NCBI RefSeq assembly: GCF_000332995.1
Contig: NZ_BANS01000003.1
Coordinates: forward strand, 124,001 to 188,000
From: Gordonia amicalis NBRC 100051 = JCM 11271
Lineage (GTDB): Bacteria; Actinomycetota; Actinomycetes; Mycobacteriales; Mycobacteriaceae
Direction of reading: 5' to 3'
DNA: 64,000 nt
The notes beneath the pieces are model-generated. The model ran no database searches, was not told the origin of the DNA, and worked only from the letters and a program-made list of their open reading frames with translations. The translations under genes and the position numbers were made by a program. Below, piece after piece: positions 1-64,000 of this stretch; position 1 is the stretch's first letter, and every line of letters starts with the position of its first letter.

Positions 1-1138
1 GATCGCCGGCGAGCAGCTCCTCGCCGTAACCCTGCACGCACTCGGGGTCCGGTCCGGCCAGCGGCAGGCCGGTGAAGAACTTGGCCGCCATGCAGCCACC
101 GCGGCAGGCGTCGAAGTGCGCACACTTGGTGCAGGCACCGGCGTTCTGCGGCTCGCGCAACTCGGTGAACAGATCCGAACGCTGCCAGATCTCCTGGAAT
201 CCGCCGTCGGACAGGATGTTGCCGGCGAGGAAGTTCTCGTGGATCGCGAACGGGCAGGCGTACACGTCGCCCACCGGGTCGATCAGGCACACCACGCGTC
301 CGGCACCGCAGAGATTGAGGCCGGGCAGGCCGCCGCCGGAATCCCCGCCGAAGGCCGACAGGTGGAAGAACGAGTCACCGGTCAGCACACGATCCCCGTG
401 TGCGACAAGCCAGTCATAGAGTTCGCGCTGCTGCTCGGGCAGCGGGTGCAGGTCGTCCCAGACGTCGGCGCCACGGCCGGACGGACGCAGCCGGGTGATG
501 CGCAGGGTGGCGTTGTAGCGATCGGCGAGTGCCTTGAACTCGTCGAGCTGCGCGACGTTCTGCCGGGTCATGACGACGCTGATCTTGGCGTCGGCGAACC
601 CGGCCTCGGCCAGGTTCTCGAGCGCCCGGACCGCCATGTCGAAGGAGCCCGGTCCGCGCACGGCGTCGTTGACCTCCGCGGTCGCGCCGTCGAGCGAGAT
701 CTGGACGTCGACGTAATCCGATGCCGCGAGCCGCGCCGCGACCTTCTTGTCGATGCGCAAACCGTTGGTGGAGAACTTGACTCCCACCTGATGACTGGTG
801 GCGTAGTCGACGAGTTCCCAGAAATCCGGGCGGACGGTCGGCTCGCCGCCGCCGATGTTCACGTAGAAGACCTGCATGCGCTGCAGTTCGTCGATGATCG
901 CCTTGCACTGTTCGGTCGACAGCTCGCGCGGGTCGCGCTTGCCCGACGACGACAGGCAGTGCACGCACGCCAGGTTGCAGGCGTAGGTGAGCTCCCAGGT
1001 CAGGCAGATCGGTGCGTCGAGGCCGCGCTCGAACTGGTCGACGAGGCGGCCGACCTTGGGCACCTGGTCGGCGGGCGCGCTCGGACGCTCGGAGGTCACG
1101 AGTTCGGCTGCGGTGGGCGGCATCTCGATGGTCGTCAT
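1..1138 (-). CDS. mftC: Mycofactocin maturase MftC, radical SAM/SPASM (partial, C-terminus off the left edge)
   Basis: Radical SAM enzyme that matures mycofactocin: by family knowledge it oxidatively decarboxylates the C-terminal Tyr of MftA and then crosslinks the last Val and Tyr. The reading frame stays open to base 2, so the stop lies outside the window. About 379 residues are visible. Radical SAM cysteines sit at 54, 58 and 61 (CNLACVHC), GGGEP is at 96-100, and SPASM auxiliary-cluster cysteines lie near the end (CGAGRVVC; CTKCAHFDACRGGC). The ATG at 1138 begins MTTIEMPP. It lies 70 bases after mftB and follows mftA-mftB in one operon. The identification is secure because the substrate peptide is encoded just upstream. 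Confidence 0.96.
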   Translation of the reverse strand, partial: MTTIEMPPTAAELVTSERPSAPADQVPKVGRLVDQFERGLDAPICLTWELTYACNLACVHCLSSSGKRDPRELSTEQCKAIIDELQRMQVFYVNIGGGEPTVRPDFWELVDYATSHQVGVKFSTNGLRIDKKVAARLAASDYVDVQISLDGATAEVNDAVRGPGSFDMAVRALENLAEAGFADAKISVVMTRQNVAQLDEFKALADRYNATLRITRLRPSGRGADVWDDLHPLPEQQRELYDWLVAHGDRVLTGDSFFHLSAFGGDSGGGLPGLNLCGAGRVVCLIDPVGDVYACPFAIHENFLAGNILSDGGFQEIWQRSDLFTELREPQNAGACTKCAHFDACRGGCMAAKFFTGLPLAGPDPECVQGYGEELLAGD

Positions 1139-1208
1139 CGTGTCGGTCCTAGGGTCGGGGCTGAATGCGGGGAGTCGATCGGGGCTGGCGATCGGGACGG
1201 ATGCTGGA

Positions 1209-1577
1209 TCAGGCCGCGCGGGGCGTGATCATCGCGCTGTCGGCCAGCGCCGTGAGCGCCTGGACATACAGCGGACGCTGCGCGGGCGTGATCCCCGCGG
1301 CGAGGAGGGCTGCCTCGGCGGAGTCGTGATCGGCGAGGGACTGCACGATCCCCACCACCGTGAGGTTCTTGAGGAAGGACAGCTTACGGGTACCGAAGTG
1401 GTACAGAAGGGCGCCGAAGGGCTCGGGCCGCAGCGCCACCTTCGGGTTGAGCTCCCACGCGACGAACGTGTCGAAGCCGGCTCGGGAATCGGGGGAATCG
1501 GGACCGGGGGTGTCGAACCGGACCCCGGCGACCGCAGAACGGTCGCCGGAGGTCGGATTCGATGTCGGGGCAGACAT
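1209..1577 (-). CDS. mftB: Mycofactocin chaperone MftB
   Basis: Small peptide-binding (RRE-type) chaperone that hands the MftA precursor to MftC. The product is 122 aa, starts MSAPTSNP and contains the family-typical stretch FVAWELNPKVALRPEPFGAL followed by YHFGTRKLSFL. The start is fixed by overlap: the mftA stop TGA and this ATG share one base, a sign of translational coupling. The open frame runs upstream into mftA, but that extension reads the precursor gene out of frame and is rejected. The order mftA-mftB-mftC is the usual one for this pathway. Confidence 0.95.
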   Translation of the reverse strand: MSAPTSNPTSGDRSAVAGVRFDTPGPDSPDSRAGFDTFVAWELNPKVALRPEPFGALLYHFGTRKLSFLKNLTVVGIVQSLADHDSAEAALLAAGITPAQRPLYVQALTALADSAMITPRAA

Positions 1578-1684
1578 CAGTAGACCCCGCACATCCCATC
1601 GATCGACACCTCTTCGACGAGCGACTCGGCGATGAGTTCGGTCTCGGCAGAGCACTGAGCGGTGACCGCGGACTGATCGGCCAT
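1577..1684 (-). CDS. mftA: Mycofactocin precursor peptide MftA
   Basis: A 35-residue precursor that starts MADQSAVT and ends IDGMCGVY. The last two residues, Val and Tyr, are what MftC converts into the mycofactocin core; the IDGMCGVY ending is the hallmark of the family. A strong ribosome binding site, AAGGAGG, lies 8 bases before the ATG on the minus strand. A TATAGT -10 box about 46 bases upstream would give a short leader. The stop overlaps the mftB start by one base. The gene is easily missed because of its size, but the conserved tail makes it certain. Confidence 0.97.
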
Positions 1685-1729
1685 GATCCATACCTCCTTG
1701 ATTCGTGATGGTGACTCGGATCACCGACG

Positions 1730-1749
1730 ACTATAGTGGCACTCAGTGC
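1730..1749 (-). promoter_or_regulatory. mftA promoter -10 box with adjoining palindromic operator candidate
   Basis: On the minus strand TATAGT (1730-1735) fits a -10 hexamer for mftA; no good -35 is visible. Directly upstream is the inverted repeat GCACTCAGTGC (1739-1749, 5-bp arms, one central base), next to ACTATAGT (1730-1737), itself an 8-bp palindrome. An operator that touches the -10 region of mftA, and lies between mftA and divergent mftR, is a natural site for the TetR-family MftR. The hexamer and repeat are seen directly; MftR binding is inference. Confidence 0.5.
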
Positions 1750-1845
1750 AGAAACGCCAGAGTCAGGACGAAAACTATCCGGACGGCCAGGCAATCCGAT
1801 GGAGACACCAACACGAAGAAGCAGGTCACATAGGGTGTGGTCTCG

Positions 1846-2472
1846 ATGACGACGCAGCAACAGGACACCAGGCCGCAGCGCCCCGCGCCCGGACGACGAC
1901 CGATCTCGTCGCGGGCCCGGATCAGTGCGCTCGCGATCGGCCTGTTCACCACACGGGGCTTCGAGGAGACCAGCGTCGACGACATCGCCGAGGCCGCCGG
2001 CATCGCACGTCGCACGTTGTTCCGGTACTACTCGTCGAAGAACGAGATCCCCTGGGGGGAGTTCGACGACCACCTCGGCGAATTGCGCGGACTTCTCGCA
2101 CAGATCCCCGCTGACACTCCCATGGCCGACGCCCTCGTTGAAGCACTGGTCGCCTTCAACCGGGTGCCGCCGGAGGAACTCGACAACCACCGCAGGCGCA
2201 TGTCCCTGTTGCTGGGAGTTCCCGCGCTCCAGGCGCATTCGATGATCATGTACGCCGACTGGCGGCACGTCATCGCCGAGTTCTGCGCGACCCGTCTCGG
2301 CCTGGACGACACCGATCACCTCCCTCAGACCATCGGGTGGTTGTGCCTGGGCGCAGCGCTCGCCGCCTACGAGCAGTGGCTGTCGGACCCCGACGCCGAC
2401 CTCGAGGCACTGATCGCCGACGGCGCGCGCATCGTCGCGAACGGCGTGGCATCGCTGGCCCGCACGGCATGA
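1846..2472 (+). CDS. mftR: Mycofactocin system TetR-family regulator MftR
   Basis: TetR-family repressor expected to control the mycofactocin operon; family members respond to acyl-CoA ligands. The 208-aa product has an N-terminal helix-turn-helix (DDIAEAAGIARRTLFRYYSS) and a helical ligand domain with PPEELDNHRRRMSLLLGVP, typical of MftR. It is divergent from mftA with about 160 bases between. An in-frame GTG at 1837, three codons earlier, is an alternative start; neither has a strong ribosome site. Function is inferred from sequence type plus position beside mftA-B-C. Confidence 0.9.
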   Translation: MTTQQQDTRPQRPAPGRRPISSRARISALAIGLFTTRGFEETSVDDIAEAAGIARRTLFRYYSSKNEIPWGEFDDHLGELRGLLAQIPADTPMADALVEALVAFNRVPPEELDNHRRRMSLLLGVPALQAHSMIMYADWRHVIAEFCATRLGLDDTDHLPQTIGWLCLGAALAAYEQWLSDPDADLEALIADGARIVANGVASLARTA

Positions 2473-2540
2473 TCGGCGCGGCGACTACGCTGGCGACGGC
2501 ATGGCCTCGTGGGACACCCACTGATTGGGCTATCCTGAAG

Positions 2541-2554
2541 TAGAACGTGTTCTA
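2541..2554. promoter_or_regulatory. KstR box upstream of kshB
   Basis: TAGAACGTGTTCTA matches the published KstR consensus TnnAACnnGTTnnA at every fixed position. KstR is the TetR-family repressor of the cholesterol catabolic regulon and is released by a steroid-CoA intermediate. The box ends 45 bases before the kshB ATG. A weak -10-like TATCCT lies just upstream at 2531-2536. The site supports the steroid assignment of the reductase downstream. Confidence 0.88.
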
Positions 2555-2599
2555 ATTCGGTCCGGTTCGACCCGGTCCTCGACGTCGGAGAGCTGCTAC

Positions 2600-3658
2600 A
2601 TGTCTGACCTGACCCCTCATGGCTCACGCAGCGTGATCCTCACGGTGGCCGAGGTGATCGATGAGACGTCCGATGCCAAATCCATCGCCTTCGAGGTCCC
2701 CGAGACGTCGTCGGCCGCCTTCACCGACTACAAGCCGGGGCAGTTCCTCACGCTCCGCATCCCGAGTGAGCAGACCGGGTCGGTGGCCCGCTGCTACTCC
2801 CTGGCATCGTCGCCGTACACCGACGCCCGTCCCAAGGTGACCGTGAAGCGCACCGTCGACGGCTACGGGTCCAACTGGGTGTGCGACAACCTCTCCCCCG
2901 GTTCGCAGGTCGAGGTGCTGCCCCCGTCCGGGGTCTTCACGCCGAAGTCCTACGACGACCCGCTACTGCTCATCGCCGCCGGCAGCGGCGTGACACCGGT
3001 GATGTCGATCCTCAAGGCGGCGTTGAAGAAGAGCGACGCGCCGATCGTCTTCTTCTACGCCAATCGCAGCGAGGACGACGTGATCTTCGCCGCCGAGCTG
3101 CGCGACCTGCTCCACGCGCACGCCGACCGCCTCACCGTCGTCCACTGGCTCGAGACCCTGCAGGGGCTGCCCACCGCGGCAGCCCTGACATCGGTGTTCG
3201 CGCCGTACTCGACCACCCACACCGCCTACATGTGCGGTCCCGGACCGTTCATGGACGCCGTCCACAAAGCCTTGGCGCAGGCGAACTTTCCGCACCACAA
3301 CGTCCACACCGAGGTCTACAACTCGCTGTCCGGCGACCCGTTCGCCGACGTCGAACTCGAGGAGGTCAGCGAGGAGGACCAGGCTTCCGCGGCCACCGTC
3401 GAAGTCGAGCTCGACGGCGAGACCCACACTCTGAGCTGGCCGCGCAAGCGCACCCTGGTCGACATCATGCTGGCAGCCGGGCTCGACGCCCCGTACTCCT
3501 GCCAGGAGGGCGAATGCGGTTCGTGCGCATGCACTCTCACCGAGGGCACCGTCGACATGGACAACGCCGGCGCGCTCGACCCCGAGGACATCGAGGATGG
3601 ATACATCCTGGGTTGCCAGGCCCTTCCGACCTCGGATTCACTCAAGATCGAGTTCTGA
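2600..3658 (+). CDS. kshB: 3-ketosteroid 9alpha-monooxygenase reductase KshB
   Basis: FAD and [2Fe-2S] reductase that passes electrons from NADH to the Rieske oxygenase KshA, which 9alpha-hydroxylates 3-ketosteroids and leads to ring B opening. The 352-aa product has the usual order: FAD domain (RCYSLAS), NAD domain (GSGVTPVMSI, CGPGPFMD), then a plant-type ferredoxin domain with Cys301, Cys306, Cys309 and Cys339. The ATG at 2600 gives MSDLTPHG; the frame extends upstream through the KstR box and is rejected there. kshA is not in the window. Related phenylacetate-type reductases share the architecture, but the KstR box favours KshB. Confidence 0.88.
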   Translation: MSDLTPHGSRSVILTVAEVIDETSDAKSIAFEVPETSSAAFTDYKPGQFLTLRIPSEQTGSVARCYSLASSPYTDARPKVTVKRTVDGYGSNWVCDNLSPGSQVEVLPPSGVFTPKSYDDPLLLIAAGSGVTPVMSILKAALKKSDAPIVFFYANRSEDDVIFAAELRDLLHAHADRLTVVHWLETLQGLPTAAALTSVFAPYSTTHTAYMCGPGPFMDAVHKALAQANFPHHNVHTEVYNSLSGDPFADVELEEVSEEDQASAATVEVELDGETHTLSWPRKRTLVDIMLAAGLDAPYSCQEGECGSCACTLTEGTVDMDNAGALDPEDIEDGYILGCQALPTSDSLKIEF

Positions 3659-3692
3659 CCCGCAGTTCCGACCATCGAAGGGGAGCACCGAC

Positions 3693-4097
3693 GTGACCAC
3701 CATCCTCAGTTCCCGGCGTGACCGCTCCCGATTCAGTCCGGCGCAGCTCGCCCGCGGAATGGCCGTGATGCTCCTCGGCATCGGGGCACTCCACTTCGTG
3801 GCACCCAAGCCGTTCGACGAGATCATCCCGGAGGAGATCCCCGGCGACCCGCGAACACTGACGTATCTGTCCGGGGTTGCCGAGATCGGCTTGGGCGCCG
3901 GACTTCTCGTGCCACGGACCCGCCGCCTCTCCGGTGCGCTGGCGGCGCTGCTGTTCCTCGCCGTCTACCCCGCGAACCTCAACATGGTGCGGCTCTGGTG
4001 GGACAAACCGCTGCCCTACCGGGTCGCCGCACTGGCGCGCCTGCCGTTTCAGTTCCCGATGATCTGGGCGGCGATACGCGTGGCGCGCGAGGGCTGA
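3693..4097 (+). CDS. DoxX-like small integral membrane protein
   Basis: A 134-aa protein with about four hydrophobic segments (GMAVMLLGIGALHFV, LSGVAEIGLGAGLLV, ALAALLFLAVYPANL and one near the end). The pattern, with HFVAPKPFDEIIPE in the first loop, fits the DoxX-like/DUF-type membrane family found in actinomycetes. The start is GTG at 3693 with GAAGGGGAG 7 bases upstream. It follows kshB by 34 bases, so the two are probably cotranscribed from the KstR-controlled promoter. No biochemical role is known to me; a link to sterol use is inferred from position only. Confidence 0.72.
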   Translation: MTTILSSRRDRSRFSPAQLARGMAVMLLGIGALHFVAPKPFDEIIPEEIPGDPRTLTYLSGVAEIGLGAGLLVPRTRRLSGALAALLFLAVYPANLNMVRLWWDKPLPYRVAALARLPFQFPMIWAAIRVAREG

Positions 4098-4162
4098 GTC
4101 TCCTACGTTCCCACCGCGTCTCATCGGCCCTTCGAGGCTCGTCGCTATCGCTCCTCGCACCT

Positions 4163-4202
4163 CAGGGAGCGAGAACGCCGCGCCTCGCTCCTCGCACCTC
4201 AG
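4163..4202. repeat. 40-bp direct repeat, copy 1
   Basis: This 40-base segment (begins CAGGGAGCGAGAACGC, ends CTCGCACCTCAG) is identical to 4831-4870. Each copy also contains an internal inverted motif, GGGAGCGAG against CTCGCTCCT, so it can form a hairpin. Confidence 0.85.
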
Positions 4203-4262
4203 TGCCCGCGGTCGGCGGGCCGACCGTCGTGGAGATCGAAAGAAGTCGCGTTGCCCCGAACT

Positions 4263-4340
4263 GTTGTCGCGCGCGACAACGCTTCGTTTGGGCGAGCTCG
4301 GCCGATGTCGCCCGGACGGATTGATGTCGCGGGCGACATC
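4263..4340. repeat. Pair of related palindromes with compensatory changes
   Basis: GTTGTCGCGCGCGACAAC (4263-4280) and GATGTCGCGGGCGACATC (4323-4340) are both 18-base inverted repeats with a 2-base centre, each followed by GCTTCG. They differ at the second arm base (T versus A), and the partner base has changed to match, so pairing is kept. A shorter relative, GTCGCGGGCGAC, occurs at 54811-54822. The behaviour is that of a structured REP-like element. Confidence 0.7.
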
Positions 4341-4830
4341 GCTTCGCCGCATCGGGCCGGAGGGCGTATCAGGGGGCATGTCGAGCGCCTGACCGACGAA
4401 CCTCATCTCGACCGACAGACGTCAAGTCTGTCGGTCGGGGTAGAAGTCGACCCGTGTCGGGTGGGCGACGTTGTCCCACCGGGCCTTCGAGGCTCGTCGA
4501 CTTCGCTGCGCTCCCGTCGCTCGCTCGGCCCGGCGGCTTGCGCTCCCACACCTCAGTACCCTCGGTCGGCTTGTCGCCGTCGTGGAGGTCGAAGGAACGG
4601 GCGTTTGCCCGTTGAATGACGTCGTGTTCGGGGTGGCAGGCGATGAATGCCCCACAGCGGGTCGAACGGTCCGAAATTTCGCGTCCACCTGAGCGGCTTC
4701 GGAGGGCAATATGCCCTCCGAGGGCGCTCACGGGGATGAGTTCTCCAGCGGCTTGCCGCGAGTGGGGACGGGCGATGTAATCCGTCCTTGTTTCTCGAGC
4801 GCAGCGAGCGGTTCCCTGGTTCTTTCGGAT

Positions 4831-4870
4831 CAGGGAGCGAGAACGCCGCGCCTCGCTCCTCGCACCTCAG
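4831..4870. repeat. 40-bp direct repeat, copy 2
   Basis: Identical to 4163-4202. It lies immediately downstream of the AlkD-like gene on the minus strand. The partial copy that follows (GGGAGCGAGAGCGCCGCG) continues the pattern to about base 4890. Confidence 0.85.
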
Positions 4871-4892
4871 GGAGCGAGAGCGCCGCGGTCTC

Positions 4893-5639
4893 TCATCTCA
4901 GCGCCCGGAAATGCGCGCGCTCCTCGGGCGTTCGGTGCTCGATCGCGTAGCTCAGTGCGGTGCGGCCCATTCGGGCGGCGTTCTCCTCGAGGTACGCCAA
5001 AAGCGTCTGCTCGTCGACGCGCTTGCCGGTCTCGCGAAGCATCCACCCGAAGGCCTTCTGGATGAGGTCCCGCCGGTCGTTCTGGACGAGTGGCGCCACG
5101 GACAGAAGCGCGGATGCGTCAGCGTGTTTGATGTGGGCGAAGGTCGCGATGATCCCCACGCGCCGCCGCCAGAGGTCGCCGTCGGCGGCGTGGGCGAGGA
5201 TGACGTCGATGTCGCCCCGCCGGCGGCAGTATTCGCCGAGGACGGAATCGGCGGACGAGTCCACGAGATCCCAGTTGTTCACCCGTCCCCGACGGACCGC
5301 GTCGAGGTACAGCCCAACCCACCTCGCAGCCTCGTCCCAGTCCGGGACCGACCGCGGCCGTAGGGCCCGTTCGAAGTCGCCGCGCAGCAGGAACAAGGCG
5401 ATGAGCCGATGCTCGTGAACCGGCGAGTCCAAAAGCGCGACAATCTCATCGGCGCCGATGCCACGGAAGCGTTTGGCTATCGCCCGTTGCTGGGGCACGC
5501 GCAGGCCGAGGAACTCGTCACCCTCCCCGTAGCCGCCGGGTCGGACCTGGAAGAACCGCGCCAGGTCGACCGCACACTGGGGATCGGCGATCTCGGCCGC
5601 CGCCGCGCGTACCGAAGCGGCGTTCAACTCGGCGCCCAT
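4893..5639 (-). CDS. DNA alkylation repair protein, AlkD-like HEAT-repeat glycosylase
   Basis: A 248-aa all-helical protein of the AlkC/AlkD family, which excises N3- and N7-alkylated purines without base flipping. Supporting stretches are RRGRVNNWDLVDSSADSVLG, WRRRVGIIATF and RRDLIQKAFGWMLRETGKR, the last two being the most conserved parts of AlkD-type proteins. Length fits the family (about 230-250). The ATG at 5639 is 5 bases after the upstream oxidoreductase gene, so the two are likely cotranscribed. The 3' end runs into the repeat region. Confidence 0.85.
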   Translation of the reverse strand: MGAELNAASVRAAAAEIADPQCAVDLARFFQVRPGGYGEGDEFLGLRVPQQRAIAKRFRGIGADEIVALLDSPVHEHRLIALFLLRGDFERALRPRSVPDWDEAARWVGLYLDAVRRGRVNNWDLVDSSADSVLGEYCRRRGDIDVILAHAADGDLWRRRVGIIATFAHIKHADASALLSVAPLVQNDRRDLIQKAFGWMLRETGKRVDEQTLLAYLEENAARMGRTALSYAIEHRTPEERAHFRALR

Positions 5640-5644
5640 CGGTG

Positions 5645-6850
5645 CTACAGCAGGTCGGCAATGGGCGTCGGTGTCTGGAGTTTCGATCGGGTCTTCATGA
5701 CGGCACCGACCTTGCCCGCACCGACGACGCCGGTGAGGATGCCATCGCGGCTGTAGTAAGCCACGAACTTCTTGCCGTCGTCGTCGACGACGTGCACGGT
5801 GTCGTCGGCGCGCGGGGAACCGAGCACCTGGATCTTCAGGTCGAACTGGTCACTCCAGAAGTACGAGACCCCGGCGGTGACGGCGTCGCCACCGGCGATC
5901 TGGTGAGCCACGACGGAGGCCTGTTCGACCGTGTGGTTCCAGTGCTCGACACGGTGCGGGGTGCCGTCCTGGTCTCGCCAGTTGGCGACGTCACCGAGCG
6001 CGTAGACATTCTCGGCGCTGGTGTGACCGGTTGCATCGCAGGCGATTCCGCCACCCACTTCGCGGGGTGCGAGTTCGATCCCGGAACCGTCGAGATAACC
6101 GGTCACCGGCGTCGACCCGATACCGACGACCACGATGTCCGCCGGTAGTTCGGTGCCGTCGTCGAGCTTGACCGCGGTGACCTTCGGTCCGGTCGGGTCC
6201 TCGGCGACGACGATTTCGGCGACACCGACCCCGGTGCGCAGGTCGACCCCGTTGTCGGTGTGGAGGCGTGAGACCAGCGTGCCGATCTCCTCGCCGAGAG
6301 CGACCGCGAGCGGAGTGGGAGCGGGCTCGACCAGGCTGACGCTCAACCCGCGGGAGGTGAGGCTCGCGGCCACCTCGCAGCCGATGAACCCGGCACCGAT
6401 CACCACAGCGGTCGAGGCGGTATCGATCTCGCCGCGCAACGCCACCGCGTCGTCGTAGGTCCGGATCATGTGCACGCCGGCCACGGCGTCGGCAAGACCC
6501 GGGAACGGTCGCGGGTCCAGCCCCGTGGCCAGGACCAGCGTGTCGTAGGCGAGGGCGTCACCGGATGCCAGCGTGACGGTCTTCTCCGCCGGCGACACCG
6601 AGGTCACCGCGGAACCCAGGCGAAGGGTGATGCCGGATTCGCCGTAGAACTCCGCGGTTTTGAGGTCGACCCGATCGTCTTTGCCGAGCAGGACAGACTT
6701 CGACAGCGGTGGACGGTCGTAGGGCGGATGATCCTCGGCACCTACCAGGGTGATCGGATCGGTGAACCCGTTGTTGCGGAGGCTCTCCGCCACCCTGATC
6801 CCGCCCAGGCCCGCCCCGACGACCACGACGCCCGCGCCTGATCCACTCAT
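5645..6850 (-). CDS. FAD/NAD(P)H ferredoxin (rubredoxin) reductase
   Basis: A 401-aa flavoprotein of the putidaredoxin-reductase/BphA4 type, moving electrons from NAD(P)H to a ferredoxin that serves a P450 or oxygenase. Two Rossmann motifs are visible: VVVGAGLGGIRVAE near residue 8 for FAD and VVIGAGFIGCEVAASL near residue 150 for NAD(P)H. PPYDRPPLSK and VYALGDVANW are family signatures, and the C-terminal domain contains FDLKIQVLG. Several P450s in the window need such a reductase; the one actually served is unknown. It leads a short unit with the AlkD-like gene. Confidence 0.9.
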   Translation of the reverse strand: MSGSGAGVVVVGAGLGGIRVAESLRNNGFTDPITLVGAEDHPPYDRPPLSKSVLLGKDDRVDLKTAEFYGESGITLRLGSAVTSVSPAEKTVTLASGDALAYDTLVLATGLDPRPFPGLADAVAGVHMIRTYDDAVALRGEIDTASTAVVIGAGFIGCEVAASLTSRGLSVSLVEPAPTPLAVALGEEIGTLVSRLHTDNGVDLRTGVGVAEIVVAEDPTGPKVTAVKLDDGTELPADIVVVGIGSTPVTGYLDGSGIELAPREVGGGIACDATGHTSAENVYALGDVANWRDQDGTPHRVEHWNHTVEQASVVAHQIAGGDAVTAGVSYFWSDQFDLKIQVLGSPRADDTVHVVDDDGKKFVAYYSRDGILTGVVGAGKVGAVMKTRSKLQTPTPIADLL

Positions 6851-6917
6851 CTTCGTCCTCTCTCACCGCGGACACCGTTCAACTCGGAATGCCCGATGAC
6901 ATTCCGAGGACAGTGCC

Positions 6918-7481
6918 TCAGCGGGTTACGTCTCCGACCGGTTGCAGGTCGGACAACAGCCAATTCCCGTCGACCTTACGCATAAGTGCCCACCTCGCGG
7001 TAGGGGTTGTCTCACCGTCCGCATCGGCAGGCTCCCTAAAGCCTATAGGTTTTTGTCCGTCTGCGACAGACAGCGTCTGATCGATGAACACGAGGACCCG
7101 CGCGCGTTCGTCGGCGCTGTCGTCCAGACCGGCGCCCACGACCCGTCCGACCATCGAGATCGCCGCGGCCCGCGCTCCGGGAAGGACGACGTCGGCGCCC
7201 CGATTGCGGTATTCGAGACGCAACGGGTCGGCAAGCAGCGCATCCGTGCGCCGCCGCTGGTCGGGTGGGTCATCCGGTCCGAATGTCATCAGCGCACCGA
7301 CCGCGCCGCCCGCCGCGGACAGGATCGCGGCACGCTCATCCTCGCTGGGCTGTAGGTCGGACCGCAACACCGCGATCCCGGCGATCAGCGCGACAACGAG
7401 TGCCACGACGGTGACGACGGTCAGGGCAGCGATGCGATGGCGTTGCCGGCGTGTCGGGCGCGGTTCCAGGAGTTCGGTCAC
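6918..7481 (-). CDS. Mce-associated membrane protein (Mam) 4 of 4
   Basis: A 187-aa protein with a basic N-terminus, one transmembrane helix (about residues 19-40, ALTVVTVVALVVALIAGIAV) and an extracytoplasmic domain ending WLLSDLQPVGDVTR. This layout is that of Mce-associated proteins, which support Mce lipid-uptake complexes. The GTG start overlaps the stop of the preceding gene (GTGA). It is the last of four similar genes in a row. No yrbE or mce gene is in the window, so the partner complex is not known. Confidence 0.78.
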   Translation of the reverse strand: MTELLEPRPTRRQRHRIAALTVVTVVALVVALIAGIAVLRSDLQPSEDERAAILSAAGGAVGALMTFGPDDPPDQRRRTDALLADPLRLEYRNRGADVVLPGARAAAISMVGRVVGAGLDDSADERARVLVFIDQTLSVADGQKPIGFREPADADGETTPTARWALMRKVDGNWLLSDLQPVGDVTR

Positions 7482-8131
7482 GACAGACGCGCCTCGGCGA
7501 TCTTCCAGCCGTCACCGGTGAGTTCCATGGTGATCAGCGCCGTGATGCGTTGGGCGGTCGCGTCGACGGCGGCCGGAGCCGCCGCCCCCTCCGACCCCAG
7601 CAACAGCGGGTTCGTGGCGTCGGCGACGACGAGCACGTCCACGGTGGTGCCGGTGTCGTCCGACGCCGGATCGGTCACCAGGCCGGCCGAGACCACCTGT
7701 CCGACACTGCGTCCGGCCTGCCTGCGCACTTCGGTGACGAGAGCGTCACGGGCCTTGTCGATGCGATCCCGCTGCGAGCCGGTGCTCACCGCGAGTACTC
7801 CGTCCACATAGGCACCGGCCTCGGCCGGGTCGGCGGTCAGCATGGCCGTGACCGCAGCACGCGCCGAATCCAGCACTTCGCCCTGCAGATCGACTTCCGC
7901 CCGCTGCCCGCGGATCTGCCATCCCAGGACAACACCCGCGACGACGAGGATCGCGACGATCGCCGCCACGGCCAGAAGACCCGCTCGTAGGCGGCGCGTC
8001 CGTCGCACGGCACGCTCGCGGAGCGCGGGAGCGGCGGCGATCCGGGCCGTGCGCGCACTCCGCGTCGCCTCGTCGACCCGGCTGCGGGCAAGCCGCACGC
8101 GGGCGGAGGTCGAGTCGTCTGCCTGCGTCAC
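7478..8131 (-). CDS. Mce-associated membrane protein (Mam) 3 of 4
   Basis: A 217-aa protein with a long basic cytoplasmic tail, one transmembrane helix near residues 49-71 (AGLLAVAAIVAILVVAGVVL) and a periplasmic NTF2-like domain with SARAAVTAMLTADPAEAGAY and a closing GDGWKIAEARLS. The GTG start at 8131 lies 4 bases after the upstream Mam gene, and the 3' end overlaps the next one, so the genes are translated together. Mam proteins in this order normally follow mce genes; here they follow an SDR. Confidence 0.8.
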   Translation of the reverse strand: MTQADDSTSARVRLARSRVDEATRSARTARIAAAPALRERAVRRTRRLRAGLLAVAAIVAILVVAGVVLGWQIRGQRAEVDLQGEVLDSARAAVTAMLTADPAEAGAYVDGVLAVSTGSQRDRIDKARDALVTEVRRQAGRSVGQVVSAGLVTDPASDDTGTTVDVLVVADATNPLLLGSEGAAAPAAVDATAQRITALITMELTGDGWKIAEARLS

Positions 8132-8135
8132 CGTC

Positions 8136-8645
8136 TCACCCGATCACATCGGCCGCGGCGAGCAGCCACGAATCATCGGCACGGACGAAGCGAGCCAGCA
8201 CCGATCGCCGGACCGTCGCCGCATCAGGTTCGGATCCGGCACGAACACCGGACCGTACGGTCACCGCCACCCGCATCAGGGCCTGCCCTTCGACGGCGTC
8301 GGCGTCGACCACGCTGACGATCTCGGGCCGCCACACGACTGAGATCGTCCCCGGCTCCGGTGGCCGGGTGAGCTGTGCTCCGTAGCTGTCGAGAAACTGG
8401 CGGGCGACCAGCTCCCGGGCCCGCGCCCGATCCTGTTGCCACCGAGACGAATCGACCGAGAAGACGTCGGCCACGATCGTTCCCGCACGGTTGCGGAGCT
8501 GCTCACGGCTGTGCTGCAGCTCGTCTCCCGCGGCGTGGGCACGCCACGCGGACCCTGCGGCGACCAGCGCAACCGCGAGCACCAGCGCCGCCGCCAGAAT
8601 TCGGAGAGCGCCGGCCCGCGCCGAGATGTAACCCGATGAGGTCAT
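8136..8645 (-). CDS. Mce-associated membrane protein (Mam) 2 of 4
   Basis: A 169-aa protein with a short N-terminus, one transmembrane helix (ILAAALVLAVALVAAGSAW, about residues 12-31) and an outer domain beginning HAAGDELQHSREQL. It ends DDSWLLAAADVIG, close in style to the WLLSDLQPV ending of Mam 4. The ATG at 8645 overlaps the upstream stop (ATGA). It is likely membrane anchored, with its main domain in the pseudoperiplasm. The exact subfamily cannot be assigned by eye. Confidence 0.75.
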   Translation of the reverse strand: MTSSGYISARAGALRILAAALVLAVALVAAGSAWRAHAAGDELQHSREQLRNRAGTIVADVFSVDSSRWQQDRARARELVARQFLDSYGAQLTRPPEPGTISVVWRPEIVSVVDADAVEGQALMRVAVTVRSGVRAGSEPDAATVRRSVLARFVRADDSWLLAAADVIG

Positions 8646-9238
8646 GGAAGGTATTGCACCGCCCCGAGTTTCAGCGAGCCGTCGTCTGGGGTGACCAGTA
8701 CCCGTAGCCGGAATCGGCGTGCCTGCCCCGGACCGGTCCCGTCATCGGCGTCGAACAGGACGGTCGCCGCGACGAGAACCGTTGCGCTGCCGCCCTCCCG
8801 GGCAGAGACACCCGTGCCGTCGACCGAGGACTCGGACACCGAACCATTGGCCTGCACGAAAGCGCTGTAGCTGTCCGCGGACTGGGCGAACTCGTCGTAG
8901 AAGGTGCCGGTGGCGCCCGCGAGGATCTTGCGCGCCCGGCCCGGATCGCGATGGTCCGGCGCGATCAGCACGGCGACACGTTCGGCCGCCGCCCGCTCGA
9001 AGTCGTCGTCGGTGTAGGCGTTCCGCGCGTCGGACCAGGCCACGACCGCGATCCCGGCGCCGACGACCGCGACGACCGTCACCAGAATCGCCAGAATCCA
9101 TCGGCGACGCGGCACCGGGCGTCGCAGGCCCGCGTCGACCTCCATGGCATGCAACTCGTCGAGCGCCTCACGCAGTTCACGCCGAGTGCTGCGTGCGGAC
9201 GCGATTTCCGCCGCACCGGGCCGCGACCCCTCGCTCAA
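8642..9238 (-). CDS. Mce-associated membrane protein (Mam) 1 of 4
   Basis: A 198-aa protein, first of the four-gene Mam run. It has an N-terminal helical region (TRRELREALDELHAMEV), a transmembrane helix (WILAILVTVVAVVGAGIAVV, about residues 46-66) and an extracytoplasmic domain. The start is taken as TTG at 9238 because AGGAGAG lies 9 bases upstream and the preceding SDR stops only 15 bases away; a later ATG (LHAMEVDAG) would shorten the tail but keep the membrane helix. Function follows from the neighbouring Mam genes. Confidence 0.72.
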   Translation of the reverse strand: MSEGSRPGAAEIASARSTRRELREALDELHAMEVDAGLRRPVPRRRWILAILVTVVAVVGAGIAVVAWSDARNAYTDDDFERAAAERVAVLIAPDHRDPGRARKILAGATGTFYDEFAQSADSYSAFVQANGSVSESSVDGTGVSAREGGSATVLVAATVLFDADDGTGPGQARRFRLRVLVTPDDGSLKLGAVQYLP

Positions 9239-9252
9239 AGCCGGGCTCTCCT

Positions 9253-10083
9253 CTACGACGACAGGCGGGTGTCCGCTTTGTTCTCGACCTTCTCACCGCG
9301 GATTCGGCTCGAGTAGGCGGCGCGCGCCTCCTGGTCGGGGCTCAGGAAGATCGAGTCCAACTTGGTGAGCTTCCGGCTGAACCGCTTCATCGCCTGTGGG
9401 AACAGGGGACTCGAGTCCGCCCAGCGCATCGACCGCGGGGCGTACACGCCCGTCACCGGGCGGGCGATCGTCTCCACGACGATGGCCGCCACTTCTTCCG
9501 GCGACACGGTCTGGATGAACTTGTTGGTCTGGAGTCCGGAGATCAGCGCGGTCCGGGTGAAGGTCGGGAGGACGGCGCTGACGGTGACACCCTCCGGCTC
9601 GAGCTCGGCGCCCAGCGCCTCGGAGAACTCGATCACCGCGGCCTTGGCGCCGTTGTAGATGGTCAGACCCGGGGTCGGGATGCGGCCGGCCGTCGACGCG
9701 ATGTTGACGATGTGGCCGGTGCGTCGCGGGGCCATCCGTCGAGCTGCTTCCTGGCAGCCGATGATGACGCCGAGGACATCGATGTCGAAGGTCCGCCGGA
9801 TGATCGTGTCGTCGTAGGACAGGAAGGGACCCACCGGCATGATCCCGGCGTTGCTGACCAGGACGTCGATCGGTCCGAGCCGGCTCTCGACCTCGGAGAG
9901 GAAAGCGTCGAAGGACTCCCGCCTGGTGACATCGACCTCGACGCCCTCGATGCCGAGATCGGCCGCGGCCTTGCCGACCGCCTCGCCGTCGACATCGCCG
10001 ATGGCCACCTTCGCGCCCGCCCGGAACAGCTGGGTCGCGGTCTCGAATCCGATACCGCGCGCGCCGCCGGTGATGACCACCAC
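9253..10083 (-). CDS. Short-chain dehydrogenase/reductase, 5' end interrupted by an amber codon
   Basis: NAD(P)-dependent SDR with TGGARGIGF cofactor motif at the very N-terminus, NAG (SNAGIMPVGP), catalytic Tyr/Lys in YNGAKAA and a C-terminal extension. In frame, a full-length gene would start at ATG 10152 (MSLRDKLSRKPDHDAVRAAL), but codon 21 is TAG. The next usable start is GTG at 10083, with a weak AGGA just upstream, which keeps the first beta strand (MVVITGGARG) and gives 276 aa, so activity may survive. It sits between TetR and the Mam genes. As I recall it, H37Rv Rv3057c is the matching gene. Confidence 0.75.
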   Translation of the reverse strand: MVVITGGARGIGFETATQLFRAGAKVAIGDVDGEAVGKAAADLGIEGVEVDVTRRESFDAFLSEVESRLGPIDVLVSNAGIMPVGPFLSYDDTIIRRTFDIDVLGVIIGCQEAARRMAPRRTGHIVNIASTAGRIPTPGLTIYNGAKAAVIEFSEALGAELEPEGVTVSAVLPTFTRTALISGLQTNKFIQTVSPEEVAAIVVETIARPVTGVYAPRSMRWADSSPLFPQAMKRFSRKLTKLDSIFLSPDQEARAAYSSRIRGEKVENKADTRLSS

Positions 10084-10152
10084 CTTGTCCTACAGCGCTG
10101 CTCGGACGGCATCGTGGTCGGGCTTCCGAGACAGTTTGTCACGCAGGCTCAT
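10084..10152 (-). other. Disrupted N-terminal segment of the SDR (amber at codon 21)
   Basis: The ATG at 10152 opens a frame of 20 sense codons, then TAG at 10092-10090, then DKVVVITGG of the SDR in the same frame. A single C-to-T change (CAG to TAG) explains it: Gln would fit between RAAL and DKVVV. It may be a real nonsense mutation with reinitiation at GTG 10083, or a base-call error. Confidence 0.7.
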
Positions 10153-10251
10153 TGGTTCCCCCTCGGGTGATTGTTGTTGATTGGTCTCGACAGTGGGCGG
10201 CGCGCACGGCCGCCGCGCATGAGGTCGTCGCCGTAGTGCGTCGGGCTCCGG

Positions 10252-10899
10252 TCACCAGATCATCGGGGCGAGGAACTTCGCCGCGAAGTCGCGAACCCGC
10301 TGCGGTTCGGTGCGGGCCGGATCCGACGGCGGCGTCTCGAGGAGCGAGATCACCAGGCGCATATGGATCTCGACCGCCTCGAGCAGATCCTCGACCGGCA
10401 TCTGGGCGCCCTCCTCGCGCAGCGTGGCCGCAACCCGGTCGGTGACCATGTCGATGAACAGCGACGTCATCTTCGCGGTGACGCTCTTGATCTCGGAGTC
10501 GGTGAGGACGATCCGGCTCAACAGCGGGTCGGACATGACGAGCTCGGCACCGACCGCGAACGCCTCGACGAGCGCTTCCTTGGGTCCCATCCCCTTGACC
10601 GAGGCCTCGAGTTTCTGCATGCCGCGTTCGTAGGCATCGTTGGCCACGGCATAGAGGAGCGCCTCCTTGTTCGGGAAGCGGCGGTACAGGGTGCTGCGGC
10701 TGACGCCGGCACGCGCTGCGACCTCGTCGATGTTGGCGCGGCGCACACCGACCTCGGCGAACTCCGACGCCGCGGCTGCGAGGATCGCCGCCTCCTGGTC
10801 GGCCGGGCTCGCGGTGTTGCGCACCTTCCGGGTGGACGTGCGGGCGCCCTTTCCCTTCATGACGCTCTTCACGGTCTCCTTCACGAGATTGTCCGACAC
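10252..10899 (-). CDS. TetR-family transcriptional regulator beside CYP136
   Basis: A 215-aa TetR repressor with a basic N-terminal arm (KGKGARTSTRKVRNT) and helix-turn-helix NIDEVAARAGVSRSTLYRRF at about residues 56-75. The GTG start at 10899 lies 4 bases after the P450 stop, so it is cotranscribed with that P450 and probably controls the operon. The P450-TetR-SDR grouping matches my memory of H37Rv Rv3059, Rv3058c and Rv3057c. The ligand is unknown. A 99-base gap separates its stop from the SDR start region. Confidence 0.85.
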   Translation of the reverse strand: MSDNLVKETVKSVMKGKGARTSTRKVRNTASPADQEAAILAAAASEFAEVGVRRANIDEVAARAGVSRSTLYRRFPNKEALLYAVANDAYERGMQKLEASVKGMGPKEALVEAFAVGAELVMSDPLLSRIVLTDSEIKSVTAKMTSLFIDMVTDRVAATLREEGAQMPVEDLLEAVEIHMRLVISLLETPPSDPARTEPQRVRDFAAKFLAPMIW

Positions 10900-10903
10900 T
10901 CGA

Positions 10904-12241
10904 TCACCTGCGCCGAAGGGTCACGGGGAACTTGTCCTTGGGCACGGGCAGCGCGCTGTAGTCCATCGGCATCGTGTAGTCGGCCGGCACCGACCATTCG
11001 TAACCACGCAGCAGGTGATGCATGATCGTCTTGATCTCCATCTGGCCAAAATACAGGCCGATACATTTGTGAACGCCACCACCAAATGGCATCCAGGCGA
11101 ACCGGTGCGACTTGTCCTCCGCGCGCTCCGGACCGAACCTCTCCGGGTCGAACATGTCGGGATTGGTGAAGAACTCCGGGTCCCGCTGGCCGGACAAGGA
11201 GGAAGTCGTGACGATGGTGCCCTCGGGGATGTGAAAACCCTGGACCGAGGTGTCCTTGATGGCCATGCGGGGCTGGGCCGGCACCGGCGGACAGAGCCGC
11301 AGCGACTCCTTCATCACCAGGTCCAGCGCAGTCATGCTCCCGAGGCTGTCGTATCCGAGTTCGGGTCCGAGTTCGAGCGACTCCGACCGGGCACGTTCCT
11401 GCCACTCGGGCGCCTTGGCCATGTGGTAGGCCATCTGGGTCATCGTGATCGTCGACGTGTCGTGCGCGGCCATGAGCACGAAGATCATGTGGTTGACCAC
11501 GTCCTCGTCGGAGAAGCGATCTCCCTCATCGCTCTCCGCGTGACAGAGAACCGAGAAGAGATCCGGTGTCTCCCGTGCCCGCTTCGCCGCGATGTTGGCG
11601 TAGAAGAACTCCTCGAGGACCTTGCGCGAGCGCAGCCCCTTCCACCAGCGACCGCCCGGAACGGGTTTGCGCACGTAGGCGACACCTGCACGGACGGTGT
11701 CGATGAACGCCTTGTTGATCCGGTCGGCCTCGTCCCTGGGAAGGTTCAGGCCGAGGAAGACCTCGAGCGCGACGTCGAGCGTGAGCGCCTTGAACTGTTC
11801 GAACAGTCTCACCGAGCCGACCGGGAACTCCCCGACGCGCTCGGCGATCATGGGCTGCATCTCCTGCATGTAGCCCTTGAGCGCGGAGGTGCTGAACGCC
11901 TGCTGCAGGATGTGCCGGTGGTGACGGTGCTCGTCGAAGTCGAGGAGCATGACGCCGCGGTTGAAGAAGGGACCGATGAAGTAGCTCCACGCCGGACCAT
12001 TGGCGAACGCCCGGTCCTTGTTCATCAGGATCTCCTGCGCGGCGCGGGGGTCTCCCGTCACCACCATCCGCACGCCGAAGGCATCGAGTCCCGACACGTT
12101 GCCGAACCGGGCGCGGCGGCGGTCGGCGAAGGCGAACGGGTCGCGCCGCATCGACATGATCTCGAGGATGCTGTTACGACCCGAACACGGCACGGCCTGC
12201 AAGCCGCTCCCCGCGGGAGGGGTCGCGAGTACCGACGCCAT
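10904..12241 (-). CDS. Cytochrome P450, CYP136-like
   Basis: A 445-aa P450. Visible landmarks are the I-helix AAHDTST, the ExxR motif in KESLRLCPP and the haem loop FGGGVHKCIGLYF, where the Cys ligates iron. The layout, with a TetR and an SDR next to it, matches CYP136 (Rv3059) of mycobacteria, whose natural substrate is not established. ATG 12241 is chosen because GGGAG lies 7 bases upstream; the open frame extends about 64 codons further without support. Electrons could come from the ferredoxin reductase at 5.6-6.9 kb. The CYP number is a judgement by eye. Confidence 0.82.
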   Translation of the reverse strand: MASVLATPPAGSGLQAVPCSGRNSILEIMSMRRDPFAFADRRRARFGNVSGLDAFGVRMVVTGDPRAAQEILMNKDRAFANGPAWSYFIGPFFNRGVMLLDFDEHRHHRHILQQAFSTSALKGYMQEMQPMIAERVGEFPVGSVRLFEQFKALTLDVALEVFLGLNLPRDEADRINKAFIDTVRAGVAYVRKPVPGGRWWKGLRSRKVLEEFFYANIAAKRARETPDLFSVLCHAESDEGDRFSDEDVVNHMIFVLMAAHDTSTITMTQMAYHMAKAPEWQERARSESLELGPELGYDSLGSMTALDLVMKESLRLCPPVPAQPRMAIKDTSVQGFHIPEGTIVTTSSLSGQRDPEFFTNPDMFDPERFGPERAEDKSHRFAWMPFGGGVHKCIGLYFGQMEIKTIMHHLLRGYEWSVPADYTMPMDYSALPVPKDKFPVTLRRR

Positions 12242-12356
12242 GACCGTCTCCCATCCAGTCGAGTCGTGCAGAATGTGATCCACATCGCATACTAGACCAT
12301 GTTGAGACAATCCGGGAAAAGCGTTCCTAACTCGCCTCCGATCGGCCGGCGAGAGC

Positions 12357-13343
12357 TCAGCCCTCGACGAGCAGCCGATGACAGCGTCGAAGCCGATGCC
12401 GCCACCACTGTTGACGGTCCTCCGGCGCAGCATGACTCACGACGTCGACGTCGAACCCGGCACCGAACCACCGCGGTTCGACGACGCCGTCCCGCATCAG
12501 GAACGACGGCGCGACGTCCGCCGTGAAGAGCGAACCGGTGCCGAGGCCGCAGGCGAGGTCGAGACGAGGCAGTGCCGCGGCCGCGGCCACGCCGGCCGCC
12601 ATGCCGATCGCGCTGTCGAGGGCGCTCGACACGACGACGTCGAGCCCGAGGGTGTCGGCGAGTTCGAGCGTCGCCCGCATCCCACCGAGCGGCGCCACCT
12701 TCACCACGGCGACGTCCGCGGCCTCCGCGGCGACCACGCGCAACGGATCGTCGGCCTTGCGAATCGACTCGTCGGCGGCGATCGGCACGTCCACCGAACG
12801 CCGCACCTGCGCCAGCTCGTCGACCGTGCGGCACGGCTGTTCGGCGTACTCGACGTCCCCGATCGCACGGAGAGCGGTGATCGCCTCGTCCACCGACCAG
12901 CCACCGTTGGCGTCGACGCGCACCCGCCCGATCACCTCACGTGTCGCGGCGACCCGCGCGACGTCGTCGTCGAGGGTCTGGCCCGGTTCGGCGACCTTCA
13001 CCTTCGCCGTCCCCGCGCCCGGATACCGCTTCAGCAGTTCGGCAACGTCCTCGGCCGGGATCGCGGGCACGGTCGCGTTGACCGGCACCGTGTCCCGCAC
13101 CGCGGGGCGCGGACCGAGGTAGGCGGCCTCGATGCCGGCCCGCAGCCACGCGGACGCCTCGACGTCGCCGTACTCGACGAAGGGACCGAACTCGCCCCAG
13201 CCCGCCGGCCCGGCGAAGACCATCGTCTCGCGGGCGGTCAGCCCACGGAACCGGGTTCGCATGGGGAGACGAACCACCACGGCCGTCGCGAGCAGATCCT
13301 CCACATCCGGGAGCTCCCACTCACCGTTCACGCCGCCGGGCAT
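12357..13343 (-). CDS. menC: o-Succinylbenzoate synthase MenC (menaquinone synthesis)
   Basis: Enolase-superfamily dehydratase that converts SHCHC to o-succinylbenzoate in menaquinone synthesis. The 328-aa product shows the superfamily residues: KxK in AKVKVAEPG, metal ligands in RVDANGGW, YAEQP and ADES, and the second catalytic Lys in VVKVAPLGG. Length and motif order fit actinobacterial MenC. The ATG at 13343 has AGGAGG 6 bases upstream; the frame extends further but lacks any start support. It is divergent from the MpaB-type gene. No other men gene lies in the window. Confidence 0.9.
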   Translation of the reverse strand: MPGGVNGEWELPDVEDLLATAVVVRLPMRTRFRGLTARETMVFAGPAGWGEFGPFVEYGDVEASAWLRAGIEAAYLGPRPAVRDTVPVNATVPAIPAEDVAELLKRYPGAGTAKVKVAEPGQTLDDDVARVAATREVIGRVRVDANGGWSVDEAITALRAIGDVEYAEQPCRTVDELAQVRRSVDVPIAADESIRKADDPLRVVAAEAADVAVVKVAPLGGMRATLELADTLGLDVVVSSALDSAIGMAAGVAAAAALPRLDLACGLGTGSLFTADVAPSFLMRDGVVEPRWFGAGFDVDVVSHAAPEDRQQWWRHRLRRCHRLLVEG

Positions 13344-13397
13344 CACATCCTCCTGGGTCACTCGCGTCGACTTTGAACGAGGGTTGTGTGAATTCGA

Positions 13398-13423
13398 TGG
13401 AACAACCTTCCCACTTTGTTCCA
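13398..13423. promoter_or_regulatory. Inverted repeat upstream of the MpaB-type oxygenase
   Basis: TGGAACAA (13398-13405) and TTGTTCCA (13416-13423) are perfect 8-base inverted arms separated by 10 bases. The repeat ends 20 bases before the oxygenase ATG and about 55 bases from the menC start, so it could be an operator or part of the promoter for either gene. No regulator gene lies beside it. Confidence 0.5.
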
Positions 13424-13443
13424 AGTGCACTACCCTCGCCCTC

Positions 13444-14379
13444 ATGTCAGTCAACCAGGGATTCGATGCCGGTATCCGCGAGGCGGAGCCGATGATCGTC
13501 GACGACACCCCGGACACCGCCGGCGAGATCGTGCGGCCTCGGCTCGGGGCCGATTCACTCGTGTGGAAGTTCTACGGCGATTCCCGGGGCATCCTCGGCT
13601 TCCAGCGGCTGGCCGGCACCGAGAACTGCATCGAGCAACTCGGGCAGGCCGTCCTCGACCACTCGGTGATCTTCAGCGACTTCCTCGGTCGCGCCAAGCG
13701 GACCGGGCCGCCCGTGATGAAGACCGTCTACAGCACCGAACCCGAGAAGTGGGGCCGGACGGTCCGTGAGTTCCACCGCGACATCAAGGGCACCATCAGC
13801 GACGGCTCGCGCTATCACGCGCTCAACCCGGAGCTGTTCTACTGGGCGCACGCGACCTTCGTCGACCAGGTCCTCTACATCACCGACACGTTCATCCGCC
13901 GGCTCAGCTACGCCGAGAAGGTGCAGATCTTCGAGGAGAGCAAGGTCTGGTACCAGCTCTACGGTGTCAGCGACCGTGGTCAGCCCCAGACCTACGAGGA
14001 GTTCCTCGCGTATTGGGAGGACATGCTCGACCGCTTCGTCCCCCACAAGACGATCGTCTATGCCACCGGCTACATCCGTCAGGGGCTGCCTCGCCCCAAG
14101 AAGGTCCCGGGCCCGGTGTGGACGGTTCTGTCGGCTCCGCTCAACGCGTTCATCCGCACGGTCATCGTGGGGACACTCCCCCAACAGATGCGTGACGTCT
14201 GCGACCTGGAGTGGAACGACAAGAAGGAGAAGAACTTCCAGCGCTTCGCGGCTTTCATGCGCGCCATCAACCCGCTGGTCAACCGACTACCGCTGAAATA
14301 CCTCTACGTCCCGTGGGCGTACGAGGCGTGGACGAAGGTGGGCGTCGACCCGCGGCCGCTGCACAACAAGCCGGCCTAG
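13444..14379 (+). CDS. Oxygenase MpaB family protein (DUF2236)
   Basis: A 311-aa protein of the MpaB/latex-clearing-protein fold (DUF2236). Members are haem-containing oxygenases or relatives; most in actinomycetes have no known substrate. Supporting features are the N-terminal block SLVWKFYGDSRGILGFQRL and histidines in EFHRDIKGTISDGSRYHALN and YWAHATFVDQ, the usual haem-ligand region. It starts MSVNQGFD at the ATG 13444. It is monocistronic by position, with an inverted repeat just upstream. A specific substrate cannot be assigned. Confidence 0.8.
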   Translation: MSVNQGFDAGIREAEPMIVDDTPDTAGEIVRPRLGADSLVWKFYGDSRGILGFQRLAGTENCIEQLGQAVLDHSVIFSDFLGRAKRTGPPVMKTVYSTEPEKWGRTVREFHRDIKGTISDGSRYHALNPELFYWAHATFVDQVLYITDTFIRRLSYAEKVQIFEESKVWYQLYGVSDRGQPQTYEEFLAYWEDMLDRFVPHKTIVYATGYIRQGLPRPKKVPGPVWTVLSAPLNAFIRTVIVGTLPQQMRDVCDLEWNDKKEKNFQRFAAFMRAINPLVNRLPLKYLYVPWAYEAWTKVGVDPRPLHNKPA

Positions 14380-14415
14380 CGACCCAGGCCCGTCGAGGCT
14401 CGCTTCGCGCGCACC

Positions 14416-15171
14416 TCAGGGAACGGTGGGTCCCAGGAACTCCTCGACGTGCCGAATGAACTCCGCACGTCGGTCGCGGTGCACGCTGTGTCCGGCATCG
14501 ATGGTGACGAACCGTGAATCCGGCAGGGCCTCGCTGACCGTCCGCAGGTGACGAGGCGGCAGGAAGCTGCGTTCCCCGCCGGAGATGACCATCGTCGAGG
14601 CGCTCACGCGCGGCAGTTCCGACCACCACTGTGGTGCACAGACATCGAACTCGGCGACGATCTCGTCGCCCATCCGGCCGTCGAACCGGATGACCGGGAA
14701 GGGGTTTCCCACCAGGGCGAGGAGTCCGCGGACCTGTTCGCCGAGGGTCGCCTTCATGGTGATGCCCTCGGAGAGGTCGGCCTCGTCGCGGGGCATGGGC
14801 GGTACCTCCTCGAGGACCAGACGCCGCGCCCGCGACGGCTCGTGCATCGCCAGACGGAGCGCGGTGTGCGCACCGAGCGAATGCCCGACCACGTCTGCCC
14901 GGTGGATGCCGAGGACGTCGAGCACGTAGACGAGGTCGTCCCGGAAGTCGTCGAGCCGGTAGGCGCTCTGCGGGCGACCGCTGCGGCCGTGTCCGCGGAG
15001 GTCGACGCTCACGACCGGTCGACCCTGCCGGCGCAACGCCGATGCGAGGGGACGCCATGTCGAATGGTCCGACGCCATCCCGTGGACGAGTACCACCGGC
15101 AACCCCCTGTCGGGTTCGCCGGCCACCCGGACCGCGAGGGCCGGCTCGGCCCGCCGCTTCAGCACGCGCAT
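14416..15171 (-). CDS. Alpha/beta hydrolase
   Basis: A 251-aa hydrolase of the alpha/beta fold. Motifs are the oxyanion loop LVHGMASDHSTW, nucleophile elbow VGHSLGAHT, and the C-terminal catalytic His in DAGHSVHRD. The small size and SVDLRGHGRSGRP fit the broad esterase/C-C hydrolase/haloperoxidase-like group; the substrate is not evident. The ATG at 15171 (MRVLKRRAEP) is chosen over an upstream GTG-type extension rich in Ala and Arg. It precedes nothing on the same strand, and the TetR gene ends 88 bases upstream of its start. Confidence 0.82.
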   Translation of the reverse strand: MRVLKRRAEPALAVRVAGEPDRGLPVVLVHGMASDHSTWRPLASALRRQGRPVVSVDLRGHGRSGRPQSAYRLDDFRDDLVYVLDVLGIHRADVVGHSLGAHTALRLAMHEPSRARRLVLEEVPPMPRDEADLSEGITMKATLGEQVRGLLALVGNPFPVIRFDGRMGDEIVAEFDVCAPQWWSELPRVSASTMVISGGERSFLPPRHLRTVSEALPDSRFVTIDAGHSVHRDRRAEFIRHVEEFLGPTVP

Positions 15172-15258
15172 GAAAATCAGCCTACGGCCGGCCGCGGTGC
15201 GCGCCGCGTCACACCATGCCGTTCCCACCCGTACCGCGGCCATCGTGGGCCACCCGGA

Positions 15259-15855
15259 CTACCGCTCGACGATGGACACGCTCAGGGAGGGTTTCTCCGA
15301 GTCGGCGGTGTCGAGCCCACCCGCGCCCGCCCAGATCGCGTCGACCATCGGCTGCAGGAACAGGCCACCGAGCTGGCGCACCATCACCCGAACCACCTGC
15401 ACGGCCTCGGACCGGTCGGTGGATGCCAGCCCGCTCTCGCGCGATTTGGTGACCTCCGACCTGGTCAGTTCCGTGAGACGTCCGATCAGTGCCCCGTGCT
15501 CACCCGCCGGATCGAGCACGGCGCGTCGGAGGTAGTCGACCACCGGCGGGTGTTCGAGAAGCATCCGTTGAACCGCCCGGTCCCGTTCGGCTATCACCTC
15601 ACCGGGGGTGCCGTCGGTGGGCGCCGACGCGATGGCCTGGGCGTGGTAGTCGACGATGAGCTGCTCGACCGCATTGCGCAGGCCCTCTTTGGTCTTGAAA
15701 TGATGCTGGACCAGCCCCACCGTCACCCCGGCCGCCGCGGCGACAGCGCGCATCGAGACACGCCCCTCCCCCTGATCGGCGTACAGGTCGAGTGCCGCGT
15801 TGCGAATCTTCGCCTTCGCGGTGAGATCACCAGGACTCGCGCGTGGATCTGACAT
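15259..15855 (-). CDS. TetR-family regulator, divergent from an acyl-CoA synthetase
   Basis: A 198-aa TetR protein with helix-turn-helix RAVAAAAGVTVGLVQHHFKT near residues 36-55. It faces the acyl-CoA synthetase gene across 145 bases that hold two palindromes, so it probably represses that gene and itself. Such TetR/FadD pairs usually sense an acyl-CoA product. ATG 15855 (MSDPRASPG) is preferred to an upstream start that would place the operators inside coding sequence. Confidence 0.85.
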   Translation of the reverse strand: MSDPRASPGDLTAKAKIRNAALDLYADQGEGRVSMRAVAAAAGVTVGLVQHHFKTKEGLRNAVEQLIVDYHAQAIASAPTDGTPGEVIAERDRAVQRMLLEHPPVVDYLRRAVLDPAGEHGALIGRLTELTRSEVTKSRESGLASTDRSEAVQVVRVMVRQLGGLFLQPMVDAIWAGAGGLDTADSEKPSLSVSIVER

Positions 15856-15885
15856 GACTGTGTACCTCCCGCAGGCCGACGTCGA

Positions 15886-15936
15886 TTGTACAAAGAGATG
15901 GGTTTCCATACATCAGAATCGTCAACTGTACAGTTG
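15886..15936. promoter_or_regulatory. Palindromic operators between tetR and fadD
   Basis: CAACTGTACAGTTG (15923-15936) is a perfect 14-base palindrome and TTGTACAA (15886-15893) a perfect 8-base one. They share the TGTACA core and lie 37 bases apart in the divergent promoter region. They are natural binding sites for the adjacent TetR protein; binding is inferred, the palindromes are seen. Confidence 0.62.
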
Positions 15937-16000
15937 TATCGGCTGTCTGGTCGTGATCCTCAGGACAGCACGATCGACCAACGAATCCGAAGGGACCGTC

Positions 16001-17668
16001 ATGACCACCGAGATCGTCCGGGGCCTGCCCTCGACGCACGGCGACTCCTACCAGCTCAACACCACCACGCTGATCCGCCACAGCGCTCGCACCTACCCGG
16101 AGCAGGAGATCGTCTCCCGCGCCGCCGACGGTTCCTGGGATCGCTACACCTACGCCGAGTGCTATGCCCGCACCCAGCGCGCCGCCAACGTGCTGACCGG
16201 CCTCGGTGTGAAGCCGGCCGACGTCGTCGGCGTCCTCGACTGGAACAGCAGACGTCACTTCGAGCTGTACTGGGCCATCCCGGGTACCGGTGCGGTCATG
16301 CTGCAGATGAATCTGCGACTCGCCCCGGAGGATCTCGGCTTCGTGACCTCGCACTCCGAGGCATCTGTGGTGCTCGTCGACGAGTCGCTGCTCCCGGTCG
16401 CCGAGGCCATCGCCCCACACGCACCCGGTGTCCGCCAGTGGGTAATCATGACGGATCGCCCGTCCGCCGAGATCTCCACCAGCCTGCCCGACGTCGTGTT
16501 CTTCGAGGACCTGATGGCCGCCGCCGAACCGTCCTTCGACTGGCCGGTGATCGAGGAGAACTCCTCCTACAGTGCGTGTTACACCACCGGCACCACCGGT
16601 CGGCCCAAAGGCGTCTACTACTCGCATCGCGGGATATACCTGCACACGCTGGCCGAGGCCGCCAACCTCGGCATGGATGCATCGGACGCGGTCATGCTGA
16701 TCACCCCGATATTCCACTCCTCGTGCTGGGGACTTCCCCAGTCGGCGATCTTCAGTGCCGCCAAAGTCGTTCTGCCCGGGCGATACCAGGCCGACGACAC
16801 CGCGATGCTCGTCGACACGATGATCGACGAAGGCGTGACCATCGCCAACGGAGCACCGGCGATCTTCCAGCCGATGCTCGACTACATCACCACACTCGAC
16901 GAGAAGCCCGACTTCAGTCGCGCCCGACTCCTCTGTGGCGCAACCGAACCCGCCCTGTCTCTGATGCGCGGCTTCGCCGACCTGACGGGCGCCGACATCA
17001 TCCACGCCTACGGCGCCACCGAGACCACCCCGATGGTGACCATCAACCGCGGCCTCAAGTACACCCTGCAGGGCAGGATTTCCGACGAAGAGAAGTGGGA
17101 TCTGAAGCGCTCCCAGGGACTTCCGCTCAACGGCGTCGATGTACGCGTCGTCGACGCCGACGGCAACGACCTGCCGCACGACGGGGTCAGCCAGGGTGAA
17201 CTGCTCTTCCGCGGTCCCTGGATCACCGAGCGCTACCACAACCTCGACGACGACGCCGACAAGTTCCTCGACGGCTACTGGCGCAGCGGCGACGTCGGCG
17301 TGATCGACGAGAACGGTTACATGAAGCTCACCGACCGTCTCAAGGACGTCGTCAAGAGCGGAGGTGAGTGGATCTCCTCGATCGACATGGAGAACGCCAT
17401 CGTCGCTCATCCGCGCGTGGCCGAGGCAGCCGTCATCGGCGTCGAACACCCGAAGTGGCAGGAACGACCGGTCGTGCTGGTGGCCACGACCGACGGCGAA
17501 GACATCGACATCGACGAGGTGCACGCGCTGCTCGTCGACCGCTTCGCCAAATGGCAGCTCCCCGACACGATCATCCGGGTCGACCGGTTGCCGCGCACCA
17601 GCGTCGGCAAGCTGGACAAGAAGAACATGCGGGGCGAGTACGGAGATCTCTACACGAACACGCAGTAG
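16001..17668 (+). CDS. Acyl-CoA synthetase (FadD/AlkK-type AMP-binding enzyme)
   Basis: A 555-aa adenylate-forming ligase that activates a carboxylic acid to its CoA thioester. Motifs in order: phosphate loop YTTGTTGRPKG near residue 190, YGATETTPM near 345, GDVGVIDENGYMKLTDRLKD, and the C-terminal catalytic Lys in GKLDKKNM. Overall it resembles medium/long-chain synthetases of the AlkK or FadD35 sort; chain length cannot be read from sequence. The ATG at 16001 follows GAAGGGA. It is likely controlled by the divergent TetR, and a strong terminator follows. Confidence 0.87.
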   Translation: MTTEIVRGLPSTHGDSYQLNTTTLIRHSARTYPEQEIVSRAADGSWDRYTYAECYARTQRAANVLTGLGVKPADVVGVLDWNSRRHFELYWAIPGTGAVMLQMNLRLAPEDLGFVTSHSEASVVLVDESLLPVAEAIAPHAPGVRQWVIMTDRPSAEISTSLPDVVFFEDLMAAAEPSFDWPVIEENSSYSACYTTGTTGRPKGVYYSHRGIYLHTLAEAANLGMDASDAVMLITPIFHSSCWGLPQSAIFSAAKVVLPGRYQADDTAMLVDTMIDEGVTIANGAPAIFQPMLDYITTLDEKPDFSRARLLCGATEPALSLMRGFADLTGADIIHAYGATETTPMVTINRGLKYTLQGRISDEEKWDLKRSQGLPLNGVDVRVVDADGNDLPHDGVSQGELLFRGPWITERYHNLDDDADKFLDGYWRSGDVGVIDENGYMKLTDRLKDVVKSGGEWISSIDMENAIVAHPRVAEAAVIGVEHPKWQERPVVLVATTDGEDIDIDEVHALLVDRFAKWQLPDTIIRVDRLPRTSVGKLDKKNMRGEYGDLYTNTQ

Positions 17669-17682
17669 GACATTTCCGAAAA

Positions 17683-17724
17683 GCCCGCCGGCGCTCGACT
17701 GCGTGCAGTCGAGCGCCGGCGGGC
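17683..17724. terminator. Bidirectional intrinsic terminator after fadD
   Basis: Perfect 20-base arms (17683-17702 and 17705-17724) with a 2-base centre, followed by TTTT on the plus strand and preceded by AAAA, so it can end transcription from both sides. It lies 15 bases past the synthetase stop. Confidence 0.9.
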
Positions 17725-17778
17725 TTTTCTCGTCTCGTCAGAGTTCGTCGACGATCCGCTCACGGTCGCGTGACGACA

Positions 17779-17814
17779 AAGGCGCCCCAACCGCTTTCGC
17801 GGCTGGGGCGCCTT
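17779..17814 (-). terminator. Terminator of the str operon (after tuf)
   Basis: AAGGCGCCCCA (17779-17789) pairs with TGGGGCGCCTT (17804-17814), with an inner CCGC/GCGG helix and a 4-base loop. It lies 35 bases past the tuf stop on the minus strand. There is no long T-run, which is common for actinobacterial terminators. Confidence 0.85.
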
Positions 17815-17848
17815 CGTCGACTCAGAGAGTCAGTGTGTCAAAGCAAGA

Positions 17849-19039
<1,191 letters not shown>

Positions 19040-19153
19040 TTGATTGTCCTCCTGGACTGTTGTTGCTCTACTGGGCGGATCCCAGCAGGGGTTTTCATTT
19101 ACGTTGGTGCGCCCGCTTGTCGGCCAGCGCGTGTCGCCAGGGCGACCGGGGAA

Positions 19154-21259
19154 TTACTCTCCGGTGGCCTTCGCGATGATTTCCTTCGACACGTTCGCGG
19201 GAACTTCCGCGTACGAGTCGAACACCATGGAGTAGTTTGCCCGGCCCTGGGTCTTCGACCGAAGGTCTCCGATGTAGCCGAACATCTCCGACAGCGGCAC
19301 CTGTGCCTTCACGACACGTGCACCACTGCGCTCCTCCATGGCCTGGATCTGGCCACGGCGGGAGTTCAGGTCGCCGATGACGTCGCCCATGTAGTCCTCG
19401 GGAGTCGTGACCTCGACGGCCATGATCGGCTCCAGGATGACCGGGCCGGCCATCTTCGCAGCTTCCTTGAGGGCCTGCGAGCCGGCGATCTTGAAGGCCA
19501 TTTCCGACGAGTCGACGTCGTGGTACTGACCGTCGAGCAGGGTGACCTTCAGGTTGACCAGCGGGTAACCGGCGAGGACACCGTACTGCATGGCGTCCTG
19601 GGCACCGGCATCCACCGAAGGGATGTACTCGCGCGGGACTCGACCACCGGTGACGGCGTTGGCGAACTCGTAGGTCGCACCGTCCTCGGCATCCACGAGG
19701 GGCTCGAGCTTGATGATGACCTTCGCGAACTGACCCGAACCACCGGTCTGCTTCTTGTGGGTGTACTCGTGCTTCTCGACCGTCTTGCGGATGGTCTCGC
19801 GGTACGCCACCTGCGGCTTGCCGACGTTGGCCTCGACCTTGAACTCGCGCTTCATGCGGTCGACCAGGATGTCGAGGTGGAGCTCGCCCATACCGCCGAT
19901 GACGGTCTGGCCGGTCTCCTCGTCGAGCTGGACCGAGAAGGTCGGGTCCTCTTCGGCGAGCTTCTGGATCGCGGTGCCGAGCTTCTCCTGGTCGGACTTG
20001 GTCTTCGGCTCGATCGAGACGTTGATGACCGGGTCCGGGAAGCTCATGGACTCGAGCACGATGGGCGCTGCCGCATCACACAGGGTGTCACCGGTGGTGG
20101 TGTCCTTGAGGCCGATCATCGCGTAGATGTGACCCGCGGTGGCGTCCTCGACCGGGTTCTCCTTGTTGGCATGCATCTGGAACAGCTTGCCGATGCGCTC
20201 CTTCTTGCCCTTGGTGGCGTTGAGCACCTGGGTGCCGGCGTTGATCCTGCCGGAGTACACACGCACGAAGGTGAGCTTGCCGAAGAAGGGGTGGGCCGCG
20301 ATCTTGAACGCGAGAGCCGAGAACGGCTCGTCGGCGGACGGCTTGCGCGAGAGGATCTCCTCCTCGTCGCCCACGGCGTGGCCCTCGACCGACGGCACGT
20401 CCAGCGGGGACGGCAGGTAGTCGATGACCGCGTCCAGCATCGGCTGGACACCCTTGTTCTTGAAGGCCGAGCCACAGAGAACCGGGTAGAGCTCACGGGA
20501 GACGGTCAGCTTGCGGATCGCAGCCTTGATCTCCTCGACGGTGAGCTCTTCGCCGCCGAAGTACTTCTCCATGAGGGCTTCGTCGGACTCGGCGACCGTC
20601 TCGAGCAGTTGCTCGCGGTACTCCGCAGCCTTCTCGACCAGGTCGGCCGGGATCTCCTCGATCGTCGGCTCGGCACCGGTCGGCACGACGCCGCGCCAGG
20701 TGATGGCCTTCTGCTCGATGAGGTCGACGACGCCGTCGAAGTTGTCCTCGGCACCGATCGGGAGCTGCAGGACCAGCGGCTTGGCGCCGAGACGGTCCTT
20801 GATGGTCTGAACGGTGAAGTAGAAGTCCGCGCCCAGCTTGTCCATCTTGTTGACGAAGCAGATACGGGGGACTTCGTACTTCTCGGCCTGACGCCACACC
20901 TGCTCGGACTGCGGCTCGACGCCTTCCTTGCCGTCGAACACGGCGACCGCGCCGTCGAGGACGCGGAGGCTGCGCTCCACCTCGACGGTGAAGTCGACGT
21001 GGCCGGGGGTGTCGATGATGTTGATCTGGTTCTTGTTCCAGAAACAGGTCACGGCCGCGGAGGTGATGGTGATACCACGCTCCTTCTCCTGCTCCATCCA
21101 GTCGGTGGTCGAGGCACCGTCGTGGGTTTCACCGATCTTGTAGTTCACACCGGTGTAGAAGAGGATTCGCTCGGTCGTGGTGGTCTTGCCGGCATCGATG
21201 TGGGCCATGATGCCGATGTTGCGCACCTTGTTCAGGTCGCTGAGCACTTCCTGTGCCAC
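19154..21259 (-). CDS. fusA: Translation elongation factor EF-G
   Basis: Ribosomal translocase, 701 aa, normal length for EF-G. The G domain shows [15 protein letters not shown] near residue 19, [18 protein letters not shown] and the NKMDK motif; the C-terminal domains include [14 protein letters not shown] and the conserved [16 protein letters not shown]. The GTG start reads [10 protein letters not shown]. It is the third gene of the str operon, 89 bases after rpsG. A very long opposite-strand frame across fusA and tuf is a GC-rich shadow. Confidence 0.99.
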
Positions 21260-21348
21260 TTATTCGCCTCGCATTTTCGCTAGAGCTGTTGGGTCTGAGG
21301 TGGGTCCGGCCGCGGCGACCCGGAAAGGGCCACCGCGGCCGACAGTGA

Positions 21349-21819
21349 TCACCAGCGGTAGTGCGCGAACGCCCGGTTGGCCTCGGCCATCTTGTGGGTG
21401 TCCTCGCGGCGCTTCACCGAAGCACCGAGGCCGTTGGACGCGTCGAGCAGCTCGTTGGCCAGGCGCTCGACCATCGTCTTCTCGCGACGCTGACGGCTGA
21501 AGGTCACGAGCCAGCGGAGCGCCAGGGTGTTGGCGCGACCCGGCTTGACCTCGATCGGCACCTGGTAGGTGGCGCCACCGACGCGGCGGCTCTTCACCTC
21601 GAGGGTGGGCTTGACGTTGTCGAGCGCACGCTTGAGGGTGACGACCGGATCGGTGCCGGTCTTCTCGCGGGCCTGCTCGAGCGCGCCGTAGACGATGCGC
21701 TCGGCGGTCGACTTCTTGCCGTCCAGCAGGATCTTGTTGACCAGCTGGGTGACCAGCGGCGAACCGTAGACCGGGTCGTTGATCAGCGGGCGCTTGGGTG
21801 CGGGTCCTTTACGTGGCAT
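21349..21819 (-). CDS. rpsG: Small ribosomal subunit protein S7
   Basis: The 156-aa S7 protein nucleates assembly of the 30S head and contacts 16S rRNA. It starts [20 protein letters not shown] and ends RAFAHYRW, both diagnostic of actinobacterial S7, and contains [20 protein letters not shown]. The ATG lies 6 bases after the rpsL stop, and GGGGAA before it may serve as ribosome site. It is the second gene of the str operon. Confidence 0.99.
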
Positions 21820-21825
21820 GACTTA

Positions 21826-22197
21826 TCAGTTCCCCTTCTTCGCGCCGTAGCGGCTACGGGCCTGCTTGCGGTCCTTGACACCCTGGGTGTCGAGCGAGCC
21901 GCGGATGATCTTGTAGCGCACACCCGGGAGGTCCTTCACACGACCGCCGCGGACGAGCACCATCGAGTGCTCCTGCAGGTTGTGGCCTTCGCCGGGGATG
22001 TAGGCGGTGACCTCCACCGAGCTGGTCAGACGCACACGGGCGACCTTGCGCAGCGCGGAGTTCGGCTTCTTGGGGGTGGTGGTGTACACGCGGGTGCACA
22101 CGCCGCGACGCTGCGGGCTTCCCTTGAGGGCCGCGGTCTTGGTCTTCGCAGCCTTGTCATGACGGCCCTTGCGGACCAGCTGATTGATGGTTGGCAC
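21826..22197 (-). CDS. rpsL: Small ribosomal subunit protein S12
   Basis: The 123-aa decoding-centre protein. GTG 22197 gives the conserved start [12 protein letters not shown]; the open frame extends 40 codons upstream but that part is not S12. Lys43 (in [13 protein letters not shown]) and Lys88 ([10 protein letters not shown]) are both wild type, the positions where substitutions give streptomycin resistance. A ribosome site AGAGGAA lies about 11 bases upstream. It is the first gene of the str operon, driven by the promoter near 22500. Confidence 0.98.
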
Positions 22198-22608
22198 TAG
22201 GTGTTCATTCCTCTTTGTTGTCCGTTGTGGTTGGTGCTCCGGGCAAGCTCGTGGAAACCGGTCTCCAGACCGACTTCCGGCGCGCTTCCACAACTCGCCC
22301 CACCAGCGCATACGCACTGGTCAGTACATTTTCGCTACCCCGGGGTCGGGCGTGTCATACACTCGACAGCGGATTCGCCTGTCAGGCCGCTGTGCCGCCC
22401 TGCCCCGAGTTCACTCGATCTCGGGGCCGACTCGAGAGCCATTGGCCGGGCATGCGGACTGGCCCAGCATTGGCCGGGCACCGACGATCCACTCTACCGA
22501 TCGGGTTTGCACAGGTCAAAAAACGGATCCTCCGCGCGACCTGCAGGTGAACAGGTCGTGTGCGCTGGGGCCCGAACACACTGCGACATGGCATTACCTT
22601 CTCCACTC
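22198..22608 (-). other. rpsL leader and intergenic region
   Basis: No gene is seen in these 411 bases. Besides the promoter above, a 12-base direct repeat ATTGGCCGGGCA occurs at 22441-22452 and 22469-22480, within the first 45 bases of the predicted transcript. A further weak -10-like TATGAC lies near 22360. Open frames here on the plus strand are shadows. Confidence 0.55.
22491..22519 (-). promoter_or_regulatory. Main promoter of the str operon
   Basis: On the minus strand TTGACC (22514-22519) and TAGAGT (22491-22496) are separated by exactly 17 bases, with a T-run just upstream of the -35. This is a near-consensus sigma-70/SigA-type promoter. Transcription from about 22484 would give a leader of nearly 290 bases before rpsL. 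Confidence 0.72.
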
Positions 22609-23412
22609 TTACACCCCCGGACCCGGCGCGTCGAGGCTTCGTCCGGCCCGATCTCGCCGCCCGTTTCCCCTGGCCGGAATCGGTGCCCGGACCTGCGCGA
22701 TCACGGGCGCAAAAGGACTGTCAGGATCCATCGGCCGGCGCGACGGTGAGCTCTGACCGCCGTACCAGCGGTCGACGATCGTCGCCTGGCGTTCGAGGTT
22801 GTGATCGGCCCATTCGTGGTGAGCATCACCCGGCCCGCGGAGGCGGTAGACGTTCTCGCCGAGTTCGTGCCGCGCTTGAACCGCGAGCGCGTCGGCCAGG
22901 AACGACGCCGACGACCCGGCGTCGACGATCTGCCGGACGTGCACGAGCTCGTGGATCAGCAGCTGGCCGGGCACCGGATAAGCCGCGGGCCCGGGCCCCA
23001 GCGGCGCGTCGAACATCGCGCCGAGGTGACAGAAGACCAGGCCGTCCACCGCGGGCAGCGTGAAGGCACGTCCCCCGCGTCCGGAGAGGTCGGTGAGGAT
23101 CACGTCATCGAACCACTCGGCAGGCCCGAACACACGCTCGGCGGCTCGACGTTCCTCGTCGGACAGCGGGCGGTGCCGGATGCGGAGGCCGGCAACGATC
23201 CCGGCACCCAGGCCCGCCATCACCGCGATCGCGAGCCCGAGGGGTCCGAACCAGATCGTCACGAGTGCGACGTGCGCGGCCACGAGCACCCCTGCGGTCG
23301 GCCCTGGTCCCGCGGGCAGACGTTGACCTCCGACTCGATGGGCGAGTGACAGCACGACACCGAGGAACCGTCCGTAGCCGCGGGCCACCCGGATGAGGAG
23401 TCGTCTCGACAT
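22609..23412 (-). CDS. Putative membrane protein with metallopeptidase-like HELVH motif
   Basis: A 267-aa protein I do not recognise by name. Two hydrophobic stretches (PTAGVLVAAHVALVTIWFG and GLAIAVMAGLGAGIVAGL, about residues 37-75) suggest membrane anchoring. A later HELVHVRQ near residue 153 matches the HExxH zinc-peptidase pattern, followed by FLADALAVQARHELGENVYR. HExxH-VRQ also occurs in DUF4157-type proteins. The Arg-rich C-terminus is probably disordered. ATG 23412 follows the methyltransferase stop by 10 bases, so the two are cotranscribed. Proteolytic activity is unproven. Confidence 0.6.
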   Translation of the reverse strand: MSRRLLIRVARGYGRFLGVVLSLAHRVGGQRLPAGPGPTAGVLVAAHVALVTIWFGPLGLAIAVMAGLGAGIVAGLRIRHRPLSDEERRAAERVFGPAEWFDDVILTDLSGRGGRAFTLPAVDGLVFCHLGAMFDAPLGPGPAAYPVPGQLLIHELVHVRQIVDAGSSASFLADALAVQARHELGENVYRLRGPGDAHHEWADHNLERQATIVDRWYGGQSSPSRRPMDPDSPFAPVIAQVRAPIPARGNGRRDRAGRSLDAPGPGV

Positions 23413-23422
23413 CGAGTGACCC

Positions 23423-24085
23423 TCAGTCCCGTACGGCCATGACGACCAGACCGGGCCCGACGTGTTCGTCGGCGGGCAGCCGGAGCTCGGCGACCGGGCG
23501 CAGGCCGGCCTGCTCGATCAATCCGACGTACTTCTCCGGCGACCACTGATGGGTCGTCCACTCGACCGGACCGCCGTAGGCCACAGTGCGTCGCACGTCC
23601 TTCTCGCCCGTGTGGGTGCCGGTGATGAAGCAGCCGCCCGGCATCAATGCGCGGGCGAATGAGGCCAGCACCTGAGGGAGAACGTGCCGCGGGAGGATGA
23701 ACAACGACCACCACCCCAGAACACCGCCCAGCGATGCGTCGGCGAGATCCAGGTCGGTCGCCGAGCCGACCTCGAAACGGCAGGACGGGTGCAGGCGACG
23801 CGCGTTGTCGATCATGCGCGGCGAGAGGTCCACGCCGGTCACGTCGAGTCCGCGCTCGGCGAGATAGGCGGTGACGGTCCCGGGTCCACAGCCGACGTCG
23901 AGCACGGGACCGATGCCCGCCACCGATTCGGCGAACGCGTCGAGTGCGGCCTTCAGCCACGGCTGATACCGGGGGTCGCCGATTCCCGTGTCCACCACCA
24001 GTCGGACGTAGTCGTCGGCCACCCGGTCATAAGACGCGCGGACGGCGTCGAGGTCGGCCGGTCGATCGATGGGGTCGGCGCGCAT
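23423..24085 (-). CDS. Class I SAM-dependent methyltransferase
   Basis: A 220-aa methyltransferase with motif I VLDVGCGPGTVTAYLAERG, motif II-like VTGVDLSPRMIDNARR, and LMPGGCFITGTHTGEK. It belongs to the Methyltransf_11/25 group, which methylates many small molecules, so the substrate is open. ATG 24085 (MRADPIDRPA) is chosen; the open frame goes 22 codons further upstream without features. It leads a two-gene unit with the HELVH protein. Confidence 0.8.
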   Translation of the reverse strand: MRADPIDRPADLDAVRASYDRVADDYVRLVVDTGIGDPRYQPWLKAALDAFAESVAGIGPVLDVGCGPGTVTAYLAERGLDVTGVDLSPRMIDNARRLHPSCRFEVGSATDLDLADASLGGVLGWWSLFILPRHVLPQVLASFARALMPGGCFITGTHTGEKDVRRTVAYGGPVEWTTHQWSPEKYVGLIEQAGLRPVAELRLPADEHVGPGLVVMAVRD

Positions 24086-24166
24086 GGGCCCCACGATAGG
24101 ACCCGGATACGACACCGCCCCCGGTCCGGAGATCCGGCCGGGGGCGGGCATGACGATTCTGGACGC

Positions 24167-24769
24167 CTACGGGGTGTTGAACCAGGCGACGACCGAGGGC
24201 CACGCCTTCGGGTTCGACTCGCCGTAGCCGATGTAGGCACCGATGAACGCACCGACGCCGGCGCCGATCCAGCCGAAGACGATGAAGCCGATGAGGCCGC
24301 CGATCAGCGTGTACAAGGGCGTGTTCCCCCGCCAGCCCTTGTTCAGCTCCGTCCACATGATGTCGTAACGCTGCTGCTTGGTCAGGCGCTGCTTGGCCGC
24401 CTTCGTCTCGGCGGCGTCGAGCACAGACCGGAAATCCGTTCCGACGACCGGAGTGAGGGTGACCGACGACTTGTCCGCGCCGACCGCGGCGCGCAGCGGA
24501 ACGGTGAACCCGTCCATCTGCCCCGACAGCGGCATCGACGAGACGGTGCGACCGCGGCCGTCGAGGATCTGCAGCGCACCCGCCGGCGTGACCGCGAGGC
24601 TTCCCCCGCGGACGTCGACGATCACGCTCCTGTGGTCGCCGCCGATCGCTGCGGACGCCGTCGGGAGCGCCACCGTCGCCGGTGCCGCGTGTGCCGTCGC
24701 AACGGGGACGGCGACGAGTACTGCACCCATCATGGCCAGCGCCATGATCCCTGCCCTGAGGTGCTTCAT
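24167..24769 (-). CDS. Secreted/membrane hypothetical protein with glycine-zipper helix
   Basis: A 200-aa protein with a clear Sec signal peptide (MKHLRAGIMALAMMGAVLVA, cleavage probably after AHA near residue 28). The mature part has a beta-rich region and a C-terminal hydrophobic, glycine-rich segment (GGLIGFIVFGWIGAGVGAFI) that looks like a glycine zipper able to insert into membranes. The start is ATG 24769. Similar proteins with signal peptide plus zipper are frequent in Gordonia and Rhodococcus, with no known role. It appears monocistronic. Confidence 0.65.
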   Translation of the reverse strand: MKHLRAGIMALAMMGAVLVAVPVATAHAAPATVALPTASAAIGGDHRSVIVDVRGGSLAVTPAGALQILDGRGRTVSSMPLSGQMDGFTVPLRAAVGADKSSVTLTPVVGTDFRSVLDAAETKAAKQRLTKQQRYDIMWTELNKGWRGNTPLYTLIGGLIGFIVFGWIGAGVGAFIGAYIGYGESNPKAWPSVVAWFNTP

Positions 24770-24930
24770 GTGTGAATTCTCTTTCTCACGAGGATCTTTG
24801 GCCCGTGCTCGGGCCGCGGTGATCATATCGGAGAAGAGACAGGTTGCCGCAATCGTCTCAACAGGCCAATCCCGTGTGGGCGCTGACGAATCACGTTGCG
24901 GCGCAGCAGATTCGAGAATAGTGAGCGGGA

Positions 24931-25806
24931 TCACTCCGGCGTCTGGGGGAGTTTCACCTTCGAGCCACCGCGCTTGGCCGGATTCGACGGGGGCGGGACC
25001 ACCGGGCCGATGTCCCCGTCGGGGGCCTCGTCGAGGTCGACGATGACCGGCGCATGATCGCTGGGTTTGCTGCCCTTGCGCGCCTTGCGGTCGATCCAGG
25101 CCGCCTCGACCCGGCCGGCGGCGGACTCGCCGGCCAGGATCAGGTCGATCCGCATGCCCAGGTCCTTGTGGAACATTCCGGCACGGTAGTCCCAGTAACT
25201 GAAGACCCGGTCGTCCGGCCAGCGGTCACGGACGACGTCCCGCAGACCCAGAGCCGCGAACTCGGCGAGTGCCGCCCGTTCCGGCGGGGTGACGTGCGTG
25301 TGCCCGACGTAGGCGTCCGGGTCGAAGACGTCGGCGTCGGCGGGAGCGATGTTCATGTCGCCGCAGAGAAGCGTCGACGACGGGTCTGTGACCGCGCGCG
25401 CGAGCGCGGCCAGCCACTCGAGCTTGTACGTGTAGTGATCGGAGTCCGGGGTGCGGCCGTTGGGCACGTAGAGCGAGTAGATGCGCAGGCCGTCGCACAC
25501 CGCCGAGACCGCCCGCGCCTCGAGCGTCTCCGGGTTCGGGTAGCCGGGCATGCCGTCGAATCCGATTCGCACGTCATCGAGCCCGACCCGCGAGAGCAGG
25601 GCGACGCCGTTCCACTGACCCTGCCCCGCATGCGCGATCTCATAACCGCGTTCGGCGAGATCGGCGCCGAGCGTCTCGTGGAATGCGGTATCGGAGAGCT
25701 TGGTCTCCTGCAGGCAGACGACGTCGGGACGCCGTTCGTCGAGCCACGGCAGCAGGCGCGGAATCCGCTGTTTCACCGAGTTCACGTTCCAGGTCGCGAC
25801 GCGCAT
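24931..25806 (-). CDS. xth: Exodeoxyribonuclease III (AP endonuclease)
   Basis: Mg-dependent AP endonuclease and 3' exonuclease of base-excision repair, 291 aa. Active-site blocks of the ExoIII family are all visible: WNVNSVKQR, LQETKLSD, YVPNGR, GDMNIAPADADV, RIDLIL and SDHAPVIVDLD. The ATG at 25806 gives MRVATWNVNS, the expected N-terminus. The last 30 residues are a Pro/Lys tail. It is divergent from the GAF regulator with about 70 bases between the starts. Confidence 0.95.
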   Translation of the reverse strand: MRVATWNVNSVKQRIPRLLPWLDERRPDVVCLQETKLSDTAFHETLGADLAERGYEIAHAGQGQWNGVALLSRVGLDDVRIGFDGMPGYPNPETLEARAVSAVCDGLRIYSLYVPNGRTPDSDHYTYKLEWLAALARAVTDPSSTLLCGDMNIAPADADVFDPDAYVGHTHVTPPERAALAEFAALGLRDVVRDRWPDDRVFSYWDYRAGMFHKDLGMRIDLILAGESAAGRVEAAWIDRKARKGSKPSDHAPVIVDLDEAPDGDIGPVVPPPSNPAKRGGSKVKLPQTPE

Positions 25807-25874
25807 GGGCCCACGGTAGTACGACCCACCGACGCCGTTCCGGCCCGGCATCCGGGCTTTCCTTCGTCGGTGAT

Positions 25875-27536
25875 GTGTGTCACGTTGGTGTCATCGACAC
25901 TCTCTCGTTCCGGCCAGATCGAACGCCACACCGCCCTGTCATCGAGCACTCGTGGCGACGGTCGGCGCTATCGGGAGTCAGGCCGGAGGACAACACCCCC
26001 GCCCGACTCCGGGACATCGGATCCGCCGATCCGCTGCTCGATGCGGCGCGTCCCGTCCTCGACGACGCCGCGGCCCGTCTCGCCGACACCGACGTGTCGC
26101 TGCTGCTCGTCGACCACGAGTGCCGCATGGTCACCCGGGTGGCATTCGGGACGACCGTCGAACGCCGGCTCGATGCGATCGGTGCGACGCCCGGTGTCCC
26201 GTTCGGCGAGGACATCGTCGGGACCACCGCGCTCGGCACCCCCGCCGAGACGCGCGGCGGTGTGATCGTCAACAGCACCGAGCACTACCTCGAACAGTTC
26301 CGGACGATCAGCTGCTTCGGGCAGCCGATCATCCATCCCGCGACGCGACGCCTCGCGGGGATCATCTGCATGTCCGAGATCGCCGACCGCATCAACCCGC
26401 TCGCGGTGCCGGTGGTCAACGGCATCGTCGCCGACATCGCGGACCGGTTGCTCGACCGATCCCGTGCGCACCAGCGACGCGTGCTCGACGCCTTCCAGCG
26501 CGCCGCGCCACGTCGCGACATCGCGGTGGCCGCCATCGGCGACGACCTGCAACTCACCAATGCCCTGGCCGCCGAGTTGCTCTCCCCCACCGACATCGGC
26601 GCACTCCGCGTGATCGCCACCGATCCCGCGCTGCGTACGACGACGCTGCCCCTCACGCTCGTCTCCGGGGCGGAGGTCGAGGTCGCCGTCGAACCGGTGG
26701 CCGGTACCCGCGGGGCCGCACTGTTCCGCTTCCGCGCCCTCAGCACACCGACGACGCCGACGCGGTCCACTCCGGTCCGGCCGTCTCGCACGACCGTCGC
26801 CGTCTCCGGTGAGCCGGGCACCGGACGCACGACGCTGGCTCTCGAACTTGCCGCCGAATCATCCGACGAGTCCGGCCGAACCGTGGTCGTCGACGTCGCC
26901 GACGAGTTGATCAACGGTCGACAGCCGGATGTCGCCGGTCAGCTCGCACGAGCTCGATCGTCGGGGGTCCCGCTGGTGATCGACGGTGTCGACCTGCTCG
27001 ACGACCGGTCCATCGCCCTGGTCACGCGGGCCACGGCATCGACACCGGCGGCGGCGCCGTTGATCCTCGTCAGCGGTCCTCGCGCACAGGCGGGTCCCGC
27101 GGTCGCGGCGCTGCTCGGCCGGTGCGCAACCCGCATCGATCCGGCGCCACTACGTCACCGGACCTCGGAGCTCGCGGCCGTCGCGAGCGGCGTCCTCGGT
27201 GAGATCGATCCTGAACTCACGCTGTCCGGACCGGCGACCGACGCCCTGCTCAGCCAGGACTGGCCCGGGAACCTCACCGAGCTGATCGCGGTCCTGCGGG
27301 AGGCCGCGGCGTCGTGCCGGGAGCGGGCGGCACGCGTGATCGAAACCGCGGATCTCCCGGCCACCTATCGGACGACGAGTCGGGCGGCCCATCTCTCCGG
27401 ACGGGAACAGGCCGAGCGAACCGCGATCGTCGACGCGCTCGACCGAGCGGGCGGCAACAAGGTCCGCGCCGCCCGGGACCTCGGGATCAGCCGCACCACG
27501 TTGTACGCGCGGATGCGAGCACTCGGGATCCAGTAG
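25875..27536 (+). CDS. GAF-domain transcriptional activator with Fis-type HTH (AcoR-like, degenerate AAA+ domain)
   Basis: A 553-aa regulator built like sigma-54 activators such as AcoR: N-terminal RPVIEHSWRRSALSGV, a GAF sensor domain (residues 30-180), a P-loop domain with SGEPGTGRTTLAL near 315, and a C-terminal Fis helix-turn-helix GGNKVRAARDLGISRTTLYA. The GAFTGA loop needed to contact sigma-54 is absent, as expected where sigma-54 is lacking, so it must activate differently. GTG 25875 is the likely start; the frame runs further upstream into xth. It is followed by HPP-CBS (opposite strand) and two alcohol/aldehyde dehydrogenases, its probable targets. Confidence 0.8.
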   Translation: MCHVGVIDTLSFRPDRTPHRPVIEHSWRRSALSGVRPEDNTPARLRDIGSADPLLDAARPVLDDAAARLADTDVSLLLVDHECRMVTRVAFGTTVERRLDAIGATPGVPFGEDIVGTTALGTPAETRGGVIVNSTEHYLEQFRTISCFGQPIIHPATRRLAGIICMSEIADRINPLAVPVVNGIVADIADRLLDRSRAHQRRVLDAFQRAAPRRDIAVAAIGDDLQLTNALAAELLSPTDIGALRVIATDPALRTTTLPLTLVSGAEVEVAVEPVAGTRGAALFRFRALSTPTTPTRSTPVRPSRTTVAVSGEPGTGRTTLALELAAESSDESGRTVVVDVADELINGRQPDVAGQLARARSSGVPLVIDGVDLLDDRSIALVTRATASTPAAAPLILVSGPRAQAGPAVAALLGRCATRIDPAPLRHRTSELAAVASGVLGEIDPELTLSGPATDALLSQDWPGNLTELIAVLREAAASCRERAARVIETADLPATYRTTSRAAHLSGREQAERTAIVDALDRAGGNKVRAARDLGISRTTLYARMRALGIQ

Positions 27537-27562
27537 GCACCGCGATGAGGCCGGGCCGTACG

Positions 27563-28720
27563 TCAGTCGACGAGCGGATCGGCCAGCGTGTGCCGTGCGA
27601 GCGCGGCGATGAGGTCGGTCTGCGTGACGATGCCGACCAGCAGGTCCCCGTCGAGCACGGGCACGGCACCGCATCCGCTGTCGGCGAGCATCGGCAACAA
27701 CGCGGTCACCGGCGCGTCCGGCGCCGCGATCGGCAGCGTGGTGTCCATGACGTCGGCGGCCGTCAGGACGCTGCCGTCCCGGCGCAGCAGCCGGGCGAAC
27801 ATCCGGTCCGATCCGCGTGCCGAGCCCACGCGAAGGCGTGAGACGAGATGGATCTGGAAGACGACACCCAGGAACCGGCCGCCGCGCGTCACCACGGGCA
27901 GCGAGGTGAAGCGGTGGGTGTCGAACATCTGCGCCAGGTCGGGAAGTGTCGCGTCCGGTCCCACTGTCACCAGATCCCCGGACATGACGTCACCGGCGAC
28001 GAGCGGGTCGGCGCGATGGCCCGCAGCCTGGAGTTCGGCTGCCCCGATGAGTCGTGCGAGATCGGCGACACCGAGATTGAGGGACTGGCTGTACCGGTTG
28101 AGGATGTCGGTCAGCTCGTCCTCGTCCAGTCCGATCCGCGCGGTGGCCGACGACTCGTCGTCGAACCGACGGTACGGATACCGGCGTCCGGTGACCCGTG
28201 CGTATCCGGCCGCGAGCACGACCAGCGCGATCGTCCCCACGGCGACGGGGGCCAGGGCGAACCGGACCCCGAGCGCGTGGACCACGTCCGGGCTGAGCCC
28301 GGCGGTCATCGCGACGGCGCCGCCGGGCGGATGCACTGCGCGACAGACCACCATGGCCAGGACCGCCACACCGACTGCGAGCGGGACGCGCAGCTCACTC
28401 GGCGACACCAGCAGGGTCACCAAGACGCCGGCGAACGCCGACACGGTGTTGCCGACGACCGCCGACCAGGGCTGGGCGAGCGGACTGTTGGGCGCGGCGA
28501 ACATCAGGACCGCGGACGCCCCGAACGGTGCGATCAGGACGATCAGGAACAGACCCGTCCGCAGATCGACTCCGGACGTCGCGAGCACGAGTCCGACGAG
28601 CCCCAGACCCAGCACCGATCCGACTCCGGCACGTACCGCCTCGCGCAGCGACACCGACGCTCCCGGCGGTCCCACCGACTGCAGCGCACCGCGAAGACGG
28701 TCGGCCATGCGCGCTGCCAT
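27563..28720 (-). CDS. HPP family membrane protein with two CBS domains
   Basis: A 385-aa protein. Residues 25-180 form an HPP domain with four to five membrane helices and the signature CRAVHPPGGAVAM, near residue 130. Residues 235-380 hold a tandem CBS pair (GDVMSGDLVTVGPDATLPDL and AADVMDTTLPIAAPDAPVTA), which bind adenosine nucleotides. HPP proteins have been linked to nitrite or anion transport in cyanobacteria and plants; the role here is unknown. ATG 28720 is convergent to the regulator and divergent from the aldehyde dehydrogenase. Confidence 0.86.
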   Translation of the reverse strand: MAARMADRLRGALQSVGPPGASVSLREAVRAGVGSVLGLGLVGLVLATSGVDLRTGLFLIVLIAPFGASAVLMFAAPNSPLAQPWSAVVGNTVSAFAGVLVTLLVSPSELRVPLAVGVAVLAMVVCRAVHPPGGAVAMTAGLSPDVVHALGVRFALAPVAVGTIALVVLAAGYARVTGRRYPYRRFDDESSATARIGLDEDELTDILNRYSQSLNLGVADLARLIGAAELQAAGHRADPLVAGDVMSGDLVTVGPDATLPDLAQMFDTHRFTSLPVVTRGGRFLGVVFQIHLVSRLRVGSARGSDRMFARLLRRDGSVLTAADVMDTTLPIAAPDAPVTALLPMLADSGCGAVPVLDGDLLVGIVTQTDLIAALARHTLADPLVD

Positions 28721-28836
28721 CGGTTCCCTCTCCGGATGTGGAGGCGGCGCTCGCCACCCCCGGACACGCTAGCGACGCCGCCGGACGCACTTTCCGCGAC
28801 CCCGGATCACGCCATCCGGCAACGACGAGGTGAAGG

Positions 28837-28904
28837 TGTTCAGTTTCTGGACACGGCGACCGCCCCGATCGGTGGCAGAAATGAGTCAGGTCACAGCTAT
28901 GACC
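28837..28904 (+). promoter_or_regulatory. Candidate activator sites upstream of the aldehyde dehydrogenase
   Basis: TGTTCAGTTTCTGGACA (28837-28853) is a near-palindrome with TGT and ACA ends 11 bases apart, resembling sites used by AcoR/MimR-type activators. GGTCACAGCTATGACC (28889-28904) has perfect 5-base arms. Both lie 75-140 bases before the aldehyde dehydrogenase start. The AcoR-like regulator at 25.9 kb is the obvious candidate to bind. Confidence 0.42.
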
Positions 28905-28978
28905 CAGATCACCCTGACCGGCTCGTCTCGACCCGCTCGCTTCGCCACCGGCGTCGAGCGCTTTCCCAGGAGGTACCC

Positions 28979-30475
28979 ATGACCGCAGTCGCCACCGACC
29001 TGCTCCCGAAGGTCCGCGACTTCATCGGCCACGACCGCCCGATGCTGATCGGCGGTGAATGGGTGTGGTCGGCGTCCGGCCGCACCTTCGAGACCATCGA
29101 CCCCGCCACCACCCGTCCCCTCACCTCGGTCGCTCACGGTGACGCCACCGACGTCGACCGCGCGGTCCGCGCCGCCCGCGAGGCCTTCGACTCCGGACCG
29201 TGGACGCGGATGAAGCCGAACGAACGCGAACGGCTGCTCTGGCACGTCGGCGATCTGGTCACCGAACGCGCGGCCGAGTTCGGTCAGCTCGAAGCACTCG
29301 ACAACGGCAAAGCCGCGACCATCGCGACCGCCGTCGACACCGCTTGGGCCGCCGACATCTTCCGCTACAACGCGGGCCTGGCCACCAAAATCACCGGTTC
29401 GACGGTCGACGTGTCGATGCCGTTCGTACCGGGTGGCGAGTTCCACGCCTACACGCTGCGCGAACCGGTCGGGGTGTGCGGGTTGATCGTCCCGTGGAAC
29501 TTCCCGCTGCTGATGGCCGCCTTCAAACTGGCGCCGGCGCTCGCGGCGGGCAACACCGTCATCCTCAAACCCGCCGAGCAGACCCCCCTCACCGCACTGC
29601 TGCTCGGTGAGATCTTCGACGAGGCGGGCTTCCCGCCCGGCGTGGTCAACATCGTAACCGGATACGGCGAGGCAGGCGCCGCCCTCGCCGCACACGACGA
29701 CGTCGACAAGATCGCCTTCACCGGTTCCACCGAGGTCGGCAAGAAGATCGTCGAGGCGGCGAAGGGCAATCTCAAGAAGGTGTCGCTCGAACTGGGCGGC
29801 AAGAGCCCCAACATCGTCTTCGCCGACGCCGACTTCGAGAAGGCGGTCGCCGGATCGGTGGCCGCGTGGATGTTCAACCACGGCCAGTGCTGCGTCGCCG
29901 GCACCCGGTTGTTCGTCGAGCGTCCGATCTTCGACGACTTCACCGCGGCGGTCGCCGAGGCCGCATCCCAGACGAAGATCGGCCCCGGCCTCGATCCGGC
30001 CACCGAACTCGGACCGCTGGTGAGTCAGGAGCAGTTCGACCGCGTGTCCGGCTACCTGGCGGCCGGACTCGCCGACGGTGCACGAGCATTGACCGGCGGA
30101 AAGCGTTGGGGCGATGAGGGATTCTTCATCGAGCCGACCGTGTTCGGCGACGTCGAACCCGACTTCTCCATCGTGCGCGAGGAGATCTTCGGGCCGGTCG
30201 TCGCAGCGCTGCCGTTCGACGCCGACACCGGGGTCGCGGCCGCGGCCAACGACTCCATCTACGGTCTCGCCGCGGGCATCTGGACGACCGACCTGTCGAA
30301 GGCGCACCGGACGGCCCGCCAGATCAAGGCCGGTTCGGTGTGGGTCAACCAGTACAACGGCTTCGACACGGCGATGCCCTTCGGTGGCTACAAGCAGTCG
30401 GGCTGGGGCCGCGAACTCGGCTCCTCGGCCATCGACCTCTACACGCAGACCAAGGCCGTCAACATCGCGCTGTGA
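28979..30475 (+). CDS. NAD-dependent aldehyde dehydrogenase
   Basis: A 498-aa aldehyde dehydrogenase that oxidises an aldehyde to its acid. It shows GVCGLIVPWNFPLL, FTGSTEVGKKI, the active-site Glu block LELGGKSPNIVF, the catalytic Cys in NHGQCCVAGTR (about residue 305) and EEIFGPV. Full length and unbroken. ATG 28979 has a perfect AGGAGG 7 bases upstream, so it should be strongly translated. It precedes the NDMA-type alcohol dehydrogenase by 52 bases; together they would carry an alcohol to its acid. Confidence 0.93.
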   Translation: MTAVATDLLPKVRDFIGHDRPMLIGGEWVWSASGRTFETIDPATTRPLTSVAHGDATDVDRAVRAAREAFDSGPWTRMKPNERERLLWHVGDLVTERAAEFGQLEALDNGKAATIATAVDTAWAADIFRYNAGLATKITGSTVDVSMPFVPGGEFHAYTLREPVGVCGLIVPWNFPLLMAAFKLAPALAAGNTVILKPAEQTPLTALLLGEIFDEAGFPPGVVNIVTGYGEAGAALAAHDDVDKIAFTGSTEVGKKIVEAAKGNLKKVSLELGGKSPNIVFADADFEKAVAGSVAAWMFNHGQCCVAGTRLFVERPIFDDFTAAVAEAASQTKIGPGLDPATELGPLVSQEQFDRVSGYLAAGLADGARALTGGKRWGDEGFFIEPTVFGDVEPDFSIVREEIFGPVVAALPFDADTGVAAAANDSIYGLAAGIWTTDLSKAHRTARQIKAGSVWVNQYNGFDTAMPFGGYKQSGWGRELGSSAIDLYTQTKAVNIAL

Positions 30476-30527
30476 CCGGCCATCCCTGATTCACCCAGAG
30501 TTCCCATCAAGTGCAAAGGAGCACGTC

Positions 30528-31646
30528 ATGACACTCACCACCAAGGCCGCCGTTCTCACCGCCCCCGGAAAGCCCTTCGAGATCGTCGAACTCGATCTCG
30601 ACGAACCCCGCGAGGGTGAGGTCCTGATCAAGTACACCGCCGCGGGCCTGTGCCATTCCGACCTCCACCTCACCGACGGCGACCTGCCGCCCCGCTACCC
30701 GATCGTGGGTGGTCACGAGGGCTCCGGGATCATCGAGGCAGTCGGACCCGGTGTGACCAAGGTGAAGCCGGGTGACCACGTCGTGTGCAGCTTCATCCCC
30801 AACTGCGGCACGTGTCGTTACTGCTCGTCGGGACGACAGAACCTGTGTGACATGGGCGCGACCATCCTCGAGGGTTCGATGCCCGACGGCACCTTCCGAT
30901 TCCATTCGGGCAAGGATGATTTCGGCGCCATGTGCATGCTGGGCACGTTCTCCGAACGCGCCACCATCTCGCAGCACTCGGTGGTGAAGGTCGACGACTG
31001 GCTGCCCCTGGACAAGGCGGTCCTCGTCGGCTGCGGCGTACCGTCGGGCTGGGGGACCTCGGTGTACGCCGGCGGCGTGCGACCCGGTGACACCGTGGTC
31101 ATCTACGGCATCGGCGGCCTCGGCATCAACGCGGTGCAGGGTGCGGTGTCGGCCGGCGCCAAGTTCGTCGTGGTCGTCGACCCGGTGGACATGAAGCGCG
31201 ACGCCGCTCTGAAATTCGGTGCGACGCATGCCTATGCGGACCCGCAGGAGGCCGCCGCCAAGGTCAACGAACTGACGTGGGGACAGGGCGCCGACCAGGC
31301 ACTGATCCTCGTGGGCACGGTCGACGAGGAAGTCGTGTCGAACGCGACGGCCGTCATCGGCAAGGGCGGCACAGTGGTCATCACCGGTCTCGCCGATCCG
31401 GCCAAACTGACCGTGCACGTGTCGGGCACCGACCTGACGCTCAATCAGAAGACGATCAAGGGCAGCCTGTTCGGCTCGGCCAACCCGCAGTACGACATCG
31501 TCAAGCTGCTGCGTCTCTACGATCAGGGCCAGCTCAAGCTCGACGAGCTGATCACCACCACCTACACCCTCGACCAGGTCAACGAGGGCTATCAGGATCT
31601 CCGCGACGGCAAGAACCTTCGCGGGGTCATCATCCACGGCGAGTGA
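30528..31646 (+). CDS. NDMA-dependent (mycofactocin-type) Zn alcohol dehydrogenase
   Basis: A 372-aa medium-chain Zn alcohol dehydrogenase. Catalytic zinc ligands lie in AGLCHSDLH and GGHEGSG, the structural zinc in the four Cys of CGTCRYCSSGRQNLC, and the cofactor fold in YGIGGLGINAVQGA. The sequence has the features of the Rxyl_3153/AdhD group (EGSMPDGTFRF, GSLFGSANPQYD), whose members hold NAD tightly and are held to pass electrons to mycofactocin. The mft genes are 30 kb away in this window. The ATG at 30528 has AAAGGAG upstream. Substrate is likely a primary alcohol. Confidence 0.88.
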   Translation: MTLTTKAAVLTAPGKPFEIVELDLDEPREGEVLIKYTAAGLCHSDLHLTDGDLPPRYPIVGGHEGSGIIEAVGPGVTKVKPGDHVVCSFIPNCGTCRYCSSGRQNLCDMGATILEGSMPDGTFRFHSGKDDFGAMCMLGTFSERATISQHSVVKVDDWLPLDKAVLVGCGVPSGWGTSVYAGGVRPGDTVVIYGIGGLGINAVQGAVSAGAKFVVVVDPVDMKRDAALKFGATHAYADPQEAAAKVNELTWGQGADQALILVGTVDEEVVSNATAVIGKGGTVVITGLADPAKLTVHVSGTDLTLNQKTIKGSLFGSANPQYDIVKLLRLYDQGQLKLDELITTTYTLDQVNEGYQDLRDGKNLRGVIIHGE

Positions 31647-31657
31647 GCCGAGCCGGA

Positions 31658-31686
31658 CTCGCCCGGGGGACTCATCCCCGGGCGAG
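31658..31686 (+). terminator. Hairpin terminator after the alcohol dehydrogenase
   Basis: CTCGCCCGGGG (31658-31668) pairs perfectly with CCCCGGGCGAG (31676-31686) around a 7-base loop, starting 11 bases past the stop. No T-run follows. Confidence 0.7.
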
Positions 31687-31806
31687 TTCGCGTATCCGTT
31701 GCCCTCCGGTTCGCCGCACGCAGTTCCCCGCGCGCCGCACCACCGGTGTCCGGGATGGACCGGGCAACTGTCCGAGCATCATCGGATCCCGGTTACCGAC
31801 GGAGCG

Positions 31807-32196
31807 GTGACCACCTGCATGGTGATCACCGGAATCGTGTACGCACTGCTGCTCAGCGGGGTCGATGTGGACGTCACCTACGGCTGGGTCAACGACGTGC
31901 TGCACCGCATCATCCCCCTGGTGATGCTGGTGGACTGGATCGTGGTGCGCGCCAAGCGGCTTCCCGAACGCAGTTGGCTCACCTGGTTGGCCGTTCCGCT
32001 GGTGTAGGGCGTGTACACCCTGATCCGCGGACCCCTCGTCGACTAATATCCGTATCCGTTCATCGATCCCCGTGGGCAGGGCTATGTCTCGATGACCATC
32101 TCGCTGGTGGTCGTGTTCGTCGGGATGGCGCTCATGTCCTTCGGCGTCTACTGGGCCGGGACCCGAGGCAGGTCACGCGAGGAGGTCGCCGCCTGA
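31807..32196 (+). pseudogene. Pr6Pr-type membrane protein pseudogene
   Basis: One frame reads through a recognisable Pr6Pr family C-terminal half: WVNDVLHRIIPLVMLVDWIV, then PLV-stop-GVYTLIRGPLVD-stop-YPYPFIDPRGQGY, then MTISLVVVFVGMALMSFGVY. In-frame stops are TAG at 32005-32007 and TAA at 32044-32046; family members usually have Trp before YPYPF. The N-terminal third is missing. The final stop is at 32194-32196. Two independent nonsense codons plus 5' loss make real decay more likely than sequencing error. Confidence 0.72.
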
Positions 32197-32206
32197 GGGC
32201 GGTGAA

Positions 32207-32881
32207 CTAGAGACCGGATTCGACGCCCAGCGCCACGGCGATCTGCTCGCACCAGGTGTCGACCACCTGGGCGCGTCGTGCCGAATCGTCCGACAGGGTA
32301 TCGGCGAGACCGAGTCCGCGAGCGAAGTCGAGTGTCGCCTGGACAAGGCGGCGTCCCTTCTGGTCATCCGGCGAGACACCCATCGCCGCCATCGTCCGCT
32401 GATGGGCGGCCCGGGCGAACTTCGCCTCGAGGGGCAGGATCAGTTTGCGCAGCGCAGGGTCGGACGCTGCCGCGGCCCACACCTGCAGTGCCGCCTTGAA
32501 TTCCGTGCCCGTGTACACCGCCACCGCGCGCTGGACCGCGGCGCTCACCCGCGCAGGGGTGATCGCCTCGTCGGAGCCGGGTGCCTCGATCTCGCTGCCC
32601 GCCGCCGCGGTCAGGTCGTCGAAGACCTGCTCGAGCGCAGCGGTGATGAGCGCTTCCCGCGTCGGGAAGTGATGTTGCGCAGCACCTCGCGACACTCCGG
32701 CACGTTCGGCGACGGCGGCAACCGTGGCGGCCGCCCATCCGTCCGCCGCGAGCACGTCGACCGTGGACCGCAGCAGTCGATGACGGGTCAGCCGTGAGCG
32801 TTCCTGCTGCGGGCCACGCGAATTCGGGCCGGCATTCGACGACCCTGGGTTCGGGGACACTGCCGTGGACACCGGCGCCAC
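32207..32881 (-). CDS. TetR-family regulator ending the FadE operon
   Basis: A 224-aa TetR protein with a disordered Pro/Ser-rich start, then helix-turn-helix ATVAAVAERAGVSRGAAQHH near residues 53-72. The GTG start at 32881 follows the acyl-CoA dehydrogenase stop by 3 bases, so translation is coupled and it is the last gene of a four-gene operon. It most likely binds the perfect palindrome at 36162-36179 before the first gene and represses the set until an acyl-CoA accumulates. The ligand is unknown. Confidence 0.85.
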   Translation of the reverse strand: MAPVSTAVSPNPGSSNAGPNSRGPQQERSRLTRHRLLRSTVDVLAADGWAAATVAAVAERAGVSRGAAQHHFPTREALITAALEQVFDDLTAAAGSEIEAPGSDEAITPARVSAAVQRAVAVYTGTEFKAALQVWAAAASDPALRKLILPLEAKFARAAHQRTMAAMGVSPDDQKGRRLVQATLDFARGLGLADTLSDDSARRAQVVDTWCEQIAVALGVESGL

Positions 32882-32884
32882 ACC

Positions 32885-34057
32885 TCAGTAGGACTTGGGA
32901 AGGCCGAGGCTGGCCTGCGCGACGAAGTTGAGGATCATCTCCCGGCTGACCGGCGCGACGCGGGCGATGCGGACGAGGCTCAGCATCGGCGCGATACCGT
33001 ACTCGGACGTCAGTCCGTTGCCGCCCATCGAGTGCACGGCCTGATCGACGATCTTCACCGCAGCCTCGGCCGCGGCGTACTTCGCCATGTTCGCCGGCTC
33101 GGCCGCGCCCCAGTCGTCGCCCGCGTCGTACATCGTCGCGGCCTTCTGCATCATGAGCTTGGCCATCTCGAGCTCGATCTTGCCCTGCGCCAACGGATGC
33201 GCGATGGCCTGGTGCGCGCCGATCGGCGTCTTCCACACCGTTCGTTCCTTGACGTACGACACGGCCTTGTCGAGTGCGAACCGTCCCATCCCGACCGCCG
33301 ACGCCGCAGCCATGATCCGTTCCGGGTTCAATCCGGCGAACAGCTGGCTGAGAGCGGCGTCCTCGTCGCCGACCAGCGCGTCGGCCGGCAGTCGGACGTC
33401 GTCGAGGAACAGCTGGAACTGCTTCTCCGGGTTCTGCAGTTCCATGTCGATCATGGTGTAGGAGAAGTTCTCCGCATCGGTCGGCACGATGAACAGCGCC
33501 GGCTTGAGCTTGCCGGTCTTGGCGTCCTCGGTACGCGCGACGATCAGGACCGCCTGGGCCTGGTCGACACCCGAGATGTAGACCTTCTGGCCGGACAGCA
33601 GCCAGTCCGCGCCGTCACGGCGAGCGGTGGTGGTGATGTTGTGCGAGTTCGACCCGGCGTCGGGTTCGGTGATACCGAACGCCATCGTGATCGACCCGTC
33701 TGCCAGTCCGGGCAACCACCGCTGCTTCTGCTCGTCGGTGCCGAAGCGCGCGATCACATTGCCGCAGATGGCCGGTGAGACCACCAGCATCAGCAGCCCG
33801 GTGCCGGACGCAGCGATCTCCTCCATGACGATCGCCAGCTCGTACATGCCGGCTCCGCCGCCGCCGTACTCCTCGGGGAGGTTGACCCCGATGAAGCCGA
33901 GCTTGCCCGCTTCCTGCCAGAGTTCGTCGGTCTTGCGTCCCTCACGGGCGCACTGCCGGAAGTACTCCTGGCCGTATTTGGCCGCCAGACCGGCCACCGC
34001 GGAACGCAGTTGGGCGCGCTCCGGGGTTTCCACGAAGGGGTTGTCCAGGGTTGTCAT
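32885..34057 (-). CDS. Acyl-CoA dehydrogenase (FadE-type)
   Basis: A 390-aa FAD enzyme that introduces the alpha-beta double bond in an acyl-CoA. Signature 1 AFGITEPDAGSNSHNITTTA lies near residue 130, and the C-terminal RIARVAPVSREMILNFVAQA near 365; the catalytic Glu cannot be placed with certainty by eye. NLPEEYGGGGAGMYELAIVM is typical. The ATG gives MTTLDNPFVE. It follows the second dehydrogenase by 46 bases. Substrate unknown; branched or short-chain acyl-CoA use is plausible. Confidence 0.9.
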   Translation of the reverse strand: MTTLDNPFVETPERAQLRSAVAGLAAKYGQEYFRQCAREGRKTDELWQEAGKLGFIGVNLPEEYGGGGAGMYELAIVMEEIAASGTGLLMLVVSPAICGNVIARFGTDEQKQRWLPGLADGSITMAFGITEPDAGSNSHNITTTARRDGADWLLSGQKVYISGVDQAQAVLIVARTEDAKTGKLKPALFIVPTDAENFSYTMIDMELQNPEKQFQLFLDDVRLPADALVGDEDAALSQLFAGLNPERIMAAASAVGMGRFALDKAVSYVKERTVWKTPIGAHQAIAHPLAQGKIELEMAKLMMQKAATMYDAGDDWGAAEPANMAKYAAAEAAVKIVDQAVHSMGGNGLTSEYGIAPMLSLVRIARVAPVSREMILNFVAQASLGLPKSY

Positions 34058-34103
34058 CGCGTCGTTCCCTCTCGGTCGTGTCGGTTCGGATGTTCGCAGC
34101 GGT

Positions 34104-35267
34104 TCAGGCGTGGAAGCCGAGCCGCTTGGCGGCCAGACCGTTGAGGATCTCGGTGGTGCCGCCGCCGATACCGATGATGCGCATGTCGCGGTACTGCCGC
34201 TCGACCTCGGTGCCGGTCATGTATCCCAGTCCGCCGTGGAGCTGAACGGCCTTGTTGGCCACCCATTCTCCCGCTTCGACGGCGGTGTTCTTGGCGAAAC
34301 ACACCTCGGCGATGAGGTCGTCGTGTGAGGTCACCTTGCGTTCCACCACGGCGCGTGTGTAGGTGCGGGCGATGTCGATACGACGCGCCATCTCGGTGAG
34401 GCTGTCCTGCACCGACTGCCGCGCGATGATCGGTTTGCCGAAGGTCTCGCGGTCGCGCGCCCACTGCACGGTGAGATCGAGACAGCGCTGCGCGCTGGCG
34501 TAGGCCTGCACCGCGAGTCCGGACCGCTCGGTGACGAAAGCCATGGCGATCTGGGCGAATCCGGAGTTCTCCGGGCCGACGAGGTTCTTGACCGGCACAC
34601 GTGCGTCGACGAACGACAGCTCTGCGGTGTCCGAGCAGCGCCAGCCCATCTTGTCGAGCTTCCGGGTGACGGTGAATCCGGGTGTGTCCTTGTCGATGAC
34701 GAGCAGCGATACGCCGCCCGCGCCCGGCCCGCCGGTGCGCACCGCCGCGACGACGAAGTCCGCCCGGACAGCCGAGGTGATGTAGGTCTTGGAGCCGTTG
34801 ACGACGTAGTGGTCGCCGTCCCGCTCGGCCTTCGTGGTCAGGTGGCCGACGTCGCTGCCTCCGCCGGGCTCGGTGATCGCGAGGCTGCCGATCTTCTCGC
34901 CGGCCAGGGTCGGGCGCACCCAACGGTCGATCTGTTCCGGATCGCCGGCGGCGATCAGGTGCGGCAGGGCGATGCCGTGAGTGAACAGCGAGGCGAAGAT
35001 GCCGCCGGCCGCACCCGCGTAGTGCAGTTCCTCGGCGAGGATCGTTGTGTCGATGTGATCGCCACCGGAACCGCCGACCTCCTCGGGGATCCCGAGGCCG
35101 AACAATCCGAGCTTCGCGGCCTCGAGGTGGAGCGAACGCGGGATCTCGCCGTCACGCTCCCAGTCGTCCTGGAAGGGCAGGATGTGCTTATCGACGAATC
35201 TGCGGACCGTCGAACGCAGTTCGAGACGTTCCGGCGTGTCCCAGACGTCGGGGCTGACAATGGGCAC
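34104..35267 (-). CDS. Acyl-CoA dehydrogenase (FadE-type)
   Basis: A 387-aa acyl-CoA dehydrogenase with signature 1 SLAITEPGGGSDVGHLTTKA near residue 128, the FAD-contact region QRCLDLTVQWARDRETFGKP, and HGGLGYMTGTEVERQYRDMR near 345 that normally carries the C-terminal active-site region. The GTG start at 35267 has AAAGGAG upstream. It differs clearly from the next dehydrogenase, so the pair may act on successive intermediates or as two subunits, as in heteromeric steroid FadE enzymes; this is inference. Confidence 0.9.
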   Translation of the reverse strand: MPIVSPDVWDTPERLELRSTVRRFVDKHILPFQDDWERDGEIPRSLHLEAAKLGLFGLGIPEEVGGSGGDHIDTTILAEELHYAGAAGGIFASLFTHGIALPHLIAAGDPEQIDRWVRPTLAGEKIGSLAITEPGGGSDVGHLTTKAERDGDHYVVNGSKTYITSAVRADFVVAAVRTGGPGAGGVSLLVIDKDTPGFTVTRKLDKMGWRCSDTAELSFVDARVPVKNLVGPENSGFAQIAMAFVTERSGLAVQAYASAQRCLDLTVQWARDRETFGKPIIARQSVQDSLTEMARRIDIARTYTRAVVERKVTSHDDLIAEVCFAKNTAVEAGEWVANKAVQLHGGLGYMTGTEVERQYRDMRIIGIGGGTTEILNGLAAKRLGFHA

Positions 35268-35328
35268 CCAAGGCTCCTTTGTGTGATGTGACTGTGATGT
35301 GTTGGGGTCGGGTCGTCGGTGCGGTGGT

Positions 35329-36132
35329 TCAGGCCCCGCGCGGCTCGCGCCCCTCTCCCGGCGGGCCGGCGAAACACTGAGCGATGCCGGACCATTCGAG
35401 CGCGTCGTGACCGACGATCTCCAGGTCGAGGTCGGCGAGGGCGCGACGCTGGGTCACCAGCTGACAAAAGTCGAGCGCCGAACCGCGGATGACGTCGGAC
35501 GCGTCATCGGGCCCCCACGTCCACAGCTCCCCCGACGGCGACGTCAGCGCATAGTGGAACGGTTCGGCCGGCGGGGTCGTGCCGTTGACGATGTAGGCGA
35601 AATCGCGTGTGCGCACCCCGATGTGCGCGACGTGGCGGATGCGGTCGCTGGGCAGCACGGTCACCCCGAGGGCATCGGCGACGTCGAGGCCGTGGGCCCA
35701 CGTCTCCATCAATCGCGCGGTGGCCATGGAGGCGGCCGACATCGGCGGGCCGAACCACGGGATCTTCACACCCGGTGGCACGTTCCGGAGCGCATCCGCG
35801 AGCTTGCCGCGGGCGAGACGCCAGCCGGCGAGGATCTCCTCGGCCGGGGCACCCGCCCCGGCCTCGGCGGCGTCGTCGACGTAGGTCTCCGGATTCTTCT
35901 GCAGGGCTTCGGTGACGAGATCTGTGAAGCGATCGGGATCGGTTGCCGCGATGGCCGCGACCTCATCGGTCCACGCCAGATGCGCGATCTGGTGGGCGAT
36001 CGTCCACCCCGGTGCGGGTGTGAGCGTCGCCCATCCCGCGTCGTCGAGGTCGGCGACCAGCGCATCGAGCTGCTCCGACTCGGCCTCGAGATCTGCCACC
36101 ACACCGTGGACGGCCGCTGCCCGATCAGTCAT
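35329..36132 (-). CDS. TIGR03084 family protein (maleylpyruvate-isomerase-like DinB fold)
   Basis: A 267-aa protein with the N-terminal MDMPI/DinB-type metal-binding domain ([29 protein letters not shown]) whose His residues bind a divalent metal in mycothiol-dependent enzymes. The C-terminal part matches the actinobacterial TIGR03084 family, often found with acyl-CoA dehydrogenases. The start is ATG 36132 ([10 protein letters not shown]). It is first in the operon, 30 bases downstream of the palindrome. A thiol-dependent isomerase or transferase role is possible but not shown. Confidence 0.82.
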
Positions 36133-36161
36133 GCGGTCAGCCTCACACAGGATCCCAGAAG

Positions 36162-36179
36162 AATCAAGCACGCTTGATT
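36162..36179. promoter_or_regulatory. Perfect 18-bp palindromic operator of the FadE operon
   Basis: AATCAAGCACGCTTGATT is AATCAAGC and its exact reverse complement around AC. It lies 30 bases before the first gene of the TIGR03084-FadE-FadE-TetR operon. The TetR product of the last gene is the likely ligand. It resembles, but does not fit, the KstR2 consensus, because the CAAG and CTTG cores are 4 bases apart instead of 2. Confidence 0.72.
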
Positions 36180-36199
36180 GTTTTTCGGCCGGAAACGCT

Positions 36200-36331
36200 G
36201 AAAACCGCCCCTGGAAACGGCCCTCCGGACCGCGTCGGGCGACGATATGTCGCCGACTCCGCTGCACAGGGCAGTTTTCCGGGGCAGATCTCAGGGGCGG
36301 TTTTCAGGGGCAGATCTCAGGGGCGGTTTTC
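36200..36331. repeat. Tandem 25-bp repeat with inverted partner
   Basis: A 25-base unit beginning GGGGCAGATCTCAGGG occurs at 36281-36305 and again at 36307-36331. Its last 14 bases (CAGGGGCGGTTTTC) appear inverted as GAAAACCGCCCCTG at 36200-36213. Located between two minus-strand genes, the array can fold into alternative hairpins; it may act as terminator for the thioesterase strand or be an extragenic repeat. Confidence 0.72.
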
Positions 36332-36352
36332 GGGCAGTGGTGCGACGGACTC

Positions 36353-37294
36353 TCAGTGATAGTGGACGTCGAGCGTCGCGCGACTGAGCAGCACGTCGTC
36401 GTAGGACGTCATGGTGGCCTCGAAGGACGAGATACGACGCCCGGTCTTGATCGGCGTCACCTCCACGGTGACCTCGCCGCCGTCCACTGCGGGCGAGCGG
36501 TAGAAGCCGATGGCCATGTCGCCGATCGAGTAATCCTGCCCCGGCCCGGCGTGCAGGTGGCCGGCGAACGAGCCCGCCTGGCCGACGATCGTGGCGATGA
36601 CGCCGCCGTGCATGGTGCCGAACATGTTGCCCATCCAGGGATCGGTGGCGCTGCGGAAGCGGATGCCGGCGTCCCGGTCGGTGGCACCGTCGAGCACCTC
36701 GACCGTGCCGTTGAGCATCTCGACGAGCGGCCCCGGGTCACGCTGCTTGGTGGCGATCTCCTCGACCACCGCCCGTCCCGGCAGACCCGAGGGAATCGTC
36801 GGCGGGAGCGTCACCCCGTGGTCGTCGTTGCAGCGGGGCATCGGCATCCCGATCTCCGCGGACGGCGTCTGCCCCGTCGGGGCGCGTCCGACGCGGACGT
36901 TGCGTGCGGAACCGACACAGCAGAGTTGCCCTGCGCCGGAACGGATCTCGACGCTCGTCGACCCCCAGCCGTCGTCGTGCATCACGACCTCGGCACGCGC
37001 CGCCAGCATGTCCCCGATCCGTGCGCGACCGTGCGTCGAGAGCGACAGCCGAGCCTGCAGCGTGGCGGCCGCCGGATCGTTGTGGACGCGATGGAACGGG
37101 ATTCCGCCGCAGTGATCGAAGAGAACAGCGAGGGCGGGCACCTCGATGAGGCCGCGATGGTCGGCGAACTGCGAGCACAGGAGCTGGGCGGCACGCACAC
37201 CGTTGGGCTCGACGGCCAGGTCGCCGAGGTGGAATGCGGACAGTGGGTCATGCGGCCCCGGATTCGGTGACTCGGCGTGGTGCAGATCGCTCAT
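36353..37294 (-). CDS. Acyl-CoA thioesterase, double hotdog (PaaI-like)
   Basis: A 313-aa protein with two hotdog domains. The C-terminal one carries FGTMHGGVIATIVGQAGSFA and DMAIGFYRSPAVDGGEVTVE, the PaaI/4HBT pattern; the N-terminal one has FDHCGGIPFHRVHNDPAAAT. Such enzymes release free acid from acyl- or aroyl-CoA. The ATG at 37294 starts MSDLHHAESP. It is separated from the FadE operon by the repeat array and is divergent from a secreted protein gene. Substrate unknown. Confidence 0.85.
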   Translation of the reverse strand: MSDLHHAESPNPGPHDPLSAFHLGDLAVEPNGVRAAQLLCSQFADHRGLIEVPALAVLFDHCGGIPFHRVHNDPAAATLQARLSLSTHGRARIGDMLAARAEVVMHDDGWGSTSVEIRSGAGQLCCVGSARNVRVGRAPTGQTPSAEIGMPMPRCNDDHGVTLPPTIPSGLPGRAVVEEIATKQRDPGPLVEMLNGTVEVLDGATDRDAGIRFRSATDPWMGNMFGTMHGGVIATIVGQAGSFAGHLHAGPGQDYSIGDMAIGFYRSPAVDGGEVTVEVTPIKTGRRISSFEATMTSYDDVLLSRATLDVHYH

Positions 37295-37397
37295 GCATCT
37301 TCTGTATCAGCAGAATGCGGCCGACCCCACCTTGAGGAGTCCAACATCACTCCCGTACGCTGTGGGTTCGAAGTGTCCAAAGTGACGGGAGATACAC

Positions 37398-37859
37398 ATG
37401 GGACGCAAGACTGTTGCTGGATTCGGAGCCGCCGCGGCATTCGCTGCACTGACCCTCGGCACTGCCACCGCGCAGGCGGCTCCCGGCGAGCAGCCACTGA
37501 GCGTCGAGCAGATCCCGAACGCCGGCATCACCGTGGGCTCCAACGGTGTAACCGGAGGTTTCGTCGCCTCGATCCTCGCATCCGCAACCGAACCCGGGAT
37601 CACCCATGTCTCACTGAACACCACCCCGACCGAGTCCTGCTCGACGAACCTGAAGGACGCGCGCATCGGCATCTCCTGGACGAACCGGTCGACCGGGAAC
37701 TCCGGTAGCGAGGTCTTCGCCACATGCACCGACGGACGCCCGTCGGACGGGGTCTCGATCGCGACCGGCGCCGGGCCTGTCGAATTCACCACGACGATCA
37801 TCGGCAAGAACGACCAGACGTTCACCGTCGTACCCGGTAGCGGTTCCTTCACCCGCTAG
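37398..37859 (+). CDS. Secreted protein of unknown function
   Basis: A 153-aa protein with a typical signal peptide (MGRKTVAGFGAAAAFAALTL, cleavage after AQA near residue 27). The mature domain is Ser/Thr/Gly rich with two Cys (ESCSTNL and FATCTDG) that could form one disulfide, suggesting a small beta-sandwich. Homologues as short secreted proteins are common in Gordonia and relatives, without known role. GGGAG precedes the ATG 37398. A strong hairpin terminator follows. Confidence 0.7.
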   Translation: MGRKTVAGFGAAAAFAALTLGTATAQAAPGEQPLSVEQIPNAGITVGSNGVTGGFVASILASATEPGITHVSLNTTPTESCSTNLKDARIGISWTNRSTGNSGSEVFATCTDGRPSDGVSIATGAGPVEFTTTIIGKNDQTFTVVPGSGSFTR

Positions 37860-37871
37860 AGCACACCCTCA

Positions 37872-37911
37872 CAAGCCTGTCGGGGACGCTTCGGCGTCCC
37901 CGACAGGCTTG
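37872..37911. terminator. Strong hairpin terminator with TTCG loop
   Basis: Perfect 18-base arms (37872-37889 and 37894-37911) closed by a TTCG tetraloop, 12 bases past the secreted-protein stop. It insulates the KstR-controlled operon that starts just downstream. Confidence 0.85.
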
Positions 37912-37946
37912 CAGTAGACAATATTTCAGATCTGTACACAGACCGG

Positions 37947-37960
37947 GTGAACACGTTCTA
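37947..37960. promoter_or_regulatory. KstR box before the FadD17-like operon
   Basis: GTGAACACGTTCTA fits the KstR consensus TnnAACnnGTTnnA except for G in place of the first T. It ends 11 bases before the ATG of the acyl-CoA synthetase, so it would lie in a very short leader or over the start site. This supports membership of the operon in the cholesterol regulon. Confidence 0.75.
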
Positions 37961-37971
37961 GATTTGGCCGC

Positions 37972-39561
37972 ATGGCCGAGACAGTCACCCAGCTCCTTCA
38001 GGAACGCGCCGACGACGACAACCTGGCAATCACCTACGAGGGCAGCCGGTGGACGTGGCGCGAGTACATCCGCGACGCGGAGAAGACCGCGGCCGCAATG
38101 CTGTCCGTGGCCGACGCGTCTCGCCCGATGCACATCGGCACTCTGCTCGGGAACACCCCGGACATGCTCATCGCCCTGGCCGCCGGGGCTCTCGGCGGCT
38201 ACGTCACCGCCGGCATCAACAACACCCGACGGGGCGAGGGCCTGGCCGCCGACATCCTGCGCGCCGACTGCCAGATCCTGATCACCGACGCCGAGCACCG
38301 CCCTCTCCTCGAGGGCCTGGACCTGCCCGGCGTCACCGTCCTGGACACCTCGACCCCCCGATGGGCCGACCTGGTCGCCGGAGCCGGCGAGCTGACCCCG
38401 CATTCGGTGCCGGGTGCCATGGACACGTTCATGCTGATCTTCACCTCGGGCACCAGCGGTAACCCGAAACCGGTTCAGTTCGCGCACATGATGATTCCGT
38501 TCGCCGGCCCCGTACTCGTCGACAAGTACGACATCGGCCCGGGCGACGTCTGCTACCTCTCGATGCCGCTCTTCCACAGCGCGGCACTGATGGGTGGCTA
38601 CTGCGTCGCCCTGTGCGGTGGCGCGGCGATCGCCCCGGCCAAGTTCTCGGCGTCGACCTTCCTCGACGACATCCGCCGCTACCGGGCGACGTACATGAAC
38701 TACGTCGGCAAGCCGCTCGCCTATATCCTCGCCACCGAGGAGAAGCCCGACGATGCCGACAACCCGCTGCGCGTCGCCTTCGGCAACGAGGCCACCGACC
38801 GCGACATCGACGAATTCTCGCGTCGGTTCGGTTGCACGGTCTGGGACGGATTCGGCTCCACCGAACTCGCGATCATCATCACCCGCGAACCCGGCACCCC
38901 GCACGGCTCGATCGGCCGGGGTTTCCCCAACGTCGCGGTCTACGACCCCTCGACGATCACCGAGTGTCCCCCGGCCCGATTCGACGACACCGGAGCACTT
39001 CTCAACTCCGACGAGGCGATCGGCGAGCTGGTCAACGTCGAGGGCGGCGGGATGTTCATGGGCTACTACAACGACTCCGACGCCACCAACGAGCGACTGC
39101 GTCACGGGATGTACTGGTCCGGCGACCTCGCCTATAAGGATTCCGACGGGTGGATCTATCTCGCCGGACGTACCGGCGACTGGATGCGCGTCGACGGCGA
39201 GAACCTCGCCGCCGGACCGATCGAACGCATCCTGCTCCGGATACCGGAGATCAACCGCGTCGCGGTGTACGCGGTCCCCGACGAACAGGTCGGTGACGCC
39301 GTGATGGCGGCCGTCGTACTGCAGGACGGCGCCTCGCTGAGCCCGGAGTCCTTCGCCGAACAGCTTGCCGCACAGGCAGACCTGTCACCGAAGGCCTGGC
39401 CGCGCTACGTCCGGGTCGCGGAGGACCTGCCGACGACCGCCACCAACAAGATCCTCAAGCGCACCCTGAAGCAGGAGGGTGCGACCGCCGGAGACGGCAT
39501 CCTGTGGGTCCGGGAGCCGCGATCACGCACGTACGGGGAGGCCGTCGGGGCGAGTGCCTGA
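37972..39561 (+). CDS. Steroid-type acyl-CoA synthetase, FadD17-like
   Basis: A 529-aa adenylate-forming ligase. The phosphate loop reads FTSGTSGNPKPVQ (Pro after PK instead of Gly, an actinobacterial FadD1/FadD17 trait), then GFGSTELAIII, GDLAYKDSDGWIYLAGRTGD and NKILKRTLKQ with the catalytic Lys. Early NNTRRGEGLAADILRADCQI also fits FadD17, a KstR-regulon member that activates sterol side-chain acids. The ATG at 37972 lies just after a KstR box. The synthetase class is secure; the FadD17 label is by resemblance and context. Confidence 0.78.
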   Translation: MAETVTQLLQERADDDNLAITYEGSRWTWREYIRDAEKTAAAMLSVADASRPMHIGTLLGNTPDMLIALAAGALGGYVTAGINNTRRGEGLAADILRADCQILITDAEHRPLLEGLDLPGVTVLDTSTPRWADLVAGAGELTPHSVPGAMDTFMLIFTSGTSGNPKPVQFAHMMIPFAGPVLVDKYDIGPGDVCYLSMPLFHSAALMGGYCVALCGGAAIAPAKFSASTFLDDIRRYRATYMNYVGKPLAYILATEEKPDDADNPLRVAFGNEATDRDIDEFSRRFGCTVWDGFGSTELAIIITREPGTPHGSIGRGFPNVAVYDPSTITECPPARFDDTGALLNSDEAIGELVNVEGGGMFMGYYNDSDATNERLRHGMYWSGDLAYKDSDGWIYLAGRTGDWMRVDGENLAAGPIERILLRIPEINRVAVYAVPDEQVGDAVMAAVVLQDGASLSPESFAEQLAAQADLSPKAWPRYVRVAEDLPTTATNKILKRTLKQEGATAGDGILWVREPRSRTYGEAVGASA

Positions 39562-39565
39562 GACG

Positions 39566-40651
39566 ATGGAGAATCAGCTCACCGAGCTCGGCTACTACGC
39601 ACTCTCCCGGCACCCCGTCACCCCGAGCGAGCTCGCCGCCGAAGCACGCTTCGCCGACGAGATCGGACTCGGCACCGCTTTCGTCTCGGAACGGTTCAAC
39701 ATCAAGGACGCCGCCGCACTGTGCGGGGCTCTCGCCGGTGCGACCGAGAATCTCGGAATCGCCACGGCGGCAACCAACCACAACACCCGGCATCCCATCG
39801 TCACCGCGACCATGGGGGCGACGCTCAGCGAACTCTCGGCGGGGCGGTTCGCTCTGGGTCTCGGGCGCGGGATCACCCCGCAGTGGCAGATACTCGGGCT
39901 CCCCCTCGTCACCGGCGCCGGCCTGCGTGACATCACCGGGCTCCTCCGCCGGCTGTGGACGGGCGAGATGGTGATCGGTCACGACGGACCGGCCGGCTCC
40001 TACCCCTTGCTGAATCTCGGTGTGACACTCGACCCTCCCCCACCGATCCTGATGGTCACCATGAGTCCCAGGACTCTCGAGCTGGCCGGTGAGATCGCCG
40101 ACGGCGTCGTCCTGCACACATATTTCAGCGACGACGCGACCCGCCGGGCAGTTGCCCATGTCCGAGGCGCAGCGGAGCGGGCCGGGCGCGATCCCGCCTC
40201 GATCCGGATCTGGTCGGTCGTGGCGACGGTGGGCGACCACCTGGATGAGACCGACCGTCTGCGCAGGCTGTACGGACGGCTCGCCACCTATCTCCAGGGG
40301 TATCCGGATCAACTCATGGCGGCCAACGCCTGGGACCCGACAGACCTGGAACGAGTCCGGGCCACTGCGGCTTTCAGCGGTGCGCGCGGTCCCATCGACG
40401 CCACCGCCACCGCCGGTGAACTCGCCGACCTGGCCGCCGTGATCCCGAACGCGTGGGTCGCCCACTCGGCGACCGGATCGCCGTCGGACTGCGCGAAGAC
40501 CGTCGCCGCGCAGTTCGACCTGGGCGTCGACTCGGTGATCCTGCACGGTGCGACACCGACCGAACTCGCGCCGGTGGCCTCGGCGTACCGCGACATACGC
40601 CCCGACCGCGCGGTCGGACTGCCGGCCAACCCGGGAAGGATGCCCTCGTGA
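39566..40651 (+). CDS. LLM-class F420-dependent oxidoreductase
   Basis: A 361-aa luciferase-like TIM-barrel protein with ELGYYALSRHPVTPSELAAE at the start, ALGLGRGITPQW near residue 100 and PPPPILMVTMSPRTLELAGE; this is the pattern of F420-dependent enzymes in the TIGR03857 group. It follows the synthetase directly; a GTG at 39554 overlapping the upstream stop is an alternative start. By position it acts on the same steroid-side-chain or acyl-CoA substrate family; the reaction is not known. Confidence 0.83.
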   Translation: MENQLTELGYYALSRHPVTPSELAAEARFADEIGLGTAFVSERFNIKDAAALCGALAGATENLGIATAATNHNTRHPIVTATMGATLSELSAGRFALGLGRGITPQWQILGLPLVTGAGLRDITGLLRRLWTGEMVIGHDGPAGSYPLLNLGVTLDPPPPILMVTMSPRTLELAGEIADGVVLHTYFSDDATRRAVAHVRGAAERAGRDPASIRIWSVVATVGDHLDETDRLRRLYGRLATYLQGYPDQLMAANAWDPTDLERVRATAAFSGARGPIDATATAGELADLAAVIPNAWVAHSATGSPSDCAKTVAAQFDLGVDSVILHGATPTELAPVASAYRDIRPDRAVGLPANPGRMPS

Positions 40652-40664
40652 CGGAGACACCCGC

Positions 40665-41720
40665 ATGACAGAAACCATCGAGATACCCACGAGCGTCGAG
40701 CAACTCACGCCCGCCTGGCTGACGGACTTCCTCGGCGAGAACGGCCACGACGAATCGATCACCGCCGTCGCCGCCTCGGCCGTGGGAACCGGGCAGATGG
40801 CCGGGTCGTACCGCCTCACCCTCGACTACTCCGGACCGGCCGAACTCCCGGCCACGATGATCGCCAAGTTGGCGACCGGCGAACCGGAACAGCGGGCGTT
40901 CGGTTCCGGAGTGTTCCGCAACGAGGTCCGGTTCTATCGTGATCTGGCCTCGGCTTTCACCGTGCCGATGCCGAGGTGTTACGCCGCGACGATCTCGGAC
41001 CCCGGCACCGAGTTCGTCCTCCTGCTCGAGGACATGGGCGCGGCGGTGCAGGGTGACCAGATCATCGGATGTACGGCGGCACAGGCGGAGTCGGTCGCGG
41101 TAGCGGCGGCCGGGTTGCATGCTCCGCGGTGGAACGACCCCGCACTGCTCGCGGAGATGCCACTGCCCGGTGAAGCCGAACGCGAGATGATGGAGTCGTT
41201 GCTCGCGCCGATGGCCGACGTCTATCGCGAGCGCTTCTCCCCGGACGGACAGAGTTCGGCCGCCGTCGACTGGCTGGTGCGTGAGGCCGGCGACTGGCTC
41301 GTCGCCCCGCTGCGCAACACGGCTCTGATCCACGGCGACCTGCGCGTGGACAACGTGCTGTTCGGGCCGTCCGGTGAGGTGACGGTGATCGACTGGCAGA
41401 CGATCACGACCGGTAACCCGCTGCGCGACATCGCTTTTCTGCTCAGTACAAGCCTGACCACCGAGGATCGTCGCAAGCACGAGCGCGGCATCGTGGCATC
41501 GTATCATCGCGCGGTCGTCACCGCCGGGGTGACCGGGTACACCCTCGACGAGTGCTGGGACGACTACGTCGGCAACCTCATCCAGGCCCCGCTGATCATC
41601 GTCTTCGGCTCGGCCGCCGCCCAACCCACCGAGCGTGGCACCGCCATGTTCGACGCCATGCTGTCCCGGAGTGCGGCGGCGATCGATGACCTCGCACCCG
41701 GAGGGCTGGCCGGACGATGA
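40665..41720 (+). CDS. Phosphotransferase family protein (APH/ChoK fold)
   Basis: A 351-aa kinase-like protein with catalytic loop LIHGDLRVDNVLFG (His-Gly-Asp...Asn) near residue 225 and the metal Asp in VIDWQTITTGNPLRDIAFLL, both typical of the aminoglycoside phosphotransferase/ecdysteroid-kinase fold. In actinomycetes such proteins are frequent next to FadE/FadD genes and are sometimes called FadE36-like; substrate unknown, antibiotic resistance unlikely. ATG 40665 is 13 bases after the upstream stop, and the 3' end overlaps the epimerase start. Confidence 0.85.
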   Translation: MTETIEIPTSVEQLTPAWLTDFLGENGHDESITAVAASAVGTGQMAGSYRLTLDYSGPAELPATMIAKLATGEPEQRAFGSGVFRNEVRFYRDLASAFTVPMPRCYAATISDPGTEFVLLLEDMGAAVQGDQIIGCTAAQAESVAVAAAGLHAPRWNDPALLAEMPLPGEAEREMMESLLAPMADVYRERFSPDGQSSAAVDWLVREAGDWLVAPLRNTALIHGDLRVDNVLFGPSGEVTVIDWQTITTGNPLRDIAFLLSTSLTTEDRRKHERGIVASYHRAVVTAGVTGYTLDECWDDYVGNLIQAPLIIVFGSAAAQPTERGTAMFDAMLSRSAAAIDDLAPGGLAGR

Positions 41721-42708
41721 AGCTCGTCATCGGCGCAACGGTTTCCTGGGTTCCCGGCTGGTCCGCCGGCTCGTCGAGAACGGCGACGACGTCCGCGTCC
41801 TCACCCGCCCGACGAGCGACCTCCGCACGTTGTCCGGACTCGACGTCCACCATGTCACCGGCGATCTGTTCGACCAGGATTCCGTGCGCGCCGCGATGGC
41901 CGGCTGCGACGTGGTGTTCCACTGCGCGGTCGACACCCGGGCCTGGTTACGGGATCCGGCTCCGCTGTACCGCACCAACGTCGACGGATTGCGGGCCGTG
42001 CTCGACGTCGCCGCCCGTCAGCCGTTGCGCAAGTTCGTGTTCACCAGCAGTGTCGCCACCATCGGTCGGGTGAAGGGTCGTCGGGCCACCGAGGGCGACG
42101 CGTTCAACTGGTCTCGGCACGCACCCGAGTACGTGCGGAGTCGAGTCGCGGCGGAGAACCTGTTGCTCGACTACTCGCGCGACGGGGCCGTGCCGGGAGT
42201 CGCCATGTGCGTCGCCAACACCTATGGCGCGGGCGACTGGCAGCCGACGCCGCATGGATCGTTCGTCGCCGGAGCAGCCCTCGGCAAGATGCCGTTCACA
42301 GTCCGCGGATGCCGAGCCGAGTCGGTCGGTATCGACGACGCCGCTCGCGCGCTTGCCCTGGCGGCCGATCGGGGTGAGGTGGGCGAACGCTACATCGTGT
42401 CCGAACGGTCCATCGACATGGGTGAGATCGTGGCGATCGCCGCACGCGCCGCGGGCCGGGAGCCGCCGCGCCTCGTGCTCCGTCGTGCGGCGTTGTATGG
42501 GGTCGGCGCCGTGGGCTCGGCTCGGGCAGCGATCACGCGCAGGCCGGTCCGGCTGACCGTTCCGTCGGTGCGGCTCATGCATTTCATGTCGGAGATGGAC
42601 CACTCCAAGGCCGAACGCGACCTGAACTGGCGCCCGCGCCCGGTCACCGAAGCCATCGAGGAGGGGGCGCGGTTCTGGGTGGATCGCCGAGCCGCCCGCC
42701 ACTCCTGA
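41717..42708 (+). pseudogene. NAD-dependent epimerase/3beta-HSD-like SDR, frameshifted near the start
   Basis: ATG 41717 overlaps the upstream stop (ATGA) and reads MKLVIGAT, the start of a Rossmann fold, but then goes out of frame. The frame that continues from about 41740 (GFLGSRLVRRLVENGDDVRV) restores the motif GATGFLGS, so one base is missing in the run around 41738-41742. The rest is intact: FTSSVATIGRVKG, no normal YxxxK but EYVRSRVAAENLLLDY, and C-terminal WRPRPVTEAIEEGARFW. Either a recent single-base deletion or a sequencing error; the other 320 codons are clean. Confidence 0.78.
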
Positions 42709-42711
42709 CGC

Positions 42712-42779
42712 AAACCCACCCTTTTTCGGCATTTCCACCACCCGCGCGGGTGGTGGAAATGCCGATAAAGGGTGGGTTT
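42712..42779. repeat. Long near-perfect inverted repeat (34-base arms)
   Basis: Arms 42712-42745 and 42746-42779 are inverted copies with a single mismatch (TTTTT against ATAAA side) and no loop bases. It begins 3 bases after the epimerase stop and ends 14 bases before the SDR stop on the other strand, so it can terminate both convergent operons. The arm begins AAACCCACCC and contains GGCATTTCCACCACCCGC. The length is unusual for an ordinary terminator. Confidence 0.85.
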
Positions 42780-42793
42780 GTGGGGTGTCCGAG

Positions 42794-43687
42794 TTAGCCG
42801 AGTAGCTCGGCGAGCTCGACGAGGCTGTACGGAGAGGTGTCCCTGTGGTCGCGGTAGGCGACGAAGCTCGCCTGCTGTGACTCGAACCGGCCGATGAAAC
42901 CGCCTGCGGCGCTGAAGATGTTGCCGGTGATGTGCTCGGCCGCGTCGCTGGCGAGGAAGACGTACAGCGACGCCACGTACTCGGGCGGCGCCGGGTCCAG
43001 GGCCGCGTCGCGGGTGAGGTCGTCGAGAATCCCGCGCCGATGCAGCCCCTCGATGTGCGCGACGTAGTCATCGCCGGTCGACAATCGTGACTTGGCTCCG
43101 GGCATCACCACGTTCACCCGAACGTGGTGATCGGCAAGATCCGCGGCCGCGGCGAGTGCGAGCGCATTGACGCCACCCTTCGCCGCGGGATAGCCGCTGC
43201 CACCGAACATCCCGAGCGACGCCGCCGAGCCGGTGAGCACGATCGACCCGGACGCCTGCTCGACGAAGACCCGCCCGGCGGCCTGGACCAGATGGAACGC
43301 GCTCATCAGATGGGCGTCCACCTGGGCACGGAATTCGTCCGGGGCGATGGTCAGCACCGTCGAACCCGGGGGTTCGGCGATACCGGCGCAGTTGATGGCG
43401 ATGTCCAGTGCGCCGAACTCGGCGAGCGCGGCGTCGACCATCTGCTGGGCGACACCGTCGTCACCGGCCGAACCGCAGACGCCGACAGCCTGACCGCCGC
43501 CGCCGCGGATCTCCGCGACCGTCTCCTCCAGCGCATCACCGTCACGACCGTTGGCGACGACCGAAACCCCCTGTCCCGCGAGTGCATATGCAACCGCGAG
43601 ACCGATGCCCCGGGTGGCGCCGGCGATCACGGCGACCCGGCCACCCAGTCCGGCGGCACCGGGAGACCAGCCGCTGTCCGGACTCAC
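42794..43687 (-). CDS. Short-chain dehydrogenase/reductase closing the CYP51 operon
   Basis: A 297-aa SDR with cofactor motif AGATRGIGLAVAYALAG near residue 23, INCAGIAEPP, and catalytic Tyr-Lys in GYPAAKGG. The C-terminal FFGAAGG-type end is replaced by GNIFSAAGGFIGRFESQQAS, seen in SDRs linked to sterol or acyl-CoA pathways. The GTG start overlaps the upstream stop (GTGA), so it is translated with the 422-aa protein. It is the last gene of the CYP123/CYP51 operon and takes a place that adhB holds in M. tuberculosis. Confidence 0.86.
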   Translation of the reverse strand: MSPDSGWSPGAAGLGGRVAVIAGATRGIGLAVAYALAGQGVSVVANGRDGDALEETVAEIRGGGGQAVGVCGSAGDDGVAQQMVDAALAEFGALDIAINCAGIAEPPGSTVLTIAPDEFRAQVDAHLMSAFHLVQAAGRVFVEQASGSIVLTGSAASLGMFGGSGYPAAKGGVNALALAAAADLADHHVRVNVVMPGAKSRLSTGDDYVAHIEGLHRRGILDDLTRDAALDPAPPEYVASLYVFLASDAAEHITGNIFSAAGGFIGRFESQQASFVAYRDHRDTSPYSLVELAELLG

Positions 43688-44952
43688 GTCGAGCTACCGA
43701 CCGGCGTGATCGGGATCGAGCGGCCGCGGTCGACGAATTCGAAACTCGCGCCACCGCTGAACCGAGCGATCGCCACCTCGCCGCTCTCCTTCTGTGCGGT
43801 GTCCGACGTGACGATCCGGATCTCGAGCGCGTCGTCGGTCTCGACGGCACCCTCGACACTCAGGTAGGGATTCACCGCGGTCGCCGCCGCCTGCAGCGGT
43901 TCCAGATGATCCGGGCTGATGATCGACATCCACCCGCCGTCGGCCGTCGCATCGGACTCACGCGGAATCCGTACGACGACGGCGTCGCCGTCGACGGTCG
44001 CGGTCAGGCCGGTGTACTGCACCGGACCGAAGCACGGATGCAGGGCCAGGACCTGGGCGAGACCTGCGGCGCCGGTGGGGAGATCGAGCGCCGCGCGAAT
44101 GCGGTCCGCCGCGAGTCCGGCGATCCCGATCAGCTGTTTGCGGAGGATCTCGACCACCTGATCCTCGCTCTCGGCACACCGCCGCAAACCGACCAGGAAG
44201 CCGAGGGACAACAGCTGATGCTGCAGCGCAACCTCTTCGGCGATCCGCCCCAATGCCGACGCCGACCACTCGGCGAACTGGAGATCCTCGACGAGCGGGC
44301 CTCGATAGTCGACCCAGCCGTCGGTTGCCGAGCTGTCGATCGCGGACAGCTGGATCTGGCCGGCGCGAGTGCCGAACATCTCCTCGGCGTCCGGAGGGAG
44401 CGGCAGTTCCTCGCGGTCGGGTTCGATGGTGACCGTCCACTCGCAGTGCGGAGTCCGGTCGACGGGACGACGAGGTGGACGATGCACCGGCCGGATTCGC
44501 GCCCGCCGGTTGGTGGCGATGGCCGTCGCGTCGAAGGTCGGGTCCTCGATGTCGTGGCACATCGTGGTGACGTAGTCGTCGCCGAGCGGTTCGACGTCGA
44601 GCAGCGCACCGCAGTGATCGAGCACGAACGACCCGTGATACTTGTCGTCGACCCGAAACCGGAAATCCATGAACTGCGGCGGCGCGCCGATGTCGAGCTG
44701 GAGGCATTTGAACATGTCCTCGACGCCGTCACCGTCGATGCCGAGCGCGGTCCGGATCCGGTGTGTGTAGACCGGACTCGCGGCCTTCCACTCCTCGATG
44801 GCGATCCGGCCCATCACGTCTCGTCCGAATGCGCCGATGAGATGGGCCATTCCGCTGCGGTCGATCATCTGACCGCACAGCAGGAGTTCGGGTACCAGGA
44901 CGGCGAGCTGTTCCTGACTCAGACCTTGGTAGGTCGGGGCTGTGGGAGTCAT
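43684..44952 (-). CDS. Uncharacterised 422-aa protein in the CYP51 operon
   Basis: I cannot assign this protein. It is soluble, with no signal or membrane helix. A conserved-looking core is DHCGALLDVEPLGDDYVTTM, then CHDIEDPTFDATA, with paired Cys and His that could bind a metal or act as nucleophile; it faintly recalls thiazoline-carboxylate hydrolase-like proteins. The second half has a long helical stretch (LGRIAEEVALQHQLLSLGFL). The ATG at 44952 follows the NTF2-like gene by 6 bases, and the 3' end overlaps the SDR. Operon position ties it to P450 chemistry on a sterol-like substrate. Confidence 0.75.
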   Translation of the reverse strand: MTPTAPTYQGLSQEQLAVLVPELLLCGQMIDRSGMAHLIGAFGRDVMGRIAIEEWKAASPVYTHRIRTALGIDGDGVEDMFKCLQLDIGAPPQFMDFRFRVDDKYHGSFVLDHCGALLDVEPLGDDYVTTMCHDIEDPTFDATAIATNRRARIRPVHRPPRRPVDRTPHCEWTVTIEPDREELPLPPDAEEMFGTRAGQIQLSAIDSSATDGWVDYRGPLVEDLQFAEWSASALGRIAEEVALQHQLLSLGFLVGLRRCAESEDQVVEILRKQLIGIAGLAADRIRAALDLPTGAAGLAQVLALHPCFGPVQYTGLTATVDGDAVVVRIPRESDATADGGWMSIISPDHLEPLQAAATAVNPYLSVEGAVETDDALEIRIVTSDTAQKESGEVAIARFSGGASFEFVDRGRSIPITPVGSST

Positions 44953-44958
44953 CTCAGT

Positions 44959-45504
44959 TCACCAGAACGCGACCGGCGTCGTACCGAAGTCATACCAGCC
45001 CGGCAGATTCCCCGGCGCCGCCTTCTCCACCCGCTTGAGCATGCCCTCGCTCATCGCGTTGTTCTGCATCATCTCGATGAAGAGTGCAGAGACGTTGCCG
45101 TAGTCGAAGAAGTCACGTTGCCACGAGAACTGGAAGTTGCCGCCGTACTTGAACCAGCTGCCCTGGATACCTTCGAGCGCATAGTGGGTGCCGTCGTCGC
45201 GGGTGCCCTCGTAGATCTGCTTCCAGAGCCCGATCATGTCGCCGGTCTTCTCGTCGATGACCCAAGCCTGGTATGGGTACTCCCACCCTTCGAGGCCCTC
45301 CATCTCCTGGCCGAGCGCGAGTTCGCGGATCTCCTCGCGACCCACGGCCATGAAGTCCTTCTTCGGGCCGTAGTTCCAGCCGTAAGTGGCGTCCTCGGTG
45401 TAGAACTCGGCGAGCGGCTTCCAGTCTCCCGCCTTCTCCGCCTCGATGTTGGCGGCGAGCCACCGTTCCTTCATCTCTTCCAGTTCGGCACGGTCAAAAG
45501 ACAT
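44959..45504 (-). CDS. NTF2/SnoaL-like protein (Rv0762c-like)
   Basis: A 181-aa protein with an NTF2-like cone fold: ERWLAANIEAEKAGDWKPLA, FYTEDATYGWNYGPKKDFMA, then a beta-rich part and a C-terminal extension rich in Met and Trp. Length and position next to the CYP51 ferredoxin match, as I recall, H37Rv Rv0762c. ATG 45504 is chosen since AAGGTGG is 6 bases upstream; a GTG at 45519 overlapping the ferredoxin stop is possible. It may bind or isomerise the P450 product; no activity is known. Confidence 0.8.
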   Translation of the reverse strand: MSFDRAELEEMKERWLAANIEAEKAGDWKPLAEFYTEDATYGWNYGPKKDFMAVGREEIRELALGQEMEGLEGWEYPYQAWVIDEKTGDMIGLWKQIYEGTRDDGTHYALEGIQGSWFKYGGNFQFSWQRDFFDYGNVSALFIEMMQNNAMSEGMLKRVEKAAPGNLPGWYDFGTTPVAFW

Positions 45505-45515
45505 GTGTTCCACCT

Positions 45516-45713
45516 TCACTCGTCATCTTCGGTGAGACGCAACGCTTGCGTCGGGCAGTACTGCACGGCCGCCTCGACCTCGGCGCGCCGGGATTCGTCG
45601 GGAGTCGCGTCGAGGATCTCGACGTGGTCGGTCTTCGTCGCGAAGACCTCGGGGGCTTCGAGCTCGCACATGCCGTGGCCCTGGCACAGATCCAGATCGA
45701 CCTCGATGCGCAT
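45516..45713 (-). CDS. 3Fe-4S ferredoxin for CYP51 (Rv0763c-like)
   Basis: A 65-aa ferredoxin that feeds electrons to the P450s upstream. Cluster ligands are Cys10 and Cys16 in CQGHGMC, where the usual middle Cys is replaced by His or Gly, and Cys53 in QYCPTQAL, the pattern of P450-associated [3Fe-4S] ferredoxins. Acidic C-terminus (TEDDE). The ATG overlaps the CYP51 stop by one base. The reductase partner may be the FAD enzyme at 5.6-6.9 kb or a gene outside the window. Confidence 0.93.
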   Translation of the reverse strand: MRIEVDLDLCQGHGMCELEAPEVFATKTDHVEILDATPDESRRAEVEAAVQYCPTQALRLTEDDE

Positions 45714-47908
45714 CAGCGGTCCTGACGCTTACGGTAGGCAACGCGGCACGGCTGCTGGAGCTGAACGACCATCTTCGAGTGGTCGTTCCGGTAGCTCTCG
45801 GACGGCTGCAGCATCTCGAACTCGTAGTTCTGGAACAGTACCGAGAAGATCGCCTTTAGCTGCATGATCGCGAATTGCGCACCGACGCAACGATGCCGGC
45901 CCGCCCCGAACGGAATCCAGGTCCAGCGGTTGACCAGATCCTCCTGCCGCGGCTTGTCGTACCGGTCGGGATCGAAGGTGTCCGCGTCCGGGAAGTCCTC
46001 CGGCAGGTGGTTGGAGATCGCCGGCGACACCGCGATCGACTGGCCGGCGGAGATCTCGTAGTCCTCGACGTGGAAATCCTTCTGCACCACACGCATCAGG
46101 ATGATCAGCGGCGGGTGCAGGCGCAACGCCTCTTTGAGGGCGTTCTCAAGCCGAGGCATCTGCCGGGGGTGGGCGAAGGTGTACTCGGGACGTTCACCGG
46201 TCGGGGTGTCGCCGTAGATCTCGTCGAGCTCGTCGTAGACGCGCGACATGTAGTCCGGGTTGCGCAACAGCTCGATCAGCGTCCACGCGGCGGTGCCCGA
46301 CGTCGTGTGATGGCCGGCGAACATCATCGAGATGAACATGCCGGTGATCGTGTTGGCGTCGAAGCCGACCTGGACGAGCACGTCCATCAGGTCGCGATCG
46401 TCTTTGTCCTCAGTCGGATTCGCGACGCGCTCGTCCATCACGCCCTGGATGAACTCGACGAGTTCGGCACGCGCCTCGTCGCGTTTGCGGAAGCTCTCGA
46501 TGTCGGCCTTGTAGTCGACGTACGCGATCGGGTCGGTGCCCTTCTCCAGGTCATGGAAGAGGTGGGCGATGTGCCCGCTGAGCCGCTCCCGGAACTTGCG
46601 TCCGATCAGGCACGACGACGAGGTGTAGAGCGTGAGTTCGGAGAAGAAGTCGAGCAGGTCGATCTCGCCCTCGTCGCCCCACTCGGCGATGATGCGCTCC
46701 ACCTCGTTCGGGATCGTCACCGCGTGTTGTTTCATGTGGGCGCCCTTGAGCGCTGAGTTGTGGATCGCCTTGGACCGCTCCTCGGGGCTCGCGTCGAACA
46801 CGACGCCCTCGCCGAACACCGGGGTCATGAACGGGTAGGCGGCAGCCTGATCGAGGTCTTCCTCGGGCGCGCGGAAGAACTCCTCGTTGGCCGCGGCCCC
46901 GGACACCAGCACCACCTCGCGGTCGGCGAGCTGGAACATGCCGACGTCGCCGCATTCCTCGCGGACGCGCCAGAACAGCGAGATCGGGTCGCTCGCGAGT
47001 TCGTCGAGATGGCCGTGTTCGCTCTCGCCGCCCGAGACTCGATGCGGCTTCTTCAGACCTGATGCGGTGGTGGCGGTCATCGATGGGTCCCCTTGTCCTT
47101 CGTCGACTGTGGGGTCTTCTGGTGTCGTGGCCCGGTCCCGGGAGACCGCACCCTCGGCCTCCACCTCGACCGCGCGCATGTGGGCACCGCGCGGCATGGT
47201 GACCATCGCCGCGACGGCCAGCGCGATGTGCTGGGGTTCGAGGAAGTTGCCGTGGCGGGCCAAGCCGTGCTTGATCCAGTCGTTGAGCATGTCCTCGGTG
47301 GTCTTCTGGTCGAGGTTCATGCCCATGCCGGTCAGCGTCTGTCCCGGTCGGACCACACCTGCTCGCACACCGGTGCCCTCGAGTTCGAGCTGGATGGTGG
47401 CGACCAGTCCGTCGATCCCCGACTTCGCCGCGACGTAGGCCGACGACCAGGGCCGCGGGTGGAGTACGACATCGGAACCGATGAACACGAAATCGCCTCG
47501 GGCACGGTCGATCATGCCGCCGATGACGGCCCGGTAGATCCGGTAGGCACCGGTGAGATGGATGTTGACCTGATCGGCGAAATGCTCCGGACTCGTCTCG
47601 TAGGAGAGCCCGACCGCGAGGTCGCCGGCTCCGGCGACCACGATCTCGAGTTCGCCGAGTGCGGCCTCCGCTTTCGCAACGCAGTCGACCACGGACTGTT
47701 CGTCGGTCACGTCGAGCGGTACGGCGACCGCCTCGCCGCCCGCGGCGATGATCTTGTCGGCCAGCTCCTGGAGCTTCTCGACTCGGCGGGCCGCCAGGGC
47801 CACGGGATGGCCGGCCGCCGCGAGGTGTTCGGCCGTCGCCGCTCCGATGCCCGACGAGGCACCCGCGACGAGGACCGGCCGACGTTCGGGATGAGGACGA
47901 AAACCCAT
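45713..47908 (-). CDS. SDR-CYP51 in one frame: short-chain dehydrogenase joined to sterol 14alpha-demethylase
   Basis: One unbroken 731-codon frame. Residues 1-276 are an SDR (VAGASSGIGAATAEHLAAAG, VAGAG, YVAAKSG) like Rv0765c; residues 277-731 are CYP51 (RVSGGESEHGHLDEL, YPFMTPVFGEGVVFDASPE, I-helix FAGHHTTSG, ExxR ALKEALRLHPP, haem loop FGAGRHRCVGAQF). CYP51 removes the 14alpha-methyl of sterols. In M. tuberculosis these are two genes; here no stop separates them, only a linker (ATTPEDPTVDEGQGDPS). An internal ATG with a good ribosome site could still make CYP51 alone. The start ATG shares a base with the CYP123 stop. Confidence 0.88.
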   Translation of the reverse strand: MGFRPHPERRPVLVAGASSGIGAATAEHLAAAGHPVALAARRVEKLQELADKIIAAGGEAVAVPLDVTDEQSVVDCVAKAEAALGELEIVVAGAGDLAVGLSYETSPEHFADQVNIHLTGAYRIYRAVIGGMIDRARGDFVFIGSDVVLHPRPWSSAYVAAKSGIDGLVATIQLELEGTGVRAGVVRPGQTLTGMGMNLDQKTTEDMLNDWIKHGLARHGNFLEPQHIALAVAAMVTMPRGAHMRAVEVEAEGAVSRDRATTPEDPTVDEGQGDPSMTATTASGLKKPHRVSGGESEHGHLDELASDPISLFWRVREECGDVGMFQLADREVVLVSGAAANEEFFRAPEEDLDQAAAYPFMTPVFGEGVVFDASPEERSKAIHNSALKGAHMKQHAVTIPNEVERIIAEWGDEGEIDLLDFFSELTLYTSSSCLIGRKFRERLSGHIAHLFHDLEKGTDPIAYVDYKADIESFRKRDEARAELVEFIQGVMDERVANPTEDKDDRDLMDVLVQVGFDANTITGMFISMMFAGHHTTSGTAAWTLIELLRNPDYMSRVYDELDEIYGDTPTGERPEYTFAHPRQMPRLENALKEALRLHPPLIILMRVVQKDFHVEDYEISAGQSIAVSPAISNHLPEDFPDADTFDPDRYDKPRQEDLVNRWTWIPFGAGRHRCVGAQFAIMQLKAIFSVLFQNYEFEMLQPSESYRNDHSKMVVQLQQPCRVAYRKRQDR
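47078..47094 (-). promoter_or_regulatory. Internal ribosome site and ATG for free CYP51
   Basis: On the minus strand AAGGGGA (47094-47088) lies 7 bases before ATG 47080, where the CYP51-homologous part starts (MTATTASGLKKP). Initiation here would give a 455-aa CYP51 of normal length in addition to the 731-aa fusion. This site decides whether the fusion is the only product. Confidence 0.62.
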
Positions 47909-49152
47909 CAGCGCACCGTCACTTTCACGGGGAGTTCGGCGAAGCCGCGCACGTTGACCGAGTGCACGCGCACGGCTTTGTCGATGTCGATGTCGACCGC
48001 GCGGATCGACCGGATCACCTCGCCGAGACCGATGTTGGCCTCGAGACGGGCGAGATGTGCGCCGAGGCAGAAGTGCGCTCCGAGACCGAAGCTCATCAAC
48101 GCCTGGCCGTTGTCGCGCCCGATGTCGTACTTGTCGGCATCCGGCCCGAAGACCTCCTGATCACGGTTCGCCGAACCGACGAGGAGGAGGACGCGGTCAC
48201 CGGCCGGGATCACGTGGTCGCCGTAGGGTGCATCCTCGATCACGCGTCGCACGACGATCTGGGTCGAGTTGTCGTAGCGCAACGTCTCCTCGGTCCACTG
48301 CGGGACCGCGAGTTCGGGGTCGGCGAACACCTTGGCCAGTTCGTCGGGATTACGCCAGCCCCAATAGAGCGCATTGGCAAGGAGTTTCGTCGTGGTCTCG
48401 TTACCCGCGACCACCATCAGGACCATGAAACCGACGATCTCGTCCTCGGTGAGCCTGATCTTCTCGCGGGTCGCGTCGTCGTCGATCTCGGCCTCGATCA
48501 AAGCCGAGACCAGATCCTCGCCGGGACTCTTCCGCCGGTCGGCGATGAGTTCCGAATAGTACTTGTGCAGTTCGATGTACGCGTGGATCGCGGCCTCGGG
48601 GATGTCGAGGACACCGTCCTCGCGATGAAGGAGCAGATCGGACTGGTGCCGCAGATGTGTACGGTCGGCTTCGGGGACTCCCAGGAGCTCGGAGACGACG
48701 TCCATCGGCAACAGTGCGGCGAAGTCGTGGACGTAGTCGAACTCGCCCATGTCGAGGCACTTGCTCCAGTGCTGGTGCGTCAGCGCGGTGATCCGGCCGG
48801 CGAGGTCGTTGACGCGGCGCGGCGTGAAGCCCTTCGAGACCAGCTTGCGGATGCGCATGTGTTTGGGGTCGTCCATCGCGAGGAAGGACATCGACTTGTG
48901 TGCGTCGGGCCCGTACGCCGACGGGTCCATCGACACGCCCCAGCTGTTCGAGAACCGTTGCACGTCACGGAATCCCGCGCGGACATCGGCGTGATTCGCC
49001 AGTGCCCAGAAGTTCATCTCGGCGTTGTAGTAGACCGGCGCCTCCCGACGGAGCCGGGCGTAGGTCGGATACGGATCCTCGTGGAAGTCATAGGCATACG
49101 GGTCGAAGGGGAGGGCTCGCTCCATCCCCGGCACCGATGTCGTTTCGGTCAT
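47908..49152 (-). CDS. Cytochrome P450, CYP123-like
   Basis: A 414-aa P450 with I-helix VVAGNETTTKLL, ExxR in EETLRYDNSTQ and haem loop FGLGAHFCLGAHLAR. The N-terminal FDPYAYDFHEDPYPTYARLR and the closing VHSVNVRGFAELPV agree with mycobacterial CYP123 (Rv0766c), which also sits directly before the SDR and CYP51. Substrate not established. ATG 49152 shares a base with the TetR stop and has GGAG upstream; a GTG at 49155 is the alternative. All genes of the operon overlap or nearly so. Confidence 0.87.
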   Translation of the reverse strand: MTETTSVPGMERALPFDPYAYDFHEDPYPTYARLRREAPVYYNAEMNFWALANHADVRAGFRDVQRFSNSWGVSMDPSAYGPDAHKSMSFLAMDDPKHMRIRKLVSKGFTPRRVNDLAGRITALTHQHWSKCLDMGEFDYVHDFAALLPMDVVSELLGVPEADRTHLRHQSDLLLHREDGVLDIPEAAIHAYIELHKYYSELIADRRKSPGEDLVSALIEAEIDDDATREKIRLTEDEIVGFMVLMVVAGNETTTKLLANALYWGWRNPDELAKVFADPELAVPQWTEETLRYDNSTQIVVRRVIEDAPYGDHVIPAGDRVLLLVGSANRDQEVFGPDADKYDIGRDNGQALMSFGLGAHFCLGAHLARLEANIGLGEVIRSIRAVDIDIDKAVRVHSVNVRGFAELPVKVTVR

Positions 49153-49733
49153 CACTTCTCCATCAGTAGATGCGCAGCAGCGACAAGACGTTCGGAGGTC
49201 TGCTCATAGGTCATGTGCCCCATGCCGGCGTAGACGAGGCCGCCGGAGTAGATCATCTCCAGGGTGTCGAGGAGCGGCCCGGGATTCTCCGGATCCTCCT
49301 CGAGCGCGGCGGCCAGACGCCGGCGGATGAACGCACCGATGCGGACGCGGAGGTGCTCGACGTCGGGGTCGGTCCCCAGCAGCGCAACGGTGACCGCACC
49401 ACCGAGTTGCCCCTCCCCCGCCACGACGAGCGCCACCTCGCGGAGCACCTGCGCGACCCGCTCGCTCGGCGCCGCGGCGGGATCGGGTTCGGAGACCCCC
49501 GCGGACAGCCGCCGCCAGAAGACCTCGGCGACCAGATGGCTCTTCGACGAGAAGTACGTGTACGCCGTCGCCGGCGCGACACCCGCGATCTTGGCCACCG
49601 ACCGCACCGTGAGCCCGTCGAAACCCTCGGCGTTCAGCACGTCGACCGCGGCCTCGGTGAGCCGCGAGACCGTCTCCGCCTGCTGCTGCGTGAGGCGGCG
49701 ACGTGTGGATTCCTGGGATACGGGGCTGGACAT
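49152..49733 (-). CDS. TetR-family regulator of the CYP123/CYP51 operon (Rv0767c-like)
   Basis: A 193-aa TetR protein with helix-turn-helix LTVRSVAKIAGVAPATAYTY near residues 41-60. It is the first gene of the operon and overlaps CYP123. The divergent aldA-type gene starts only 64 bases away, so it probably controls both directions through the imperfect palindrome between them. As I recall it, Rv0767c holds this place in H37Rv. ATG 49733 is preferred; GTG 49742 is possible. Confidence 0.85.
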   Translation of the reverse strand: MSSPVSQESTRRRLTQQQAETVSRLTEAAVDVLNAEGFDGLTVRSVAKIAGVAPATAYTYFSSKSHLVAEVFWRRLSAGVSEPDPAAAPSERVAQVLREVALVVAGEGQLGGAVTVALLGTDPDVEHLRVRIGAFIRRRLAAALEEDPENPGPLLDTLEMIYSGGLVYAGMGHMTYEQTSERLVAAAHLLMEK

Positions 49734-49752
49734 GTGAGCCACGCTACACTAG

Positions 49753-49772
49753 GTTTGAACGCGAGTCCAGAC
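49753..49772. promoter_or_regulatory. Imperfect palindrome in the tetR/aldA divergent promoter
   Basis: GTTTGAACGCGAGTCCAGAC matches its reverse complement at 14 of 20 positions. It lies in the 64-base gap between the TetR and aldehyde dehydrogenase starts and is the only clear symmetric site there. Binding by the adjacent TetR protein is inferred. Confidence 0.42.
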
Positions 49773-49797
49773 ACCTGTCCAGATGGAGTTCCAGCTC

Positions 49798-51264
49798 ATG
49801 CCCCTTCGCCCCGAAACCGCGTCGGATCTGTTGATCGACGGCAAGCTCACCCCCGGCAGCGGCGGTGTCTTCGACGTCGTCAACCCCGCGACCGAGGAGG
49901 TCATCGGACAGGCCGCCGAGGCCACCGCCGCCGACATGGACGCCGCGATCGCCGCCGCCCGCACCGCTTTCGACACCACCGAGTGGTCGCGCGACCACGC
50001 CTTCCGCGCCCGCTGCCTACGACAACTGCGCGATGCCCTCCTCGCCCACGCCGACGAGTTCCGCGAACTGACGATCGCCGAGGTCGGCTGCCCGTCGTTC
50101 CTCACCCACGGCCCGCAGTTCGAGGGACCGGTGACCGATCTCGGCTACTTCGCCGACCTCGCCGAGAGCTACGAGTGGTCCCGCGATCTCGGCGAGGCCA
50201 GGCCGATGGGCATCAAGAACCATCGTGAGCTTCGGTCGGAGGCCGTCGGCGTCGTCGGTGCGATCACGCCGTGGAACTTCCCCCACCAGATCAACTTCGC
50301 CAAGATCGGGCCGGCCCTCGCCGCCGGATGCACCGTCGTCCTCAAGCCGGCACCCGACACCCCCTGGTGCGCGGCGCTCGTCGGCAAGGTCGTCGCCGAG
50401 GAAACCGACCTTCCACCCGGCGTCCTGAACATCGTCACCTCCACCGATCACCGCCTCGGCGAGCAACTGTCCACCGACCCCCGCGTCGACCTCGTCTCCT
50501 TCACCGGCTCCACCGCGACCGGCAAGAAGGTGATGGCCGCGGCGTCGGAGTCGCTGAAGAAGGTGTTCCTCGAACTCGGCGGCAAGTCCGCGTTCATCGT
50601 GCTCGACGACGCCGACGTCGGTTCGGCGTGCGCGATGGCGGCGTTCAACGTCGTCACCCATGCCGGCCAGGGCTGTGCGATCACCACGCGCCTCGTCGTG
50701 CCTCGTCCCAGGCTCGACGAGGCGATCACCGGGACCCGCGACGCGCTGGCCGGCCTCCCGCCCGGCGACCCCACGAGTTCGGGCACCATCTGCGGACCGT
50801 TGATCTCCGAGCGTCAGCGTCAGCGCGTCGAGTCCTACATCGAACTCGCCAAGCAGGAGGGCGGCACCATCGAGATCGGTGGTGGCCGTCCGGCCGACAA
50901 GCCCAACGGTTTCTTCGTGGAGCCGACGCTGATCTCCGGACTCGACAACTCGGCACGCGTCGCGCAGGAGGAGATCTTCGGTCCGGTCCTGGTGATCATC
51001 GCCCACGACGGCGACGACGACGCGATCCGCATCGCCAACGACTCCCCCTACGGACTGTCGGGCATGGTCTACGGCACCGACGAGGACCGGATCAACAAGG
51101 TGGTCAACGGTGTTCGCACCGGGACCATGGGCGTCAACGGCGGCATCTGGTACTCCGCCGACGTCCCGTTCGGCGGCTACAAACAGTCCGGCATCGGCCG
51201 CGAGATGGGCGTCGCCGGTTTCGAGGAATACCTGGAGACCAAGGCCGTCGCGCGACCCGCGTGA
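49798..51264 (+). CDS. Aldehyde dehydrogenase AldA-like (Rv0768-like)
   Basis: A 488-aa NAD-dependent aldehyde dehydrogenase with GVVGAITPWNFPHQINF, FTGSTATGKKVM, LELGGKSAFIVLDD, the catalytic Cys in HAGQGCAITTR (about residue 285) and EEIFGPVLVI. It opens the operon divergent from CYP123/CYP51 and agrees in order with H37Rv Rv0768 to Rv0771. ATG 49798 (MPLRPETA) has GGAG 9 bases upstream; ATG 49783 in the same frame is the alternative. It may oxidise aldehydes released by the P450 reactions. Confidence 0.9.
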   Translation: MPLRPETASDLLIDGKLTPGSGGVFDVVNPATEEVIGQAAEATAADMDAAIAAARTAFDTTEWSRDHAFRARCLRQLRDALLAHADEFRELTIAEVGCPSFLTHGPQFEGPVTDLGYFADLAESYEWSRDLGEARPMGIKNHRELRSEAVGVVGAITPWNFPHQINFAKIGPALAAGCTVVLKPAPDTPWCAALVGKVVAEETDLPPGVLNIVTSTDHRLGEQLSTDPRVDLVSFTGSTATGKKVMAAASESLKKVFLELGGKSAFIVLDDADVGSACAMAAFNVVTHAGQGCAITTRLVVPRPRLDEAITGTRDALAGLPPGDPTSSGTICGPLISERQRQRVESYIELAKQEGGTIEIGGGRPADKPNGFFVEPTLISGLDNSARVAQEEIFGPVLVIIAHDGDDDAIRIANDSPYGLSGMVYGTDEDRINKVVNGVRTGTMGVNGGIWYSADVPFGGYKQSGIGREMGVAGFEEYLETKAVARPA

Positions 51265-51269
51265 CCTCC

Positions 51270-51375
51270 CCCGCCGGCTGAGCCGGCACCAACCCCGCCG
51301 GCTGAGCCGGTACCGAGCGAAGCGAGAAACGCCTCCCACCCCGCCGGCTGAGCCGGTACCGAGCGAAGCGAGGCA
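51270..51375. repeat. Three spaced copies of a CCGCCGGCTGAGCCGG repeat
   Basis: CCGCCGGCTGAGCCGG occurs near 51270, 51295 and 51341; the second and third are followed by TACCGAGCGAAGCGAG. The repeat fills most of the 184-base gap between the aldehyde dehydrogenase and the SDR and contains an inverted CCGGCT/AGCCGG core. It looks like an extragenic repeat that expanded locally. Confidence 0.8.
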
Positions 51376-51448
51376 CCGCGTCGAAGCCCCGGAGCTCGCA
51401 GCGGCCCGTCACAGAGCCCACCCCACCACACACACAGAAAGCAGGACA

Positions 51449-52189
51449 ATGAGTTCCCAGCGTTTCGAGAACAAGACCGTCATCGTGACCGGCGCCGCCG
51501 GCGGGATCGGCGAAGCCTACGCGCGGGCACTGGCCGCCGAGGGCGCCAACATCGTGGTCGCCGACCTCGCCGACGAGAAGGGCAAGCAGGTCGCGGCGGA
51601 CATCGGCGGACTGTACGTCAGCACCGATGTGGCCGACGAGGAGTCGGCGAAGGCACTCGCCGCGGCGACGGTCGACGCCTACGGCTCCATCGACGGCCTG
51701 GTCAACAATGCGGCGATCTACGGCGGCATGAAGCTCGACTTCCTCATCACCGTGCCGTGGGACTACTACAAGAAGTTCATGTCCGTGAACCTCGACGGTG
51801 CGCTCAACGTCACCCGCGCCGTCTACCCGCACATGACCAACGGCGGCGGCGCCATCGTCAACCAGTCTTCCACCGCCGCATGGCTGTACAGCGGTTTCTA
51901 CGGTCTCGCCAAGGTCGGCGTCAACGGCCTGACCCAGCAGCTCGCCACCGAACTCGGCGGGCAGAACATCCGGGTGAACGCCATCGCACCCGGCCCCATC
52001 GACACCGAGGCCACCCGCACGACCACTCCGAAGGAGATGGTCGCCGACATCGTGAACCGGTTGCCGCTCAAACGGTTCGGCAAGCCCGAAGATCTCGTCG
52101 GGATGTGCCTGTTCCTGCTCTCCGATGAGGCCGGCTGGATCACCGGGCAGATCTTCAACGTCGACGGCGGGCAGGTCATCCGGTCATGA
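51449..52189 (+). CDS. Short-chain dehydrogenase/reductase (Rv0769-like)
   Basis: A 246-aa classical SDR: VTGAAGGIGEAYARAL near residue 12, VNNAAIYGG, Ser in NQSSTAAW, YGLAKVG and the end ITGQIFNVDGGQVIRS. The ATG at 51449 has AGGAC 4 bases upstream. It follows the repeat cluster and overlaps the next gene (ATGA). It probably oxidises or reduces a hydroxyl on the substrate shared with CYP51/CYP123. It lacks the insertion typical of mycofactocin-coupled SDRs. Confidence 0.9.
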   Translation: MSSQRFENKTVIVTGAAGGIGEAYARALAAEGANIVVADLADEKGKQVAADIGGLYVSTDVADEESAKALAAATVDAYGSIDGLVNNAAIYGGMKLDFLITVPWDYYKKFMSVNLDGALNVTRAVYPHMTNGGGAIVNQSSTAAWLYSGFYGLAKVGVNGLTQQLATELGGQNIRVNAIAPGPIDTEATRTTTPKEMVADIVNRLPLKRFGKPEDLVGMCLFLLSDEAGWITGQIFNVDGGQVIRS

Positions 52190-53061
52190 GTGCCCCGATC
52201 CGGCTCGGGTACGTCGGTCTCGGCAACATCGGCGGCCCGATGGCGGGCAGCCTGGCCGCCTGGCCGGGCGGCCTGACTGTGTTCGACCTGTCCGACGAGG
52301 CGATCGGCAAGGTCGTCGACAAGGGTGCGAAGGCGGCCGGTTCACTCGCCGAACTCGCCGCCGGGACCGACATCGTCGGCATCTGCGTCCTGAACGACGA
52401 GCAGGTGAGGTCGGTGGTCACCGGGCCCGACGGACTGTTGTCGACGGCCCGTCCGGGCACCATCATCACCGTCCATTCCACGATCGGACCGGACACCGCG
52501 GTCGACCTCGCCGAGCAGTGCGCGGCCCGCGACGTGGTCCTGCTCGACGCCCCGATCTCCGGTGGCGCGATGGGAGCGGCGTCGGGACGGCTGGCGATCA
52601 TGGTCGGCGGCCCGCGCGACGCCTACGAGAAACTGAAGGAGCCCTTCCGGCTCACCGCGGACCTGCTCGTGCACGCGGGACCCGAGGTCGGCGCGGGCAC
52701 CAAGATGAAGCTCGCCCGGAACCTCCTGCACTTCATCTCGTTCACCGCCACCACCGAGGCGGCGCGCCTCGCCGAGGCTGCCGGACTCGATATCACCAAG
52801 CTGGGCAAGGTCGTTCGACACACCGATGCCGTCACCGGCGGTGCCGGGGCGATCATGCTGCGGGAGACCACGGCGACGCTCGACACCGACGATCCGTGGT
52901 ACGGCATCTTCACCGGCGTTCGTACACTGGGCGAGAAGGACCTCTCGCTGGCACTCGCGCTCGGCGACGAACTCGGCGTCGACCTGCCTCTCGGGCAGAT
53001 CGCACTCCGCGAGCTGGCCCCCGGACTCGGTGTCCCCCATCTCGAAGGAGAAACCGCATGA
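52186..53061 (+). CDS. NAD(P)-dependent beta-hydroxyacid dehydrogenase (Rv0770-like)
   Basis: A 291-aa protein of the 6-phosphogluconate/3-hydroxyisobutyrate dehydrogenase family. N-terminal LGYVGLGNIGGPMAGSLA is the cofactor motif, LDAPISGGAMGAASGRLAIM the substrate-binding signature, and the catalytic Lys lies in GAGTKMKLARNLLHF near residue 175. It overlaps both neighbours by 4 bases. In this family substrates are small hydroxyacids; the actual one is unknown here. Confidence 0.88.
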   Translation: MSAPIRLGYVGLGNIGGPMAGSLAAWPGGLTVFDLSDEAIGKVVDKGAKAAGSLAELAAGTDIVGICVLNDEQVRSVVTGPDGLLSTARPGTIITVHSTIGPDTAVDLAEQCAARDVVLLDAPISGGAMGAASGRLAIMVGGPRDAYEKLKEPFRLTADLLVHAGPEVGAGTKMKLARNLLHFISFTATTEAARLAEAAGLDITKLGKVVRHTDAVTGGAGAIMLRETTATLDTDDPWYGIFTGVRTLGEKDLSLALALGDELGVDLPLGQIALRELAPGLGVPHLEGETA

Positions 53062-53447
53062 CCCGATCCAATGTCTCCGACGACGCACCCGACGAGGTGC
53101 GCAAGCGCGGCCTGAGGCGGATGTCCGAGGTCTACGGCTGGGAGGTGAGCGATGGTCCCGGCGACTACTTCGCGCACACCGCCGACCAGGTGTTCGGCAA
53201 CGTATGGGCTCGCGAGGGTCTCTCCGACCGGGATCGGCGACTGATCCTGCTCGGCGCACTCGCGGCGAGCAACAACATCGACGTCGCCGAGATCCAGGCC
53301 GGGGCCGCTCTGGGCAACGGCGAGCTGACGCCCGAACAGCTCGAGGAGATCAGTCTCTTTCTCTGCTATTACATCGGCTGGCCCCAGGGCACCAAGATGC
53401 ACTTCATGTTCGGTGAGGTCATCAAGAAGTACCGGAAGCAGAAGTGA
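53058..53447 (+). CDS. Carboxymuconolactone decarboxylase family protein (Rv0771-like)
   Basis: A 129-aa CMD-family protein. LSDRDRRLILLGALAASNNI and LTPEQLEEISLFLCYYIGWP are the family blocks. It has only one Cys, so it lacks the CxxC pair of AhpD-type peroxidases and is closer to the decarboxylase branch. The ATG at 53058 overlaps the upstream stop. Position in the operon suggests work on a lactone or keto acid intermediate; this is inference. Confidence 0.86.
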   Translation: MTRSNVSDDAPDEVRKRGLRRMSEVYGWEVSDGPGDYFAHTADQVFGNVWAREGLSDRDRRLILLGALAASNNIDVAEIQAGAALGNGELTPEQLEEISLFLCYYIGWPQGTKMHFMFGEVIKKYRKQK

Positions 53448-54796
53448 ACAAGCACATCATGTTTCGCCCGCTGGCAGACGGCAAGGGTCCCTCGTTGCTG
53501 AGTGCCTCGCCGGTGCCCGACCTCGCCGCCGCCGGATACACCGACACCGAATACGCCGCGTCGGGAATCGCCGACCGGCTCGTCGGCGACGGAGACACAC
53601 CTCCGGCCGAGTTCACGACCCGGCTGGTCGTCCGACGCCCCGCGGACGCGGCCGCGTTCAACGGCTGTGCCGTGGTGGAGTGGCTGAACGTGAGCAGCGG
53701 CAGTGATGCCGCGCCCGAGTATTCCTATCTCGCCGCCGAATTGGTGCGCGCGGGTTACGCCTGGGTGGGGGTCTCGGCGCAGTACGTCGGTGTCGAGGGC
53801 GGCACCGGTTCGGTGGGCGTCGCCGCCGGTGAACCCCAGAGTCTGTCCGCCAAGGACCCGGGCCGCTACGGCGGACTACATCACCCCGGTGACGCCTACT
53901 GCTACGACATCTTCCGCTCGATCGGACACGCGGTTCGTGGTGATCACTCCGGAGAGGCACCGACCCCGTATCACCCGCTCGCCGGACTCTCCGTCGGCAC
54001 GGTGCTCGCGGTCGGCGAATCGCAATCCGCGATGGCCCTGACCACCTATGTCAACGCGGTGGCCGCCGCCGGGGACTTCGACGGGTTCCTCATCCACAGT
54101 CGTGCGGCTGCAGGTCTACCCGCCGGCGACGTGGGTACGGGCATCGATGTGGGCACCGTGTTCAGCGGCGAACCCACCAGGATCCGTACCGATCTCGACG
54201 CACCGGTCCTCGTCGTGCAGACCGAGACCGATCTGCTGACCAACTTCCGCTACCACCTCGTTCGTCAGCCGGACACGGACCGTCTGCGGGTGTGGGAGAT
54301 CGCCGGTACCTCACACGCCGACCTGCATCAGATCGGCGACTTCGAGGAGTTCCTCGGCTGCCCCGATCCGGTGAACCGCGGCCAGCAGCGCTTCGTGTTG
54401 CGCGCCGGGCTGCGCCATCTCCGCGCGTGGGCCGACGGCGGGGATCCGCCACCGGTCGCCGATCCGCTGCGTCTGCGCGGGGTGACGACGGCCGAACCCG
54501 AGTTCGAGGTCGACGACATCGGCAACGTCCTCGGCGGCGTCCGCACGCCGTGCGTCGACGCGCCGACGCATGTGTTGAGTGGCGTTGTCCCCGATCCGAT
54601 CTCTCGCATCTGCCTACTGTTCGGATCGACCCACCCCGTCCCCGCGCATCTGCTCGCAGAGCGCTACGGCACACGCGACGAATACGAGAAGCACTACCGT
54701 GACGCCGCCGACGCGGCCATCAACGCCGGGTTCGTCCTGGTCGAGGACCGGGACGAGCTGATCGCCGACGCAAATCCGGACATGGTGCCCGAGTAG
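53444..54796 (+). CDS. Alpha/beta hydrolase-domain protein, large type
   Basis: A 450-aa protein of the alpha/beta hydrolase-10 type. A nucleophile elbow GESQSAMALT lies near residue 190 and a late His block EIAGTSHADLHQ near 285. N-terminal VVEWLNVSSGSDAAPEYSYL is typical of this large group of secreted or cytosolic hydrolases; no signal peptide is seen here. The GTG start overlaps the CMD stop (GTGA). It is the last gene of the divergent aldA operon and may open an ester or lactone. Confidence 0.85.
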   Translation: MNKHIMFRPLADGKGPSLLSASPVPDLAAAGYTDTEYAASGIADRLVGDGDTPPAEFTTRLVVRRPADAAAFNGCAVVEWLNVSSGSDAAPEYSYLAAELVRAGYAWVGVSAQYVGVEGGTGSVGVAAGEPQSLSAKDPGRYGGLHHPGDAYCYDIFRSIGHAVRGDHSGEAPTPYHPLAGLSVGTVLAVGESQSAMALTTYVNAVAAAGDFDGFLIHSRAAAGLPAGDVGTGIDVGTVFSGEPTRIRTDLDAPVLVVQTETDLLTNFRYHLVRQPDTDRLRVWEIAGTSHADLHQIGDFEEFLGCPDPVNRGQQRFVLRAGLRHLRAWADGGDPPPVADPLRLRGVTTAEPEFEVDDIGNVLGGVRTPCVDAPTHVLSGVVPDPISRICLLFGSTHPVPAHLLAERYGTRDEYEKHYRDAADAAINAGFVLVEDRDELIADANPDMVPE

Positions 54797-54823
54797 GTTT
54801 TCCGGGACTCGTCGCGGGCGACG

Positions 54824-55996
54824 TCAGTTGATCGCCCGCTTGCCCTCCTCGGCCGGGCCGGCCGGGCGCGCGCGTTCACTCAGGAATCCGTCCGTCGCGT
54901 GCCGGATGCCGGTCGAAATGGCATGGCCGACATGGCTTCCGGGATACCAGTGGATGCGTCCACCCCAGTGCTCGTGGAGCTGCTGTGCAGCCGACACCCA
55001 GGTCACGCGGTCGTTGAGTGCCGCGACCACCATCCGGCGGTCCGGGGTTGCGATCGGTTGCACCGACAGCGGACTGATGACGCTCGCCACCTCGCGCACC
55101 GACTCGTCGCGCATCAACGATGCGAGGCGCTGCCCCTTGGGTCCGCCGCGAGACATGTGATGGGCGAGCGTCGCATGCATGTCCAGCATCGGCACCACCG
55201 CGAGCACTGCGGCGATCCGCGGGTCCATCGACGCGGCCAGGGCGGCGATGGGGCCACCCAGAGACGTTCCGGCGATCGAGATCTCGGCTGGTTCGTGACT
55301 CTCGATCCAGGTGATCAGCGACCGGATCTCGGCGACGGCGCGGACCGTGATGAGGGTGTTCACCAGCGGGTCGAAACCCGGATAGGACACCTTCGTCACG
55401 CGCCGGGGTCCGTGCGCGGGGAGCACCGGGAACGCGACGTCGTAGCCGAGCTTCTTGTGGAGATGCGCCGCCCGGAACGCATACAGGTCATCCGGTCGTC
55501 CCTGCGCGGCACCATGCACCCAGATCAGCCATCGGGCGCCGGCCCGGCGCTTCGTCATCACCCGGACCGACGAGATGCCGTCGGCGTACGGGTCCAGCGC
55601 CGCCACCGATGCCGGCAACTTCGCGTCGACGGCATAGTCGATGTGCTCGAACGACGTGGTGCCGAAGACCTTGCGGTCGCGCGACAGGATCCTGGGCGCA
55701 CCGGGATCCCGATGCATCCCAGCGGGTCCCAGTCGGAGGAATTCGTCGGCCACATCGGCGCATCGCGCCACCATGTCCTCGACCGTCTCCATCGGCGGGA
55801 TGTCCCGGATCACCGAGTTGACCGCGATGAACAGTTCGTCGATCGCGGTCTCCCCGACCTGCCGCGGCCCGCACCCGGCTGCCGGGATACCCGTCTCCGG
55901 GTTTCCTCGTCCCGCCGCGATCGAACTGCCGATCGCCCGAGGCAGTACGCCGGCGAACAATCCTAGCCTGGCTCGTTCGGTCTCCCAGTCGATCAA
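54824..55996 (-). CDS. Alpha/beta hydrolase, LipO-like
   Basis: A 390-aa hydrolase with elbow IAGTSLGGPIAAL near residue 245, oxyanion region WLIWVHGAAQGRPDD, and a C-terminal His in PGSHVGHAIS. The TTG at 55996 overlaps the WS/DGAT stop (TTGA) and has GGGAGG just upstream, so I take it as start; the open frame goes on far upstream inside the WS/DGAT gene and is rejected. It is the last gene of the four-gene lipid operon and resembles, by neighbours, H37Rv LipO (Rv1426c). Confidence 0.82.
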   Translation of the reverse strand: MIDWETERARLGLFAGVLPRAIGSSIAAGRGNPETGIPAAGCGPRQVGETAIDELFIAVNSVIRDIPPMETVEDMVARCADVADEFLRLGPAGMHRDPGAPRILSRDRKVFGTTSFEHIDYAVDAKLPASVAALDPYADGISSVRVMTKRRAGARWLIWVHGAAQGRPDDLYAFRAAHLHKKLGYDVAFPVLPAHGPRRVTKVSYPGFDPLVNTLITVRAVAEIRSLITWIESHEPAEISIAGTSLGGPIAALAASMDPRIAAVLAVVPMLDMHATLAHHMSRGGPKGQRLASLMRDESVREVASVISPLSVQPIATPDRRMVVAALNDRVTWVSAAQQLHEHWGGRIHWYPGSHVGHAISTGIRHATDGFLSERARPAGPAEEGKRAIN

Positions 55997-57441
55997 CTGG
56001 CCTCCCGTGCCATCTCGCCGATACCGAGCGCATCGGTCGCCTCGTCGACCGCCCGCACGACCCGGCGGAGGAACCCGGCCGGGTCGGGCATGGATTCCGG
56101 TGTTGCGATGAGTCCCATGCTGAGCCGTCCGGCGTAGCTGTAGGTTGTCAGGTTCACGTCGGCCGGCGCGATCGCCAGGGCGAAGGAGATCCAGTCGACC
56201 ACCTCGATGTCGCCGATCCAGCGCGTGGTCCGGGGGCCGGGCATGTTGGCGGTGGTGATGTTGTTCATCACCAGCGGTGCCCGGTTGGCGGCCAGTCCGC
56301 GGAAGAACGGACCGAGCCGTCCGGTATAGGTCGCCAGCTTCTCGGTCAGGTCGAAGCCGACGTCCCGACGGCACGCCACGGTGGCCGCGCAGCTCTCGCC
56401 GGTCGCGACGATCCGCTCGACGGGATCGGCCAGATCGGAGCGCAGATACGCCATGGCGGTGGCGATCTCGTTGCCGTGAACCCGGTTGGACCCGAGGTTG
56501 TTGCAGACCCCGAAGATCGTCACCGGGGTGCCCGGCTCCTCGCCGCGCGCGATGAGCTCGTCCCTGATCGCACCGGCGATCACACCGTGCAGGGCACCGT
56601 TCACCGTGGTGCCGGCGGCCAGGGCGATCCGCTGGATGTCGGCCAGCGCGATGTCGGCCGACGCACATACCCGGTTCGCCCCGCTACGTGCGTTGAAGCT
56701 GGTACGACGCACCGTCAGCGGTTTCGGGATCAGCTCGCCGTTGGACGCCTTGCGCCGCGCTGCCACCGCGTGCCGGGCCGCGGAGACCACCGACGGGAGT
56801 CGACGGACCAGTCGACGCGCCTCCGCGCGCGCCGCCTTCGTGAGGGTCCGCGCGTCCTGCTCGAGAGCCTCGGGGACAGGTGCCGGGGGAACACGATCGC
56901 CCGGTTCTGCGGTGGCGGCCATGAAGGTGTTGAGCGCCGCGAGTCCGTCGGCCACCGCGTGGTGGACACGGACCACGACCGCTTGCCGACCGCCGTCGAG
57001 ACCGTGAACCAGGGTGAGTGCCCACAGCGGACGGTTGCGGTCGAGTTGCGCGACCGCGAGTTCGGACAGCACGGCGTCGAGTTCGGTGCGTCCACCCGGG
57101 GCGCCGACCCACACCTCGTCGATGTGGTCGGAGACGTCGAAACCGTTGTCCTGCACCCAGAAGGGGCGCGCCGAACAACCGGGCACCCAGCGCACCCGCT
57201 GGGTGGCACGCGGGAACATCCCGAGATAGCGCGGCAGGACGTCGGCGATCTCGGCGAGTGACAGTGGACGACCGTGTCGGGACGTGTCGAGGACCGCGAC
57301 CTTGAGAGTGTGCATCGGGTTCGACGGGGTCTCCATGTTGAGCATCAGCGCGTCCGGCCCCGTCATGCGCTCGGCACCCGAACCGGCATCGGCACCGGCG
57401 AACAACTCGGTGACGTCAGGTGTGTTGCGTGCGTTCGTCAT
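55993..57441 (-). CDS. WS/DGAT-type wax ester synthase/diacylglycerol acyltransferase
   Basis: A 482-aa bifunctional acyltransferase that makes triacylglycerols or wax esters from acyl-CoA. The catalytic HHxxxDG motif is HHAVADG near residue 145; early GPDALMLNMETPSNPMHTLK and late NNITTANMPGP fit the family. Adjacent genes match H37Rv Rv1425 to Rv1428c. The ATG at 57441 shares a base with the FadD12-like stop. Storage-lipid synthesis coupled to KstR control is suggested by the operators at 60.0 kb. Confidence 0.9.
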   Translation of the reverse strand: MTNARNTPDVTELFAGADAGSGAERMTGPDALMLNMETPSNPMHTLKVAVLDTSRHGRPLSLAEIADVLPRYLGMFPRATQRVRWVPGCSARPFWVQDNGFDVSDHIDEVWVGAPGGRTELDAVLSELAVAQLDRNRPLWALTLVHGLDGGRQAVVVRVHHAVADGLAALNTFMAATAEPGDRVPPAPVPEALEQDARTLTKAARAEARRLVRRLPSVVSAARHAVAARRKASNGELIPKPLTVRRTSFNARSGANRVCASADIALADIQRIALAAGTTVNGALHGVIAGAIRDELIARGEEPGTPVTIFGVCNNLGSNRVHGNEIATAMAYLRSDLADPVERIVATGESCAATVACRRDVGFDLTEKLATYTGRLGPFFRGLAANRAPLVMNNITTANMPGPRTTRWIGDIEVVDWISFALAIAPADVNLTTYSYAGRLSMGLIATPESMPDPAGFLRRVVRAVDEATDALGIGEMAREAS

Positions 57442-59091
57442 TCAGCTCACCTTCCGTTCCGGTCCGGCCGACTCCAGGTCGCGCTTGAGGATCTTGCCGG
57501 TGGCGTTGCGGGGCAGTTCGTCGAGGAACTCGACGTCGCGCGGAACCTTGAACCCGGCGAGCTGTTCCTTGACGTGCCCGCGGATCTGGTCGGCACCGAT
57601 GAGGGTCTGCGGAGTCCGCACCACGTACGCGGCCAGACGCTGACCGAACTTGTCGTCGTCGACCCCGATGACGGCGACCTCGTGCACCTCGTCGAGGGCA
57701 CCGATGACCTGCTCGACCTCGAGCGGATAGACGTTCTCGCCGCCGGAGACGATCATCTCGTCGTCGCGACCGACCACGAACAACCGGCCGTTCTCGTCGA
57801 GCCGCCCGACGTCACCGGACACCATGTGCCCATCACTGAAGGATTTGGTGTCGGAGGTCGTGTATCCGTCGAATCCGGAGTTGTTGGCGACCACGATGCG
57901 ACCGATCTCGCCGACCGGGAGTTCGCGATCGTCGTCGCCGAGAATCCGGACGCTGGTGCCGGTCAGCGGCCGGCCGGCGGTGTCCGGGCTGATGCGCAGG
58001 TCCTCGGGTGTCGCGGTACTGATCAATCCGGCTTCGGTGGCGTTGTAGCTGTTGTAGACGACGTCGCCGAAGCGGTCGAGGAAGGCGATCAGGGCATCGG
58101 TACGCATCCGCGAACCGCTCGCCGTGGCGAATCGCAGACTGGGCATCGGATGCGCGTCGAGAACCTCGTCGGGCAGGTCCATGATGCGTTCGAGCATCAC
58201 GGGGACGACGGCGAGTCCGGTCGCCTCGTGGTCGCGGACGAGGTCGAGGGTCGCGACCGGGTCGAAGCGGCGGCGCATGATCATGGTGCACGTCATGGTC
58301 GCCGAGATGGCGACCTGCCCGAATCCCCAGGCGTGGAAGATCGGCGCCGCGATCACCGTGGATTCTCCTGCGCGCCAAGGAATGCGATCGAGCATCGCGG
58401 CCAGCGACGCGATGTCGGTACTACCACCGCGACGCGCGCCCTTCGGGGTACCCGTGGTGCCCGAGGTCAGCAGCACGATGCGGCCGGCGCGCTCCGGCCG
58501 TGCGGGTCGCCGGCCGAGGTTCGCGTCGATGAGCGAGTCGGTCGTGAAACCCGAGACCGGCCCGGTCTCGGTCCAGGCGTGGATGCGGCGCATCCCCGGA
58601 AGCCGTTCCGCCGCCGGAGCGATGACCTCGTCGAACTCGTCGTCGGCGATGAGGACGTCGGCACCCTCCCGCTCGAGGACGTCGGCGAGCTGAGGTCCGG
58701 CGAAGCCGGTGTTGAGCAGCACCGCGTCGGCACCGAGCCGCGACGTCGCGGCGAGTGCCTCGATCAGTCCGCGGTGGTTGCGGCAGAGGATCGCGACGGT
58801 CGTGACCGGAGCGCCGGGGAGCTCACGCAGTCCGACGGCCAGGGCGTCGCAGCGCGCGTCCAGCTCGCCCCATGTGAGGCGGCCCGCCTCGTCGATCAGG
58901 GCCAGGCCCTGCGGGGCACGGGCGGCGGCCAGACCGATTCCGCTCACCGGTGACGCACCGCCGTGGCGACGCAGGTTGAGACCCATCCGGAGGTAGCGGT
59001 CGAGTCGCAGCGTGCCGAGGAAGCCGCTGCGGACGAGGGTACGAACGAGCCACGTGTAGGTGGTGACGCGATCGCGGAAACGAGTGATCAT
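57442..59091 (-). CDS. Fatty-acyl-CoA synthetase, FadD12-like
   Basis: A 549-aa FadD with phosphate loop LLTSGTTGTPKGARRGG, YNSYNATEAGLIS, GDVGRLDENGRLFVVGRDDE and catalytic Lys in NATGKILKRDL. The N-terminal LVRTLVRSGFLGTLRLDRYL is a typical membrane-proximal helix of FadD2/FadD12-type enzymes. ATG 59091 has AGGAG 9 bases upstream. It supplies acyl-CoA for the acyltransferases on either side. The number 12 is assigned by neighbourhood. Confidence 0.87.
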   Translation of the reverse strand: MITRFRDRVTTYTWLVRTLVRSGFLGTLRLDRYLRMGLNLRRHGGASPVSGIGLAAARAPQGLALIDEAGRLTWGELDARCDALAVGLRELPGAPVTTVAILCRNHRGLIEALAATSRLGADAVLLNTGFAGPQLADVLEREGADVLIADDEFDEVIAPAAERLPGMRRIHAWTETGPVSGFTTDSLIDANLGRRPARPERAGRIVLLTSGTTGTPKGARRGGSTDIASLAAMLDRIPWRAGESTVIAAPIFHAWGFGQVAISATMTCTMIMRRRFDPVATLDLVRDHEATGLAVVPVMLERIMDLPDEVLDAHPMPSLRFATASGSRMRTDALIAFLDRFGDVVYNSYNATEAGLISTATPEDLRISPDTAGRPLTGTSVRILGDDDRELPVGEIGRIVVANNSGFDGYTTSDTKSFSDGHMVSGDVGRLDENGRLFVVGRDDEMIVSGGENVYPLEVEQVIGALDEVHEVAVIGVDDDKFGQRLAAYVVRTPQTLIGADQIRGHVKEQLAGFKVPRDVEFLDELPRNATGKILKRDLESAGPERKVS

Positions 59092-59110
59092 CGTCGATCT
59101 CCTTTCGTGG

Positions 59111-59908
59111 TCAGCCGAGAACCGGGAACCGGCGCTCGCGGGCGAGCCCGTCGAGGGCATGCTGCATGTGCTTGCGGATCATCTGGTCCACCTCGGCATG
59201 GTCGGGATCGGTCCCGAACTCGGCCGTGATGTCGATGGGGTCGAGAACCTGGGTGACCAGCTTCGACGGCAGCGGCACGTTCGGCGGGAAGTGGGCGGTG
59301 AGCCCGAACGGGAAGCCGAACGCGAACGGCGCGCTGTCGACCCGGAGCAGCTTCTGCAGTCCGAGCAGCTTGGCGAGGCTGTCGCCGCGGTTCAGGAAGA
59401 GCTGTGTCTCCTGGCCGCCGATGGTGACGATCGGGACGATCGGGACGCCCGCTTCGAGAGCGGTGCGGATGTAGCCGGTGCGTCCGTGGAAGTCGATCGT
59501 CGCGGACTGGCTGGTGGGACGCAGCGCTTCCCATTCGCCGCCGGGGAACACGATGGTCGCGGCACCGGCTCTGAGTGCGGCGACGGCGTTCTTGGGGTGG
59601 GCCGGCAGGAAGCCGACCTTGCCGAAGATCTGTTTGCCCGCGCCGGTGAAGATGAGGTCGTGGGCGAGGGTGTACAGCGGCCGGTCGGGTCCGAACTCGT
59701 CGGCGAATGCGACGCTGATCACCGGGACGTCGAAGGCCATCAGCCCGCCGGAATGGTTGGAGACCAGCAGGGCGCCCCCGTCGGGAACCTTGTCCATGCC
59801 CCGGACCTCGGAGCGGAAGTAGGTCTTGGCCACGAGTTTCAGGACGGGTAGCACCCGTTTGACCCAGGTCTCGTCGCGAGCGGTGAGGTCGAAGGTTTCG
59901 GCACTCAT
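59111..59908 (-). CDS. Lysophospholipid acyltransferase-like protein (Rv1428c-like)
   Basis: A 265-aa PlsC-fold protein. The acyltransferase block is LLVSNHSGGLMAFDVPVI near residue 48, with His and Asp further apart than in the usual NHx4D, and VFPGGEWEALRP near 120. Long-chain acyl-CoA is the expected donor. It is the first gene of the lipid operon, about 105 bases downstream of the KstR box at 60014-60027. ATG 59908 gives MSAETFDLTA. Confidence 0.83.
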   Translation of the reverse strand: MSAETFDLTARDETWVKRVLPVLKLVAKTYFRSEVRGMDKVPDGGALLVSNHSGGLMAFDVPVISVAFADEFGPDRPLYTLAHDLIFTGAGKQIFGKVGFLPAHPKNAVAALRAGAATIVFPGGEWEALRPTSQSATIDFHGRTGYIRTALEAGVPIVPIVTIGGQETQLFLNRGDSLAKLLGLQKLLRVDSAPFAFGFPFGLTAHFPPNVPLPSKLVTQVLDPIDITAEFGTDPDHAEVDQMIRKHMQHALDGLARERRFPVLG

Positions 59909-60013
59909 CGTGGAGCAGCTCCTGTGGTTGTGTTTCCGCCTCGCGCGGGATCACCGCCGGAGGTCGCCCGTGGGCTGGATGACCTGGTGGTCGGTGTCCA
60001 CGAAAACAGAAAC

Positions 60014-60051
60014 GAGAACACGTTCTAATGTTTGAATTAGAACACGTTCTA
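60014..60051. promoter_or_regulatory. Two KstR boxes in a divergent promoter
   Basis: GAGAACACGTTCTA (60014-60027, one mismatch at the first base) and TAGAACACGTTCTA (60038-60051, perfect) match the KstR consensus and are 10 bases apart. One sits towards the acyltransferase-FadD12-WS/DGAT-LipO operon on the minus strand, the other towards the thioesterase operon on the plus strand. Both directions are therefore predicted to belong to the cholesterol regulon. Confidence 0.85.
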
Positions 60052-60104
60052 CTGCAGGCCTCCACCCTTCGTTACCTATGCCACACCTACTGATCGGTAG
60101 ACAT

Positions 60105-60746
60105 ATGGAGTTCATCCTCGAGGACATAACCGAAGACGAAGTCGCTCGTCGACGCGGCGTCTACACGCCCCTGACCGACAGCGTGCGCGACCTCGTCGAC
60201 GCCGTGATCCGCACCGAGGTGGGCGAGGATGCACTCGCCGACGCGCAGCGGCGGATCGCCGAGATCGTCGCCGACCTGCGCACCGAGCAGATGGACGGCC
60301 CATACGGCGTCCGGCACACGCGCGAGAACACCGGCATGGCCTGGGGGAATGCCGTGATCGGCGTACGCAACGCCCTGGCACCCCCGCTCGACATCGAACA
60401 CGTCCCCGACGGCGTGCGCAGCGAGTTCACCCTGGGTGCCGCCTACGAGGGACCGCCGGGGCAGGTCCACGGCGGCGTCTGCGCCATGCTCCTCGACCAT
60501 CTGCTCGGCAACGCGGCCAGTTACTCCTCACCGTGCTACACCGGCACCATCACCGTCCGCTACCTGCGCCCCACTCCCCTCGGCGCGCTGGTGGCCCAGG
60601 CGTGGGTGACCGAGCAGAACGGGCGCAAACGCATCGCACGCGGCACCATCTCCGACGCCGAGGGCGTGACCTGCGAGGCCGAGGGCGTCTTCATCGTCCC
60701 GCGATCCGCGGTCGACGGACCCGTGGTGCGCTGGTCGGAGGGCTGA
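60105..60746 (+). CDS. Hotdog thioesterase (PaaI-like), KstR-controlled
   Basis: A 213-aa hotdog-fold thioesterase. PGQVHGGVCAMLLDHLLGNA is the PaaI-type active-site helix, followed by YTGTITVRYLRPTPLGALVA. An N-terminal 75-residue helical extension precedes it. ATG 60105 (MEFILEDITED) is chosen; an in-frame ATG at 60078 is equally near the KstR box, and neither has a clear ribosome site. It could release a steroid or fatty acid from CoA. The next gene follows after 4 bases. Confidence 0.82.
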   Translation: MEFILEDITEDEVARRRGVYTPLTDSVRDLVDAVIRTEVGEDALADAQRRIAEIVADLRTEQMDGPYGVRHTRENTGMAWGNAVIGVRNALAPPLDIEHVPDGVRSEFTLGAAYEGPPGQVHGGVCAMLLDHLLGNAASYSSPCYTGTITVRYLRPTPLGALVAQAWVTEQNGRKRIARGTISDAEGVTCEAEGVFIVPRSAVDGPVVRWSEG

Positions 60747-60750
60747 GCGG

Positions 60751-61758
60751 ATGCGTGCCGCGGTGACCACCGCAGACGGATTCGAGGTCGTCGAGGTCCC
60801 CGACCCCACGCCCGGACCCGGTGAACTCGTCCTCCGGGTCGCCGCGAACGGCATCTGCGGCTCCGACCTGTCGACCGCCCCGTTTCTCCCACCCGGCACC
60901 ATCTTGGGACACGAGTTCGCCGGGGAGGTCGTCGCGGTCGGCCCACCCGACCCCGCCGACGGCGCACACCACGGTTTCCGCCTCGGCGATCACGTCGCGT
61001 CGATCCCCGTCCGCGGCTGCCGACGATGTCGCGCCTGTCTGGTCGGCGACATCGCTCGCTGCCCGTCCGTCCGCACCCTGGGGCTGGGCGTCCTCCCCGG
61101 GGCACTGGCCGAGTTCGTCGTCGTCGGTGCGGCCGAGAGTGTGCGGGTCGATGGCATCGACCCGGTGGACGGCGCCCTGGTCGAACCCCTCGCGGTCGGC
61201 CTGCACATCGTGATGCGGGCCGGGATCGAACCCGCCGACCGCGTCCTCGTGCTGGGCGCCGGCCCGGTGGGAACGGCAGTGCTGCACTGGTTGTCGCGCG
61301 GCGTGGCCGGTGAGGTGATCAGCTCCGACCCCTCGCCCGGTCGGCGTGCCGCGGCCCTCGACGCCGGCGCATCCGCGGTGCACACACCGGAGCAGCTGTC
61401 CGGAGAGGTCCGCGACGGCTTCGACGTCGTCATCGAATGCGTCGGCAAACCCGGGATGATCGCCGCGGCGCTCGATGCCGTCCGAACCCACGGCCGCATC
61501 GTCGTCGCCGGCGTGTGCCTCGGCGATGATCACTTCATGCCCGTCGCAGGCATCGTCAAGGAAGCGTCCATGTACTTCGTCTCCTACTACACCAAGACCG
61601 AGTTCTGCACCGCTGCCGCCGAACTGAACCGCGGCGCGGTGGGCTCGTCGACGCTGGTCAGCCAGATCGTCGGGCTCGACGAGGTAGACCGCGTGTTCGC
61701 CGAGTTGTCGGCGCCCAATGATCATCGGAAGGTGCTGATCTCGCCCGCCGTCGGCTGA
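60751..61758 (+). CDS. Medium-chain Zn-dependent dehydrogenase
   Basis: A 335-aa MDR-family dehydrogenase. Catalytic zinc ligands lie in NGICGSDLS and LGHEFAGEVV, the structural zinc in CRRCRACLVGDIARC, and the cofactor fold in VLGAGPVGTAVLHWL. The catalytic-domain spacing suits polyol/alcohol dehydrogenases of the threonine-dehydrogenase type. The ATG at 60751 is 4 bases after the thioesterase stop, so it shares the KstR-controlled transcript. The substrate is unknown. Confidence 0.88.
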   Translation: MRAAVTTADGFEVVEVPDPTPGPGELVLRVAANGICGSDLSTAPFLPPGTILGHEFAGEVVAVGPPDPADGAHHGFRLGDHVASIPVRGCRRCRACLVGDIARCPSVRTLGLGVLPGALAEFVVVGAAESVRVDGIDPVDGALVEPLAVGLHIVMRAGIEPADRVLVLGAGPVGTAVLHWLSRGVAGEVISSDPSPGRRAAALDAGASAVHTPEQLSGEVRDGFDVVIECVGKPGMIAAALDAVRTHGRIVVAGVCLGDDHFMPVAGIVKEASMYFVSYYTKTEFCTAAAELNRGAVGSSTLVSQIVGLDEVDRVFAELSAPNDHRKVLISPAVG

Positions 61759-61804
61759 CCGGCCGAGATGCCCTGCGACCTCCGCCGGGCGTACCGTCGT
61801 ACGG

Positions 61805-62761
61805 GTGAACAGTGCCGTTCCCGAAGCCTCCAGACCTGACAGCCCCAGACCTGAGGGCCCTGTGCCGTTCAGCTCCCACGAGGCGGATCGGGTGCGCGCG
61901 GTCTGGCAGGACCTCCACCTGCCGGGCATCGTCGACGTCCACACCCACTTCATGCCGCGTCCGGTCATGGACAAGGTGTGGTCGTACTTCGACTCCGCGG
62001 GGCCGCTGGTCGGGCGGGAGTGGCCGATCACCTACCGTGCCGACGAGGACGTCCGGGTGTCGACGCTGCGCGAATTCGGTATCCGCGCCTACTCGTCGCT
62101 GGTCTACCCGCACAAGCCGAACATGGCGGAGTGGCTGAACGGCTGGGCCAACGACTTCGCCGCCAACCACGAGGACTGCCTGCACACCGCGACGTTCTAC
62201 CCGGAGGAATCGGCCACCACCTACGTCTCTCGCGCGATCCAGGCGGGAACGCAGGTCTTCAAGAGCCACATCCAGGTCGGCGACTATTCCCCCATGGATT
62301 CCCTGCTCGACGGAGTCTGGTCGCAGATCGCCGACTCCCAGGTGCCGGTGATCATCCACTGCGGCTCGGGTCCTGCACCCGGCCGGCACACCGGGCCGGA
62401 GCCCATTCGCGCTCTACTGCATCGGTTCCCGTCGTTGCCGCTGATCATCGCGCACATGGGCATGCCCGAATACGCGGCCTTCCTCGACCTCGCGGGCGAG
62501 TACCCCAACGTGCACCTGGACACCACGATGGCGTTCACCGACTTCGCCGAGGAGGACGCCCCGTTCCCCGCGGACCTTCGGTCGCGTCTCGTCGACGCCG
62601 GGGACAGGATTCTGTTCGGCAGCGACTTCCCCAACATCCCCTACGGTTACACGCACGCCCTCGAAGCCGTCACCGGCCTGGGGTTCGACGACGACTGGCA
62701 GCGCAATGTGTTGTACCGCAACGCCGCTCGGCTGTTCGGACTCGATCGGCCCAGCGAATGA
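61805..62761 (+). CDS. Amidohydrolase-2 family metal-dependent hydrolase
   Basis: A 318-aa TIM-barrel hydrolase of the ACMSD/amidohydrolase-2 family. Metal ligands are HxH in VDVHTHFMP near residue 47, IIHCGSGP, IIAHMGMPEY and the late Asp in LFGSDFPNIPYG. Members hydrolyse or decarboxylate cyclic acids. The GTG start at 61805 lies 47 bases after the MDR gene. It probably ends the KstR-controlled operon; a hairpin terminator follows. Confidence 0.88.
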   Translation: MNSAVPEASRPDSPRPEGPVPFSSHEADRVRAVWQDLHLPGIVDVHTHFMPRPVMDKVWSYFDSAGPLVGREWPITYRADEDVRVSTLREFGIRAYSSLVYPHKPNMAEWLNGWANDFAANHEDCLHTATFYPEESATTYVSRAIQAGTQVFKSHIQVGDYSPMDSLLDGVWSQIADSQVPVIIHCGSGPAPGRHTGPEPIRALLHRFPSLPLIIAHMGMPEYAAFLDLAGEYPNVHLDTTMAFTDFAEEDAPFPADLRSRLVDAGDRILFGSDFPNIPYGYTHALEAVTGLGFDDDWQRNVLYRNAARLFGLDRPSE

Positions 62762-62803
62762 CGATGTCGGTGTCCGCGCCACGGAGCACGGACACCGACA
62801 TCG
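62762..62803 (+). terminator. Hairpin terminator after the amidohydrolase
   Basis: CGATGTCGGTGTCCG (62762-62776) and CGGACACCGACATCG (62789-62803) form a perfect 15-base stem with a 12-base loop, beginning right after the stop codon. No T-run. Confidence 0.75.
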
Positions 62804-62840
62804 CAGAGATCCACCACGGGGGCCGGCGGATCCCGACCCG

Positions 62841-63104
62841 GGCGAACTCGGCATCACATGCAACACGCTGTGTCCCGGATACGTGGAGATCCCGACGCGG
62901 GTTCGGACGCAGTCGTCGTCGGCAGGGAAGGCCAACATGGGCCGCTACTCGAATCCTCAGCAGAATCACAAGGATCTGACAAGGACGGGCCGACATGCGA
63001 CCCTGGACGAGGTCGCGCACGCCGCTGTGAGCCTCCTGGGCGAGCACAGTGGCGCGATCACCGGAACCACCCTCAACGTCGACGGTGGATCGTCCCCGTA
63101 CTGA
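62841..63104 (+). pseudogene. C-terminal remnant of a short-chain dehydrogenase
   Basis: The frame reads LGITCNTLCPGYVEIPTRV, then RTGRHATLDEVAHAAVSLLG and GAITGTTLNVDGGSSPY-stop, which is the last third of a hydroxybutyrate-dehydrogenase-like SDR. The cofactor-binding and YxxxK parts are absent; upstream sequence is the amidohydrolase terminator. The gene was truncated by deletion, and what remains is probably not translated. Confidence 0.75.
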
Positions 63105-63243
63105 GCCCGCCGCGTCGAGCGCCGGTTTCGTTCACACGTACGAAATTCCGAAGTCGGACACCGTTCACCAGTAGTGTGCAATCCGACTGCGAATCCAGCC
63201 AGCGGCTCGCGGACCGCCGCCACCGAATGAGAAAAGGTCGACG

Positions 63244-64000
63244 ATGACACGCGAACTGACCCGCACGGGTCTCCCGATCATCTACAACCCCGGAGAGATG
63301 CGATCGTCTTCGGAGAAGAATGGCGAGACCACGCGTGCCCCCAAGGCATCGGAGACCACCGCCGCGTCGATCGTCTCCGACATCGTCAGCCTCGGGCTGC
63401 GGCGCGGCGACCGCCTCCCGGCCGAGAGCGACATGCTCGCCAACTACTCGGTCAGCCGCGAGACCCTCCGTGAGGCGCTTCGCATCCTCGAGGTCCAGGG
63501 GCTGATCACGCTCAAGCGCGGCCCCGGTGGTGGTCCGTTCGTGAGCGCGCTCAACGCGTCCTACCTCGCGCGCACCGCCACGCTGTATTTCCATCTCGCC
63601 GGCGCAACCTACGACGAGGTCTTCGACACCTGGGAGATCCTGGAACCGCAACTGTCCGCCAAGGTCGCCCGGATCGAGGATCGGAAGCTGAAGGAGGCCG
63701 CCTTCGCGCGGTTCCTCGACTACGACGTCGAGGAACACGAGGAGAGCGAGATCTTCAGCGATCTCAACAACTTTCACGCCGTCATCGCCGAACTCAGCGG
63801 CAATCGCGTCCTCACGCTGCTCACGCAGGCGATCGACCACATCGTCGTCGAGCACGTCCTCGAGGCCGGCCGCGACACCATCGCCGAGGACGATGCGATG
63901 AGCCACGACCACGCCGAGATCGCCAAGGCGATCATCGCGGGCCGTCCTCGTAAGGCGGAGACGCTGATGCACGATCACATCAGCGAGGTCGTCCAACGGT
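63244..64000 (+). CDS. GntR-family (FadR-type) regulator, partial at the right edge
   Basis: Starts MTRELTRTGLPI at ATG 63244, with AAAAGG 8 bases upstream, and is still open at base 64000. A winged helix-turn-helix (RLPAESDMLANYSVSRETLR and EALRILEVQGLITLKRGPGG) lies near residues 58-95, followed by a helical FCD-type ligand domain (FHAVIAELSGNRVLTLLTQA) with His residues that often bind metal. About 252 residues are visible. It faces away from the SDR remnant; its targets are probably beyond the window. Confidence 0.88.
   Translation, partial: MTRELTRTGLPIIYNPGEMRSSSEKNGETTRAPKASETTAASIVSDIVSLGLRRGDRLPAESDMLANYSVSRETLREALRILEVQGLITLKRGPGGGPFVSALNASYLARTATLYFHLAGATYDEVFDTWEILEPQLSAKVARIEDRKLKEAAFARFLDYDVEEHEESEIFSDLNNFHAVIAELSGNRVLTLLTQAIDHIVVEHVLEAGRDTIAEDDAMSHDHAEIAKAIIAGRPRKAETLMHDHISEVVQR

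Follow-up and report, generated by a model that had tools for sequence, protein, structure and literature searches.

A one-base run-together of the SDR and CYP51 genes in a single Gordonia genome, most likely real, with the original CYP51 start intact

The window, by which we mean the whole 64,000-nucleotide stretch of Gordonia amicalis DNA that was analysed, contains a minus-strand frame that encodes an SDR followed directly by a CYP51. The genes and sequence features on which the following analysis draws are:

44959..45519, minus strand: NTF2/SnoaL-like protein, probable 8,14-sterol reductase, two genes downstream of the CYP51 frame
45516..45713, minus strand: ferredoxin, 65 aa, a separate gene whose start overlaps the CYP51 stop (TGATG); identified by sequence and gene order
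45713..47908, minus strand: SDR-CYP51 open frame, from ATG at 47908 to TGA at 45713, 731 codons
45713..47080, minus strand: CYP51, 455 aa and 51.8 kDa if read from the conserved internal ATG
47077..47112, minus strand: SDR tail like that of the nearest relatives, in another frame (PQSTKDKGTHR*), with the TGA of the ATGA overlap as its stop
47081..47134, minus strand: linker, residues 259-276, predicted to be disordered (pLDDT < 50)
47088..47094, minus strand: putative CYP51 ribosome-binding site, AAGGGGA, identical in the nearest relatives
47111..47114, minus strand: run of four C, one base longer than in the nearest relatives
47135..47908, minus strand: SDR domain, residues 1-258 (NF005854), in the position of M. 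tuberculosis Rv0765c
47908..49155, minus strand: second cytochrome P450, in the Rv0766c/cyp123 position, its stop overlapping the SDR start (TGATG); named from the gene order in an excerpt of PMC10198500
49152..49742, minus strand: TetR-family regulator (Pfam)
49783..51264, plus strand: aldehyde dehydrogenase, Rv0768 equivalog (TIGR04284)

The genes around the SDR-CYP51 frame follow the M. tuberculosis order from rv0762c to aldA, which the excerpt of PMC10198500 gives as rv0762c, rv0763c, cyp51, rv0765c, cyp123, rv0767c, aldA. The same M. tuberculosis genes are listed together, with similar expression ratios of 0.14 to 0.24, in a section of PMC10470581. At the TetR-P450, P450-SDR, CYP51-ferredoxin and ferredoxin-NTF2-like junctions, stop and start codons overlap by 4 or 1 nt, and such overlaps are described in part of PMC10666635 as the commonest forms of termination-reinitiation coupling. 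The operon also includes a 422-aa ORF (43684-44952) without any Pfam or NCBIfam match.

ORF reading found no stop within the 45713-47908 frame, as had been claimed from the letters alone, and both of its domains are complete. Pfam matches place adh_short at residues 12-202 and p450 at residues 308-721. The first half matches NCBIfam NF005854 (PRK07775) over residues 2-260 with 397.9 bits against a curated cut-off of 260, has the glycine-rich and YxxxK motifs of SDRs (GASSGIG at 16, YVAAK at 158), and is 97-98% identical in the nearest relatives (L010, L011, L092-L095). The second half gives a full-length match to characterised CYP51, with residues 290-729 aligning with mycobacterial CYP51 structures, and carries the I-helix, ExxR and heme-cysteine motifs (AGHHTTS at 531, EALR at 593, FGAGRHRCVG at 667), which supports its assignment to CYP51. 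Judged by these matches, both halves are real genes and the frame is more than a chance long ORF. If made in one piece, the 731-aa product would have a computed mass of 80.7 kDa.

A structure predicted from a 49-sequence alignment has two mostly confident domains (mean pLDDT 84.8, pTM 0.61); besides the linker, short stretches near residue 384 and at 658-675 also fall below a pLDDT of 50. Because the model consists of two folded domains joined by a disordered linker, the fusion would be sterically plausible. The sequence-only reading had described this linker as acidic; a linker is indeed present, but residues 251-289, with 4 D, 3 E, 2 K and 2 R, are only mildly acidic. Its length and frame differ in the nearest relatives.

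We compared the junction in 141 loci (one locus collection being the best 80 of 262 loci), in 132 of which SDR and CYP51 lie close together. The remaining nine were dropped, eight having no SDR match in the locus and one a weak match, and after removal of identical junctions 98 distinct SDR/CYP51 junctions were left, the window's included. Stop and start overlap by 4 nt at 66 of these and by 1 nt at 8, so that 74 show the arrangement of translational coupling; 23 have no overlap and one, that of the window, is fused. When only junctions with a CYP51 at least 84% identical were considered, 36 of 37 were overlapped and the other was again the window's. Within the genus, the SDR-CYP51 query finds a match in 56 of 59 genomes, the window's own included, and none of the other 55 is fused at the junction (in G008, which carries two copies of the pair, one copy was read). 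Three genus genomes, G013, G018 and G048, gave no match to this query at E<=1e-60. Among 401 family genomes there were 92 matches at E<=1e-215, a threshold that would miss fused pairs much below about 60% similarity; in 11 of them the alignment spans SDR and CYP51 without a change of frame, and of these rows the window's is the only one free of stops. The junction comparison called for in the sequence-only reading thus finds separate SDR and CYP51 genes in the relatives read, as that reading had stated for mycobacteria. An established two-domain fusion would be kept in orthologues, which neither set of junctions or rows displays, and the fusion looks specific to the window's genome. A second Gordonia group, G032 and G045, had shown equal open-frame length for both halves; on direct reading of the junction, retention of the fusion there was rejected, as CYP51 starts 180 and 384 nt past the SDR stop in L118 and L119, respectively. 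Four Gordonia loci (L047, L118, L119 and L120) have a CYP51 start 178-384 nt beyond the SDR stop, unlike the usual overlap.

The SDR of the nearest relatives terminates at a TGA overlapping the CYP51 ATG (ATGA), with CYP51 in phase 2. Alignment with these sequences locates the difference in the C run at 47111-47114, where the relatives have CCC (L010/L092 and L094), ACC (L093) or CAC (L011/L095) and where one extra base in the window makes the SDR and CYP51 frames coincide. The variable SDR tail of the window is also 6 nt shorter, in frame, than that of the nearest relatives. Read out of frame, the window still encodes PQSTKDKGTHR, compared with PQSTKDKGTDR in L010. The ATGA of a translationally coupled pair is therefore present, but its TGA lies outside the SDR frame. 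On this alignment the fusion itself needs just one base of frame change. Since only one base differs between the window and L010 from the C run to the ATG, the fused state looks young; it would be either that or a sequence error, for which one base suffices.

The AAGGGGA site lies 8 nt before the ATG at 47080, which begins the 455-aa CYP51 and is the same ATG as in the nearest relatives. Its predicted pairing with the anti-ribosome-site is -8.7 kcal/mol, a value attained by 4.4% of 2000 random 20-mers, and it ranks third of the 61 ATG/GTG sites in any frame of the ORF. The sequence-only reading had held that an internal ribosome site here could yield free CYP51, and the site is where it was proposed to be; from its consensus and conservation, free 51.8-kDa CYP51 is expected.

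Taken as a whole, the explanation that we moderately favor is a real and recent change, specific to this lineage, in the variable tail at the SDR C terminus, where one extra C, beside the in-frame 6-nt shortening, would have brought the SDR and CYP51 frames into register. In the nearest relatives, ribosomes would be expected to re-initiate at the SDR TGA overlapping the CYP51 ATG. In the window, SDR-initiated ribosomes are expected to give the fusion because they meet no stop, and no full SDR product other than the 80.7-kDa SDR-CYP51 would then arise; free CYP51 would still be made from the conserved ribosome site and ATG. Both enzymes would probably keep their ordinary activities, with no need of a new function. 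The more specific picture of one mRNA that yields a natural SDR-CYP51 fusion together with free CYP51 from the internal start and no free SDR, its coupling stop bypassed by a single base, is put forward tentatively, at slightly under an even chance. The two domains could come apart if the loose linker were cut.

This explanation depends on the extra base, which is present in one assembly. Were it a sequencing or assembly error, the C would be absent in the cell and SDR and CYP51 would be ordinary coupled genes with an ATGA overlap. Such an error would fit with the whole effect coming from one base in a short C run and with an out-of-frame tail that matches that of the relatives and ends exactly at the coupling stop, although four C are few for a homopolymer error. 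We surveyed frame agreement for 114 ORFs drawn on the 200-kb contig, comparing them with three relatives, G034, G003 and G025, in which 88, 84 and 77 ORFs were comparable and 10, 5 and 3 were frame-discordant, respectively. The SDR-CYP51 ORF was the only one on the contig discordant with all three, which speaks against an error. Frame disagreement as such is not unique to this place, as other ORFs of the contig disagree with one or two relatives: a 14-kb ORF is discordant in its first 400 nt with G034 and G003 (and not comparable in G025), 104964-107207 with G034 and G025, 164548-165720 with G003 and G025, 148167-148934 with G003 only (the others not being comparable), and eight further ORFs with a single relative each. 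In the reverse direction, few ORFs of the relatives were discordant with the window's contig (1 of 90 in G034, 5 of 90 in G003 and 2 of 80 in G025), which again argues against an error. In the single G034 case the extra C sits in G034, and the G003 and G025 cases, in which the first ORF stretch is 75-85% conserved, may be over-extended starts. The flanking 200 kb thus shows little sign of indel trouble. G034 was the most discordant relative: 10 of 88 ORFs of G000, 9 of 81 of G003 and 18 of 101 of G025 are discordant with it. It shows that frames in Gordonia assemblies do differ by one base at short G/C runs, a point in favor of an error. Compared with G003, G025 and the window's genome, this genome (single contig; L093, L124-L143, L164-L175) is frame-discordant more often than those three are with one another, and several of its differences from the window's genome amount to a single additional C or G within a short run.

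Protein databases bear on the same question. The protein searches scored only candidates sharing most words, and the 731-aa frame was absent both from the 120 of 4966 proteins listed in one of them and from the 25 proteins matched in a length-restricted search. SDR and P450 domains occur together in 14 of these 25, and P0008 and P0056 alone are complete in both. In P0061 the beginning of the SDR is missing; in each of the remaining 11, stretches are either absent or out of frame, as judged from their letters and from how far clean SDR and CYP51 sequences cover them. Errors are thus frequent in frames of this sort, which lends some weight to the same reading of the window, and we did not accept the 14 proteins as proof that such a fusion enzyme is widespread. 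P0008 continues into a ferredoxin as well, and the contig that carries P0056 is 2.8 kb long. The joins of P0056 and P0061 lie, like that of the window, just before the CYP51 start methionine. Going by these sequences, the window is not alone in having an intact SDR-CYP51 frame when the wider database is considered. No SDR-CYP51 fusion was found in the extracts of open-licence PMC papers searched. Other CYP51 frames seen in the databases include P0138, a 1210-aa frame (11 member sequences, JGI) in which a lanosterol-synthase-like cyclase is joined to CYP51 by a linker that looks like read-through of intergenic sequence, and P0040, a 671-aa CYP51 from Mycobacteroides abscessus that contains a large internal duplication of the middle part. 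Weighing these points together, we infer that the extra base is probably real, and we regard an error as unlikely, though it is the alternative that survives best.

Alternatively, the base may be real and the cell may make mostly free CYP51 as before, with little or no stable fusion, either because the linker is cut or because a +1 slip at CCC takes some ribosomes to the old TGA. Conservation of the ribosome site and ATG, the predicted disorder of the linker and retention of the old TGA in the +1 frame are all compatible with this. Ribosome slippage at CCC would be possible; no programmed signal was noticed, however, and slippage without one is normally rare. We consider this outcome very improbable.

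The sequence-only reading had gone further, suggesting that the fusion could channel the next oxidation of the demethylated sterol or the handling of a released aldehyde. The 14-aldehyde is an enzyme-bound intermediate of CYP51, which itself finishes the reaction and releases formate. In the portions of a 2026 paper at hand (PMC13277303), the step after CYP51 in methanotrophs is assigned to an NTF2-family 8,14-sterol reductase, often encoded beside CYP51 and its ferredoxin; M. tuberculosis and myxobacterial homologues of the reductase were also active, and Mycobacterium was suggested to be able to modify exogenous lanosterol. A probable homologue of this reductase is encoded at 44959-45519 in the window. 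NCBIfam gives this protein no name, its Pfam match is sub-threshold only and a PDB sequence search with it returned no match; its identity to the final part of P0125, which we label a tuberculosis-like CYP51-region frame, is 54%. The M. capsulatus pocket residues given in the excerpts of PMC13277303 (Y37, Y43, Y78, Y80, D133 and D136) have counterparts at Y40, Y46, Y81, Y83, D136 and D139, with a constant shift of 3, when compared by position and spacing, without alignment to the M. capsulatus reference sequence. Because the one cyclase domain tried, PF13249, had no match in the window's genome, endogenous sterol synthesis appears unlikely; as a control, the same domain matched 1 of 14 genomes (B. 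subtilis). With the published next step falling to a reductase other than the SDR, and with the relatives compared unfused, the channelling proposal finds no support, and passage from or to CYP51 is not indicated. A selected bifunctional enzyme, with the fusion serving to hand substrate from one of the two domains to the other, is the least likely reading of all: the motifs of both domains, a linker that could allow it, the closeness of the two genes in the 132 loci, the complete frames of P0008 and P0056 and the CYP51-ferredoxin fusions, which on the excerpts of PMC9519919 and PMC9868604 are instances of CYP51 being joined to a neighbor in its operon, are outweighed by the single stop-free frame among the family genomes, at the threshold used, and among the distinct junctions, the apparent youth of the post-shift stretch and the NTF2-like identity of the known next enzyme.

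Our preferred reading is thus that two genes of the operon have run together in this one genome; the change is most likely real, leaves CYP51 its original start and probably represents a local accident instead of a new type of enzyme. Should the base be real, the locus offers a clean snapshot of an overlapping stop-start pair becoming a fused gene through one base, in an operon whose nearby junctions are overlapped too, and a natural test of how well CYP51 tolerates an N-terminal partner; a real base alone would not establish substrate channelling.

The locus is closest to the coupled SDR-cyp51 pair of Mycobacteriales (Rv0765c-Rv0764c), with which it shares the genes, their order, the CYP51 ribosome site and the CYP51 start, and the ATGA of the nearest relatives is retained in the window; unlike in that pair, the SDR stop of the window is out of frame, leaving one open frame. 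CYP51-ferredoxin fusions are a known case of joining, according to the passages seen of PMC9519919 and PMC9868604. The SDR-CYP51 frame does not belong with them, as the ferredoxin of the window lies in the separate ORF 45516-45713, and whereas in Methylococcus capsulatus the ferredoxin follows CYP51, here the SDR precedes it. The M. capsulatus fusion is a studied protein and that of the window is a frame in one assembly. In both, however, CYP51 is joined to a gene of the type that neighbors it, and the M. capsulatus fusion has been proposed, in the text seen of PMC9868604, to have arisen by a comparable run-through, after mutation of a stop codon.
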